From positions 305,939,115 to 306,003,114 of the forward strand of contig NC_080672.1 of assembly GCF_030247195.1 (NCBI RefSeq): a stretch of 64,000 nucleotides of DNA, written 5' to 3'. Below the pieces are notes generated by a model. That model was not told the DNA's origin, made no database searches, and saw only the letters and a list, made by a program, of their open reading frames with translations. The position numbers and the translations under genes were made by a program. Shown here piece by piece: positions 1-64,000 of this stretch (position 1 is the first letter of the stretch; each line of letters starts with the position of its first letter). The stretch comes from Topomyia yanbarensis (taxonomy: Eukaryota > Arthropoda > Insecta > Diptera > Culicidae).

Positions 1-597
1 AAATAAATCTCGGCAGTACTACAAGCGGGCGGGAGGACCAGCCCAAGGTGCGGAGGAACGTTATTCAAATGGCGGACGGCGCGTGATGCAGGAGTGCGGT
101 GTTGCATTAATTAGTGTGTTTATTATGGTTCGCTTGTAAGGGTTTCTCACCTGGCCATTTATTGCTGGGTATAGTAGCGTATGTATGTGTTTTGGATGTA
201 CTGGAACAGTTTTAGTGTGTTCATAAGATGGTTTTATGACACACAAACAGTGAGTATTACGGTTCAAATATTGTTGGCCGGTAAGACGTCTACGTTCAGG
301 TGATCGACAGGTGCATTGAGACAGAGTAATTAACAACGCAATAGCTTTTGATTAAATACACTAGTTTAAAAAAATAAAAAACTGAACTTCACTATTTGAG
401 AGTTTGGTCAACATTTTCGGCAAAATCAAGCATTCATAAAAACTATAGTTTCGGGAGAACTTAAATCCTGCTAATAATTATTTATAACCAAAATTTACGA
501 CGTGAACTTATGCATGATTGATTACATCTTGATCATAATCTGGTTTTCGTAGTTGTGAGTAAGTCCACAAACTCACAACAGTGTGGATTTTCTGGTG
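1..597. other. Noncoding, nothing recognised
   Basis: No gene, domain or strong repeat is seen. The only longer open frame here (minus strand, first 340 bases) shows no recognisable domain and no splice or promoter context, and I do not support it as a gene. Confidence 0.5.
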
Positions 598-905
598 AAC
601 TATTTCACGAAATTCGGAATTTTATTCCTGAATCCTGAATCATCGTGAACTAATTCATGATCTCCCCAGTCACGATTCACTTCCTCAAAAAATAATTCAC
701 GAAGTCATAAAATATTCATGGTTTCGTGAATTGATTCCGGATTCGTAGTGTAATAGTCACGATTTACAATGCGTTCCCGTGAAATAGTTCACAAAATCAT
801 AAAAGATTATTCATGTTTTCGTGAACTGGTTCATGATTCTTCGTATAATAGTCACGAGTGAGCATTCGTGTTCGTGAAATGGTTTACAAAATCAAACAAT
901 ATTAT
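598..905. repeat. Degenerate ~95-bp tandem repeat rich in CGTGAA
   Basis: Three imperfect units each contain a TCACGA start, a 'cataaaa-attcatg-tttcgtgaa' core and an end resembling 'ttcgtataatag'. They begin near 672, 757 and 853, the last one truncated. Similar CGTGAA-rich tracts recur near 4980-5130 and 5580-5660, so this is a dispersed decayed satellite rather than a gene. Confidence 0.6.
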
Positions 906-1206
906 CAGAGGTTGAAATATGCGCTCATTCTCACGACAAACACTTTATCGCACTGCTTTTCATCCTTAGTAGACACGGACCTATTTTTTACCTTTAAAAA
1001 AATGCGAATAGTTACTGAAAATGCAGTATGGAAGCGCAATAATTTCGCGGATTCAAACTACATGATAACACAAGTGCATCGAAACCAAGTTATATATTAT
1101 ATTAAAGAAATTGTTTCTGTACATTACTGCAGTATTTTGATTCTACATAGTTTTGTACTGGCCTATGTACTCATTTCTGTGATTTTTTGTGGAACTATTA
1201 ATTATT

Positions 1207-1319
1207 CAACAGATTTATATTAGGTGCGAAACTATTTGGATTATATCTCGAAAAGATGGACATCAACATTTCAAGGTATAATATGAAAAGATATTTTCGC
1301 ACCTAATATAAATCTGTTG
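1207..1319. mobile_element. 113-bp palindromic MITE
   Basis: A 25-bp sequence starting CAACAGATTTATATTAGG (1207-1231) recurs as its exact reverse complement at 1295-1319, with about 63 bp between. A perfect terminal inverted repeat around a short noncoding core is typical of a miniature inverted-repeat DNA element. No clear target duplication was found and the superfamily is unknown. Confidence 0.75.
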
Positions 1320-1904
1320 TCAAAGACGATGTCTAATGCTGTTTTGTAGAGAAAATTTAAAATACCCCAATGTTACGTCATATACAGGGTCTTTGGTTCA
1401 TGGGTAAAAACCTCTCGAGAGATGATAGATTATGATATTTGGAGAGAAAAAATCGTTCTACACATACTAACAAATCTCAACCGTTACAGAGTTATTGAAA
1501 TTTGTAAGTAAATAATTTATTTGTCTTTAATTACCTCTAACTCAAACAGTACACTTTATATTTTAAAATTTTTATTTGTTTTGAAAAGGTGAGAATATTT
1601 CCGATTGAATAATGTCCTCACATGTTTCAGCTAATGAGGTTTAGTAACCTTTTAGAAGTAATTTATTTAAAATTTAACACATTTTATCGTTTTTTCGTTC
1701 ATTTCTCGAAAATGTTAATAGTTGGTATCAACATTTTAATGATTTCGATTGTAAGTCTGAAAAAGCTGTATAATTTCTTCTTTGACGTGATTCATTTATC
1801 TCTTCTTGTTTCCATGTGTTTGGGTTATTGAACTTAAATATTTTTATTCCATTTTCACTAATATTAGCTCTAATTGAAAAAGTATGGCACTTATTGTGCT
1901 TTTT
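1320..1904. other. Noncoding AT-rich DNA
   Basis: No gene recognised. The short open frames are AT-rich and lack domains. Confidence 0.45.
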
Positions 1905-2745
1905 TTTGTTTTCATTGGAAAGCCATAAAAATTTACTGAGAAAATGTATTAATGCCTTTCAGTTAAGTGATTAGAATTCTTTTAGAAGTAAAATAGCTTA
2001 AAACTAGTGTTATTATTAGCTTTTTCGCTAGTTTTCTTAAAATAGTAGATAATAAACATCACCATTATTATCATCGAAATAATGCATCACAGGAAGTTCT
2101 ACAATGCTTTTTTGACTCCATTAAAAGAGATACGTTTGGATGGAAAATTATTTTTATCAAATCATTTGGTCGGTGTTAAGTCAGACCGGACTAAGTCGCA
2201 AAACATCAAAAAATGAGATAATGATAACACTGGATAAACAATTTCTTCAGTTACATTCGACTTTTGCCAGATTTGAAATATGTAACCATGAACAAGAATT
2301 ATGGCAAAAAATAATTTCCAATCATAACGTAGAGGATGCTGCGATTCAAACTTTAAACCCGTTTTTCTCGAAATCAATATTTTGTCACTTAGTCCGATCT
2401 GACCTAACACCGACCATTTCATATGTAGAAAGAATGATTTCGACCCCCTACTACATTTGTGGTGACGTCATGCTGTTCACTATTAAATTGCAGCGAAATG
2501 AAAAGAGATAGGGATAAAGTGTCAAATAACAAGTTATAGGGAATGTTAAGGGACATCAAGTGAACAATGGCAACTGTAAATTTTGTTGATTAATTACTTA
2601 AGAATAATTACAAAACTCATTTAAAAACACTAATTTTGAGCTATTTTACTAGTAAAATGTCATTCAGTACTCTTAACTAAACTTTGTACATAAACTGGTC
2701 GGAAATTTTCTCAGCTTTTCAATGAAACCTGCGGAATAACGATAT
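1905..2745. repeat. Fold-back repeat with a nested MITE
   Basis: The stretch at about 1908-2050 (ctgagaaaa, then agttaag, then agtaaaatagct) reappears inverted at about 2570-2740, giving imperfect arms around a ~520-bp centre. The centre holds the MITE at 2168-2415. A decayed direct copy of part of the arm also occurs near 1620-1680. It looks like an old fold-back DNA element; no coding capacity is seen. Confidence 0.5.
2168..2415. mobile_element. 248-bp MITE with ~31-bp inverted ends
   Basis: The left end GGTCGGTGTTAAGTCAG and the right end, read inverted as GGTCGGTGTTAGGTCAG, continue for about 31 bp with few mismatches. ATTT abuts both sides and may be a short target duplication. The two overlapping open frames on opposite strands exist only because the ends are complementary; they are not genes. 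Confidence 0.75.
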
Positions 2746-3081
2746 AAAGCATACTTTTTAGACTAGAGTCTTTTGAGCACTTGCAGGTAGAATGCAGGTA
2801 AAGTTTAATAATGAAATTGCAAGGAAACATGAAGAGATAGAAATATGACGTAGAAGCAGGCTTGTGCGCAGAAAATTCTCAAGGGGGGGGGGGGAGGTAA
2901 GAGGGGGGGGGGGTTGGTGATTTTTTAACGTTTATTTTAAAAGAAACGTACAGAAACCCTCAAACTTTGAAGATTTTTTTCAGAGGCTGTGAACCAGACA
3001 ACTCTGCTCAACAAATTGGGTAAATATTTGTTATCGAGAAGGAGTCATCAAAAGACACCGCTTCATAGTGGTCGGAAACCC
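2746..3081. other. Noncoding with G-run microsatellite
   Basis: No gene. A G-rich low-complexity run (two blocks of about 10 G separated by aggtaaga) lies at about 2884-2914. Confidence 0.5.
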
Positions 3082-4152
3082 CAAAACGTGAACTTAATTC
3101 ACTAGAGGCCAAACCATCGAATATATTCACAAGGTATCTTTGGACGAATTGGTCATAAGAATATTCCCCACAACTTGATAAAATTAAAATTAGGCATGGC
3201 TTACAACGATCAAATTAAAAAAAAAAAACTTTTTATGCTGACGAGGTAGAAAGTTGGTGTCTTCGACAAAGTTTTAGAAATGTTCGTAATAACAAATTTT
3301 GTTGAACTAGTTGAACTTGTAGGATTTAATGTTACCGATTTGTAAAGCGTTTTCAATGGCAACACCCTCAAATTTAGTTTTTTTAATATAACTTTTTCCA
3401 CTGTGACTTTTCGTGCAAACCGTGCTCCAGACAAATGTGGAGGCATTAAAACCACATAATATTGTTGAAGACTGTAAGTAAAAATACCCAAGTTAAAAAA
3501 CGTTACAAAATGAACTTAAAACCTTTTTACCTTTATTATGCGTAGTCCGGACATTGAAAATAGTGCCTGCTCGTCCATCTTGGTTTGCACCTTTCTCTCT
3601 TATACGCAGTTGAACTTAGGGTAAAAAATTTAAAATTCTTAAATAACTCCAAAACTAATGAGTATTTTTACAAGAGGTGTGCGCCGCGCCGCCGTTTTCA
3701 GGTGAAATTTTTATATGCAGTGTTCAACAATATTTTTACATGCAATCTTCAACAATAATTTAATTTTTACATGCGGTCTTCAACAATATTGTGTGGTTTT
3801 AATACCTCAACATTTGTCTGGAACATCGTTTGCACGAAAAGTCACAGCGATAAAAGCTATATTAAAAAGCTAAATTTAAGGGGTTTGCCTTAGAAAACGC
3901 TTTATAAATAGATAACATTAAGTCCTACAAGCTCAAGTTGTTCAACAAATTTCTTCATTATGAGCATTCCTAAAACTTTGTCGAGGACACCAACTTTTTA
4001 CCTCGTCAGTAGAAAAAGTTAATTTTTCTAGTTCAATCATAGTAAGTAATGCCTAAATTTAATTTTTATCAGATTGTGGGGAATATTCATACGAACAATT
4101 CCTCCAAAGATACCCTATGAATACATTCAATGGTTTGGCCTCTAGTGACGTT
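3082..4152. mobile_element. Fold-back element with ~380-bp inverted arms
   Basis: Left arm 3082-3478 and right arm 3772-4152 are inverted copies at roughly 75-80% identity by eye, separated by about 300 bp. Shared landmarks are CACTAGAGGCCAAACCAT at the outer ends, GGAATATTCCCC/GGGGAATATTC, and the inner ACAATATTGT-GTGGTTTTAAT. No coding capacity is visible; the arm open frame near 3210-3491 is unsupported. It is a long-TIR, non-autonomous DNA element. Confidence 0.75.
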
Positions 4153-6054
4153 TTTGGCATTTCCAACCACTGTGCGTTGCCTGCTGGCTCGTGGTGGATT
4201 CGGTTGGTTTGTAGTAGTTGTTAAGCCATCCGACTAAACTTAAACCTCTTGTATCTCATCCATCCGGGGCAACCGTTAAGTACAGCTTTAGTAAGGATTG
4301 TGTTCTTGCTTATTTTGTTTTGTGTTAATCGTCATGTTTTATCCATAGCTACTTTTCCTTATTTGCTGTCAAACTTTCGCGATACATTTCACCAGCCTAG
4401 GTCTGCTGTAAATATCGTACGCTGTTGAGACATGAACCGATCCAGGGGTGTCGACCATAAGAATTTACATCTGTTTACAACCACTTTTGTCGGGTTTCTT
4501 ATCCTACTTGGTGCTAGTCGTTCCTATTTATCTGCTAGTTGGTGCTGAGAACTTCTTGGCGGCAGTATTTCACCCTATACAGATGCCCATTTTCGCGATC
4601 CATTTCGCTGCCACTCTAATGGAATAATTATCGGCGGTAAAATTTCTCTATCACGATTTTCTCCAACTTCGTGTTTTTCCTCCATAACTGCCGTTGCTAG
4701 CCCGCTAACCGACATCTGCTGTCCACTCACTACTTTTGCCAATATCGAAGCTTGTCGAAACGTTAACCGATCCTTCAAAGAAGCCGTCCAACTTGACATA
4801 CATCCCTTTCCAGCCACCCTCGCAAAGTTTCGTCTTTGGTTTCTTCATTGACTTGTTTCTAGAGTGACCGAACTCAAATGACATTTTATGTGTCCAAACG
4901 GTTTGCAGTATATTTTTTCCTGGACTGGAAGATAATAAATTTTTAAAAGTAATTCAAAACGCTCAGGGGGAAGGGGGGTTTTCATGCAACTCTTTACATG
5001 TTCATGAAATTTTACCGTGAACTTTTTCACAAAATTTAGTATATTATTCGTGGAATCGTTTTTGTTCCGTTCATTGTTTCATGAAATATAATGTAATTAT
5101 GTCCAGCTGCTAGCGACCAGTAATAAGCACGCGCAACAGATATAAGAAAACTATTAATACCTCAAACATCGTTATTCATTTGAAAAGGTCCAGTTGATTG
5201 TCTGGACAGAAGATCCTGAAATCATGACATAAATGACTAAAAGAAATTACGAAAGTCGTGACTAAGATCCTGAAATCATGGACATAAATCACGCCACTAG
5301 CCCGCAAAAAATCCGATGGCATACTCGTGAAAATAATTCCATGATAACGTGATGAGAAATTATGATAATCGCAACAAACCTCCTGAAATTATGAACATAG
5401 TTTAACTACCGGCTATTTTAGGAATTTTATGAAATTATGAAAAAGAATCATAACGAAAACTTTATATGTCCAGGAATCAACAATAGTAACCTAACCAAAC
5501 ATTCGAATGTAGGTGCGAACTAGTTTTTGGAAATACAAATAGTTTCAAAAATACGAGATTTATTATACATAATTTTAGGGACTTTGTCACGGTTTTCATT
5601 CAGTTCACGAAATCGTGATTTTTCATGAATTTATGAACGGATTCCGTAAGCTGATTGATTTTCATGATAATCTAACACGCGGTGTTGGAAACAATTGCTT
5701 TTTTCGTTTTTGATTTTGGTACCATTCTTCAACAAATGAAATGATTTTTGAGAGAATTTTTTTTCTGGGGTATTATTCGTAATGTTCTATCAAAGACCAT
5801 GCGGTAGCCTTGGGTACAACGCCCAACTCCTACTTAGCAGAAGGCAAAGGACTCTTCACATTTCCTTTCGATCATGTCCATATGAGCCTGCCTAGTCCTA
5901 GTTTATAACTGATTCGCTCTAGAATCCGCAAATCCGTCTTTCAATTTCGTTGCTTTCGTTTTCTCTTAGTCTTGAATTTGCCGAAAGTAACCAACAAAAT
6001 CGATACAATATTCGTTATCGTTTATCAAATATAGCGGAATTGAAAAAACGTAGT
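4153..6054. other. Noncoding, no gene recognised
   Basis: No recognisable gene or RNA. Weak CGTGAA-type degenerate repeats occur near 4980-5130 and 5580-5660. Open frames of 60-80 codons on the minus strand near 4575-5030 show no domain. Confidence 0.45.
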
Positions 6055-7115
6055 TTTCGATTTTTGGTGCTACAATGATACTACGTGGTAGGTCTTTTCA
6101 AATGCAACACAAAACAATGTTTGAAAAATGCTGCATACCCTCAAAATCTTGGTTTATTGCAAAACGAAAACAATTTTTTGAGACCTTCGACATTAACAAA
6201 TTAACTGCACTGTCGTTTTCCAATCGATTTTCGATTTTACAATGATTCTGAAATGAAGAAGAACAAACCTTTCTAACAGTTTGCTTTTCAATGGTCTTTT
6301 GTTAGAAATACTATGCCATTTTGAGACAACAATATATAAATAAGCATTGCGTGGCGATTTTTTCATGACAAATATGTTAATTGCTCAACATTTGATAGAA
6401 ATTTAAAGAGAACATATAATTTCGCATCGAACGTTCTATTAATCATCAATATTGGTGAAACATGCCAGAGTTATTCAATTTTTTTTCGAAATTAAAAACT
6501 TGTTCGCATGCAATCGTAAGGGGTTAGTGTGGCATTATCGCGCACGGTGGTACTCTATAATTATATCTTCTGCTATTTTTGCAATTTAAAACTCAAATTT
6601 CACTTACTGTTGACTGTCCACTTAAAATTTCATGAGAGTTTGTTTTTAATTTAGCTAACATTGAATAACCCTAGCACATTTTAAATGATTTTGACGATTA
6701 ACAAGTCATTCGATGCGGAATTAAATTTTCTCTCTAAATTTTAAATTAATGAAACAAAGGAAAATGTTGTGAAATTGACATCTTTTAATCAAAAAATTGC
6801 AAAATTATTGTTTTTTTCATATTGTCCCAAAACTGCAAAGTATTTCTAACAAAAGAACATAATTTAACATTTCGTTGGACTATTCTAATTTCCAGAAGGA
6901 TTAAAAATTTAAAAATCGGTTGAAAAATTATAGCGTAGCTAATTTTTACCGAAAGTCCCAAAAATAGATTTTTTTTGCCATAAATCAAAAGTTTGGGAGT
7001 ATATTAAGTTGATCAAACATGGTTTTGTGTTGTACGTAGCCAGACCTACAATCTTCACTTGATCACTTGAAAAGCACATTCATTTTTTTAATTTGTAGCA
7101 CCGTTGTAATACATA
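6055..7115. mobile_element. Fold-back element with ~300-bp inverted arms
   Basis: Left arm about 6060-6350 and right arm about 6790-7110 are inverted and imperfect. Matched landmarks are GGTGCTACAA at the tips, GTAGGTCT, ACAACACAAAACCATGTTTG, and TTTTGTTAGAAATACT near the inner ends. There is no coding region. The organisation matches the elements at 3082-4152 and 10051-10943, but the sequences differ. Confidence 0.65.
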
Positions 7116-7217
7116 CCGCTTCCACTTATTTTTAAATTAATGAAGTAAAATTACATCCATCAGTATGAAGCAAAATATAATTTATCTTGTGAGGCTTTGC
7201 AAAGAGGTCAAAATGTA

Positions 7218-7372
7218 GTAATACAGTGAAGACAGGATTTTATCAGTCCCGGATTTTGTTTACCCCCGATTTTGTCTGCCTCCGACATTGTCTACCTGTG
7301 ATTTTGTTGGCTTTTTGACTCGGTTTAATCAGCCTCACGTGAAAATCCGTTTGATGAGCTCTAGCAGACGAA
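7218..7372. repeat. Dispersed DNA-element end, related inverted copy at 40235-40365
   Basis: The ACAGTGAAGACAGGATTTTA end, with runs of CCCGATTTTGT-like motifs, continues to GATGAGCTCTAGCAGACGAA. The same landmarks occur in reverse orientation at about 40235-40365. This is probably one end of a TIR element; the family was not identified. Confidence 0.5.
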
Positions 7373-7544
7373 CCAATAATAATGGATATAATGGTTTACA
7401 TTATATAAGTGGAAAGAACAATTCGTGATGAAAAGAAGGATAATATTAAGAAGCAAGCAAAGCAAATTATAATCGAGAATCCTCGAAAGCTCGACAGGAT
7501 AAGCTTCGACTTCTTTTCCCCCTCACTATGTTAACCATTTGTCT

Positions 7545-7768
7545 TCTTGGCCTTCTGCCTAATGTCCTTTCGGCATAATGTGTATTCGGCCTAACGTCCA
7601 TTCTGCCTAAGATCCATTCGACCTAATGTCCATTCGGCCTAATGTCCACACGGCCTAATGTCCATACGGTCTCATGTTAATTAGGACTAATGTCCATTCG
7701 GCCTAATACCCACATCGTCTAATGTCGGCCCCGGCCTAATGTCCACATCGTCTAATGTCCATTCGCTC
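7545..7768. repeat. Minisatellite of CGGCCTAATGTCCATT
   Basis: About 12 imperfect 16-17-bp units read TTCGGCCTAATGTCCA, with variants such as cggtctcatgtta and catcgtctaatgtcc. Unit ends drift while the CTAATGTC core is kept. No flanking gene is seen. Confidence 0.85.
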
Positions 7769-8137
7769 GTACGCATCGTACACAATGGTTTATGAAGATT
7801 TTTGAACTTTTCTTAGGAACACTAAAGTGTACAGCTCTTAAACCAGGAAAATCACGATAGAATCGTACGAATCATCATTTCATCAGTATTATTTTTATCA
7901 GCCCCTTGATGTATTTATGTTGACAATACCGGGACATATATTTTTCTCTCTTTACCAAAAAATAAAGCTATTGAAACGTTCTTTATCAGCTTCTGGAAAG
8001 CATAACCATTTCTTATTATCATAAAAATTTGCTTTAAAGAGGTCGGACAAAACTTTTTTTTAAATTATGCTTATTTTGAATCTTTAAAATGCGAAAAATG
8101 TTCCGAAAAAGGATTCACTCGAATTTGGTTTGGTTCG
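7769..8137. other. Noncoding, no gene recognised
   Basis: Nothing recognised beyond a short match near 8090-8135 to sequence beside the 40235 repeat (tcactcgaatttg, tggttcgt). Confidence 0.4.
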
Positions 8138-9840
8138 TTAGTATGATTCCAACTGGCCTGGATTCTTCACCCCCGATGGAATAATAAACCCTACTGATAA
8201 AGCGTATAGCCTCCTACCAGACTGGGTTAGAATCAAAAACATATACTTGTGTTTTGGCTCCCTGTACATAGTTTCATCTATGTATAAAGAACCAAAAATC
8301 CGGATACGCAATTGCCTCACTACAGTGCAGTTACATATCAAATGATATGAGGGTCCGTAATGATTACAAGAATAATACTCAGATTGCTGAATAGCAGCCA
8401 TACCTTAATGGAGTTTGCAATGTCCAGAAATTGTGTTTAGCAAAATGCAACAAATTAGTTGACATTTTCGGAATCACATCCGGCAGAAAAGTTTTTTTTG
8501 AACACAAGTGTGCAAGCTACTGGATCTTTAAGATTGTTGCACTAATGGTTAGCATGTTCGGATGCAGCCCAAGAGCGAGTTTTGTGCTTTATCCAACTAA
8601 TCGACACGAATAAAACTAATCAGTTGCAGAACCTGCTTTAGCCAATTCGTCCGCTAATTTATTTCCATTAATACCGAAATGATCGGGACAGCATTTGAAA
8701 TGCTAAGTTCTTCAATTTGAGTTCGACATGCGATTACTAATTTCGATCTCGAGTTTGCTGAACTAAGTGCTTCTTTTTTATCTTACTGCCAGAACACAGT
8801 ATCGCGAAGATTTTTGCTTGAAATACGGTACGGTATCTACCAATCGAATGGGATTGGTCTAATCTTATTTCACGATAATATACACCAGCACCAGTTCGGT
8901 CCACCAACAGTGAACCGCCAGTGTAGCAAGCTACGTATTCTTCAAGCTCTCGCTCCATACAGCCAGATAGCCATTCCTCGTGAGAAGGAATTTTTACATT
9001 GAAAGTTTTAAATGGAGAACTGCAAGTAAGTGTAAGGTCACTGGGAGCAAGTATATACTCATCCCAAGTACCATTTAGGACCACATTCTTATATGGCTAG
9101 TTGCACGATCTATTGGATTAATGTTCCAGAGCCTACTAACCTTGAGACGGCATGCACAATAAAATGCTTCTTTTTTACAGAAACACATACTGTGATTTTA
9201 TGTGCTAGAGTGCCTTTAGAGCAGAAGTAGGTGTTGTCCTGAGCGCACCCGTCATCGCTACCAAGATATTTCCTTTGAAGATAATTCAGCATTGTCTGAA
9301 TTATGATTTCTAACTTCTGCCACCACACAAGAAAACCCGTATGACAGTATTGGTCTTGCAATTGTTGTGTAGATCCACTACATGTACTTTGGTTTGAGTC
9401 CCCAAGATTTGCCGAAAGCCAGTCTACATTGGCCAAAAGCCACGCTAGCTCGTTTTGAAATGGATGTGAGCAGACCAATTTATTTTGAAATTTTGAAATG
9501 GATGTGAGCAGACCAATTTAATTTTAAGTCAAGAATTACCCCAACGTACTTAACTTGATCAGCAACAATACCCAAAAAAGTGCAACGGACGAGCTCCAGA
9601 TGTAATCCTTCGTTGCGTGAAAAGCACCATTGACAATTTATTTAAATTAACTGAAGACTAACATGAAGCCACCATTTCTCAACAACACGTAAGGCCTACA
9701 GCATTAAATCAAAAAGTGAGTTAATGCAAATACCGGTGATCATTATAATCGGTGAAACCATATGTCGAAAAGCCATCGGCCACAAGGTTCCATAGAAGTG
9801 GTGACAGCGCACCAGCTTTCGGACATCTTTAAATAATCAG
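8138..9840 (-). pseudogene. Degenerate non-LTR retrotransposon (RT tail plus RNase H), LOA/Jockey-group-like
   Basis: Read on the minus strand, conceptual pieces in several frames follow the order of an RNase H-bearing non-LTR ORF2. From about 9830 to 9110 they give a reverse transcriptase tail, with a 'VKYVGVILDLKLNWSAHI' piece and a 'VWWQKLE' piece. From 9084 to 8737 they give the first half of RNase H ('GAGVYYREIRL', 'FQAKIFAIL'). From about 8730 to 8138 they give the RNase H end and C-terminus ('RIFGSLYIDETMYRE'). The first RNase H catalytic motif reads YTGGS where YTDGS is expected, so the aspartate is lost. Stops and frameshifts separate the pieces. A second related remnant lies at 54335-54960. 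Clade assignment is tentative. Confidence 0.8.
9455..9522. repeat. Short tandem duplication inside the retrotransposon remnant
   Basis: The segment gaaatggatgtgagcagacc followed by aattta occurs twice, about 36 bp apart. It is a local duplication that also breaks the reading frame of the remnant. Confidence 0.85.
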
Positions 9841-10050
9841 TTTCCTTATCTCTACCTGTGTTAACAATAAGCGCAGATGTCGGTTGCTAAGCGCTGCGTG
9901 TATCCAGTTCGTGAAATATGAAGGAACTCCAAGACCTCTGCTGCTTCCAAAATGGATTCAAAAGACAAAAACTGTGAGAAAAACGCTAAAACTTGATTGC
10001 TTTTGTGCAAAAAGCTGTTTCAATGTTGTAGACAACATTGTGATTACGAG
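9841..10050. other. Noncoding spacer
   Basis: No gene recognised between the retrotransposon remnant and the fold-back element. Confidence 0.4.
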
Positions 10051-10943
10051 CTGCACTTGTTTTCTTCGCTAACTTTGTGGCTACCGCTATAGTTGATCCA
10101 TCTCGTTGACGAACTGCACTTTTATCGCCAATTAGACACTACAGTGATGAGACGCCAAACTGATTGAATAGTTTTATAAAAAAGTCTGACAGTTTTCACT
10201 GCTTCAATAAAATGTCCCTCCTCCCATACCCATACGCATTGCGGAATCCTTACGCTGCCGATATAAATAAATTTGATATTTTATTTGTTACATTTTGTGA
10301 CAACAGTGACAGCGACGTATGGAAATCTAGAACGGCCATGGGTAAAACTTTTATGGAATGATTTTGAATGATATGAGGTGTTTCTGCTGGCTCATTTTTC
10401 TACTCGTTTTCAGAAACACGTCATATTAATCGAAATCGTCCCATGGAAGTTTAATCCACGGCTGTTCCAATTTCCATACGTCGTTGTCACTGTTGTCACT
10501 GAATGAAACAAATGAAATATCAAATTTATTTATATTGCCAGCGTAAGGATTCAGCAATGCGTTCACTCCTCAGATATGAGAGGAAGGACAATTTATTGGG
10601 TTGTTGAAAATTTCAGATAGGTTATTTTTTATTAATGGTTTTGACATATTATTGAATCGATGAAATGATGTGATTTTTATGCATTTTCTGGCATATACTT
10701 CTAGTATGCATTTAATGAGTGGATAAGCCAAATATGTTCAATGCATAAAATTTACAGCAGAAGAAACGAGAGGCAGATAGAAAAGTATGCTATCCATGAC
10801 TAAATAAAGTGCTGCGTGTAGTCAATCAGTAAGGCACCTCATCACTGTAGTGCCTGATTAACGATAAAAGTGCAGTTCGTTGGCAAAATGGATCAACTAT
10901 AGTCATAGCCAAAAAGTTAGCGAAGAAAAGAAAAGTGCAGCTA
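10051..10943. mobile_element. Fold-back element with ~300-bp inverted arms
   Basis: The left arm starts AGCTGCACTTGTTTTC and the right arm ends as its imperfect reverse complement at about 10943. Paired landmarks are CTATAGTTGATCCAT, CGAACTGCACTTTTATCG, CACTACAGTGATGAG, CTTACGCTG and ACGTATGGAAAT. The right arm contains about 200 extra bases (10600-10820). No coding region is seen. Confidence 0.75.
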
Positions 10944-13900
10944 CTGGCTGGACATTTATGTGATTTGGCTGAGGAAACTTTCTCTTGTTACCGTGCAGTG
11001 CGATTAAAAGCTTTTTAACGCTGATTATTACAAACTAATTTGACATGAAAAATGCTTAAAAATATCGTGCTCAATGCAATAAACAACAACTACAACTTTT
11101 CCAGATGTATTTTTCCAAAATAAAACCTTGTTAATTTAGTGAAACTGTGAAAATCGCAATATTTGTGAGAGTGCTTCCAGTTGGAATTTTAATGAATAAA
11201 AAAACTTAAATTTACCGTTTTTGCTTATATCTTTAAAATTTGGTTTTGGCATTATCTCACGAAAAACTTTGATTTGCACCACTCCAATAGTCACAGGCAA
11301 CTCCTTCGCCCTTCACCCCTGTTTTCGTTTACACTAATGAGTCGTTCTTTGATGTGTTAGATGGAAGTTGTATACCTGTTATTTATGCATCTGAACAAAA
11401 CGTACAAAACTTAACCATCGAGGTGAGGTAAACGAAGCCATGAGCATCGGATGAAAGCGCAAATAAGCAGATAAAAGCGTGCAATGTTCCAAGCACAATG
11501 GTAGAACAACGCGAGTTTAACAATGCATCATTGAACCACTGTTCTGGGAGGGAGGGCATGATCGGTTAAACTTCGACACCATTCCCGGTAACGGTCACAC
11601 GCATCCTGTGCTGCAGTAGAGGTACCGCTATCCCAGTCGAGTTCATAACCAAGATAAATTGATTGAGTAGAAAAAGGCAATGGTTGTATGATTTAACACA
11701 TTGATGTCGAAATTGCGAATATTGAGTCATAAAACCGTCACCAACTATATATACCGATCTTGGTCAATACCAACATTAAAATCGTGTGATACGTGTGTAG
11801 TATTCGCTCATTATAATTCGAAAAACGTGATGTGGTTATGCTTCGTTGGGCAGGAACATTATATGGCGGTAGAAAATGGGGAATAAAATCACAATAACAA
11901 AAGCTGGCGCAAAAAATCAAGAGCAACGCCGTCGTCCGCCGAAAATAGAATTTTGATGCGCTTCGCGACGCTGTTGCACGGAGAAAAATAGGTTTTCCGT
12001 GATAACGATTGCCGAAAAACCACTCAAACGATTCTCTTCAATTTTTGGTCAATTGATCGTAATTAATTTTTCTCGTACCTTAACGATGCCTTTTTTCGCA
12101 TAAATTTTTGTTTTGCAGATGGGAATTTTTTAAAGCAATTTTTAGAGCTTAAAACAACGATTTTTTAGAAAAAAACATTCCCGAATGCAGAAAAAAAATT
12201 ATTTGTTCAACTAATCGTTAAGGTACGAGGAATTCTCATATACTAATGAATTTTTTCGAGTTTTGGGGTTGGGGTTAATTGATGTATTGGGGGAAAAGCC
12301 ATAACTCCGGCAATTATCAATGCATTTTTATAAACATATGCTATTTATTTCACTGAAAAATGTTCTACCAAAATACTATAAGTTTGATATAACGAAATTA
12401 TTGCTTTATGTCTTTACGTAATTCCAACCTTCTTGACATATTTCTCACAAAAAGGTATGTAACCCCTTAAGCCGATGAGAATTACTAAACAAACTAAACC
12501 GTTCACTGGTAAAAGGGATTTTAGTAATATAAATGCATTTGTTCACATCTTTAACTGATGTCAGTTTGATTGTTGAAGTGAAACTAGTATGAGATTTTGA
12601 CATTCAGATGTTTTTTAGTTGGATGATATTGCAACTAGCGTAGGTTCAACTAAAATGTGGTCCAGTTAAAGAGTCTAACCAGTGAATCGCAACTGTATTA
12701 CACCTACATAATTTATTTTAAAATATTTAGGCGACCTTCAATTGTTTTAGTTAAGCGCATGTGCATTTTGAAGTACAAGTGTATAACTGTAGTGCAGTGC
12801 AAACGTAGCCGCTAGACGTATTATAAATTATTGTAAATCTTCTAAATAAGCAAATATTATTTTTGACACATCATTATTTTAATGACGCATAATTAATTTT
12901 CAATACTTACTGCATTATTTTGTGTGTGTATACATTTATGTGAGATGTCAAACCAGATGTGGTCTAAAAGGAGATGCAGGGTCGGTTCCCCCGTGTGTAC
13001 GGCAAAATGTTCATGAAAACTATATCTCGTCACATGGCGCACATCGCGCCGCGAATATATCAAACCACCGTGAATTATCGCACCGTTCGTCGAATCTAAA
13101 ACGCAGACATGCGTATATATATTATTCACGAACAATAACAAAAGTGCGTCTAAATATGATCAGATCGCGAAGATATTTTCAAACAATCCTCATCATCGTC
13201 AACCAGCATTGACGCGGCAGCATCAGCACCGGCATCATCTGCTGCGGAAGCTGGCTGGCATCGGGTCTTCATACACGCTATTCATGAGCTCATGCTTTTT
13301 TTGTTGTTGCTCGTCTGAAGTAAACAAAACATATGCTGCGGCACTCGTTTTGCCCCCGGGGTCGGGGTGAGTTTTCCTCGCACTTTTCCATGTGGCGCAA
13401 ATAAACAAACAAAGGCTTTTATGACTGATGAAAATCAAAAGACACAAAATTGCGGTATTTTTTTTTAAGAAATGAGTTTTTAATAGCTGAAACCCACTCG
13501 TCCCATAGCTTTATCTAATATGAGCGTATGAAGAATCATCGTTGCTTTTTTCAAGGAAAGTAATGAGTGGGTTGACGTAGGTACGTAATATGTTTTTTGA
13601 TATTTTGGGAGTTGTTGGTTTTTAGATGGTTCGATGGTGACTTGACAAGTCCCTAGACTAAGTGATAAAACATTGTAGGATAGATGTCAACATTGAATGT
13701 AAAAAGATATTTTTGGGTTTTATGCACAAAAGTTTCTAAATGGAAACTTCTTGAAGTTGAATGAAAGCTCATCAACAATGGAGCATCTGAACGTTTGAGC
13801 GCTTATAAGGTTTTTCATATTTAACCCGCTACGTCCAAAACCGAATTCAATTCCGTGGACGGTGAAGTCTCACTATCAGATGGAGTAGATAAATGGTGAA

Positions 13901-14189
13901 TGACTAAAGTTAAACGGATGTTTCAAAAACACTTTTTAAAAATTTGAGAAACTCTTATTATGAGGAACTCTCACGACATGAATCTAGCTGCAAAGAAAAA
14001 AGTCTGTGTATAAATTCATGAAAAATATATCACAATTTCGCAAAGGTGACCATTTACGAAAATCGTGACCAAGTTGGGATCATGGCCATCAATGCTTTTG
14101 AATTGTTCTTTGCAAAACCGAATTTCAATACGAAACTCCCCGGAATAATTCGGCGAGTATATAAGTTATGTCCAAAGCAACCTTCGGAA
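10944..14189. other. Noncoding, no gene recognised
   Basis: About 3.2 kb without a recognisable gene. The 12890-13450 part is more GC-rich and less repetitive than its surroundings and has open frames on both strands (up to 96 codons), but no domain is recognisable. It could be host noncoding or regulatory DNA. Confidence 0.45.
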
Positions 14190-14650
14190 TAATCCCTCGA
14201 CGTCATGGAAGTTTGTGCTGCTGGTATTCCCGTAAATGTTCATCGCGGGGATGCCACCGCGCAATCCACAGCCGAGTCCGTAGACCTTTCTGCAGACAAC
14301 TTTCGCGGAGTATTCACTAACCCAGCTCTCTCCATCACAAGAGTATATGAACAAATTACCATCACCAGCCCCCTTTGCTTGAATGTGAGTAAAGCCGACG
14401 TGTTGAAAGCTTTATCCAGTTTCGACCCATTGAAATCACCAGGCCCGGAGTGCATGCCTCCGATATTCATAATAGGATACGCACGATCGTTGTCTTTGCC
14501 GTTAGCATTATTTTTAACCACTCAATCGCTGAAAGCGTTTTCCTGAGTACATGAAAAGAAGCGGCTATAATTCCAATTCACAAGGCTGAAGATACTCGTA
14601 ATGTTGAAAATTACAGATCTCTAAAGTACCTCACAACAATGCTCTTTTGA
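14190..14650 (+). pseudogene. Non-LTR reverse transcriptase fragment
   Basis: The plus-strand frame contains 'DLSADNFRGVFTNPALS', 'VSKADVLKALSSFDPLKSPG' and 'CMPPIFIIGYARSLSLPLAL'. This is the region between endonuclease and RT fingers of Jockey-group ORF2 proteins, where the family reads K-S-P-G-P-D-G. Here the aspartate-glycine is replaced by E-C. After 'LTTQSLKAFS' a stop interrupts. A following frame still encodes an 'IIPIHKAEDTRNVENY'-like piece up to about 14650. Endonuclease and polymerase core are missing, so it is a dead fragment. Confidence 0.75.
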
Positions 14651-14699
14651 TACTGCAAAGACTAGGATTTCCTCCGCGGTTAACTGGATTTTTTTTCTC

Positions 14700-15090
14700 T
14701 AAATTTATTTGACACGGCTCAATGCGTTAGCACAACTGAGCTGTGGATTTTTTAAGTTCTTACATTAGTAAAACTAAAAAATACTAAGAATTTACAGATC
14801 TTGTTGACGCAGTTTGCTGCTACGTGTTGAGATCCTTTTCTTTGGTGGTGAAGCATTAGTTGCCTTATCCGTCGCAGCTTGGGGGTCATTCAGTCCGCCT
14901 TCTCTCGCGTTATTGTTTACGCCCACGTAATCAACGGTACTGCTTTCTTGCAGTTCACGGTCAAATGATCTTATTAGTTTCTTGTTCTTACGGGTCGCTG
15001 TTGTAAATCCGTCTTCATCGGTATTTGCTTCTTTATTAGTAATGCTAGTTGTTAGTTTGGGAGCGGTTGTGGTGGATATTGCCCTTCATT
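14700..15090 (-). pseudogene. Possible ORF1 remnant of a non-LTR retrotransposon, left part
   Basis: On the minus strand this GC-richer stretch gives short low-complexity coding-like pieces broken by stops. It is collinear with the better-supported ORF1 remnant at 18880-19560 if the 15091-18879 element is removed. The assignment rests on that context and is uncertain. Confidence 0.35.
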
Positions 15091-16057
15091 ACACTAGTTT
15101 ACAAATTTTGGGTTAATTGCATGAAGTTAAGAAAAAAGGTGTTTTCTAAGACAATTTTGGGTCGCTGAGCACGAAAATCATATTCATTTTCTTTTTTAAA
15201 GAACCGTTTTTGTGATTTTTTTTTAAAAAGGTGTTTTTGAGCACTTTTTGGTCAATATCTCAGGAAAAAATCTTCCGATTACCACAAACGACTCATTATT
15301 CGAAAGGTATTGATGTGCCCATTCCAAAAATGTATAACATGCTAGGATAAAATATCAATTATTTAGGGTTAAGAGCAACCAAAGTCAAAAAAAGTAGTGT
15401 TTGGTAAAATTACTAATTTTTAGTTGATTTTTCATAAAAAAAAATCAGCGAAATTTTTTTCGCACTTTTAAAATCTTATGTGACAGGCAAGCTTCCCACG
15501 TGAATTTTAAGCCTAAGATCACGAAAATCCGACAAAAACTGGTGATGTTATTAGGCACCGAGTGAAAATTGCTCTGTTTTTCACATATCTCTTTTGGTCT
15601 TAAATAAGATTAGACTAGTTTACAAGAAAAATGAAGTTACGAGAAAAAGTGCTTTCTAGATTAATTTTGGGTCGCTGAATACGAAAATAATACTCTATTT
15701 CTCTTTCAAAGAAGTTCGAGTTTAAAAAAAAATTCTTTTGCTTCCGCTTTTTTGTTTTTGCTCTATTTTTTATTACAGAAAATAATTTTTCATATTTTCA
15801 GAATCTAATGTGACAGATTTTAACAATTCGCGATAAGCTAAGAACAAAGGTATTTCCTCAAGTAATTTTGGATCGCTGAATACGAAAACCAAGTCCTTTT
15901 TTTTTCAAAGAAGCATTTTCAAGATTTCTTTGTAAAAGGTGTTTTTGGGCACTATTTTTGTTATTTGTCAATATCTTGTTCAAATAGGATCCGATCGAAA
16001 CAGTTCGAAAGGTATTGATGTGCCCTTTCCGAATATGTATAATATGCGTAGATCAAA

Positions 16058-16248
16058 TCTCGACAAACATATGATTACGGCTTAAAAGCCAACTGTCAAA
16101 ATTCTCTTTATAGTAAACAAAAGAAAAACGTTTTCTCTTGCACTAACTGCTATGAACTGCGTTCAGCGAGTAACGGTTTGTCCGGAATTTCCTTTCAAAG
16201 AGAATTTTGACAGTTGGCTATTGAGCCGTAATCGTATGTTTGTCGAGA
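16058..16248. repeat. Hairpin with 52-bp arms
   Basis: The arm 16058-16109 (from TCTCGACAAACAT to CAAAATTCTCTTT) is nearly the reverse complement of 16197-16248, with about four mismatches and an 87-bp loop. It lies inside the 15091-18879 element where the repeat orientation changes. A transcript across it would fold into a long hairpin. Confidence 0.8.
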
Positions 16249-16871
16249 AATGTACATTTATTATGATTACAATCGACCAAAGTAAAAAGTCTAATGTTCG
16301 ACCTTTTTTAAAAAAATGCACATTTCTAGTATATTTTTAATAATAAATCAAGGACAGAAGAAAATTCTGTTAGAATCTAATAAGATAAATAATCTTTTTG
16401 CATAAATTTTAATCCAATGGTCACAAAAGTCGGATGAAAAATGTAGATATGAAGGTGTGTAGGTATGAAGCACTGAGTGAAAATTGTAACTTTTTATTTT
16501 TCGCACAATCATACTTTCAGCTGAAATAATCTTCTATACTTGATAGTTATTGTTTGTGTTTGGTACTGTCTTCTCGAGCTTGCATCCATCCATCCTGCGG
16601 CATTTGAATGGTTTTGCATATTTCATTGTACAACTAAGTGCTCTTTTTAAAATGTGGAAATATCGTTGGAAAAGTTTTGTTTTGTCTGTGGTGAGTACAT
16701 ATTTTACGAATTAAAGGAATTTTAGCCTTCTGCTTCAACAGACTTCACAGCAGATTCTCAGTTCACAGAAAATTACGTGGCTAGTGCTACGATCCAGTGA
16801 GACCAGTGCTACACCCTCTAAACCGCCGCACCAGGGCAGGTCCGCTAAAATCATAAAATTTCTATACTATG

Positions 16872-16946
16872 TTGCGTTTCGGCTTCGCCTCATCAGAAAC
16901 CGACACTAACACATTGTCGGAATAGATTAGCGCCGGCTTGACGCAA
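16872..16946 (-). ncRNA. Type III hammerhead ribozyme (locus A, copy 1)
   Basis: On the minus strand: stem III TTGCG, then the cleavage triplet GTC, then stem I (AAGCCGGCGCTAAT paired, with G-U wobbles, to GTTAGTGTCGGTTT). The core CTGATGA follows, then stem II GGC-GAA-GCC, then GAAA, then stem III CGCAA. All conserved core bases are present, including the A15.1-U16.1 pair. Predicted self-cleavage is after the C of GTC. The only predicted difference from textbook forms is the minimal 3-bp stem II with a GAA loop. Confidence 0.9.
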
Positions 16947-17215
16947 ATCCCTTAAAACTAAAACACACTATGTGTTTCAATCAAACGACTGATCAAACGT
17001 GATGTCCCGTTCGAGCAGAAGTTCTGTTTATGCCGATGAGACACAAGTGAAGCCGAAACTTGTCTTGGCTTAGCAGGCCTATGCGAAAGCACTATGCTAT
17101 ATTTCACCCTAAGGAGGAAAAATTGGTAAAAACCAAAATTTCTCACTAGGGTGAAAATTTGTTGGTAAAAACCAGTCTTTGTACAGGAGGGCACAAATCC
17201 TTATTTCATACTATG

Positions 17216-17290
17216 TTGCGTTTCGGCTTCGCCTCATCAGAAACCGACACTAACACATTGTCGGAATAGATTAGCGCCGGCTTGACGCAA
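17216..17290 (-). ncRNA. Type III hammerhead ribozyme (locus A, copy 2)
   Basis: Same sequence as copy 1, exactly 344 bp away, with the core CTGATGA, GGCGAAGCC and GAAA intact and stem III TTGCG/CGCAA. Cleavage at copies 1 and 2 of a minus-strand transcript would release a 344-nt monomer. Confidence 0.9.
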
Positions 17291-17559
17291 ATCCCTTAAA
17301 ACTAAAACACACTATGTGTTTCAATCAAACGACTGATCAAACGTGATGTCCCGTTCGAGCAGAAGTTCTGTTTATGCCGATGAGACACAAGTGAAGCCGA
17401 AACTTGTCTTGGCTTAGCAGGCCTATGCGAAAGCACTATGCTATATTTCACCCTAAGGAGGAAAAATTGGTAAAAACCAAAATTTCTCACTAGGGTGAAA
17501 ATTTGTTGGTAAAAACCAGTCTTTGTACAGGAGTGCACAAATCCTTATTTCATACTATG

Positions 17560-17634
17560 TTGCGTTTCGGCTTCGCCTCATCAGAAACCGACACTAACAC
17601 ATTGTCGGAATAGATTAGCGCCGGCTTGACGCAA
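17560..17634 (-). ncRNA. Type III hammerhead ribozyme (locus A, copy 3)
   Basis: The third minus-strand copy, again 344 bp from the previous one, with intact core and stems. It is the last complete motif before the orientation switch at about 17718. Confidence 0.9.
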
Positions 17635-17851
17635 ATCCCTTAAAACTAAAACACACTATGTGCTTCAATCAAACGACTGATCAAACGTGATGTCCCGTTA
17701 GAGCAGAAGTTCTGTTTAGGCCTGCTAAGCCAAGACAAGTTTCGGCTTCACTCGTGTCTCATCGGCATAAACAGAACTTCTGCTCGAACGGGACATCACG
17801 TTTGATCAGTCGTTTGATTGAAACACATAGTGTGTTTTAGTTTTAAGGGAT

Positions 17852-17926
17852 TTGCGTCAAGCCGGCGCTAATCTATTCCGACAATGTGTTAGTGTCGGTT
17901 TCTGATGAGGCGAAGCCGAAACGCAA
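17852..17926 (+). ncRNA. Type III hammerhead ribozyme (locus A, copy 4, inverted arm)
   Basis: Plus-strand copy: TTGCG, GTC, stem I, CTGATGA, GGCGAAGCC, GAAA, CGCAA. It would be made only by transcription in the opposite direction from copies 1-3, because the array is head-to-head. Confidence 0.9.
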
Positions 17927-18195
17927 CATAGTATGAAATAAGGATTTGTGCCCTCCTGTACAAAGACTGGTTTTTACCAACAAATTTTCACCCTAGTGAG
18001 AAATTTTGGTTTTTACCAATTTTTCCTCCTTAGGGTGAAATATAGCATAGTGCTTTCGCATAGGCCTGCTAAGCCAAGACAAGTTTCGGCTTCACTTGTG
18101 TCTCATCGGCATAAACAGAACTTCTGCTCGAACGGGACATCACGTTTGATCAGTCGTTTGATTGAAACACATAGTGTGTTTTAGTTTTAAGGGAT

Positions 18196-18270
18196 TTGCG
18201 TCAAACCGGCGCTAATCTATTCCGACAATGTGTTAGTGTCGGTTTCTGATGAGGCGAAGCCGAAACGCAA
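18196..18270 (+). ncRNA. Type III hammerhead ribozyme (locus A, copy 5, inverted arm)
   Basis: 344 bp from copy 4. It carries one stem I change (AAACCGG instead of AAGCCGG), which turns a G-U wobble into an A-U pair and so keeps the helix. Core and stems II and III are unchanged. Confidence 0.9.
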
Positions 18271-18879
18271 CATAGTATGAAATAAGGATTTGTGCCCTCC
18301 TGTACAAAGACTGGTTTTTACCAACAAATTTTCACCCTAGTGAGAAATTTTGGTTTTTACCAATTTTTCCTCCTTAGGGTGAAATATAGCATAATAAAAT
18401 TTCTATTTCGCTCAATGTGCCATAGCATCAACATTTTTCATCCGATGTTAGTGATATTAGGCTTAAAATTAACGTAATCATATTATTTGTTATCTTAGAT
18501 TCTAAAAGGTCCAAAAAAAATTGTTTTTCGGTAAAAAAATATTTAAACATGAGTAACTTTTAAAAATGGTCAAAAATGCACTTTTTTTAAACTTTGGTCG
18601 CTTGCAGCACTAAAAAATTTACATATGATCGACACATATTATATGTTTTTAGAAAGGGCATCTCGGCACCTTTCAGCCGGTATAACTAAATTAATTGAAT
18701 GATTTTGACACGAAATATTGACTAAAACCTACAAAAAGTGCTCAAAAACGAGTTTTTTGAGAAAATCACAAAATCGATTCTTTGAACAAAAAAATAAATA
18801 TTGTTTTCATGTTCAGCGACCCAAAATTAGTCTAAAAAATACTTTTTCTTGAAACTTCATTTTTCTTGTAAACTAGTGT

Positions 18880-19560
18880 TATTGGTCAATTGGGTCGTTG
18901 TTTTTCGTGTATTTGTAAGTGTCGGTGGCTGCTTGTTAGAGTTGGCTGTAGTAGTTGAGTTTGGACTAGTTTCTTCGGCGCATGCTTTTCCCTAGTGGGT
19001 TGTCTGGTTGTAGAATTGGCGTGTTGGGGTCTGCCGGGGATATGTAATCAGCGTTGTTTGCTTATAGGTTACGCCACCCTTCGATGATTTACATTCGAAT
19101 TTCATGTAAGAAGGTATTGGTTTGGTCACTCGCAATACGAGCGCCGTTGGGAATACCGGTGAAATTTTTTTTCCAAGCGTCATTCGTAATAGATTTCACT
19201 TCTCAATATTGCGACATAATTCGATTGACGTAATTTACTTTAGTGCGCAGTGCCAGATCATTGATACGAACGTCCACCATGTCATTTTCCATATACGTGG
19301 GGATTTTGATTCTAATATTATTAAATTTGACGTTGCCTTGCCTTGGCAATGAAGTTTTCTGCCTGTACTAAACTTCTAAAGGCAATCAAAACACAGTTTT
19401 TGACGTAGTGCAGCTGAATGTACATAACTTCCGCGAGATAAAGCTACATTTTAATTTTAACTAGTTGTTCCGCCTCCTGAACTGTGGGTCTAGCACGAGT
19501 TTTCATAAAGTCGATCGAAATTGTGTTATTCCATAGCACGGGTAGCGTTGTCAATGGAGG
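18880..19560 (-). pseudogene. Non-LTR retrotransposon ORF1 remnant
   Basis: The minus strand encodes, in broken frames, 'IDFMKTRARPTVQEAEQLV', 'YIQLHYVKNCVLIAFRSL' and then 'IPSYMKFECKSSKGGVTYKQ' and 'TTLITYPRQTPT', followed by cysteine-poor sequence. The final pieces resemble the segment just before the zinc knuckles of Jockey/LOA-group ORF1 proteins (…TLITY-GQ-TC…). Stops and shifts mean it is dead. It abuts the 15091-18879 element, which appears to have inserted into it. Confidence 0.55.
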
Positions 19561-19839
19561 GATTCCTTGAGATCCCGGCCGACCGCAAAATATGACCATC
19601 GTCGATTCGATCGAAACTTTGCAATTGTGTTTGGTTTATGAATCTCCATGACGGACTTCCTATGAACATCGAAAAGTTTGCGCATGTGCAAAATTTCGTG
19701 CTCGCATTCAACCTCAAACATGCTACGTCTCGATGTACATGTTCGCCTCGAACATCGAATCCAAACGAACGATGTTCAAACTCTAGTTGAAACATTCGTG
19801 TGCGTACACCGAGAACGGTTCACGTAAAAGTCTCAATGC

Positions 19840-20320
19840 TAGTTACACGCAGAAACATAATTTTTAATGTCAAATAATATGAGGGTTGAAATAATAAATT
19901 TACCAAGTTGTTCTGTGTTCAATAAAAAATACATGTTTATATAAATAAAACAATTGTTGAAATAATTCTGAAGAATTTATTGGATTAAACATGGAAAATA
20001 GTTGGACCAACAAATTTTTTTATTGATTTTATCATAACAACAATCGAAACAACAAACAACTTTGTTGAATCAATGAGCTCATTTTGTAGAATAAAACTAA
20101 TAAAATATTTGGATCAATGCATGTCAACTGTTCAATACAAATTTTTTTTTGTTAAATCAAATAATATCTTTTATTGTTTTAAACATAACAAATATTTGAA
20201 TCAATGCATAGCAAATATTGAAGCAAAACCAATTTTATTGTATATAAAATATGCCTATTCTTTAATAGGAACCAAAGGCCAACTGTCATGGTGACAAATT
20301 TAGAACAAACCATTACTCGC
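19840..20320. repeat. AT-rich degenerate repeat of TTGAATCAATG type
   Basis: Direct repeats about 89 bp apart (aatatttggatcaatgcatg near 20105 and aatatttgaatcaatgcata near 20190), plus scattered gttgaaataat motifs. Similar TTGATTCAA-rich sequence lies near 23140-23330. No coding content. Confidence 0.45.
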
Positions 20321-20423
20321 TGACAACAGATAACATCAGTACAAATGAACCTCACAAAGTAAATACTTGCCATTGACTTATTGGCCTTTCTCTAAAAACA
20401 GGCTACAAACGCATTAATTTTAC

Positions 20424-20636
20424 GCAGTCAAATCATTCTGGAACCGCTTCGGAATCCTGAATGGATGCAGTGTGGCCCAGTCAAACCTATTCCGGGATCG
20501 GTTAGGAATTCTGAATGGATTCATCATGAGTTCAAGCTCAAAGGCAACAACCGATTCCGACTCAAACGTTAGTTGCATTTGAGCGAGAATCCATAAGGGA
20601 TTCCAAACCTGTTCCGGAGTATGTTTGCTTGGATAC
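20424..20636. mobile_element. MITE-like element, related to 25447-25622
   Basis: It starts GCAGTCAAATCATTCTGGAA and contains CTGAATGGATTCA and GATTCCGACTC motifs. It ends in an inverted CCTGTTCCGGA...TTTG. The copy at 25447-25622 shares the ends and the centre (TCAAACC, CGGAACC, GGATTCAGTATG, its inverse, and GGTTCCGGAA). A partly duplicated left end (aatcctgaatgga) is seen in this copy. Confidence 0.6.
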
Positions 20637-20639
20637 GAT

Positions 20640-21084
20640 TCCAATCACCGTCCCTTTATGTAGTACCTTTGGCCGTGCGCATGGTTTATTCCAGATATGC
20701 GCTATAATGTAGTGCTTCAGAGTCTCGGCTTTTCCAAAAAGATTGCAGAAGGCGCACGAATACGCTGTCTTCCTGTTGGACCAGAGATGGTGAAGTACAG
20801 GAAACTGCCCTCTCGAACGGGTATTATTTATCTCTGATGCGGTGACGTGTTTTCAGTTCTGCGATTGTCGTTTTTAAGCCACAAAGGGTGTTTTGGTTGA
20901 GTCCTGGAATAGAGGAAGGCACCATAAAACGCACCGTGTGCATTCGACTTAATTCATTCACTAACCTTTGTGCGACATCATGATTATTTTCAAGCTGCAT
21001 TTGCGCCCTTCGAGTCCGGAAAATCTGAGTGTAGGTGATATATATTGTAGGTACATATGACGAAGCAATAGTTAAAGGTTCCAT
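20640..21084 (-). pseudogene. Unrecognised coding-like remnant
   Basis: The minus-strand frame from 21084 gives an 86-codon segment without a recognised domain ('RRAQMQLENNHDVAQRLVNE'). After a frame change, about 20830-20690 gives 'HHLWSNRKTAYSCAFCNLFG' and 'KAETLKHYIIAHIWNKPCAR', with a CxxC pair. It could be a decayed transposon protein; I cannot name the family. Confidence 0.25.
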
Positions 21085-21849
21085 ATATTAAAAGTAAGCG
21101 GGAATTAGAAAATGAAAATTAATTCAAGAATGAAATAAAAATACTAAACATTAGATGCATCTGTTTCAAATATATGTGTAAATAAATATTCATCACGTAG
21201 GGTGTAAGAATAGCATTATGCAAAAAAAAGAGCGTAAATTGAGGCACTTACCCTAACTTCCTTGTAGTGTGTCGGTGTATGCTTAAATTATCTTAATATA
21301 ACACGCGACTAATGTTACGGTAACGGAAGTAACGAAAATGAAAAAAATTGAAAATGTGATTTCAAACATAGTAGGTGGATGAAAAAAGATTGGAAGGATT
21401 CATTCGAAGAAAGATTGTTGAGTGTGACAGTTGCGGTACCGCATTCGCACCACCCGAATACCGTTGAGTAAAAAAAAATGGAGGAATCCGACAATGGCGC
21501 AGTTGGGGATACCAGAAACGCTCCTGTCGGAAAGTAAGTAGTGATCTTTGATTGCGCTAGGCCATGGAGGAAATGAAATGTACATTGATAACGCACAATT
21601 TTATATATAAAAAAAGCAAGATGGCGCTAATTTTTTTTTCAATTATAATTACTTGAAATTGTAATTTAAACCTTTCGTAACTAAAATCTTTAATAGAAAT
21701 TCAATAATCTAATTGATTGGCAACCTAATATATTAAGTAAACTATTAACGTGAACTGGTACAGTTATAATTATTTTAAAGTTAAAACTATCTCCGCATTT
21801 GTTCAAATAGTTTCGTATAAATCATGCAACCCAGAAGAAAATCCAATCC

Positions 21850-22173
21850 TCGATCGGGTTGGTGCGTTCCGTAGTGAACGTTTACCCGGTAGGGTTTTTC
21901 AAAAAAAAACCCATCTCTTGATCAGATTTGGTGCGTTCCGTAGAGAACGTCGACCCGGTTGGGTCTAAACATAAAATAAAAAAAAATGTGATAACCCAGC
22001 CATTTATAGGGCTGGTGCGTTCCGGAGAGAACGAGTGATATGTCCAAGAATAGTAGCAAAATGAGTAGTCGTTGCATTCGTTAGAGAATGTTCGATCTGG
22101 TTGGATCTTAGAATAAAATCCAACTCTTGATCGGATTGGTGCGTTCCGTAGAGAACGTCGACCCGGTTGGGTT
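21850..22173 (+). repeat. Array of five hairpin-forming repeats upstream of a Gag gene
   Basis: Five units centre on TGGTGCGTTCCGTAGAGAAC and CGTCGACCCGGTTGGG, near 21858, 21930, 22009, 22066 (weakest) and 22139. In each unit GCGTTC can pair with GAACGT or a close variant. In three units GGT also pairs with a following ACC across a small bulge. Units 2, 3 and 5 can form further outer pairs around CCAA/TTGG or CCAGCC/GGCTGG. Spacer sequences differ while the hairpin is kept. The array ends about 220 bp before the Gag start at 22393. Confidence 0.7.
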
Positions 22174-22392
22174 CATATTATATTTGTATATTAAAAATAT
22201 AAAAAAAAATCAAAATTTTAACCTGCATAAGACAAAATCTTATTCAACATTCCATTAGATTTTTTACGTTCATATAGATAACACAATCTGTAAAATAACA
22301 CAAATGAAAATTAGCAAAAAAAATATCAATAACAATAATATTGATGAATCATGAAGTAGTTATTAATACCGAGAGTATTTTTGTAATTGTGA

Positions 22393-23032
22393 ATGACAAT
22401 AAACCAATGTAAAAATAATGTGTGTAATATGGAATGTTCCCACAGGAGGATAACCAGAACTACCTTGCGATCAAAATTAAAAAAAGTGCGCTCTGATAAG
22501 AAACAGCTGGAACAGTCGTTAGCAGAAGGTAGTTTTGTGCGATTAAATTCTACTATGCACGAAGACAATTCGATCATTGAGCAACAATCGGTTTTGATGA
22601 CATCAATGAGCAATCTGTCATTTGCATCGCTCCAAGTTCCAGAATGTAAGCCAAGCGACGGTGAAGATGATATCGATCGCAAAATTTACGAGCAATGGAA
22701 GGATCTGCTGGAATCATCCATGCAGCTAGCAGGAGTGTCCGAAGAAGTTACGAGAATGAATATTTTCAAAATAAAGGCAGGGTTGAAACTCTTGGATATT
22801 TTCGAAGGAACGGTATCAGATACCAATGCACCCGATGTACGTACAGCCCAGTATTCCAACGCAATTTATCGACTTGACTATTTTTTTTGGTTCTCGAGAC
22901 TATTTATTTATGCAACGACAAAAACTCCGAGCACTGGCACAGAAATCAGGGGAGTCAGATTTAAAATATGTAAAACGGGTAATAGCAGTAGCAAAGCTGT
23001 GCGATTTCGGCGAAACTATTCGACAATGGTAA
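22393..23032 (+). pseudogene. LTR-retrotransposon Gag-like gene, frameshifted
   Basis: ATG at 22393. The N-terminal ~30-60 residues are basic and coil-like ('RSKLKKVRSDKKQLEQSLAE'). A capsid-like segment follows with 'YEQWKDLLESSMQLAGVSEE', 'IFKIKAGLKLLDIFEG', then 'YFFGSRDYLFMQRQKLRAL' and 'ESDLKYVKRVIAVAKLCDFG'. This pattern (W near the start, ER/QRxxLR, E-S-x3-YVxR, A-x-L-C-x-F) is that of Ty3/Gypsy-type Gag capsids. The frame is broken at an 8-T run (22881-22888): removing one T joins the two halves. A stop follows 'GETIRQW' at 23032. No zinc knuckle, Pol or LTR was found nearby, so it is an isolated or truncated gag. Confidence 0.7.
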
Positions 23033-24149
23033 ATCTGAATTCCCTGATTTAAAAATAGCGAATTTTTCCAGTATTGACGCACGTGGAAAAAGTTTTCTTC
23101 TTCGTAGCAACTTTTATTTTTTATTTGTTTCAATTCAACAAGGACTGTTGATGTAATGCATTCAGTCCTTTTGAATCAATTAGCTGCATGCTTTTGTTAG
23201 AATCACTGATTTGTTTGGAACAAACAATAATTTTGTCGATCCTCGAAAAGCACAGATAACAAAACTTGTAAGATTGATTCAAAAGATATTTTGGTTGATC
23301 TAACCAAAAAAATAAGTTTGGTTTAATAAATTCCTTGGTTCACAATAAAGAATTTTTAACGATTAAAAATGAAGAAATAATTTATAGAATCAAACATGCA
23401 CAATTTATTTGCGTGTATGATGAAAGTGAGAAGGAGAAAACTGGTGCCCCAAACCTGTGTGTACGTAAACCGTGTATTTGGCAACAAACACCTAAAGAAA
23501 AAAGAAACATTCTGAAATTGATTGAACGATAGAGAACTAATCGGTAAAAATGTTTTCTAACGATAACTTTTGTTTTTAAATTTCATACTAATTGACATAC
23601 AAAACTGTAATTTCATTACAGAATACGATTCATTTCAAATCAAAATACATTTAACAAAAATCTTCCAAAATGCGATAGTTGTCGATATATTTGGAATTTC
23701 GCTTCAACAAAAGCATTTAAATCGTTTAATTATGCTTTTTTAGAAGTTATTTGCGTTTCTTCATCATAACATGTCAGCGATCTAATGTTTAACATTTTAA
23801 AGACGTAAAAGAAACTTTTTCAGTGTATTTGGATCATGTAGATGCTTTCAATAAAAAAGTTTTCCTAACAACAACTCTGGGACATATTTTTATAATTCAT
23901 ACCATTTGCAGTCTAAAATACAATTTTCTTTTTTAATATAATTCTGAACGCCATTTTCAAATCAAAATGCTCATAACAAAAAATTTCTGTAATGGAGTAG
24001 TTCTCGAGATATTTTAAATTTTGCTTTATCAACACAATTATTTTGTTTTATTACGATCTTTTCATAAGTTATTCGCGATTCTCCATCAACAACAATAGGT
24101 TTTTCAAAAGGCCCATAACATTTCCTGTACCTTTCTCATTGACATCAAA
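23033..24149. other. Noncoding, no gene recognised
   Basis: AT-rich DNA with TTGATTCAA-like repeats near 23140-23330. A 65-codon plus frame near 23335 has no domain. Confidence 0.4.
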
Positions 24150-24461
24150 GGGACCATCCATAAATGACGTAGCATTTTTTGAGTGGTTTTAACACCTCCC
24201 TCCCCCATCGTAGCATTTCGTCACAAACCTCTAAATACCCCCTCTAGTAATTATGTAGCTTGACGGTAACCCTCCCCACCTCGTTGTCCCCGTAAAAATC
24301 ATAAAAAAAATTTAAAAAAATATGTTAGATGAAACGGGTAAGATTGTCGTGACATGCTACGTAGCATGACATGACTCCCTACCCCCCTGTCGTTAACATC
24401 ATAACAAAATACAAATCTCTCCCTTCCCCCATATAATGCTACGTCATTTTTGGATGGTCCC
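24150..24461. mobile_element. 312-bp MITE, ends GGGACCATCCA
   Basis: Left end GGGACCATCCATAAATGACG; right end is the near reverse complement, with GCTACGTCA and TGGATGGTCCC. The inverted repeats are about 27 bp. AAA flanks both sides and may be a 3-bp target duplication. The interior is C-rich with a central GCTACGTAGC palindrome and does not code. Confidence 0.85.
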
Positions 24462-24629
24462 AAAGCGGTATTGTAAACCTCAACGAAGATGTTGGTGCTT
24501 TAACATTTCTTGATGAAATTTCATTTTTCTTTTTACTTGTAACACCAAGACAATTTTTAGAATCTGTATACAGCGTTATTTGTCGCTAATCAAATCTAAA
24601 CAAACATAGTAAATGGTCCCAAGTACAAA

Positions 24630-24920
24630 CACAGACTAACACACATAACACTATTAGGGAACTCCCTTAAAAAATATCGATCCGGCAATTTTTCCAGAAC
24701 ACTAGCTCAACCTTTTATTCACGGTCCCAAATACTAATTTGCTGGTGGGTTATCCCTCAGGCTTGGGAACAATTTTTAACTAGTGGTCTATCCCCCATAT
24801 GCTTGTTCATATGTCAGTGGCGCCATAATTTCAAAAGCGGCCGCAGACCCAACTACAAATATATTTAAAATGACCGTTAAACTGGGCGAAGTATTATTTT
24901 GTTGTGTCTGTTAGTCTATG
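24630..24920. mobile_element. 291-bp hAT-like MITE
   Basis: Inverted ends CACAGACTAACACACA and, read inverted, CATAGACTAACAGACA. They are flanked by GTACAAA on both sides (24623-24629, 24921-24927); the next base differs (A versus G), consistent with a decayed 8-bp target duplication. No coding content. Confidence 0.75.
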
Positions 24921-24927
24921 GTACAAA

Positions 24928-25446
24928 TGAGAGCCTCTCTTTGTTTATATTCTCTTTCGACTATTATGCCGTCATCATAAAACTTTTTATCATTGTTTCA
25001 GTAGTATATCGAAAGCCTTTGATTTCAACTAGCATATTATGTCGAGTTCAGGAATAACATCGGTCGGTTCCGACAGCATGAAGTAACAAGTAACTTTACG
25101 CTTGTCCGGACATGCCGTAGACTCAGGTGATTCGCATTTCTAATGCCAAAAGACCCTGACTCCTACGGTAGCAGACAAAAAGTTAAGTCGCCGGTGAGCT
25201 CTAAGCTTGCATATATGATCCTTCCACGCTTTTCTAAACTTTTTCCCTTCAACACCTTGCTCTCCCTTGAGTACTATGGCTCTAAATATTGAAAAAAATA
25301 CTTCACCTTCCAGTCCCTTGCTAATTAAATGCCGTAAAAACTGTTGACGTTTCCAAGGTAGTTGGGATATCTTCACCAGGTGCGTTACTGTCGTCATGTT
25401 TTTAGTGGCTGAGTTCGACTGAATTGACAGCGGTTTTACCTCTACC
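24928..25446. other. Noncoding, no gene recognised
   Basis: An 85-codon minus-strand frame (25140-25397) has no recognisable domain; I do not call it a gene. Confidence 0.4.
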
Positions 25447-25622
25447 CAGTCAAACCAGTCCGGAACCAGTTCGGACTTCTGAGTGGATTCAGTATGAATT
25501 CAAGCTCAAATGAATCAACCGATTGAGTCGGAATCGGTTGTTTTCTTTAAGCAAGATTCCATACTGAATCCATTTAGGATTTCGAACCGGTTCCGGAATA
25601 GATTTAGGATAAGTTGGTTTGG
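25447..25622. mobile_element. MITE-like element, second copy
   Basis: Left CCAGTCAAACCAGTCCGGAA and right, read inverted, CCAAACCAACTTATCC with CCGGAACCGGTTCGAAATCC. GGATTCAGTATG occurs in both halves. Same family as 20424-20636. Confidence 0.65.
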
Positions 25623-28600
25623 CGGCGCTAGTGTTTTATCGTATATAAATTCAAATGTTTATACACGTTTTATCAATAAATTTGTTCGATCATGGATGTC
25701 TGTTCTCTGCGATAAAACTGTTTCTTTAGTTTAACAAAAACTGTTAAGTGAAAAGCAGTTAAGTAAAAAGTTGTTAAAATACCGGGAACCTCTTAGCTTT
25801 AGTATAATAATGCCAGGGACTGTATATACTCGGTCAAACAGATAAACATTGAAATCTATCACGGTGTTCACCACAGCTAACCAAATCGATTCCAAGATAC
25901 TTTAAATTTATAATGACTTACTATTCAATGAATCATCTAACTACATTTGTTTTTCAAGCGAAAACATTCCCAAACGTACGCTTCATCTCCGCCAAGAGCT
26001 ACGAAGCTAAATTCACAATCAAAAAGATGATGTAGGGTGAAATGCCTATTTTCACCATACTAGGAAGGGTGCCTCACTAATTCATTAATTGCTCGGCCTA
26101 CAATCAGTGGAATGCGTACAAATTGGCATCAACAGCTTTGCCTCGTTGTTAAGAACTGTGATAAAAACACAAATGCGTTGAAAATGGTGAAATTTTCGTG
26201 TTTGAGTACTACGAAAACTCGAATCGAGTGCCCCTATTGTTGCGCTACCATTTCACTCAATGCGTAGAACAAAGATGGAAGACACTGCTCTAACCAACGA
26301 CTTCAAATGGGTATGGGAATGTTAGGAACATGGCGAAAATAGACTCATCACCCTATCTACTGAACTGACTAGCGTAGTTAGTGTCAATATTCTGCCAAGT
26401 TTATCACTTTCGCTACGTGGTGAGGTTGAAAAATGTGCTCATCGTTTTTTAAACTCCCAGACACTTGTCAATAAATCTTAAGTTATGCATGCGTGTTGGA
26501 ATAATATCCATACTATAACTGTAGACGAAATTTCGCTAATTTGCTAACGTCCCACACGATTTACATGGCGATATTTATGTTTACTGATTACTGTTTTTCC
26601 TCAAAACTTGTGAGACATATGCTTTCCCACGTTGTTTTCGGTCGGATTCGGTCCGCTCCAAAAATAACTCGAACGCATGGAACCGAAACGTCGCGCCGTC
26701 AGAATGTGTAATGTCGAGTGGAGAAACGGATAACCAACGGTTCCACTAGAACTACTCATCAAATTGAATTCAATAAATCGTAAAAAGCAGTGTATTTGAA
26801 ATCTATTAGATCGTAAATTTTCGTAATGGATTCGCCAGATCGGCTGTTAGGAATGTCTTTATGGGTGCATTTTACTGACACATATGCTCCCTCATTAAAC
26901 ATATTTACGTGCGGTTTCGAGGGTCGGCCAAATTAACTCTGAACTAAATAAGTAAATGATCAATTTTAGTTCATGCATGAGGGAGAAAATCAGCTCCATC
27001 CAATGAACACAGATTGTACACGCCTTCGGAGCATATTAAATATGATCCACTCCCGCGCGTCGTCAAGAGCATTTTTGTTTGAAAACTGCACTGCGACTTT
27101 CATCGTCCGACAAGTCATCGAGGTTCCGGCTGACTTCATACAACTTTTGGTGCGGTATAGGGAAAATCCCATCTGGAGAGGGCAACGGTTGGGTGAGTTT
27201 CATATTTTTGCTGGGTGTTTATTTTTACTGCGAAACCGAAACGTTATGGACTGTGTGGCCTGTACAGCGATTCTTAGTAAATTTGTATATCTTTCACATG
27301 AGAGAGCGAATACTGAAGTCGTTCGATGACAGTGTAACTATATTTCTGGACTGGTTACGGTGAACAGTGGATTGGCACTATGAGAGGTGGTTTGTTGTTT
27401 TACCACTGAATCGTAATAATAATATAATGACAAGCGGAACGGAAATGTTTTCAAACAGATCTGATTGGGTTGCGATTGGATTGATTCGTTGAAGACGAAT
27501 GCCGTTGAAACATGATACGGTGTTGTTGGTTAGTTCAAAACTGTTTGAAAACTCTTAGAAGTGAGTGTTTGCTGTATCGTTGCTATATCTCAATACATTG
27601 CTAATATTTACCGTCTTCGTTTTCACATGTTCCGCTGTAGTGCAAAACGAGATGGACAAACTGGAGTAGACCCTTGTTTGGATTAGTGCACTATAGTGTA
27701 GTCGGTGTAGTGCAGTATGAAAATTCCACAAGAAAACTAGGTTATTTCTGAATTTTGGTACATCTGCACCAAAACGTTTGAATAACAATAGCTATTCTAA
27801 GTAAAATAACCGAGTAGGGGAAATATGGTTAAACCCGACACATTTTCTGGGTTACCACAAAACCAATAAAATTGTAATTTCTACGCAGGGTTCTTCTTCA
27901 GATAATTCTTAAAAAGGCTTCATTTTGTCAGCGATTTGCAAGCGGTCTGCATTCTACTAATAGAATTCATTCATTTATAAGTGACAAACACTTAGTAACA
28001 CTCCCTGGTTCAGACTTTGATTTACGGGACTCTGATCATCAACGATCTATAGGGGTATACAAAAGATCGTTGTCTCACTGTGATAAAGTTCATCTAGGGT
28101 AAACCAAGAGAACACTAGAAATTCGAGTTGATGAGCTTTTTGCATAAATAGCAAAAGCTTCGATAGAATCTGATAAGCAAAAATTCCAATTTTCGATTTT
28201 TAAAGGACTCATAATAACTAAACACGATAAAATAATTTCTGTGTATTTCTGCCTTTACTATAGTGTGCTAATAGTGTAATTGAAGTGTCACAAAGATCCT
28301 CGGCCTTTTGTAATGACTTGCAAATAAACACAACTATTTTAACAGCGTGTCGGTTTTATCCCAACAGTGAACAACAAAAAATATACCTCAACCTCGTTTT
28401 CAATGCACCCACTTGATCATAGTAAAGGCCGGTAATAATAGGTACTGGTGATTAAAAAAGCGAGTATGAACGCTGCTGTCGTATGTTTTATTTATTTTCA
28501 TGACATTCGACGTACTGACGTAAATCCAATTTGGCTTCAAATGCTCTACATAATCGTACTAATTATGAAGTGTCATTATGAAATGAATAAAAATTTGATT

Positions 28601-28790
28601 TCTAGGGAAAGTTGTTGGGTGTCGGCTTTACCCATAATTCCCCTACATGAACGCTGTCCTACTTTTACTTTGGTGGGATAAGTCTAGGTCAGATAACAGA
28701 TATTTCATATTGATATTCCATCTGTCACCTCCTAACAATCCAATGATATTAAGGGGTTACACCACTGTAGAATTTTAAAAAAATTAGGTC
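25623..28790. other. Noncoding, no gene established
   Basis: About 3.2 kb with no recognised repeat or gene. Around 26973-27194 all three plus frames are relatively open, and the stretch ends in GGTTGGGTGAGT, which matches a splice donor. That could mark an exon or 5' UTR, but no domain supports it. Confidence 0.4.
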
Positions 28791-28792
28791 TC

Positions 28793-28852
28793 CTTCTACG
28801 CGGAATCCTACAACGCGGCTTCCTACTGCGCGGTTTTCTACTGCGTGGTACC
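28793..28852. repeat. Short tandem repeat of CTACTGCGCGG
   Basis: Four to five imperfect 13-15-bp units, CTACGCGG, CTACAACGCGG, CTACTGCGCGG and CTACTGCGTGG, followed by the inverted GCGTAG. The CGCGG core is conserved amid AT-rich DNA. Confidence 0.7.
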
Positions 28853-29099
28853 CGCGTAGTGGGATACCCATAGCTTATGTGATTTCGACTAATTGGGGCT
28901 GTGGCCGATTATTTCGTCCGCGCCATACTTTCGCTGGCAAAGTTGTTGTACTCAGTTTGGCCAACAACTTAGAGTCATAGGGTATCCAATTAGTCGAGAA
29001 CTATGCCGCCAGGGGTGCTATGAAGAAAGAGTAAATAAATCTAACCTCTCGTCGTAAATTCGACTATCATCAAATGGATTCAATGTCAAATATATCAAG

Positions 29100-31709
29100 C
29101 AGAGGTGGGAAAATACCGGTTGAGTACCGGTACGGTAAACCAAATTTTCACAAGTGTTTATGTTTCCTTTACATTGTGTGCGGTCTTATCGCTGGTTGTG
29201 TTTATACGGGACACGAAAACCAAACCGAGTTTCGTTTTCACAGCACCGCGGTTTGGTTTTGATTTTCGTTTACCGGTGAACGAGTATGGGAAGGAAACAC
29301 GAGAATAACGAAACCAAACTTCGGTTGTGTTGTGGTTGTGTATTCGAGTTGATGTTTATCGGCTAAGCTAGTGCTGCTAGTATTTTTATTAAGAATTCTA
29401 AACAAATTTCTTTATAATATAAGGTATTTTTTCGGTAATTGAAAAAATGTCTTCAGGCATATTTCTGTTCAAATAAATTATGTTCGTGGTCATAAATGGC
29501 GTTCCTTAACTCAATATTGCGACATTTTCATAATGATTTATCATCAGGAAGTTTGAAATATGGGTATGATTGGTATGGGAAACTGCCCAAAAATCGAAAG
29601 TAACAGAAAATTTAATAGCCTCCGCTCTTTTTTACCTATGATAGCAGATCAAAATTTCAGATGCCGGTATATTCAAGATATTCTGTCATCTATAATTACG
29701 CGACATGGACATTTTAAATATAAGAAATATATCAAAAGATCGCAAATTGATGCCTGCCCGATCAGAAACACATAACAGAAATATGTCAAAACTATATCTC
29801 GCATTGTTACTTGTTATAAATTTCTGCTATTTTAACTACTAACGAGACCTAATTTATTACACAATATGTTATTGAAATTGTGTTCTGTAATAATCATGTT
29901 ATTTCATTCCGATCGGGTGCCGTCATTTAAAATCTGAAATGGCGAGCTATATTCAATACTACTGTTATTCAATAACGTTTTAATGGTAAAACATATCATG
30001 AAACATGGGTATTTTTGATATCGAAAAGTTGTGTAGAGATTAAAAATTGTTATTCGTCGTCATTTTGCATCCCAATATGGTGTTATTTTGACGACGATTT
30101 AGCATTTAAAAGCATGCATATTTAAATAGGCATATCCCGATCAGAATGAAATAACAAGATTATAACAGAACACAATTTTTGTAACATATTGTGTTATAAA
30201 TTAGGTCTCGTTAGTAGTTAAAATAACAGAAATTTATAACAAGTAACAATGAGAGATATAGTTTTGAAATATTTCTGTTATGTGTTTTTGATCGGGATAT
30301 TTCCAAGGAAACGAAACATGAATTGCGTCGTAAATTAGAAATTCAAAATGGGGCCTATTCATGATGATTTTACAACTAGCATGGTTACATTGTGGACCAA
30401 TATCCACATTAATGGTTGAAGGTCGTTTTACATGTTTTGTTGTAATGAGACAGAGAACTTCGTGATTGGACACAATGTGAACAATTTTTTTTATTCAAAT
30501 TATTGCGCAACATTTTAAAAAAAATTAATTGTTCTGCAGTAGATTTACATACACACATCGACTGGTATCGCCGGAAATATTTATTCCTTAAAGAAACTTA
30601 GTTTTTAACGGCGGTCTATAAAATGAAAATGTTTTTGCTATCCGTTAGTTGGTTGCTGTTCTCAATGAATTAAGTTTTTTTGTAATTGAATAATTTAGTG
30701 GTAGTTTTCTCTAAACGCGACCAAACCTAGATATTTCAAAACGATGTACAGTGACAGCAAAAATAAAAGAAATACGTATTACCAGCAATCAGTAAATAAG
30801 GACCTAATCGTGAGTTTCCCCCGCACTTGCGTCTGAGTTGCTAACCATATGTGAATAACACACACATACACGCAATTGCCTCTGTGCAAGGATAGATGTA
30901 TCAATGCGATGCGCCATAGCAGTAATAATAAGGATATATGTATAAAAAATGCGAGTGCGTGCTCGAGACTATTCGAGAATCGCCTAACCAGCGCAACCAG
31001 ACGTGGATTAGATCTCATATCTCATTAATACGACTATTGGCGATATAAATGCAGGCCCCTTTGAATACATTGAGTGTTGATGTGAAGTTTCAAGAGATTC
31101 AAGTCATGTTTAATTGATTTCATTAATTTTATTGATTTCATTAATTTAATTGTTGTTTTTATTATTTTATTGACATCGCTGATTTCATTGTTTTCTTTAA
31201 TTTCAATTCAAACATTTTGACATTAACATCAATTTGTATGCTCTATACAACTTTGCCAAATCAAACATATCTGCATTTCATGGTTCAGCATTGAAACAAA
31301 CGTTAATTGTTGAACTTTTAACAACTGCTCAGAACCAGCCATTTCGATATTACCCCATTGACTCTCAACAACTAATTGAACTCAATTCAGTTGTCTGTTC
31401 GGCAGCACTGCAGCCGAATTTACTGCTTCTTCTTTCAACCGAAGCACCGTGTACAGAAAAAACCAGGCTCGGTTTTCTAAAGCCAAACCGAAACCGCTGC
31501 TGAGAATACATCAACACAAGTTGAAATTCGTACACACATGCAAACGGTGCTGAGTGGCTCGGTTTGGTTTTATAAACTGAGACTCAGTGGAGGTTTTTCT
31601 TTCGTTTACCGTGTGAATGAAATCCAAACCGAATACGTTTACACGTGTTGAGATTTTGGGAACCATACCAGTGAATGTACGTACCGGTTGGTTTTCTTAC
31701 CCACCTCTG
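29100..31709. mobile_element. 2.6-kb non-autonomous hAT element
   Basis: Ends CAGAGGTGGG and CCCACCTCTG, flanked by a perfect 8-bp duplication ATATCAAG (29092-29099, 31710-31717). This is the hAT hallmark. Subterminal regions on both sides are full of ACCGGTT/GGTACGGTA/AAACCGAA motifs, likely transposase-binding repeats. No transposase (BED finger or DDE/dimerisation segment) is recognisable in any frame. A nested fold-back element sits at 29757-30296. Confidence 0.88.
29757..30296. mobile_element. Fold-back element with ~170-bp inverted arms, nested in the hAT element
   Basis: Arms 29757-29927 and 30127-30296 are inverted and close to identical over long blocks: CCCGATCAG at the tips, ACTATATCTC, TAACTACTAACGAGACCTAA and TTATTTCATTC. 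The centre is about 200 bp. No coding capacity. The 79-codon minus frame near 30234 lies partly in the arm and is not a gene. Confidence 0.85.
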
Positions 31710-31729
31710 ATATCAAGATTCTGATTATT

Positions 31730-33005
31730 TTGACAGGTGGTGTCTTCGGGGAGTTTGTAAAAGAAGTCCTGAGCTTCTAGATGGTAGAAAGTATAACTCG
31801 CAATTGCCCCACCAGGCGGCGCTAGTGCTAATGCAAATATTCAACTCATGTTAAAATAATTCTATATCTCAACATCGTGATTAGATATAGTAGTACTGTC
31901 TTCAGCTAAGTTGCTCGAGAGGTCGAGGATTACCCAACGGTAACAGATTAGTTTGGAATACTCTCACTACGCGGCGCTAGTGAGCGTAGAAGCTTTCAGC
32001 ACATGGTAGATTATGTTATATCTCAAAAGTCTAATAACTTGGAGAAATGGTGTTTTCGGCAAAGTTCTCGAGGAGATCAAAGGCTACTCGATTATGGATA
32101 GATTAAACTGGAATGGACCCGCCAGGCGGCGCCAGCGAGCATTTTTTTTCAAAGCATGTTTCTCGAGATCATGATCATATGGTGGTGGTGTTTTTTGCAA
32201 TATTCATACGCAGGAGTAGCTCTGTCCTACGGCGAATAAACTAGTTCAGAACTCATCCACTAGATAGCGCTAATGAGAATGAAACCTTATAGATATGTTT
32301 CTAAAGTCTGATAGTTTAGGAAAACGCTGTTTTTGGTAAAGTTCTTCAGGGGGACAATTGCTGTTTGACAATGTATAGAAAAACTTCGATTTTACATACT
32401 AGGTGACGCTAGTGAGCACGAATTTTTCCTTTCAATTTCTGCATCTCAATATAAAGGCAGTTTAGAAGTGTGGTGTCTTCTACAAAGTTACTCGAGAGGT
32501 CGAGAATTACCCAACGGTAACAGATTAGTATAGAATACTCTCACTATGCGGCGCTAGTGAGCGTAAATGCTTTCAGCATGTAGTAGGTAATGATATATCT
32601 CAAAAGTCTAATAACTTAGAAAGATGGTGCTTTCGGCAAAGTTCTTGAAGAGGTCAAAGGATACTCGATTATGGATAGATTAAAGTGGAATGGATTCGTC
32701 AGTTGGCGCTAGTGAGCATTATTTTTTATATCCTGTATCTCGATCATTTGGAAGGGATGTGTCTTTGGCAATATTCATAGGTCGAGCTCTGTCCTAAGGC
32801 GAACAAATTAGTTTGGAACTTGCTTACTAAACTTCGCTAATGAGAATTAAACTTTCTCAACATTATAAATATATTTCAAAAATCTGATAATTTGGGAAAA
32901 CGCTGTTTTTGGTAAAGTTCTCCAGGGGGACAAGTGCTGTTTGGCAATGTATAGAAAAATTTCGATTTTACCCGCTAGGTGACACTAGTGAGCACGCATT
33001 TGATG
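31730..33005. repeat. Satellite with 577-bp higher-order repeat of ~115-bp monomers
   Basis: Monomers each contain a GGCGCTAGTGAGC-like motif, a 'tatctcaa' motif and a 'ggcaaagttct' motif spaced by about 115 bp. Neighbouring monomers differ strongly, but the series repeats: CCCAACGGTAACAGATTA occurs at 31933 and 32510, exactly 577 bp apart, and the following monomers match in order. So five monomers form a higher-order unit present about twice. A lone related monomer lies near 28920-29020. Confidence 0.8.
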
Positions 33006-33224
33006 ATGAGAACTGCGAGAAACGAGAGACTTAGATTTAGTCGGTAGGCCTAACTACTACAAACCACTGCAGGAAGCATCCGACTTTACGACGAGCCAAC
33101 AGGTTGTTGAAGGTTCCTTCTCCTTAACTGACATTGCCCCAATTGGTTGAGCTGAATCGATTGGTATACAAGACTTCCCCTCCACTCCTCGGAAAAATCT
33201 TCAAAATTTGAGTTTTCTATACCT

Positions 33225-33724
33225 NNNNNNNNNNNNNNNNNNNNNNNNNNNNNNNNNNNNNNNNNNNNNNNNNNNNNNNNNNNNNNNNNNNNNNNNNNNN
33301 NNNNNNNNNNNNNNNNNNNNNNNNNNNNNNNNNNNNNNNNNNNNNNNNNNNNNNNNNNNNNNNNNNNNNNNNNNNNNNNNNNNNNNNNNNNNNNNNNNNN
33401 NNNNNNNNNNNNNNNNNNNNNNNNNNNNNNNNNNNNNNNNNNNNNNNNNNNNNNNNNNNNNNNNNNNNNNNNNNNNNNNNNNNNNNNNNNNNNNNNNNNN
33501 NNNNNNNNNNNNNNNNNNNNNNNNNNNNNNNNNNNNNNNNNNNNNNNNNNNNNNNNNNNNNNNNNNNNNNNNNNNNNNNNNNNNNNNNNNNNNNNNNNNN
33601 NNNNNNNNNNNNNNNNNNNNNNNNNNNNNNNNNNNNNNNNNNNNNNNNNNNNNNNNNNNNNNNNNNNNNNNNNNNNNNNNNNNNNNNNNNNNNNNNNNNN
33701 NNNNNNNNNNNNNNNNNNNNNNNN
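33225..33724. other. Assembly gap of 500 N
   Basis: Exactly 500 undetermined bases, which suggests a gap of conventional, unknown size. Open frames spanning it are artefacts. The gap lies 3' of the astacin gene, where its missing last exon could be. Confidence 0.98.
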
Positions 33725-34479
33725 TGGTTCGTGGCAATCGTGCACTTATGTATATATCCACAATGTTATATTGAGCGTTACCAGCTTAAATCATGAATGA
33801 GAAAGGCACAATTGACCAACTAGGTGGATTAAAACAGGTTTTAACAGTAGTTCTCGCAAGCTTGCTTGCAATAACTCATTAGGAATGTTCAGCATACTTA
33901 CCCTCGTAAACAATAAGCATTAAGCCATTGCACTATATTGGCTATACATTTGCACTAATGTTGCATTGAAACTTGATTACGGCATTAACAATGCAATAAA
34001 GCTCTATATTAGCATCAATAATGCATAAATGCGTACATGCTTCAAGGATCTTTAAAGCATGTAAGCTTTACATGTGTAATTTTCGTAAAACATTCATATC
34101 ATGTGAGAACGAAAACCCATTAAGGATATTCATTAGAATGCATTACAAGAGAGTCAATTAGGATTTTAAACAGAACATTTTATTTTAAAATTTTTCCTTT
34201 TTGCTCATCATACCGAAAGGAAACATAAGCAATGGTTTTAAAACCATGGCGGACAATGACAGCCAACTGAAGCTTTCTAATAGTATTAGTAGTGCCAATA
34301 TTAGGCTTTCAAATTTGACATGTGTACGCTGGTGCTATATAATAGCATTAGTGATGCAAAATGAGCTGTAAATCTCTGCACAGTAGTAGTACTATATTTC
34401 GTGATTTCTGGCATAATACCAGCATTATATCAGTGTTTAGGGATTCACGTTACTTTGAGATATATGTTATATGTCGATT
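33725..34479. other. Noncoding, repeat-derived
   Basis: No gene. Just after the gap lies tgagaaaggcacaattgacc followed by aactaggtggatt, a tract I recognise as common in repetitive mosquito DNA. Further on are many AATGCATAA-like short motifs (33930-34080). Confidence 0.4.
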
Positions 34480-35475
34480 AAAGGCAGATTTTAGGCCGCT
34501 GAGAATAGAAAAGTTGTCATGGCAATTTTTGTTGACTTGAAATAAGCATTTGAATCAATTGATCGCCGTAAACTGATTTGCGTTTTGGAGAAATATGGTG
34601 TAAGAGGAAATGCTCTTGCGTGGTGTCGCAATTACTTAGAAAGACGTACGCAATCTACAAGGTACAACCGCGCTACATCATCGGTAGGCGAAATTAACCT
34701 TGGTGTACCACAAGGTGGTGTACTAGGATCACTTTTGTTTATCCTATACATTTACGATATGAGAAACATTTTGGAAAATGCGGAAATAAACGGAAATAAA
34801 TGCGGAAATAAAGTTTTGTTTATCATCGGTAATAGTTTCGATGAGTGCATCAGGCTAATGAACCTTGAGCTGACGAAGTTTAGTGATTGGTTGAAGTGGG
34901 AAAAACTCAAACTGAACATTACCAAAACCAAATATATTATTGTAACTACGCGGCAGATGAATGAAAGTACTGAAACAGTTGAAATAGAGGGAGAGATAGT
35001 TGAACGAGTTGCAACTATCAAATATCTTTCGGGCACATAGGACGAAAAAATAAGTTTTAATGAGCACGTGAACAATACCATCCGGAAAGCTGTGCTTCTA
35101 TTCTTTTCTTAGCATCCAAGAAACAGCAAGCAAACTCCACGACATTTGATGCTCAATTGTTTACAATGGATGTCAGTTCAGCAACGTATTGAATATAATA
35201 CACTTGCTTTCATCTTCAGAGTAATATATGGAATGACGCCGCAGTACCTGTGTAGCACTGTTGTGTACGGAAGAGATGTGCACCGGTATGAAACCAGACA
35301 AACCGGCAAACTGAGATTATTGAGCGCAAAGAAATCTTGCACGCAGAACTCCTTATTTTATAAAGGCTACAATTTGTTCAATACATTACCAGAATACGCC
35401 AAGCGGATTAATAACCTAAGAGAGTTTAAACAGGCCTGCAAGATATTTGTGAAGCAGAAACCTTTGGATTTATAA
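34480..35475 (+). pseudogene. Truncated non-LTR reverse transcriptase
   Basis: The plus frame begins within RT motif A ('MAIFVDLK', stop at 34543, 'AFESIDRRKL'). It continues through motif B ('LGVPQGGVLGSLLFILYIYD'), thumb ('FSDWLKWEKLKLNITKTKY') and, after a stop at 35038, 'DEKISFNEHVNNTIRKA'. After a small deletion near 35110-35145 comes the C-terminal domain 'HRYETRQTGKLRL … YNLFNTLPEYAKRI'. The catalytic YADD region is missing: its place (34776-34815) holds repeats of cggaaataaa. The C-terminus lacks RNase H, which fits CR1/Jockey-like clades. The insertion lies 3' of astacin exon 2, apparently in its intron. Confidence 0.85.
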
Positions 35476-35672
35476 GAGAGAAAGATGGGCATACACGGAA
35501 GTGAAATAAGATTGAAGGAATCTCTCATGAGTGAAAAAATATTATCGAAAGATATCTGAATGTAAACCTTCCACACTACAAAAGATGTGTATGGGTGTGA
35601 GGTGGGCCATCCCAGGTTCAAAATGACGCACATGTACATGAAGATGTTTCATAATAAACAATCAAAAAGTAC

Positions 35673-36493
35673 CTTCGGTTCGATAGTTGGGGCACCATTC
35701 CAGCTGAACGCCGTCGGAGAATAATGCATCACACTGCCCAAATCGTACGATATTCCATGCGTTGTAGTGCGCTCTTGTCTATCCTTTCTGAAGTTCCCCA
35801 ACGAATCAGGTTTTATATTTTGTACTTTTACTTTCACGTATTGGTCCCTATCGTGGCGGGTATGTTCATGAAAGAACCCTAAAACATGCATCAGTTCATG
35901 CATAATGGTTCCCGTTCGACGAATGCAGACATTTCGCTGTAAGTTGAGAACTTGCTTTCCACCCGCACGGCCCACCGTTGACCAGCATCCATCAACGGAA
36001 CTCTCGATGGATATGTAATCCGGTTGATTTTCCCGGGGAACAAATCGAACGCAAGTTCTCTGACGAAAGATTTGAAAGGCGCTTCGGATTTTTTGCGCTT
36101 CGCTCGAACCTGCAGAAGATGGCTGTTTTAATGACTATCGAAGAATGTTCTCAATAGTGAAAACCTACTGAACTCATCACTTATTTCATAAGGAACAATG
36201 CCTTTCTTCCATTTTTTACTTTTGAATTTAATGGCATTTTTCGCCACCAATGGCTGGTATATATCACCTTCTACGTAGTTTCCAGCTTCCTCTGGATTAG
36301 AATCTTCAGCCTCCGAATCAACTGACTGGTCCAGTCGTTTCTGAGTGTGGTTTCCATTTCTTGGTTCGTACAATCCTTCGCCAAGCATTGACAAATCGAA
36401 CTCAAATTCTTCATCCTCGTATTGGACGGCCAGACAAAAGGGTATCGACAATACCAAAATTTGTATTAATTTTCGCTGCACTAACGGGGACAT
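35673..36493 (-). CDS. Astacin-family zinc metalloprotease (M12A), 3' end missing
   Basis: Two exons, 36169-36493 and 35673-36109, joined by a 59-bp intron with donor GTAGGT and acceptor TTCTGCAG; spliced they encode 254 residues. Start ATG at 36491-36493. Residues ~9-23 form a signal peptide core (ILVLSIPFCLAVQ). An acidic propeptide follows, with VEGDIYQP around residue 75, matching the FxGD aspartate switch that holds pro-astacins inactive. The catalytic domain has C128, C150 and C170, the zinc motif HELMHVLGFFHEH (H179, E180, H183, H189) and the Met-turn SVMHY (M236, Y238). It is probably secreted. Reading stops at a donor-like GTACTT right after EPK (35672). The last ~50 residues with the partner cysteine must lie in another exon, not found downstream; the N gap or beyond is possible. 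Several GATAA-type sites lie upstream (36600-36790), as often near gut-expressed genes (inference). Confidence 0.9.
36110..36168 (-). other. 59-bp intron of the astacin gene
   Basis: Donor GTAGGTTTTC, acceptor TCTTCTGCAG. It contains in-frame stops, and splicing here uniquely restores the astacin frame (…SDEF-S-SSEAQKIRSAF…). The size is typical for short dipteran introns. Confidence 0.85.
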
Positions 36494-37249
36494 CGTTTCC
36501 GTGGAAGCTTCGATAGTTGTTTGACGGCATCAGGGCACTGATCAAATACCATCTACTTCCACTTCCTACAAAGGCGCTTGGTGGGCGGTGTTCGACACGT
36601 GTGATAAAAAGGGTTCAATTAATTTAATTTGATTATATACTATCGTCAGTACAACATGTGCCAACATGTAGGCCAATGTTAGTGTGTTGCAACTTTACTG
36701 ATAGCAATAATTTTCGGGTAGAGCAAACTGCACTACGATAGATGTTTATCGAGATAAGTGAATGTTATGAGTGATTATGATAAACAGGGGTATTGTTAAC
36801 TGTACCTATATTATCATATCCTAGCACCTGTTGGTTTGGTAAACAACCGCCAATGGCATTGTGCCTTCAATTTCATTAACAGTGCATTCAATGTGAAGGT
36901 TTCTCGGTCTATCCATAGTTGAAGCGGGGCATAAAACCATTGATTGTAAGGGCTGTCACTTCGATACAGCGAGTTGGAACAGAAGCATTGGCGGTACTAG
37001 GTTTGAAACATTAGGGGGCCATGTACAGTCGAAATACATTTTAGAACTAAGATGTTTTTATTAGTAGGCTCCCAAACAATTCAAAGTTCGTATAACAGAG
37101 CTGTTTAATCTTCTCGATTTGAATTGACTATCCGAACCACGTGAACTTCTAATAGTATTTGAAGAAAATATTTCAAGTTCCAATAAGTTACAAACAGTTA
37201 GAAAAGAAGAATAGGGCCTTAACATTTTTTCAGCACATAGCATGTACGG
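36494..37249. other. Upstream region of the astacin gene
   Basis: No gene. A TCAGT initiator-like motif is at 36537-36541 on the minus strand, about 45 bp upstream of the start codon, without a clear TATA box. GATAA/TTATC motifs occur near 36602, 36700, 36736, 36753 and 36778. Promoter function is inferred only. Confidence 0.35.
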
Positions 37250-38045
37250 TGGGGTGTCCGAAAATGACATCATGTTAAAAAAGTCATCGGGCTCACTTCT
37301 TAAATGAAAGGTTAGGGTATCAGGACCACTTTCTTCTTCGGAGTGAATTTGCTAAAACGCTCGCTATTGGTGGCGAATTTTGATTTTTCGAAAAATGGGC
37401 CGATTCTGGGTAAAATTTCAAATTCATGCTTGTTGAAGTGCTCCTGAACTGTCTTGGATTTTTTTCAGCATTTTTTATTTTTCTGGAGATCAAAATGGAG
37501 AAGTGTGGTTAGTTTGTTAGTACAAATTTTAAAGTATAAGAGCGGTTGAGCCATTAAAACTTAGTAAAAAGTGTAATTTTTAGTGTTTTTCATTAGTTTT
37601 TCTTCAAAATTGGGTATCTACAAATTTTTAAAAGTATAGAGAACACTTCAAATAGTTGAGCCGAATAAAGGAGCGTAATTTTGTTGAAGACAGTGTATAG
37701 CCACAGTAAAAGTGGTGTGAGTTTTTGTTATATAACATTCGACATTTTTAGCAATTCATCAAAAATAATAATGTTCCAAAAAATATAACAATTCAAATGT
37801 GCTTAGACCACATATTGTTTTTTGGAAAAAAGATGGAAAATGATTTAAAACGGCGTTTTCTGTTTGTCTTTAGGTTGTCAGGATCGGGTTTAATGCGAAT
37901 TTGATTATTTTTTGTACCATCAATTATAAAAATAATGATAACTTTACTAATGATGCCAAGTCTCTAATTAAACTTTTTCGAAAATACAAAGCCTTCAAAA
38001 TTGACTATTTCGGAAATGTGTGATCTAAAATGTAAAGATCAGTTT
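37250..38045 (+). repeat. Dispersed ~0.8-kb noncoding repeat, copy 1
   Basis: It begins GGGTGTCCGAAAATGACATC and carries GTCATCGGGCTCACTTCTTA, AAAGTGGTCCTGATACCC-type sequence and AATGGAGAAGTGTGGTTAG. The same series appears in reverse orientation at 51835-52525. Boundaries beyond the shared block are not certain and no coding capacity was found. Confidence 0.75.
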
Positions 38046-39907
38046 TTCAACATTCACCCCACCCTTCTGCATTTGATTCGAGTGTGTATCTTCATCGCGA
38101 GCGGTTGACTCTCGTAGAGCTCCCTTCGGGTCGGTTAATTTTCATCATTTTTGGCACAGTTTACTGTCTCTAGGTTATCAAAAGTGTTAATAACGGTGCA
38201 ATTTAACAATTATACAAAGTGAAGTGGTTTATAAAAGCATTTTTCGGCATATTTTCGACAGACGCGAGTGGTGACAGTTTGTGAAAATTGAATTCCGGCA
38301 AATGATAAAAATATCTTTTCCTCGCATTACGGGCCGTCGATTCCCGATGCAAGGACAATAAAAGTGTACAGAAAACATCTAGAAACACAGTGTACATTGT
38401 AAAAATAGTGAAAAATGGTTTTTCAGAGAAAAAAATTCGATCCGAAAAGTGAAAAAATATGGCAATAAGAAAAATTGACATTCAAATAATTGGCGTTTCA
38501 CCAGCGACTAGCGACTACCAGGTGTCGCCCAAAATTTTTCGCCTGAAAAATAGGTGGCAAACAAGCCGGTCGGTGCTCAGCTAATTTCGTCCGCGTCCCT
38601 TGTCACCTATTTTTTATTGAGTGTTTCATCGGCGGTGCTATCTTTAAAAATGAGCCGCTTTGGATATTCAACTGTTTTTTTACTGTATTATTTTATTGCA
38701 AATGAGTAGAGGTTTTGAGTCTTCTATATTCGGGATTGCAGATATTTTGTCGCATGTAAATTTTGAGTGTTCGTTGGTGTGATGGCGCTGTAAGCACACG
38801 TATCTGCCGGTCGGCAAACTTTTCTTTGGACTGAGCAAACTATTTTTTATGTTTCTTTAGGGTTTGTTTTACCAACGGGGCAACCGATTCACAGAGCATT
38901 AATGTCAGCACGAAGAATAAGTGTTTTGCTGTCATTTTCATTGCTTAGTTTTCTATTCTATCGCATGCCTCCACGCGAATCTAAGTCTATTGATGACATT
39001 TGGTCCTTAGACCGGCGACGACTGGGAGCTATCAGCGTTCTACCGACAGTAGCAGAATGAGAGTATGCGATATAGCCGAGAAAACAATACCGTAAAAGTT
39101 GTTCGGAAATCAGCGACAATAAGACTTTAATTTGACTAGTATCGATGATCGCGGGTCAATACGTACTGAAAATTCGCCGCGTCTGTTTTAATGAATCTAA
39201 TTTCAAGTTCCGTTATTGGTAACAAGCCCGTGCATCAGGTTAACGATCCTCTGTATGTCCCTTCAATGTTCGATGTAATCGTTCGTATACGTGTATTTCA
39301 CAAACAATCCGATATTAGAAATAGGAAATACTTTCGTTGATTTATAACATCTAGAGCTATCATAGCTCTCTGTCTGTATAACGTTTTATCACTCGGTAGT
39401 TTGCAACCCAAAAAATATATCGTAGAGAAGGAATAGCGAAATTAGTCTAAATAATGTCGCAATAAATAGTGATCCGGCCCATTACATAGATAAGATTAGC
39501 TTTTCTAGGCAATACTCCCACGATCGGCTGTGTGGATGTGAAATTGCTTTTGTTTAGAAAACATAGGATACTCTCGGTAGATCTTATTTTTCGAGCGATC
39601 GTGTTCTCGAAAACTAACTGAACTACTACCTAATAAACTATGCTATACAGGACGCATCGCTTGCTTGGAGCGAATCCTAGACCCTGTTCCCTTCCAAACC
39701 ACTAACTCCGCGATACCTGTGGAAGATTCTGATGAACCTTCTGTATAAGATTCCTCATTTTATTCAAGCGATCGCCGGGTAAAATCAGCACTGACACGAT
39801 AGAAACCACGAAAAAACTACAAGGGGCAGCCCTATGGGGTTGCACGAGCTGTAGACGTAGGACTATACTACTTAATGTAAAATATTTATTTTCTTAGTAC
39901 ATTTATA
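38046..39907. other. Noncoding, no gene recognised
   Basis: About 1.9 kb of largely unique-looking DNA. 38090-38520 is A-rich with TSS- or UTR-like character, but nothing confirms transcription. A 23-bp tract (from ATTCACCCCACCC to CTGCATTT, about 38052) recurs at about 51649. Confidence 0.4.
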
Positions 39908-40234
39908 CACTAAGGTTTTTTTTACACGGGGGATACGTACCGTGTAAAAAAAACCGTGCAAAAAAAACCGCGTTAATTGCGAAATCCGTGTAAAAAAAAC
40001 CGCGTTAATTGCGAAATCCGTGTAAAAAAAAACCGCGTTAATTGCGAAATCCGTGTAAAAAAAACCGTGTTAATTCAGAAAATCGTGCAAAAAAAACAGA
40101 GGTCTGACGTCATTGTAACACCCAAGATGGTTCTGATTATTTAGTATAAATATCCAGCGTAAAACAAAAAGATACATTTATTTTTATATATTTAGCATTT
40201 ATAAGATAAGAAAAATGTGCTCATGAATGGATTT

Positions 40235-40365
40235 ACTCGAATTTGAGTTGGTTCGTCTGCTAGAGCTCATCGAGCGAATCTTCATGCGAGACTCAAAGTC
40301 GAATCAAAAAGCTGACATAATCAGGGGGAAATAATAAAATCAGGTCTTCGCTGTATTATTAAGGG
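40235..40365. repeat. Dispersed DNA-element end, inverted relative to 7218-7372
   Basis: Landmarks TTCGTCTGCTAGAGCTCATC, then TCAAAAAGCTGACAT, then AAAATCAGGTCTTCGCTGTA match the 7218-7372 repeat in reverse orientation. Confidence 0.5.
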
Positions 40366-40375
40366 GGGCGTCTGG

Positions 40376-41463
40376 TGTAAAGTGCTCAAACCGAAAGTTA
40401 TTTTGTTTTACGATTTTGAAGGGAAGGAAACAATGCATCTTTTATGTAATGTTAAGCTTTAAATTTGTACGTTTATTCTGCACGAAAAAAATATTTTAAC
40501 GGCCTTATTCTGCGCGGCGTGTGACGTGAGACGACGAAACTCACCTCACTTTACGTGACTTTTCTCACCCGATTCTGAGAGTCGACTCGGGTGAGGTGAG
40601 ATTCCTCATTGCGGTTAAATGGGAGTCTCACGTCACCCGAAGTGACTCTTCAGAATTGGGTGAAGTCACGTACAGTGAGGTGAGATTAGTCGTCTCACGT
40701 CACACGCCGCGCAGAATAGGGTCGGCAGCCACGCAGAGCCACACATACGAGCGTTCCAAGAGTAGACGTCCAACCATTTCCACGTCGAGGAGCGCCGCGG
40801 CTAACACGATGACTCTTGATAAAATTGTTTGACACAGGAAATTAAGTAAAATTTGTAAAGCTTAGACTTGTAGTTACTCGATGAACCCAAAAACAGTTCG
40901 AGTTTAGGAAAATGGCTTCATGTAAACCGAAAAATCTCATATTTTTCTGTAAAATTCGTGCACTTTTCTTCAAAATAATAGAGAGAACAATTTGTTCATT
41001 CTGTTTTCTGTGGTTCACCGACAGGCTACACATATTGTGCATTTTCATAAAAAAAAATCAAGTCAATTCTTTAATTAGTTTTTGAGTTATCGTGTTCACC
41101 AATTTGAAAAACGCGGTTTCGAAAAAACGCTATTAAAGGATACTCCATATCAAATTGCATCACGGAAAAAATGACGTGGAAAACAATCCATTTGGTATTT
41201 TCTCTTAAAAATTTGGGTGGAAGTAGTTTAAAGTGTATTGTTCACACTGTATTTTTATCGCTGTCAGTCTTAAGAAAATTGTTGCCGATAGATTGAAATC
41301 TGCGTGTGTCACAGCAAATACGCGCGAGGAATGCATGGCTGTTTAAAACAAAAGAAGTTCAGCGTGGTTACCGAGATTGCGGGAGACTATTCTAGAGGCT
41401 CTAACTAACAATTAAGCGGATAAAAAAGAAGTCGATTTTTTTGCCCACTACACCAGACGTACA
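40376..41463. mobile_element. ~1.1-kb TIR element nested in the 3.5-kb element
   Basis: Ends GGCGTCTGGTGTAAAGTG and (inverted) TACGTCTGGTGTAGTGGGC share the CGTCTGGTGTA core. The interior lacks a gene and contains the palindromic MITE at 40503-40721. Exact ends and target duplication were not determined. Confidence 0.55.
40503..40721. mobile_element. 219-bp palindromic MITE, ends CCTTATTCTGCGCGGCG
   Basis: Almost fully palindromic: TTCTGCGCGGCGTGTGACGT and GAGACGAC, then CACCTCACT and GTGACTTTTCTCACCC on the left have inverted partners on the right, including GTCACACGCCGCGCAGAAT. GC-rich, unlike the surroundings. The open frame across it is a by-product. Confidence 0.85.
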
Positions 41464-41904
41464 CTAAAGCAGAGATGATGCTTATAGAGATGCGCGAAGA
41501 CTGAAGCCAAAAGTTCCAATCGAACCCAAAACAACGGTTCCAAACTAGCAATGTAAACAAATATGGCGGATTTAGGAAGTAATGCGTGGGGAGTATCGAG
41601 ATTGAAATGAAAAGAAATGCATGTCTGCATCCTGCATCCTCGATACATTTTTTCTAGTGCAACGAAAAACATGTAGACAGGCTCAGTAACGTAAATCAAT
41701 GCGTTTCCAAGTTACATGATTGAGTATTGTGGGAAATATTTCAAAAAAGGAATTCGCCAAGCATTCATTAAAACTACAAGTCACTCGCTGTTTACACAAT
41801 ATTCCTGGTTGCCAAAACTAGCAGACAAATAATTTGTAAAACCGTGCAGCCAAATTTACTGTTTTTCTCGCCGCGTGTCTTTATATTTAAAACATCGTCT
41901 TGGC

Positions 41905-43020
41905 ACTAAAATAGAAGTCACCATCTTAGATGAAAACATGACTTCCGGAATTGACATCCGGTATCTATTCATTAACGCTATTACAAAAATTCTCACATTG
42001 TTGTGGTAATTGAAAATTTTACTAAACCGAAGTAGCCATCTTGATTTTCGAAATGGTCTCAGACATTGATATTTGGCACCTACTCGTCAATCCCGTTCCA
42101 AAAATACTCATATTGATTGGGCTTTGGAGAATTCCACAGAACCGGAAGTCGCCATCTTGAATTTCAATATGGCACCAGACATCGATATCTAGCGTCTATT
42201 CGTCAATTCTATTCCAAAAATACCCATATTGATTCGATTTTAGAGAATTCCAATGAACCTGAAGTCACCATCTTGGTTTTCCAAATGGCCTCTGACACTG
42301 ATCTCTATCATGAGCTCTATTAGACCCGCTCTGAAAATGTGCATGCTGATTGGGTTATAGAGAATTCCACTGAACCGGAAGTCGCCATCTTGGTTTTCAA
42401 AATGGCCTTAAACATCGATATCTGACGTCCACTCATCAATCCCGTTCCAAAAATAGCCATATTGATGGGGTTTCAGAGAATTCCACTGAACCGGAAGTCG
42501 CCATCTTGGTTTTCAAAATGGCCTTAAACATCGATATACGACGTCCATTCATCAATCCCGTTCCAAAAATACCCATATTGATGGGGTTTCAGGGAATTCC
42601 ACTGAACCGGAAGTCGCCATCTTGGTTTTCAAAATGGCCTTAAACATCGATATCTGACGGCCACTCATCAATCCCGTTCCAAAAATACCCATATTAATGG
42701 GGTTTCAGAGACTTCCACTGGACCGGAAGTCGCCATGTTGGTTTCCAAAATGGCCTTAAACATCGATATCTGACGTCCACTCATCAATCCTGTTCCAAAA
42801 ATAGCCATATTGATGGGGTTTCAGAGAATTCCACTGAACCGGAAGTCGCCATCTTGGTTTTCAAAATGGCCTTAAACATCGATATACGACGTCCACTCAT
42901 CAATCCCGTTCCAAAAATAGCCATATTGATGGGGTTTCAGAGAATTCCACTGAACCGGAAGTCGCCATCTTGGTTTTCTAAATGGCCTCAGACATGAACA
43001 TTTGGCATCTACTCGTTAAT
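41905..43020. repeat. 116-bp minisatellite, about 10 units
   Basis: The motif ACCGGAAGTCGCCATCTTGG recurs at 42141, 42257 (variant), 42374, 42490, 42606, 42722, 42838 and 42954, a period of 116-117 bp, with two more divergent units to the left (near 41913 and 42027). Middle units are nearly identical, left ones decayed. Other unit landmarks are TTCCAAAAATA-CCATATTGAT and AACATCGATAT. 116 bp matches no coding period. Confidence 0.92.
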
Positions 43021-43451
43021 GCTGTTCCAAAAGCAATCACTTCCACTTTTCCAAAAATCTTCGAAATTCTTTGCATTCAAAATGGAAAAGCAGAAACCGT
43101 GTAAATTTCAAAATCCGTGCAAAAAAAACTTGGTCAAAAACCGTCTAAGTCTTTTGCCTTCATAAGGATTTTTGCTAAAACCGTGTTAATTGCGAAATCC
43201 GCGCAAAAACAAAATTGATCAAAAATCGTCTAAGTTTTTTGCCTCCAAAAGGACTTAGAACATTTTTGCGAAACCCGTGCAAAAAAATTGTTGAGAAATC
43301 GTCTAAGTCTTTTGCCTTTAAAAGGACTTAGAATATTTTTGCGAAAAACCGTGTTAATTGCGAAAACCGTGCTAATTGCGAAAACCGTGTAAAAAAGCCG
43401 TGTAAAAAAAAACCGTGCAAAAAAAAACCGTGTAAAAAAAACCTTAGTGTA

Positions 43452-44450
43452 GTAATAATAAATCAAACATATGTCATACGTATGGTTTAATCACAACCAA
43501 TCAACATCGAATATTACATATTGAACCAAACCTTCTTGGTTATCAGGTCATTTCACTTGTAGTAGGTGATCGAATCCGATTAAACTTAGTTAAGAAGATC
43601 TGAAGAAAGAAGACAGAAAACTGTGACCGAACTAATATCTGGAACTAAATCTTTATAGCATAAGATTAGCTTGTAGAAACTTTTCGATTGTGTGTGGTAA
43701 AAAACCCGGACCAAATCAAATTTTAGACAATATAATCACATTTCATGTATAGACCAAGCATTCTAGTTATATTTTGCCATTATTGTAACTTTCCTAAAGT
43801 ACGCATACAAATATAGCGAATATAGTGGTCTTAATCATATATCGAAACTATAAATAAGAATCGAAAACAATTTTATATATGGACAAAATGCGTTTTTGCA
43901 ACGGTTTTTCAAGTGGCAGTGTATTCATTCATATATAGGCTTTGTAGTATGTACCTATTAGTAGAATCAAAATACTATAGGCTGAGTGGAAATGAATTAC
44001 GTGATGGGGAAATGAATTGTTCGAACGTAAATAATAAACTTTCGTTGTGCAATTTGGTAACAAATTAGATCTATCTACGCACACATTCGCCTCAAACATT
44101 AAACCCAAGCGCACAAAGCAAAATGAATGAACGCTGATGATGATGGGTAGAGCGAAAGAGACTAATACCACGACACTATTTTAACCATGTTTGCAAATGG
44201 AGCTCGCATGTACAAACTATTTTGTGTACGAATAATTATACATAAAAGTGTGCTGGAAACGAGCACAACACAAAAGATAGCATAGTGTTTGAACGGCAAG
44301 CACAGTCGCATTCACTGGGAAGCGTACCTCCACAGGCAATGTAACGGACTTCTAACTCAGCTGCACTGGCTGTGAAAACACACAGCGCAGTGGTCTGCTT
44401 CGCCAGCCGCTCAACAGGCAACTGAGCTGATTCGGCGAAATCCGTCCGTT
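43452..44450. other. Noncoding; right part is GC-richer target of the I-clade insertion
   Basis: No gene recognised. The last ~250 bp before the retrotransposon are less AT-rich. Joined to the right flank (from 50843) they run into GATGATGACGTCATTC, which contains a perfect CRE-type TGACGTCA. Confidence 0.4.
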
Positions 44451-44911
44451 TAAATAGTCGATTTTTTTTTTTCAATTTGTTTATTTGATAAGGCACGTAT
44501 GCGTTAGCTTAAAGGTGCCATTTTTTCATTGTTTTACATTTTGAATTTCTTAAAACTAGGGGGTTACACATTTCAATATTATTTTGCTTTATATAATGAA
44601 ACTAAAAAAAAAACTTTACTGCTAACTTATACATATAAAAGAGGGTATAATATAAAATTCGTAAGATTTGGGGGACGGGTCATTTTGTGTGTTCTTTGTA
44701 TAGTAATTCACTTTATGATTTTTAGAAGGGAGATTGTAGGAGAAATTAATTATTAACTAAGCGGAATATTTTACAAGCATATTAACTAGAAATAACTAGA
44801 AAGAGTGGTTCAAGATTAAGGGGAATTAATTAGGGCTATTTTAAAGTAGTGGTACTGTTGGGCATTTCTTAACGAGATTAAATATTGATCAACTAAAACT
44901 AAGCACTTAAG

Positions 44912-45277
44912 TTTTGGGAATATATTCAAGGGGAGAAGGGGGTGAAGTCATACATCTGTGTATCAGAGACATGGGAGGGAGAGCGGACAAGGCTGAAGGG
45001 GGGGGGGGGGGGGGGTGAGATATAAACTTTCAGTTTCCGGCATCAGGAATTAACGGCCAGGATTACAGATTCGAACGGATTGATCAACTAACACTAGAAG
45101 ATAGGGGGGCACATAAGTTTTGGGAAGATATTCAAGGGGAGAAGGGGTGAAGTCATACATCTGTGTATCAGAGACATGGGAGAGAGGGTGGACAAGGCTG
45201 AACGGAGGGGGGGGATATAAACTTTCAGTTTCCGGCATCAGGAATCAACGACCAGGATTACAGATTCGAACGGATGT
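44912..45277 (-). repeat. Tandem duplication in the retrotransposon 3' UTR
   Basis: Two ~165-185-bp copies (44912-45095 and 45112-45277) share TTTTGGGAA-ATATTCAAGGGG, CATACATCTGTGTATCAGAG, ATATAAACTTTCAGTTTCCG and AGATTCGAACGGAT. They differ mainly in the length of a poly-G tract (about 18 G at 45000 versus 8). Both lie between the ORF2 stop and the A-rich 3' end. Confidence 0.9.
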
Positions 45278-45526
45278 ATCAAGTATTGGGACGCCGGGCG
45301 GTTTTCCTCGAGCCGGCAGGGGTTCCTCCAGACGATTTCTTAGTACGGCTCAGATACGGATCGGAAGCACACCGCGCTGCGAGTGTGATGTTGTACTGTA
45401 GATCTCGTGTTGTTGGTTCATTCGACAGATGTTTTGTCTCGTCTTGGAGTCGTATCAAACCATCGTTGGGGTACGGTAGGCGGAAGAGGGCACTTCTGGG
45501 AATGATAAGAGAAAAGATAAGGGCAT

Positions 45527-48500
45527 TTAAATTTGGATATTGATGGTTTTGAGGAACGTGTATATAAGGGACATATAGAGAATATCGCGGCTTGCTAGTA
45601 CATCTCGAACCGGGACATTGGGTGATCTTCCTCGGGCCCGAAGGGAATCGAATAGTTGAGATCTGGCAGAACAGTACTCGGCGCATGCCCAGACAACATG
45701 TTCGATTTCGTGATAACCGTTGCCACAAGCGCAGATACCGCTATCCACGAGCCCAATACGCCGGAGATGTGCATCCAGCGTGTAGTGATTGGACATGAGC
45801 CGAGACATCACGCGAATGAAATCCCGACCCACATCCATCCCTCTGAACCAAGGTTTCGTCGATACCTTAGGGATTATCGAATGTAGCCACCTTCCCAGTT
45901 CACCATTGCTCCATGAAGTTTGCCAACTTTCGAGGGTTCTCTGATGAGTGATACTGAAAAATTCGCTGAAGCTAATTGGTCTTTCATATATGTCACCTTG
46001 TAAAGCGCCCGCCTTAGCTAAAGAGTCCGCTTCTTCATTACCTGGAATGGAGCAATGCGAGGGAACCCAAACTAAGGTAATCTTGTACGATCCTACAGAC
46101 AAAGCACGCAGGCGCTCCCAGATTTTCCCCAGAAAATATGGAATGAACTTTCTAGGTTTCATTGAACGGAGAGCCTCGATTGAGCTGAGGCTATCCGAGA
46201 CAATAAAGTAATGATCGGTGGGCAAAGTATCAATGATCCCAAGGGTATACTGAATAGCAGCAAGTTCTGCGACGTAAACTGAAGCAGGATCATTGAGTTT
46301 GAATGAGGCGGTGAGGTTTTGATTGAATATACCGAAGCCAGTGCAGTGGAGCCGTCGAGGCTTGACCCGTCGGTGTAAAACATATTGTTGCAGTCGACTT
46401 CTCGAAATTTACTATGAAAGATGCTTGGGATCACTTGCGGACGTATGTGATCCGGGATTCCACGAATCTCGTCTTTCATGGATGTGTCGAAGAATACAGT
46501 TGAATCAGAAGCATGAAAGAGATTGACACGGTTGGGATAGTATGAAGAAGGATTGATATTTTGTGCCATGTAATCGAAGTACAAGGACATAAATCGGGTT
46601 TGAGAATTGAGCTCGACAAGCCTTTCGAAATTTGCAATTACTAACGGGTTCAAGATATCGCATCGGATGAGCAATCGATATGAGAGTTCCCATAATCGAT
46701 TTTTCAGCGGAAGGACGCCCGCCGGCACTTCTAAACTCATCGTATGTGTCGAGTGCATGCAACCCAAAGCAATACGCAAACAACAATATTGGATTCGCTC
46801 TAGTTTGATGAAATGTATGTTCGCAGCGGAGCGGAAACAGAAACTCCCGTACTCCATCACCGACAATATTGTTGTTTGGTACAGCCTGATCAGGTCTCCT
46901 GGGTGGGCACCCCACCATGTTCCGGTTATTGTACGGAGAAAGTTGATCCTTTGCTGGCACTTCTGTTTCAGATACCTAATGTGACATCCCCAGGTTCCTT
47001 TAGAGTCGAACCAGACCCCGAGATATTTGAAAGTTGAAACCTGAGCAATAGTTTGACCCATTAATTGAAGCTGTAGTTGCGCTGGTTCACGCTTCCTTGA
47101 AAATACGACTAGCTCAGTTTTCTCCGTGGAGAACTCGATACCTAGCTGGAGGGCCCAAGCAGACAAATTGTCCAAGGTATCTTGCAATGGTCCTTGCAGA
47201 TCGACGGCTTTGAGACCTGTAATAGAGACCACACCGTCATGTGCAAGCTGCCTTAGCGTGCAGGAATTGACAAGACATTCGTCAATGTCATTCACGTAAA
47301 AGTTATAGAGAAGGGGGCTTAGACATGAGCCCTGGGGAAGACCCATGTAGCTAATTCGTGATGTCGATAAATCACCATGCGAAAAATGCATATGTTTTTC
47401 AGACAGCAAGTTTAGCAAAAAGTTGTTTAGAGTCGGTGAAAGACCATGCTGGTGCAGCTTCTCAGAAAGAATTTTGATAGAAACTGAGTCAAAAGCCCCC
47501 TTTATATCTAGGAAAACTGATGCCATCTGCTCTTTGCTAGCATAAGCCATTTGAATTTCTGTTGAGAGCAACGCAAGACAATCGTTCGTCCCTTTGCCTT
47601 TGCGGAAACCAAATTGTGTATCTGACATTAAGCCATTTGCTTCAACCCAATTATCGAGGCGAAACAAGATCATTTTCTCGAACAACTTTCGGATACAGGA
47701 CAGCATTGCAATCGGTCGATACGAGTTGTGGTCGGAGGCTGGTTTTCCTGGTTTTTGAATGGCGATGACCTTCACTTGCCTCCAGTCATGAGGGACAATA
47801 TTACCCTCAAGAAACTTATTAAATAAATTCAACAAGCGTCTCTTGGCAGAGTCTGGCAGATTCTTTAACAAGTTAAATTTGATTCTGTCTGGCCCTGGGG
47901 CTTTATTGTGACATGATAAGAGAGCAAGTGAGAACTCCACCATCGAAAACGGTGTTTCGTTCGCGTTATTGTGAGGGGACGCGGCGCGGTAGATCTTCTG
48001 TGCCGGGGCGGAATCCGGACAAACCTTCTTGGCAAAATCGAATATCCAACGGTTTGAATATTCCACGCTCTCATTGGTACTGTTTCGGTTTCGTAAGCGC
48101 CGGGCCGTACTCCAAAGAGTGCTCATCGATGTTTCTCTCGTTAGTCCGTCGACGAACCGGCGCCAGTAGCTACGTTTTTTGGCTTTTATCAAACTCTTCA
48201 TGCGCGTTTCCGCCATCGCGTACTGTCGGTAGCTAGCTGGCAGCCCGTCGTCCCGGAAGGTCTTATACGCAGCGGCCTTCTTCGCGTACACGTCTGAGCA
48301 CTCTTTGTCCCACCATGGATTGGGAGAACGCCCGCGTGAATTCGCGTCTGGTACGCGTTTAGTCTGAGCTTGAATCGCGGTATCGAGAATCAAGCCAGCC
48401 AGGAACCCGTACTCTTCCTCCGGAGGAAGCTCTTGTGTCGATTCTACTTTTTCGGATATCGCGGACGCGTAGCTCTTCCAATCAATATTTCGTGTGAGGT

Positions 48501-49218
48501 CATACGAAACATTGATTGTATTCGGTGGCCCTGAACCGTTAGCAATATTAATTACGATTGGCAGATGGTCGCTGCCGTGGGGATCAGAGACTACCTTCCA
48601 CATGCAATCTAACCGCAGCGATGTCGAGCAGAGGGACAGGTCTAAGGCGCTCGGACGCGCTGGAGGGGCAGGAATCCGTGTCATTTCACCCGTATTCAAA
48701 ATGGTCATATTGAAGTTGTCGCAAAGCTCATGGAGTAGGGTAGATCGATTATCGTCATGAAGGCAACCCCATGCCGTGCCGTGGGAGTTGAAGTCACCTA
48801 AAACTAGCCTCGGTGCGGGGAGGAGTTCCGCAATATCGCAAAGCCGTCGGTGGCTAACTGAGGCTCTAGGGGGGATGTAGGTGGAAGCAATGCAAAGGTC
48901 TTTGCCTTTAATTCTGGTTTGGCAAGCGACAACTTCAATGCCTGGTGTCGAGGGGAGGTCGATCCGATTGAAAGGATAGCACTTTTTGATCCCCAAAAGT
49001 ACTCCTCCGTAAGAGTCTTCTCGATCCAAGCGAATAATATTAAAATCGTGAAAGTGTAGGGTTATTTCTGAAGTGAGCCATGTCTCGCATAGGGCAAATA
49101 CATCGCATTTCAAATTATTTAGTAAAATTTTAAACGAATCGATTTTCGGGATAATACTTCTGCAATTCCACTGTAGAACAGTGATTAAATCCTTGACCTC
49201 GTTCGATGAATTAGCCAT
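45527..49218 (-). pseudogene. I-clade retrotransposon ORF2 (endonuclease, RT, RNase H), frameshifted
   Basis: Starts at ATG 49216-49218, overlapping the ORF1 stop by 8 nt; an upstream TTG is not used as start. The N-terminal AP endonuclease has LQWNCRS, FALCETWL, LVLGDFNSHG and DPHGSDHLPI, all intact. The RT has motif A FLDIKGAFDSV and motif B GLPQGSCLSPLLYNFYVND. In motif C, LRQLAHDGVVS, the first of the two aspartates is histidine (codon 47239-47241, CAT for GAT). RNase H begins FYTDGSS. The frame breaks near 46345, where ACTGCACTGGC looks like a small ACTG-type duplication. RNase H resumes in another frame with AELAAI, IVSDSLSS and NEEADSLAKAGA, then a CxCGxGYxEIEHVVWxC zinc-like tail ending at 45527. 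Confidence 0.93.
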
Positions 49219-50533
49219 CGAAGGATACAATCGCTGAAAGGAGGGGCCATTTCGCAGTGAACTGCATCAAGAATGTTTTTACTGCGAGGAGAAAGCTTAT
49301 CAAGATACTTTTAAGGGGGTCAGAAATGTTCAACGTTGTAAGAATACGGTCCACAATGTCAGAGAAATTTATTAAGCCAGCACTGTTTTCTTTCTCTGGC
49401 TGAGATATGGGAACACTTGGGGTTTTTGATGTTCCTGGAAGTGCTGGGAACTCCTTTTCTGAGCTCAGGTTACTGAGACCGGGAGCGACTTGCTTCGGTT
49501 TTACAACAGTACTTCCTTGAGTAGTCATTTTAGGGGGACCATGAAGAGACACCTTCTGGCCTTTACGACGAAGCTTGGAAGAGGAAATGTTCTTCCTTTT
49601 TCTACTACTTCTAGGCACAGCAGAAGATGTTCCCTCCTGGGGTTCATCACAGTCGCCTTCGTCAGTAGACAAGCTGGCAAAGATGTTCGTAGAGACAGGT
49701 GGCGTAGCTATCTTAAGCATTTCTGCAAAAGATCGCTTAGAGCGTCCCTGAAGGGAACGCTTAAGATTTTCCTCGCGCTGTTTGTACGCGGGACATGAAG
49801 GGAGATCATGTGGGTTTCCCCCACAGTAGAGACACTTTTCGACATCTCTACCACAGGAATCATCCGCATGATTCCCACCGCATTTCCCACAGCGGGCTTT
49901 ATTGCTACAATGGGAGGCTGTGTGTCCCAATTGTTTGCAATTAGTACAGTTCATGACCCGCGGCACAAAGAGGCGAACAGGTAGACGAACCTTGTCAAAG
50001 AGGAGGTAATTGGGCAGGGCAGAGCCGGCGAAGGTCACCCGATAAGAGTCTGAGTTGACGTATGTTTTCTTCCCGTCAGCTGCGACTGATGCTGAATGCA
50101 AACGTTTGCATTCCAGTATCTTCACTGGCTTAAGCATGGGGTCTTTGAAACAGCCAGTCCCATATTTTAGCAGGTCCTCGCAATTCAGACTCGAATCGGA
50201 AACGACCCCACTGACTTCAACCCTGCTAGCTGGAATATACACCCTGTACTCCCTCGTAAAGGGCTCGTAGCCAGCAATATCATTTGCCTGAGTTGAACTG
50301 TTAACAACCACCCGAAGCTTATCAGGGCGAATTTTCGATATTTCTGTCACGGCCGAATACCGGTCTGTCAGAACGCGAGAAATCTGCAACAGATTCAAAC
50401 ACTTTTTTTCTTTGGTCCGAAAGAAGATCACAAATGGCCCGGTGGCCGTGCTCGGATATACTTTCAGCCGGGGAGCCGATTTTGTTTCGACGTCCATCTC
50501 ACCTTGAGACGAACCGCCGTCAGGGGAAGTCAT
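49211..50533 (-). CDS. I-clade retrotransposon ORF1 (Gag-like nucleic-acid-binding protein)
   Basis: 440 residues from ATG at 50531-50533 (context gcaaaaATGa). The N-terminal half contains an RNA-recognition-like fold region followed by three zinc knuckles near residues 195-255: CTNCKQLGHTASHC (Cx2Cx4Hx4C), CGKCGGNHADDSC (Cx2Cx3Hx4C) and CLYCGGNPHDLPSC (Cx2Cx4Hx4C). The C-terminal part is low-complexity, Ser/Lys-rich, with a hydrophobic end. I-type ORF1 proteins bind the element RNA and form the ribonucleoprotein for target-primed reverse transcription. The frame is intact throughout. Its stop TAA overlaps the ORF2 start in ATGGCTAA. Confidence 0.92.
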   Translation of the reverse strand: MTSPDGGSSQGEMDVETKSAPRLKVYPSTATGPFVIFFRTKEKKCLNLLQISRVLTDRYSAVTEISKIRPDKLRVVVNSSTQANDIAGYEPFTREYRVYIPASRVEVSGVVSDSSLNCEDLLKYGTGCFKDPMLKPVKILECKRLHSASVAADGKKTYVNSDSYRVTFAGSALPNYLLFDKVRLPVRLFVPRVMNCTNCKQLGHTASHCSNKARCGKCGGNHADDSCGRDVEKCLYCGGNPHDLPSCPAYKQREENLKRSLQGRSKRSFAEMLKIATPPVSTNIFASLSTDEGDCDEPQEGTSSAVPRSSRKRKNISSSKLRRKGQKVSLHGPPKMTTQGSTVVKPKQVAPGLSNLSSEKEFPALPGTSKTPSVPISQPEKENSAGLINFSDIVDRILTTLNISDPLKSILISFLLAVKTFLMQFTAKWPLLSAIVSFDG

Positions 50534-50842
50534 TTTTGCACGGGCCTATTGCCCAGTGCACGTTATTAAGACAACCAAGAAGGGGAAACAAAAACTAATA
50601 CTTAGCTTGTGTAGGTAACGGTATCCAGACGGCTTACTAGAGGAACACTGCTTCACTTCACTGACCGGCTAACGGTACAGAAACAGAAACACAAAAGAAG
50701 GGAAAAAACCTCAACTAGGCGTAGAGTGTGCAAATAACCTTGAACGCGGATTAACACTATTTGTCGCTATAGAGTGTACGGACTGATGACAAAAGACTTC
50801 TATCTCGACTGAGTGCTCGATAACGAATGATAAATAGTCGAT

Positions 50843-51834
50843 GATGACGTCATTCATAGAAGCGTAGCGCGCTAGGTACACAAATCTGTCGTGCTGGACT
50901 AGGGAAGCGCTATCTTCTGTGTGTAAATGCGCGATATTTTGACTAGGTTGCTCATTATTTAAATTTTTAATGCCATGGTTTCAAAAATCTTTGGGTTTAT
51001 CTATTGGAATCCATTCTTAAAAGTATTTCGGGGCGATGTGCGCAAAAAATTTGAAAATTTTTCGTGAGATGGCTGAATTATATGCGTTTAAAATTGGACC
51101 ACTTTTCGTTACATACCATTTTTGTAGAATTTGCAACGTGCATCCCTATATCGAAAACAAAGACGTAGTCCTACGTCAAAATTCGTTGTGTGATTGAATA
51201 TTATTAAAAAATATAAGCAGTGCTCCTTATAGCCGGCTATCCGGAGTTCAAGGTGCTTATTTTGCTAATCGTATTAATACAACAAATGATAAATTTCCCA
51301 AATTCTCGGCAGCCGGCTGCCCAGAGTAATTATTACATGATAACGCTATTGGCACACTTACTAACAACTCTCCCCATCCCGTGATACATGTGGAGATGCA
51401 GAGGATTCCTCGGTCTCTAGTAGCAACATGTATCGGACTAACATTCCTTCCTTTCCCAGAAGATCTGCATTCGGACGTGGCCGGCGTCGGTATTGATCAG
51501 CAAGCAGGGATCAGAATAGATTGTACAATGTGGCTCATCATGTTATTCCCAAGCATGTTGTTCCAATGAACATTTTGCAACCTAATTTGGTTCTGGTCAA
51601 TAACGGAGTAGCAACTACGGGCGATCTCTTATGCTTATGCTTATGCTTATTCACCCCACCCTTCTGCATTTTTCTTCACTCTAAGGTACCTAACATGGGA
51701 ATGAGACTTTATATACAAATCTGAATGCGTTAAACAATTCGGCATACAAATATATGCCATAACTTGCCACTAACTCGACATATTTGTTTAATTTTCATGA
51801 TTTTCAACCCCAATAGGTGGTTATTAATATACTA
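50843..51834. other. Noncoding, no gene recognised
   Basis: Right flank of the retrotransposon begins with a CRE-like TGACGTCA. A (TATGCT)4-like microsatellite is near 51627-51650. The 51365-51600 stretch is GC-richer and resembles transposon-derived sequence (cgtgatacatgtggagat, with a similar motif near 39708), but the family was not identified. Confidence 0.4.
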
Positions 51835-52525
51835 AATAATTTTAAAAAAATCGTCAAATGGTCATAAAAACCGATTCTGATGTACTAGAGACAAGAAGAA
51901 AACGCCATTTTTCATCATTTTCCTCCTATTTTACGAAAAACAAAATGCGGACTAAGCACACTGACATTGTTTTATTTTGTAAAACAGTGTTATTTTTTAA
52001 GAATAGCATAAAATGTCAAAAGGTGATCTAGCAAAAATTAAATAACTCATACCCCACTAGCCGTAGCTATACACTTTCGTCATCAAAAATACGCTCCTAT
52101 ATTTGGCTCAACTATTTGAAGTGTTTCCTATGCTTTTAAAATTTTGTAGATGCCAAGTTTTGAAGAAAAACTTATGAAAAACACCAAAAATTACAGTTTT
52201 TACTAAGTTTTCAAGGCTCTGTCGCTCTTATAATCCACAATTTGTACAAACTAACCAAACTTCTCCATTTTGATCTCCAGAAAAATAAAAAAAATCCTGC
52301 TGAAAAAAATCCAAGACAGTTCAGGAGCACTTCAACAAGCATGAATTTGAAATTTTACCAAAAATCGACCCATTTTTCGAAAAATCTAAATTCGCCACCA
52401 GTACAGAGCGTTTTAGCAAATTCACTGAGGAGAAGAAAGTGGTCATGATACCCTAACCTTTAATTTAAGAAGTGAGCCCGATGACTTTTTTTAACATGAT
52501 GTCATTTTGGGACATCCTAATGTAC
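51835..52525 (-). repeat. Dispersed noncoding repeat, copy 2 (inverted relative to 37250-38045)
   Basis: Reverse-complement matches include ACCAAACTTCTCCATTTTGA, AAAGTGGTCATGATACCC, AAGTGAGCCCGATGACTTTT and CATGATGTCATTTTGG. The two copies are 14 kb apart in opposite orientation and diverged by substitutions and small indels. Confidence 0.75.
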
Positions 52526-52529
52526 GGCC

Positions 52530-53094
52530 TACCCCATAGAAAATCCTCCCGATTTTCCCACCGACTAAATCGGTTTGCGTCGGCACAATCGGACGACTGT
52601 GCCATCAATTAATCGGTCAATATATGCACCGACATGCACCGACTCTTATGGGGGTTTAACATGGGCGTCTGTCGACGCTACACCCGATTAAATACGATCG
52701 TTAAAATCTGCTGAAATCGGTCTACTTCAACCAATCGAATCGATCGACTAGTCGGTGGTTTAAAACTGGAATCAGATTTACACAGATTAAATCTGGCGAT
52801 TAATATGGTGACGAAAATTGTTCACCGATGAAGCCCAACTTAGTAGGTTAATTAGCCTGTGCACGTAGACGAAGTCGACCAGCAAGTCGACATAATTTGA
52901 CTTTCACTGTGAGCCGTGGTTACAAACATTGCTTCACAGTTAAATGGCAGTGCTGGTAAACACGGCTCACAGTAAAAGTCATTTTTATGTCGACTTCGTC
53001 AACGTGCACAGCCTAATTAATTGGTCGATCCCGAAGCACCCGATTTTGTCGGTCGACTGGGAAATTTATCAACCGTCAAATTTTTTATGGGGTA
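52530..53094. mobile_element. TIR element with ends TACCCCATA, copy 1, interrupted
   Basis: Left end TACCCCATAGAAAATCCTCC; right end, read inverted, TACCCCATAAAAAATTT. The interior is rich in CCGACTAAATCGG/GTCGGTCGACT-type motifs that can pair. It is interrupted by the 159-bp MITE at 52855-53013. An uninterrupted relative lies at 53489-53877. No coding region. Confidence 0.8.
52855..53013. mobile_element. 159-bp MITE nested in a TIR element
   Basis: Ends GCCTGTGCACGTAGACGAAG and, inverted, GGCTGTGCACGTTGACGAAG match at 23 of 25 bases. They are flanked by TAATTA (52849-52854, 53014-53019). The uninterrupted copy at 53489-53877 shows the empty site with one TTAATTAAT, supporting a 6-bp duplication. 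Inner halves also pair (CACTGTGAGCCGTG). Confidence 0.85.
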
Positions 53095-53488
53095 CCCCCA
53101 AGGCGGATACAGGTGTGCACATTTTTTTGTGTGTGTGAGTGCGGTTGTCATTTTTCTTTGATGAAGCCGAAAAAACAAGAGGATATGAAGAAGAAAAGCA
53201 CAAACAGTTGACGTAGCGGGCCCTTCTGTTGCCATAAGTTTTGTTTCGGTTCGGTCATAGTTAATTTAATCGATTTTTTTCGAGGTAAAAAGTGTCCATA
53301 AGTGTTCTAATCGATGGATCCGAAGTGAAGCTCGGCCTTTTCTCACTTTTCATCGAGTGCCAAAGAATCAGGATGCTCGTTCGGATGTTGATGTTTACTC
53401 CAAGGGCCCCGGCCGCCATGCTTAATTTTGCAAGTATAATACTAATACACTCAAAAGTGTCAAATGTCCCCACCTCTCCATCTTGAGG
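53095..53488. other. Spacer between the two TACCCCATA elements
   Basis: GC-richer, non-repetitive DNA with open frames on both strands (64 and 123 codons, largely complementary) but no recognisable domain. It might be host exon or 5' UTR sequence; unsupported. Confidence 0.35.
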
Positions 53489-53877
53489 TACCCCATAGAA
53501 AATCCTCCCAATTTTCCCACCGACTAAATCGGCTTGCGTCGGCACAACCGGCCGACTATGCCACCAATTAGTCGGTCGATTGTTGCACCGACTCTTATGG
53601 GGGTTTAACATGGACGTCTGCCGACGCGACAACCAATTAAATACGACCGACGAAATCTGTTAAAATCGGTCTATGTCAACCAATTAAATCGATCGATCGA
53701 TCATTAAAACTGGAACCAGATTCACACAGATTAAATCTGGCGATTAATATGGTGATATGGTTAATATGCACACAGACGAAACCCAACTTAGTCGATTAAT
53801 TAATCTGTCGACCTCGAAGCACCCGATTTCGTCGGTCGACTGGGAAATTTATGAACTGTTAAATTTTCTATAGGGTA
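53489..53877. mobile_element. TIR element with ends TACCCCATA, copy 2
   Basis: Same family and orientation as 52530-53094 without the nested MITE. Ends TACCCCATAGAAAATCCTCC and (inverted) TACCCTATAGAAAATTT. It serves as the empty-site comparison for the nested insertion. Confidence 0.8.
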
Positions 53878-54334
53878 GTTTATCCTTGAAAGGCTAATAC
53901 ATTTTTATGTTTCAAATGACTGTTATTTACTTATTCCCTATCATTGTAGAAAGTATTCTATTGTGTCTTCGAATATTGAGCACAGAAATGTTCTCTAAAA
54001 GAAATAGAGCACTCCATGGTCTCTTGCCCCAACAAGCACGCCTCATGACCATACAAAAAAACAAGGATTAACAGCGAATTGTATATAGCAAATTTCATAC
54101 ACGTCCTCAGGCAACGGGAATCAAGAATCAGAATATATTGGTTCGATTGGCACATTCCCATGTCATTCGGAGATTCGTGCTTAGTCGTGTCGTCTCATCT
54201 CTTTCCTGGTAGGAATTTCTCGAAGAAACAATGAAATCTAGAGATAAAGCCTATGGCTTTTTACCACACTGCATTAGGAAAAATACGTTTTAGCTAACCA
54301 ACTCTAGCCAATATGTGTGCCAATTTCTAGCGAT
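53878..54334. other. Noncoding, no gene recognised
   Basis: Nothing recognised; a 67-codon minus frame lacks any domain. Confidence 0.4.
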
Positions 54335-54960
54335 GCCGAAATGACCGAGTACTCTTAAAATGTAGACAGCATTTTAAATGCAGAGTTCTTCGATTTGAGT
54401 TCGTCATGCGGTTATCAATTTTGATCTCAAATCTGTCGAACTAAGTACTTTTAGGGCTTTTTAGATGCTGATTGTACACTAGACTGGTTCAATTTTTTAC
54501 ATTTAGCTCCACCAGGCTCTACTGATTCCTTTTATGACCCTTAGTAATTGTGCAAATTTTAGTACCGATCGATTGTGTCTACCCTCCAAAAATTTCAAAG
54601 GTTATATGGAAATTAATATAGAAAATCGGTTAAAATTAAAAATAAATTAAAAAATTTTCTACGGAACACATTCGTGGAACATTGTAAGTTTGTGAAAATT
54701 ATCTGAGAAAAGTTATTGTGGTCTACCATTCTATTGTACACCACACAGAAATGCAAAAAATTTTACTTGGAATACAGTACAGTATCTACCACATTGAAAG
54801 TTTTGAATTGAAAAGTGAATGTAAGTGTAAGGTCACTGGGAGCAAGCCTATTCTCATCCCAAGTAACCATTTGTGGCAACAATGATTGCACGATCTGTTT
54901 GTTTACTGTTCCAGAGCCCAGTACCCTTAAGACAGTATGGTCATGAACATACCACTCATC
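54335..54960 (-). pseudogene. Degenerate non-LTR RNase H/RT remnant, second copy
   Basis: Blocks match the 8138-9840 remnant: about 54335-54440 (atgccgaaatgaccg, cgatttgagttcg) and 54765-54960 (gtgtaaggtcactgggagca, ctcatcccaagta, tgcacgatctgt). The segment between has diverged or been replaced. Heavily decayed, same minus orientation, no open frame left. Confidence 0.65.
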
Positions 54961-55747
54961 GCCATCAGGTATATACTCTGAAGCTGATTCAGCTCTGACT
55001 CGATTGTTGTGGATTCTCCATTCTGACCTTTTTCAAATGTTACTCAATTTGAGCTGCCATGATGCCACCAAAGTTCCACCAAATTTGTGAGTTCAATATA
55101 TGGGAATTGTCAAATTGTCCCCGGGCTGCAACGGTGTTTGTAATCGATGGGTTAAAAACATATCGTGGATCGCAACTACGCTAAGAATATACAAATTATG
55201 CTGCATTTGAATTTAATTATCGTTTTAATTCATGTTTCTGTTAACAATATACATAGTTAAATCTTAATGAACAATTTTAACTCATTATGTATCAAAAAGT
55301 ACTGCTGTCCAGAGCACATACCTTTGAAAACTTTTGGAATAAATCAAAACGACTTATCAAGAGCGGATCAAATATTAAAACTCATATTCCATAGTGGAAC
55401 GTTGAACCAATATTTTCCGACAAATTTCCATTGACTTGGTTTATTAATGATTATCATGAAAAATACATTGCAAAGGGATTTTAGATGTGAAACACTTATT
55501 GTTGAATGCTCTTTCATGAGTGCTTGTTTTGCGAATCTTAAGAGAATAAATTTTATACATGAATAAAATAATACAATATTTGAGCGCCAGAAAATATGAC
55601 GAATTCTAGCGATGCAAAGGTGGTGAAATTTAGTGCGGTTATATGTGTCATCCATTCGCATCATGGAGTGAAGTTAAGTACTATAAAAAGAGACTGGGCG
55701 TTGTGTATAGACGTAAACAGCGTCAAGAAATGGTTGGATGTGAATTG
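54961..55747. other. Noncoding, no gene recognised
   Basis: AT-rich DNA; the 98-codon minus frame (55368-55664) has no recognisable domain. Confidence 0.4.
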
Positions 55748-55965
55748 TTCAAAACCTGAACCCGTCCGAACCCGAAAATTCCAAATTTGGAAAACCCAAA
55801 CCTGACCTGAATCCGAAAGTTTAAAATTTCAAAAACCCAGACCCGACCCGAGCCCGAAAATTTAAAATTTGAAAACCCGGAACCCGAGAAGTTTAAATTT
55901 ATAGAACCCGAACCCGACCCGAAACCCGTGGGGTTCGGGTCGGGTCCAAAAACTCTAACCCGACC
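55748..55965. repeat. Minisatellite of AACCCGAACCCGACCCGAA units
   Basis: Four to five ~40-bp units alternate a (CCCGA)n block with an AT block (aaaatttaaaatttgaaa). The array ends in an inverted GGGTTCGGGTCGGGT, so the C-rich and G-rich sides could pair. It looks like a transposon end or satellite; family not identified. Confidence 0.75.
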
Positions 55966-57401
55966 ATATCTAGTGTATTACTATAGAAAGTAACTATAGA
56001 TAGACACCTGGTGTAATGGGTCGAACATCGACGTACCAGCTAATTCCGTACGAGAAACGTCGCGCGAAAGACCAAAATGCATTTCGACTTTGATTTGATT
56101 TGTCGTAAAAAGATAGAAAGATTTTTGTTTTATGACCTTGATTGTGTAGTAGGGTTGTACTATTGATCATTATCTATTCCAAAAGGAACTCGCTACATAC
56201 CCAACAAACATTAGAAGGTGAACTATAAGACTACGTGTTGATTAAAAGCAGAATAAAAGTTGTGCAAGCTGAATAAAATTTTCGTTGAACTATTTGAACA
56301 TTAACAGTTTATTCAGCCTATTTAAAATCCAGTATTCGCCAGTTCCAACTAGGCTGAACTATACTACTAATAATTGTAACAGCGACAATATTAAAGCTTT
56401 TATTCAACCATCTTAATTAGACTGAATTACGAGTTGAATAAATGATGCTGTTACCAATAGCATTACCACAGAGAACAGACATATAAGCTAGAACAAATTT
56501 TCCCGAAAAACCTGTGTAAACATTTAAATGAAAATACGTTGAAAATCACCATTGCATACAGGTTTGCATGCGTGAGTCATCATTGTATCCAAGTTTGCGT
56601 ACAAGTCCCGTATAGCGATTGCTGGCCGATCGAAGCGCCGACCAGTGGCAAGTTGCTACTTGCTGTTGTAATTTCAAAGCGACAGTTTAATTTCTTACAC
56701 AAGTTGAAAACTTTACTTGTATGTCAGTTCTCAGTGGTATAATCATTAAGCTGCACTACTTGTCTTCAAAAGGTTGTTTCTACTTATACATTTGCCGTTG
56801 TTCCACCTTTGACTTTTAGCTGAATTATGTGTTTAACAAAGGTAATTGTACCTACTACAAAAATTGGCACTATTAGCAAACCATGATGAAATGGCAACCA
56901 ACCTGGGTTCGAGTCCAAATACACGCACATTATTTTTTTTACTTTTAAGTGAAGGACTTCTCAAATTAGCACATTGAAAACCCTTTTCTTATTCTATTTG
57001 TTGTTTCAACGGTTTGCTCTTGTATCATTTATACAGTTTTTTATATTTTCATGCAGTTAATTTACAATTTTAATTTCGTCCTGAAAAAATGTCATTGCTA
57101 ACAAAAAGAAACTATCCAGTTAATATGATGAATGAGCAAACCTAAAAAATAATTCATACCAATAACTTTCATATACATACACACTTAGTTGAACTCAGCC
57201 AAATCCCCGCACAGCCGAGTAAGAAGTAAATTTTTATACTGATATCTCGGAAAAGTGTTGTTTGTTTACTGATTCCCAGCAAACAATTGTAGCTTTTACC
57301 AAGATCTTAGCGAAAAATGAATTTACCGAGTGCTCAGCTGCTCAAATCTCCGCGGAATTAGCAAAACTGCTGAATTTCGACAAAAAAAATATATGTGTGG
57401 T

Positions 57402-57701
57402 CTGGGGGCAGATGACTTGTGATGCATTTTGAAAAATCAGCGAAATTAAATGCATTTCTTTCCATCAAAATAGAAATTCAAAATGTATTCTACGTTGCGT
57501 GTAATGTATTTTGCGTTGCGTGTAAGACGTCAAAACCCTACAAAAAACTAGCCCTATATTCAATACAACGTCGAACAAAGTGGATCAGCGTAACACGATT
57601 GTTAAGCAAATTTTGCAAGTTGATGCAAAAATGGAAATTAAATGCATTTTATCTAATTTGATGCAATTTTGTTATACATTCCTAGAGTGATCTGCCCCTA
57701 G
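57402..57701. mobile_element. 300-bp hAT-like MITE
   Basis: Ends CTGGGGGCAGATGACT and, inverted, CTAGGGGCAGATCACT, flanked by a perfect 8-bp duplication TGTGTGGT (57394-57401, 57702-57709). The interior has repeated AAATGCATTT and tgcgttgcgtgtaa motifs. The 80-codon plus frame across it is not a gene. Confidence 0.88.
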
Positions 57702-58959
57702 TGTGTGGTGCATATCCAATCGTATTGTAGGCAGAAATAATCTGTAGAAAATGCTTTTCCGTTAACCTTTTTTCATGAATTCATTATTTTTCAGTCACAA
57801 AAAAAATTTAAAAAAACCCTTTTTGGCAATACTCAGAAAGTTTTAGCGTCATCGATTTGCTATCTAAAATTAGCTCTAGAATCATATTATATTTCTCACA
57901 ATAAGTAGAAATTTCAAAAATACCCCAGAGGGTTTTGTATTGTACAGAAACCTTTTGTATGAAATTGAAAACAATTCAATAGAGTCCCTGGAATAACATA
58001 CGATTATTACATTGGTGACAACTGTACTCGTAAATCTTGCAAGAGAGAAATCAATTTTCTAAGTATTTCGGTATACTCCAATTGAGATGTTTTGCATATA
58101 TTACGTTTAAGGAGCAATAGATCAACAAACGAAAGAAAATTTATTTTGTTTTTTTATATCTTCTGAGCTTTCAGCACGTGAAACCAACAATTTACAGGTT
58201 TTCAATGTACAAGCTTACCAAATCACACGCGCCCTTGTTTATGTAAATTTACCTTTTGTTTATTTGGAGTAGGGAACCTTTTAATTCGAAACGGTCTGTT
58301 TACTTGTGGAACATGAATATTCTCATATTGAACACAAGAGAAACTTTTTGTTCCAACGTTGCTGTAAATTTTTGACACCAGCATTGTTACCATGATTTTT
58401 TTACCCATCGACTTGCAAACAAAGGTACAATGATTATACACGCAGGCGAACTTATTGATATAAATCAATAAACTATTGAGTTCGAACAGCGACTTCTGCT
58501 TACAAAAAGAAAATCACGATGGAAAGAAAATCATTTGGTAGGGAGTGGTAAATAAATCGAGGAGATTGCCACCTTAGAATTATAAATGGCTTTTCAGTTA
58601 CCACCACTTTCATATGACACCCATTTTTACTTATCTAAACGTTTTGTGACAACCACAAGTCCTCACCTTTGATACAAAAAACGTCTACAATCATCAGTTT
58701 TTGAAATTAGTAAATTGTCTAATTTAAAATTCCCGAATGTTCTAAAAAATACCGAATAAAAAAAAATTTAAAATAAAAAAATTATCGTAGGTTGGGATTC
58801 GATCCCAAACCAACTAGGTTCACTCAAATCTATAAAAGGCTACTGTAGCTTTTGTACAGACTCTATTCAGCAGCCTAGACTTGTCGGTACATCGGTAAAA
58901 TCTTAAGCATTCGATGTATGCAAGATTGGTGCAGACAGTAAGGTAAGTGCTTAGTATTC

Positions 58960-58992
58960 AACAGGTTGCGGGTTCGAATCCCAGGTACGTGA
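58960..58992 (+). other. tRNA-type B-box-like motif
   Basis: GCGGGTTCGAATCCC matches the T-arm/B-box consensus GGTTCGANTCC. Similar motifs occur near 56905 (GGGTTCGAGTCC) and inverted near 58795. No complete cloverleaf could be built, so these look like tRNA-derived or chance remnants, perhaps of a SINE. Confidence 0.35.
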
Positions 58993-59696
58993 TATGATAT
59001 CCAACAAGGTAATCTAATTTTTCTATATCTGTAAAGTAACACTAATAAAAGAAGATGGCTGCCAACGAGATTTGATGACGTGTGTAAATTGAAATAAATG
59101 TTTTTTTTAAATTATTTTCCATTGATAATAACGAAAAGGTTTATTGATAAAGCTGGACTGTGGTTTTCTTCAGGTTGTATACATGCTGAATAATTGTTCT
59201 TTAATGTGTCTTAATCAGAGACAAGCTAAATAAATTCTCCAAATCCAGATACTTAAGGGTGGAATAAACGATATATGATTACACGTATGTTTCCAATGTT
59301 CAGCTAGAGCTGAATGAAGCAACTGGTAAAACGTTTATAAAACCACGAATTGTTTGTTGGGTAGTCACTACTAGTCAGTTGTTGACACTTACCTAACATA
59401 CAATTCGATTGGTGTAACCCTAACCAAATAGTCGAAATTCAAAATTACTTGTATGTTTTATTTTATCTATTTATTCCCGATTCACTCAGTGGGTATGACA
59501 GAATTAAGCAGTTTCGGAAAATCTGTTTAGAACTTCTTGTCAGAAAAATTATAACACTTATAATATTAATAATTATAAATAATAATAGGAAAAAGACGAA
59601 TTTTTAATTTTATCATTGATTAGTAATATGTTTATTATGCTATATTTGACCCTAAGGAGAGGATTAAAACACAAAGTGTGTTTTAGTTTTAGGGAT

Positions 59697-59771
59697 TTGC
59701 GTCAAGCCGGCGCCAATCTATTCCAACAAAAAGTTAGTGTCGGTTTCTGATGAGACGAAGTCGAAACGCAC
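59697..59771 (+). ncRNA. Type III hammerhead ribozyme (locus B, copy 6)
   Basis: TGCG, GTC, stem I (one C-A mismatch), CTGATGA, stem II GAC-GAA-GTC, GAAA, CGCA. Relative to locus A (GGC-GAA-GCC), both sides of stem II changed so that pairing is preserved. Stem III is 4 bp plus A15.1-U16.1. All core bases are intact. Confidence 0.88.
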
Positions 59772-59861
59772 CCATGTAATAAGTAAAGATTTGTGCCCTT
59801 CAAGTGCAAATACTGGTTTCACCAAAAAAAATTGCGCCCGAGTGAGAAATTTTGGTGTATA

Positions 59862-61218
59862 GGGTAACAGGGATATTTTGGACCGCTTTATGAAGCCTTG
59901 AGAAAAAATTCTGAAAAAATACAGTTTGGCTACATAATCTGGATCATTTAACGGGTTAAGATGTACGGCTCCATCTATTTTCGCAATCTAGTGTTCTAAA
60001 TTGTCAAATAAACATATATGCTCAGGAAATGTTACAAATTTTGAAGGTGAATTTTTCTAATTTTGGGCCACACAATTTTATTTTGGACCGTAAACAAACC
60101 ATATATTGGACCATCGTTTTTCCTTTGAGCCAATGTTGAAAACATATTTTGGACAGATCTTACTCAGAGTTGCTAATTTTCAATAGGTTGGTTTGAACTT
60201 GAAGGAGGAACAAATCTCAAAGCATACCCTACTATGTTCAAGTCGCAGTTGTTGGTTGCATTATTCGTTCAAACAGCCGAACTGCTCAATCATTTTCCAT
60301 TTCATTGACCCTGAGAATATCTCTCTACTGGGATACTAAACAGGTCTTTCAAGCAAAACTATTCTGAACATACTTCTTACATGTATGCTTGAAAACGCAA
60401 AATATGTCAACATTTAACCTAAACTGACCTCTACAGAGCAGATTACAGCTTTGGTTGGTGAATGAAAAAGCATCTCTTTGAAATGAAGACGTACGGTTTT
60501 ATCATGGAAATCCCGCCAACTTGAAAGTGTAGGCTGTAGCGAGGCTGTTAATTTGGATCACGGTTGGTGTGGATTGAGCTGAAAGTTGGCATTTGAAAAT
60601 AAAAATTCGCATCACTGGATCTTACAACACATTTTGGACACTAAATGTTCACATATTCAACATATTTTTATGATAAATTCGTACATGATTGACTAAAAAG
60701 TGCTTTTCTGGAAATTAATAGTGAACTTTTTAAAATACAGAGTAGGTATGCGAAGAGATGCCAGAGCTATTTGGGAGCATGGCGAAAATATGTTTTCCTT
60801 TAGAAATAATTAATATATTTTGGACATATCAAAAATAACAATTTCAACACATCTGATCCTTTATATCAATTTGAAAAAATTCTCTCATATCTTTTATCCG
60901 CTTAATAATCATATTTGCATGTTTAAAATGAAGGCACTTTAGAAGTAATAACACTTCAATGTTAGTTATAACCTTACCACTTCCTAGTGTTTTTGGACCT
61001 GTAAAACTGAAATGTGAAGACACGTTTAAAAATTTTCAATTTACTGCTTCCTAACATACCATTTAACTCAGAATAGAACGGAAGATGCTTTCTAGTGTTA
61101 TAATTTCAGTGTTACATTAGTAATATTTCAATTTGTTGTGAACTTTAAATGGTAAAATGCATGAATTATCGCCAAGTGGTCCAAAATATGGTAGTGGTCC
61201 AAAATACCCTCGTTACCC
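59862..61218. mobile_element. 1.36-kb TA-inserting TIR transposon, non-autonomous, nested in retrozyme locus B
   Basis: Ends GGGTAACAGGGATATTTTGG and, inverted, GGGTAACGAGGGTATTTTGG, continuing to ACC, flanked by TA (59860-59861, 61219-61220). Comparison with the uninterrupted locus A monomer confirms a TA target duplication, as in Tc1/mariner-like elements. The motif TATTTTGGAC is repeated through the interior on both strands (e.g. near 60080, 60140, 60630, 60820, 61185). No coding frame of note; it is a deletion derivative or MITE. Confidence 0.9.
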
Positions 61219-61398
61219 TACCCATTTTTTCTCCTTAGGGTGAAATATAGCATAGTGCTTTCGCATAGGCCTGCTAAGCCAAGACAAGTTTCGGCTTCAC
61301 TGTGTATTATCGGCATAATCAGAACTTCTGCTCGGACAGGACATCACGTTGGATCAGTCATCCGATTGAAACACAAAGTGTGTTTTAGTTTTATGGAT

Positions 61399-61473
61399 TT
61401 GCGTCAAGCCGGTGCTAATCTATTCCGACAAAAAGTTAATGTCGGTTTCTGATGAGACGAATTCGAAACGCAC
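61399..61473 (+). ncRNA. Hammerhead ribozyme (locus B, copy 7), weakened stem II
   Basis: Core CTGATGA and GAAA and cleavage triplet GTC are intact and stem I is mostly paired. Stem II reads GAC-GAA-TTC, leaving only two pairs, so activity may be reduced. Stem III is TGCG/CGCA. Confidence 0.8.
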
Positions 61474-61529
61474 CCATGTAATAATATGTTTATTTATTTA
61501 TAAGATAGTCGCAATTATTTTCTTTCGTG

Positions 61530-62095
61530 ACTTATCCATAGTTCTGATGACTGGAACGTCGTTTACTGCATATTGAGCGTTTATATCTAGTATATGCCGT
61601 CCAAATCGTGATGCCGAGTAAATTTTCAGCGGAATCAGTTTGTTTTGCACTTCTCCGGATATAGTTTAGCGGATTCTGAATGCTGCTCTTCCAATATTTT
61701 TCACTGATTTCACATTTATCGGAAGGCCGTGATTTGTGAACAACTTCAAGCAAGCCGCCTGAAAAGTCTCCTCATCCATGACTACGCTACGAGATGCTTT
61801 TTGGGTTGCTTTTGTTTTTTAATTGGTTTGTTTATTTATTTATGACACTTTACACCTTTGGGTGGTGCATTACTTGTATGTTCCTCTGGTGCTTCTCCAT
61901 TTAAAAAAACCGTATTTCAAGGCCAGTTCCGCGTGTTCAGTACGAAAATGTCGTATGGTTCCTGCATCAAATTTCATTTGCATATATTTGCAATATTAGG
62001 CACTTAATTTGCAGAGGACTTTTGATTCATTTTTTTTTTCAACAAAATCTTCCACTAAACCACGGAACGATCGCTTTTCTTTTTTGTGAGCCATT
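61530..62095 (-). pseudogene. hAT-type transposase N-terminal remnant with BED-like finger
   Basis: On the minus strand from ATG at ~62093: MAHKKEKRSFRGLVEDFVEK, then KVLCKLSA-stop-YCKYMQ and TIRHFRTEHAEL. The C-x2-(C lost)…H-x4-H spacing resembles a BED zinc finger. After a ~150-bp broken stretch, 'DEETFQAACLKLFTNHGLPI' and 'LKIYSASRFGRHILDINAQY' follow, with stops between. The order fits the start of a hAT transposase. Family assignment is moderate; it is clearly inactive. Confidence 0.5.
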
Positions 62096-63261
62096 TCTCT
62101 CTATGAGATTCAAATAAAACACACAGCACAACAACCTAAACGCGTTGAATATCGTCAGCGTAATGAGAGGGATTTTTCCATACTATATACATGAAGACAG
62201 CATAACAAATAGGTACTAATTTATTCTAATCATGAATTGGTGCAATTGGTGCACCTATAGCGTACGTTCAATAATGAAACAGCATTCACATGCTCTGTTT
62301 CATCTGGTTCAGGGGCATATTGAACGTAATCCGAACTCGCCATGGTGCACTGAAACATCAGCTTATTTGATTTTAGCACTAGAACGTCGTAATCAACTGT
62401 CCCAATCTGAATTTTGGTGATACTCTATCTACGGTATTTAACCTATTTGTGGACTGTGTATGAAATAACGATCAGTTTTTTTTCAAATTTAGTCGAGACA
62501 GCAATATCAAGTCGTTTAAGCCATTAGCATATATGAAAATTGCACTATTCCCAAACGAAGTCTGATGTTTTTTTCACCTGCTGGAGTGTAGAAGCTCCTG
62601 TTATTTCATAAAGAACGATAAATCATAAGTTCGCTTTAACTCACATTTTATTTATTCTTTTCGTTAAATAACTTTCATAAAAAATCAAACGAAGTTGTGA
62701 GAGGAAGAAAAACTGCCAATCGCAATACGAACATAATGACTGTTGAACAGGTTCAACTACTAGTTCCAGCATAAATATGGAAACAATAAGCGGCCATTAT
62801 AGCCAGATAGATTTATTATATTTTTGGTACTTGTTCAATATATAGGATGGACCTTTTCAAGTGAAGTATATGTGGTAATATCAGAAAATGAGAGCACGAT
62901 AAAATTGGAAATCTATAAATTAGTTTCTCAAATTGTTCAATAATGAATTTAAAGCAAAGAAAGTAATTTTAGAAAGCTACCTAGAGTTCCTGATTACACC
63001 ACCGTCTGAATATTAGTAATAGGGAAATGAATAATTAAAGCAGTCGCTCACCATTTTTCTATGATGATGGACTTAGTTTACAGTGTACTGGTTGCCTGAA
63101 CCATTGAAGTCAATCTATAAAATAGTAGTTTCTGTAAAAAGTAAAGAAAAACATGTAATGCAAAAGCGGATAAAAACAGTACTGAAAAAAAATAATGTAA
63201 AAATGATAGCTAAGCGGATGACTTCTACATTTTCACCATCAGTTTCACTCAAACATTAGCC
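62096..63261. other. Noncoding, upstream of the chemoreceptor gene
   Basis: No gene recognised in ~1.15 kb. The reading frame of the receptor is closed upstream by TAA at 63211-63213. No clear TATA or initiator was identified. Confidence 0.45.
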
Positions 63262-64000
63262 ATGGTAGGGTTACAGTTTCTGAGCACCTTCAATCATTTC
63301 TCAGCATGTAACATTCGCTTTGATTCAGTACATAACAAAGTAATCCTGACAGGACTTTCGCGTAATCTAATAACATTTGTAGCCGTCGCCTCCGTAGCAG
63401 TATACAATGTGCTTCAAATGAACCTGTTGTCCAACTCTGGTGTAGTGAATTTCTCCATAATTGCGCGGTACATCTGCATCTTTGGGACCATTTTTCTAGT
63501 ACTGGTTGAAGGATTCGTCAGACGGAAAAGACAACTGAATGTGGGTCAACTAATGCAAAGCTATGCGTCACATACACACAAAGAATTTTCCGAGGCAGAC
63601 GAGTTGGAACGCAGACACAACTTGCTCCTGATTCGATTGCAGATGGTCACGTTTCCCGCATTAGATTCAGTCATGATCGTTTACTACTTCTTAGAGTATT
63701 GGGAAAGCAATAATTTCAAAGATGCATTCTTGACGGTTTCCATGGTGATCGTTGAGGAGTATATTCTGGTGAATCTAATCTTCACTCAATTCTTCGCACT
63801 TTTCCTAAGTGTAAAGTTTCGTAACTTGCGAAAATTGCTTGGGATCTTTTCACTAATGCAATTATTGGACAGCGCAGAAAAGCTTACGGAGATCAAGCGA
63901 GCCATTTCGCATGCCTTCGGGTTTCGGCTGCTGCTGTTTTTGTTTCAACTGCTAGTAAATGTGTCTTGCTGCTGCTATGAACTAATGGTAGTGTTTACTA
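63262..64000 (+). CDS. Insect gustatory-receptor-type chemoreceptor (7tm_7), 5' part
   Basis: Open from ATG 63262 (context tagccATGg; in-frame stop at 63211) to the window edge, 246 residues without a stop. Five hydrophobic segments are visible at roughly residues 27-55 (…NLITFVAVASVAVYNVL), 65-88 (FSIIARYICIFGTIFLVLVE), 137-158 (MVTFPALDSVMIVYYFLEY), 167-195 (FLTVSMVIVEEYILVNLIF) and 228-246 (FRLLLFLFQLLVNVSCCCYE). Charged loops separate them (FVRRKRQLN; RNLRKLL). This layout and the basic loop after TM4 fit insect Gr/Or receptors, with Gr preferred. These are ligand-gated cation channels in taste neuron membranes with an intracellular N-terminus. The C-terminal signature region lies beyond the window, so subtype and ligand cannot be given. 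Confidence 0.75.
   Translation, partial: MVGLQFLSTFNHFSACNIRFDSVHNKVILTGLSRNLITFVAVASVAVYNVLQMNLLSNSGVVNFSIIARYICIFGTIFLVLVEGFVRRKRQLNVGQLMQSYASHTHKEFSEADELERRHNLLLIRLQMVTFPALDSVMIVYYFLEYWESNNFKDAFLTVSMVIVEEYILVNLIFTQFFALFLSVKFRNLRKLLGIFSLMQLLDSAEKLTEIKRAISHAFGFRLLLFLFQLLVNVSCCCYELMVVFT

What the first reader, a model, noticed from the sequence alone, without database searches (positions are those of the whole stretch)
16866..18393. Tandem 344-bp monomers carrying complete type III hammerhead ribozymes: a retrozyme-like element
Five hammerheads occur, three on the minus strand and two on the plus strand, spaced exactly 344 bp within each arm. Each has stem III TTGCG/CGCAA, GTC cleavage site, 14-bp stem I, CTGATGA, 3-bp stem II and GAAA, i.e. 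every core base. Perfect 13-bp direct repeats ATAAAATTTCTAT flank the insertion, so it moved as a unit. This fits non-autonomous retroelements that self-cleave, circularise and are copied back. Small retrozymes are established in plants and animals; a mosquito family with this monomer, type III topology and minimal stem II may be undescribed.
Basis: partly seen in the sequence, partly recalled or inferred. Interest (0 to 1): 0.93.

Follow-up and report, generated by a model that had tools for sequence, protein, structure and literature searches.

The report
Mosquito type III hammerhead retrozyme family
A mosquito genome carries thousands of copies of a small non-coding repeat with a hammerhead self-cutting RNA motif, and the way the copies sit in the DNA suggests that a Penelope-like retroelement copied them in from small RNA circles, starting from two fixed points on each circle.

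Summary
16866-18393 holds five hammerhead motifs (3 minus, 2 plus) in 344-nt units between perfect 13-bp target duplications; an older, interrupted copy lies at 59637-61481. The host is a mosquito near Malaya/Wyeomyia. Rfam's type III model scores the motif far below cut-off (18.7 vs 48.5 bits): an atypical type III hammerhead, cleavage inferred, not shown.

The genome holds 5860 near-exact cores. Resolved insertions have two arms head to head, one ending at unit position 73-80 (site A), the other at 188-194 (site B), with 10-13-bp duplications: 22 of 34 loci in one sample, 9 of 19 in another. The rest are short-armed, one-armed, cut off or irregular; no A/A or B/B insertion with a duplication was seen. 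Some variants are fixed in every unit of both arms, as one shared RNA circle predicts.

A Penelope-like element (PLE) of this genome inserts the same way (17 of 18 loci). Best reading: a non-autonomous type III retrozyme mobilised by PLE machinery that primes both target ends on one circle. Animal retrozymes in the papers I saw are type I. Against: no sequence tie between the start sites of the two.

The parts
16853..16865 (.). left target-site duplication ATAAAATTTCTAT of insertion E1
   Evidence: exact match to 18394-18406, only two places in the window
16866..17722 (-). E1 left arm, 857 nt (2.49 units of 344), sense 3' end outward at site A (unit position 73-74)
17717..18393 (+). E1 right arm, 677 nt (1.97 units), sense 3' end outward at site B (unit position 191)
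17717..17722 (.). inner head-to-head junction; 6 nt shared by both arms, part of palindrome AGGCCT
16872..16946 (-). type III hammerhead motif 1 of E1
17216..17290 (-). type III hammerhead motif 2 of E1
17560..17634 (-). type III hammerhead motif 3 of E1
17852..17926 (+). type III hammerhead motif 4 of E1
18196..18270 (+). type III hammerhead motif 5 of E1 (stem I G-U changed to A-U)
18394..18406 (.). right target-site duplication of E1
59624..59636 (.). left target-site duplication TAATATGTTTATT of the older insertion E2
59637..59660 (-). E2 left arm, 24 nt, sense 3' end outward at site B (about unit position 190)
59661..59859 (+). E2 right arm, first part (unit from about 302 through 344 to about 156)
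59697..59771 (+). hammerhead motif E2a: stem II GAC/GTC (middle pair changed on both sides from GGC/GCC), one C-A mismatch in stem I, outermost stem III pair lost
59860..61220 (.). DNA transposon-like insert with 28-bp imperfect terminal inverted repeats that splits E2
   Evidence: inverted repeat I2
61221..61481 (+). E2 right arm, second part, sense 3' end outward at site A
61399..61473 (+). hammerhead motif E2b: stem II GAC/TTC (2 pairs), one mismatch in stem I, outermost stem III pair lost; probably decayed
61482..61494 (.). right target-site duplication of E2

Best explanation
A non-autonomous retrozyme. The 344-nt unit is transcribed, cut by its type III hammerhead and closed into a circle (inferred). 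The RNA circle is bound by the protein of a Penelope-like element (PLE) of the host (inferred). The endonuclease cuts both target strands about 11 nt apart (inferred from the duplications). Both freed 3' ends prime reverse transcription on the same circle, one at site A just 3' of the ribozyme, the other at site B about 115 nt further on. Each cDNA runs round the circle a fraction of a turn to several turns, and the two cDNAs are joined in the middle. The result is the head-to-head, tandem, A/B-ended insertion with a 10-13-bp duplication. Shown here: motif, genomic spread, the end and orientation pattern, duplications, variant sharing between arms, and the same anatomy in a PLE of the same genome. 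Not shown: catalysis, circles, and which protein acts.
For: E1 anatomy. Genome: 2904+2956 cores at <=2 mismatches, reversed-pattern control 0+0. A/B ends with a duplication found by script: 22 of 34 loci in the top-scored sample, and all 22 that had two arms and such a duplication are A/B; in the listing-order sample 9 of 19 independent loci (8 by script, L091 by eye). Further A/B: L031, L042, L054 by eye, L052 without duplication, E2 by eye. In the 22: site A ends 73-80, site B 189-194; duplications 12x11, 7x12, 2x13, 1x10 bp, 81% A+T. Head to head: 20 of 20 strand switches among the first 100 listed cores. 37 of 44 arms exceed one unit; one array has 8.1 units. One template for both arms: 10 variants fixed in all units across both arms, permuted mean 0.2, maximum 3 in 1000 runs. 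PLE in the genome: L068 frame with RVT_1 and GIY-YIG. PLE insertions: 17 of 18 independent loci head to head with one end at P1 and one at P2, exact duplications in 15 of 17 (12x11, 2x12, 1x10) (loci chosen as opposite-strand pairs). A purified lizard PLE protein cuts and extends both strands and starts at two adjacent internal RNA sites (PMC11167929).
Against: Sites A and B show no significant sequence likeness to the PLE start sites, so nothing ties this PLE to this RNA by sequence. Five variants are at intermediate frequency, and mean divergence within arms (0.0148) is not below that between insertions (0.0130); medians 0.0094 and 0.0102. In the listing-order sample 7 of 19 loci show one arm only and 3 are irregular (L077, L084, L085; L085 has both ends nearest A, without a duplication); in the top-scored sample L043, L046 and L056 show only an A end and L062 is irregular. 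An excess of inner arm ends at the predicted cleavage site (8 of 54) was absent in the listing-order sample (0 of 30, my count), so it is at least partly search bias. The hammerhead is sub-threshold for Rfam and not the predicted minimum-energy fold. No LINE family was tested as a negative control for the end pattern.
Confidence: 0.72

Rival explanations
1. Same PLE machinery, but the template is a linear multimeric transcript of a genomic array, not a circle; the hammerhead may be dispensable.
For: In the lizard PLE, ribozyme mutants still inserted in vitro (PMC11167929). A donor array that came from one circle would itself be uniform. Five intermediate variants exist.
Against: Arms up to 2.8 kb (8.1 units) and variants fixed in all units of both arms need a long uniform donor; single-unit variants of a donor should reappear as intermediates, which are few (5 against 10 fixed).
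Confidence: 0.18
2. A LINE mobilises the RNA by ordinary twin priming; the PLE likeness is coincidence.
For: A LINE-like reverse transcriptase frame (RVT_1) lies in the window at 34546-35040, and twin priming of LINEs gives inverted arms (recalled).
Against: Both ends are fixed internal sites with no tail; all 20 strand switches seen in the listing are head to head; PLE copies of this genome share the anatomy and the 11-bp mode. LINE insertions of this genome were not examined.
Confidence: 0.06
3. A satellite or fold-back DNA element spread at DNA level; the hammerhead is a relic.
For: Tandem and palindromic layout; some arrays are long; L033 and L091/L092 show DNA-level duplication.
Against: Inner junctions differ in all 22 resolved insertions; the ends are not terminal inverted repeats (sequences); 10-13-bp duplications at dispersed sites; snap-back copying of one arm would give A/A ends, not A/B.
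Confidence: 0.02
4. Endogenised viroid-like or HDV-like circular RNA agent, not a resident retroelement.
For: Type III hammerheads with long helix I occur in HDV-like circular RNAs of a toad and a termite and in dipteran genomes (PMC7936874).
Against: No long reading frame (at most 80 codons inside the units of E1, no protein match); the motif was found on one strand of the unit only; thousands of copies, of at least two ages in the window, with element-like ends.
Confidence: 0.02

Closest known systems
Metazoan non-LTR retrozymes (Cervera and de la Pena 2020, PMC7229834)
   Same: Non-coding tandem units of 150-450 bp, G+C under 50% (here 41.9%), duplications longer than 4 bp, PLEs in the same genome.
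   Different: Those carry type I hammerheads; this one is type III with a 14-pair stem I and 3-pair stem II. The section and passages I saw describe no head-to-head, two-site insertion anatomy ('inverted' and 'head-to-head' occur 0 times in that text); PLE mobilisation is proposed there, not shown.
Plant LTR retrozymes
   Same: Type III hammerhead; spread through circular RNA.
   Different: Units of about 700 bp, G+C over 55%, 4-bp duplications, LTR features.
Penelope-like elements (PLE)
   Same: Inverted terminal copies with a tail optionally on one of them, short duplications, A+T-rich targets, hammerheads in the terminal repeats; same two-site anatomy in this genome.
   Different: PLEs encode RT and GIY-YIG endonuclease; the 344-nt unit encodes neither, and its two start sites lie about 115 nt apart instead of about 38.
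Type III hammerheads of HDV-like RNAs and dipteran genomes (PMC7936874)
   Same: Type III topology, long helix I, in dipteran DNA.
   Different: Those have a 5-pair stem, an internal loop and a pseudoknot to a YGGC loop II on a 6-pair stem II; here stem II has 3 pairs with loop GAA. The section read describes no element around the dipteran motifs.
Hammerheads in interspersed repeats of Aedes aegypti (Perreault et al. 2011, PMC3088659)
   Same: Mosquito, interspersed repeats with hammerheads.
   Different: A figure legend describes the A. aegypti example by a loop III that pairs in a dimer, which is the behaviour of type I motifs with a weak stem III; sequence not seen, so not compared.

Membership tests
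Metazoan non-LTR retrozyme | hammerhead in tandem units of 150-450 bp | tested here: met
   344-nt units
Metazoan non-LTR retrozyme | type I hammerhead | tested here: not met
   stem III is the open one: type III
Metazoan non-LTR retrozyme | G+C below 50% | tested here: met
   41.9%
Metazoan non-LTR retrozyme | dispersed, duplications over 4 bp | tested here: met
   10-13 bp in 22 of 34 loci and 11-13 bp in 9 of 19
Metazoan non-LTR retrozyme | no LTR, PBS or PPT | not tested
   PBS and PPT not searched; the arm layouts do not look like LTRs
Metazoan non-LTR retrozyme | circular RNA expressed | not testable with these tools
   no RNA data
Rfam Hammerhead_3 (RF00008) | score at or above the gathering cut-off 48.5 | tested here: not met
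   18.7 bits
Hammerhead ribozyme, type III (by consensus core) | CUGANGA, GAAA, UH at the cleavage site, three stems, stem III open | tested here: met
   5 of 5 E1 motifs and E2a (E2b has a 2-pair stem II); full motif in 105 of 132 units of L031-L063 and 23 of 29 units of L074-L093
Hammerhead ribozyme | self-cleavage | not testable with these tools
   bench test needed
Plant LTR retrozyme | 4-bp duplications | tested here: not met
   10-13-bp duplications
PLE-mobilised (anatomy) | head-to-head arms, two fixed outer ends, one per arm, short A+T-rich duplications | tested here: met
   PLE of the same genome; exceptions listed in the report
PLE-mobilised (sequence) | RT start sites share sequence with a PLE of the genome | tested here: not met
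   no significant likeness to one PLE family; other PLE families not searched
Penelope-like element | encodes RT and GIY-YIG | tested here: not met
   longest frame inside the units 80 codons, no protein match

The most novel reading that the evidence does not exclude
An insect class of retrozymes with type III hammerheads exists, and its genomic copies record that PLE protein uses one small RNA circle as a shared template: a protein dimer holds the circle at two different sites, and the two cut target ends each start reverse transcription at one of them. The same two-site rule governs PLEs themselves, so the PLE tail and retrozyme sites A and B would be the same device.
Probability: 0.5. Interest if true: 0.88.

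Novelty: new variant of a known kind. Interest (0 to 1): 0.78.

Why it matters
How animal retrozymes move, and whether circular RNA is the direct template, is left open in the papers I saw: PLEs were named as strong candidates because they co-occur and share hammerheads (PMC7229834). Here one genome offers 5860 core copies whose ends and private variants can be read as a record of the reaction, with a PLE in the same genome to compare. It gives exact, testable predictions: two start sites on one 344-nt circle, one per cut target strand. It also extends the retrozyme kind from type I to type III hammerheads in animals.

Tried and rejected
Rfam at gathering on the window: nothing. Permissive search of the insertion: weak type III hits with the wrong GTC, five miRNA-family hits that I take to be the inverted repeat folding on itself, tRNA hits at 16.6 bits, and others (17 rows). 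Plain folding does not prefer the hammerhead. Covariation is thin: one pair with both sides changed (stem II), 4 distinct rows, and 78 of 500 shuffles reach the observed covariation score.

Footprint of in-vivo cleavage: inner arm ends at unit positions 1-5 looked enriched (8 of 54; 44 ends from the 22 insertions plus 10 typed in; L033, L045, L062, L063 and E2 left out). I then saw that the query began 13 nt before the cleavage site, so its best hits favour such ends (20 of 54 lie within 1-36; inside that stretch 7 of 20 at 1-3, P 0.0008). In the listing-order sample 0 of 30 (my count, duplicate L092 left out). I do not count it as evidence.

Shared start-site motif between PLE and retrozyme: looked good by eye (CATAGT), failed a rank test (best case 34 of 344 positions score as well). 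Relatives in viral contigs and genome contigs by exact pattern: 0. Spurious-frame relatives in the protein database: 0. Rfam RF00008 in the whole genome: 0, but that search rang in no control genome, so it says nothing. A covariance model of the motif was built but never searched with.
Full report
Observation. The window region 16866-18393 is an insertion of 344-nt units in two opposed arms: 857 nt on the minus strand and 677 nt on the plus strand, with sense 3' ends pointing outward (head to head), sharing TAGGCC at the inner junction. It lies between perfect 13-bp direct repeats, 16853-16865 and 18394-18406. Each of the five motifs holds TTGCG-UC, a 14-pair stem I with a 15-nt loop, CUGAUGA, GGC-GAA-GCC, GAAA and CGCAA. 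That is every core base of a hammerhead with stem III open, i.e. type III (core and types recalled, and as given in the papers). A simple search for this layout finds 6 of the 7 motifs of the window and none in 60 Markov resamples.

Limits of the motif. Rfam gives no hit at its cut-offs. The permissive search scores each motif 18.7 bits against 48.5 and aligns a shorter stretch using another GTC, presumably because the model expects a short stem I. The hammerhead fold (-23.3 kcal/mol) lies 2.5 kcal/mol above the computed minimum; tertiary contacts are not in that calculation. A stem II of 3 pairs is not unusual: Perreault et al. 2011 report stems II of two pairs and one of a single pair (PMC3088659, section 6 read, passages). 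Self-cleavage is therefore inferred from the core, not shown.

A second insertion in the same window. At 59637-61481 lies an older copy, flanked by its own perfect 13-bp repeat TAATATGTTTATT and split by a DNA transposon-like insert with 28-bp inverted ends, 59860-61220. Its left arm is only 24 nt. Its two motifs have the whole core. Stem II reads GAC/GTC in one (middle pair changed on both sides from GGC/GCC) and GAC/TTC in the other; each has one mismatch in stem I and has lost the outermost pair of stem III. With 4 distinct rows the covariation test is weak.

Host. The astacin ORF 35649-36134(-) is 86% identical to a Malaya genurostris protein and 80% to one of Wyeomyia smithii. The genome held is 1.168 Gb in 1044 contigs. 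A mosquito near these genera is likely; the species is unknown.

Genome-wide spread. The pattern GGTTTCTGATGAGGCGAAGCCGAAACGCA with up to 2 mismatches occurs 2904 + 2956 times; the reversed pattern 0 + 0. Among the first 100 listed places (68 clusters, all on contig C1, all exact matches), 20 of 20 strand switches between neighbours within 3 kb are minus then plus, i.e. head to head, and the 12 same-strand neighbours lie 342-344 bases apart.

End rule, top-scored sample: E1 plus 33 fetched stretches that cover the clusters shown in the (cut) listing, itself 40 scored of 249 candidates. Of 34 loci, 22 have two arms and an exact 10-13-bp duplication found by script (12x11, 7x12, 2x13, 1x10; 81% A+T). 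In 22 of 22 one outer end is at unit position 73-80 (site A) and the other at 189-194 (site B); 11 have A on the left, 11 on the right. Of the other 12 loci: L052 is A/B without a duplication; L032, L045 and L063 show one end only (B, B, A), the other lying beyond the stretch or in a gap; L031, L042 and L054 have an A arm plus a B arm of about 8-12 nt and an 11-14-bp duplication, read by eye; L043, L046 and L056 show only an A end; L062 is irregular; L033 is a palindromic duplication.

End rule, listing-order sample: the first 20 clusters, which needed an exact core but were not ranked by length or score of the unit; L092 repeats L091, leaving 19. Nine are A/B with a duplication of 11-13 bp (8 by script, of which L076 and L083 with one mismatch and L081 with its B end at about 188; L091 by eye), 4 show A only, 3 B only, 3 are irregular (L077 68/141, L084 A/160, L085 97 and about 70, none with a duplication). 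In neither sample was a two-armed insertion with a duplication A/A or B/B. If each arm chose its site freely, 31 of 31 would have a chance of 2^-31.

One template for both arms. In the 22 insertions I classified base variants at least 8 nt from arm ends: 10 variant-insertion cases are carried by every unit in both arms, 5 are intermediate, 72 are in a single unit. Dealing carriers at random among units gives a mean of 0.2 and at most 3 fixed cases in 1000 runs. Six of the fixed variants occur in only one of the 22 insertions. This is what one circular template per insertion predicts. Raw divergence is a blunter measure and does not show it in the mean: within arm 0.0148, between arms of one insertion 0.0083, between insertions 0.0130 (medians 0.0094, 0.0058, 0.0102); per locus, within is lower than to others in 23 of 30, higher in 6, equal in 1 (my tally). 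Arms longer than a unit (37 of 44) need a circle or a multimer. Snap-back copying of one arm does not fit the A/B rule, since it would return to the same site.

PLE comparison. The genome encodes Penelope-like elements: 5 GIY-YIG matches, one frame with RVT_1 and GIY-YIG (L068:478-1872). The PLE terminal repeat holds a sequence that I read as a minimal type I hammerhead (by eye, motif recalled). A search with its end gave 63 matches, 40 of 866 candidates scored. I fetched 20 of the 22 neighbouring opposite-strand pairs in that list, so having two opposed arms was part of the choice; the ends were not. Of 18 independent loci (L095 repeats L094, L111 repeats L110), 17 have one outer end at P1 (111-114 of the reference) and the other at P2 (about 145-157), none P1/P1 or P2/P2; 15 of 17 have an exact duplication by script (12x11, 2x12, 1x10; none found at L099 and L104). 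L094 is the exception (P1 and 74, no duplication). So this PLE and the retrozyme follow one rule: two start sites, one per arm, 11-bp mode. I did not run the same census on a LINE.

Mechanism. Purified lizard PLE protein cuts and extends both strands, prefers A+T-rich targets and starts at two adjacent sites inside the RNA, matching the tail of genomic copies (PMC11167929, parts 1 and 2 of 4 read). Bdelloid PLEs have inverted terminal repeats with a tail optionally on one of them, duplications of 8-10 bp where present, and palindromes at the inverted junction (PMC3846280, passages and discussion). The same device acting on a 344-nt circle would give what is seen. What I could not show: a sequence tie between A/B and P1/P2, and the acting protein. 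The lizard work found the ribozyme dispensable in vitro, so the hammerhead's part may lie only in making the circle.

Known and new. In the papers I saw, animal retrozymes are described as type I, plant ones as type III (PMC7229834, section 13 and passages; PMC7761336, section 8 and passages). Type III hammerheads are reported in dipteran genomes with a different architecture and with further work announced (PMC7936874, sections 10 and 12 and passages). Hammerheads in Aedes aegypti repeats are in print. I found no paper on an insect type III retrozyme or on this insertion anatomy in the listings of nine searches of the held open-access library; subscription papers, including the 2010 survey of de la Pena and Garcia-Robles (not held), are outside it. 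I file it as a new variant of the retrozyme kind.

Noticed in passing
window 59860-61220: DNA transposon-like element of about 1.36 kb with 28-bp terminal inverted repeats (86% complementary) and several internal TATTTTGGAC-like copies, inserted into the older retrozyme copy.
   Followed up: partly
window 45279-50545 (-): Frames of 1035, 444 and 293 aa that by eye look like a long non-LTR retrotransposon (zinc knuckles, RT, RNase H); the 444-aa frame has no Pfam match, the others were not scanned.
   Followed up: no
L069 about 102-190; L072 about 2800-2960 and 3139-3479; L071 about 1917-1954: Divergent hammerhead-like relatives (65-79% to the unit in parts) near PLE copies: more retrozyme families of other ages may exist.
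   Followed up: partly
L043 556-3355: Single-orientation array of 8.1 units ending at site A with no visible B arm or duplication.
   Followed up: no
L031-L063 inner arm ends: Cluster of inner arm 5' ends at unit positions 1-3, right after the predicted cleavage site; absent in the second sample, so unresolved.
   Followed up: partly
L096-L113: Short PLE insertions in which two inverted terminal-repeat arms are all that lies between the duplications.
   Followed up: partly
L033; L091 and L092: Retrozyme copies inside palindromic or inverted duplications.
   Followed up: no
window 42021-42995: 116-bp tandem array, 8.4 copies, with no notable match to the retrozyme unit.
   Followed up: no
window about 33224-33723: A run of N, 500 in the window in all (gap or withheld stretch).
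   Followed up: no
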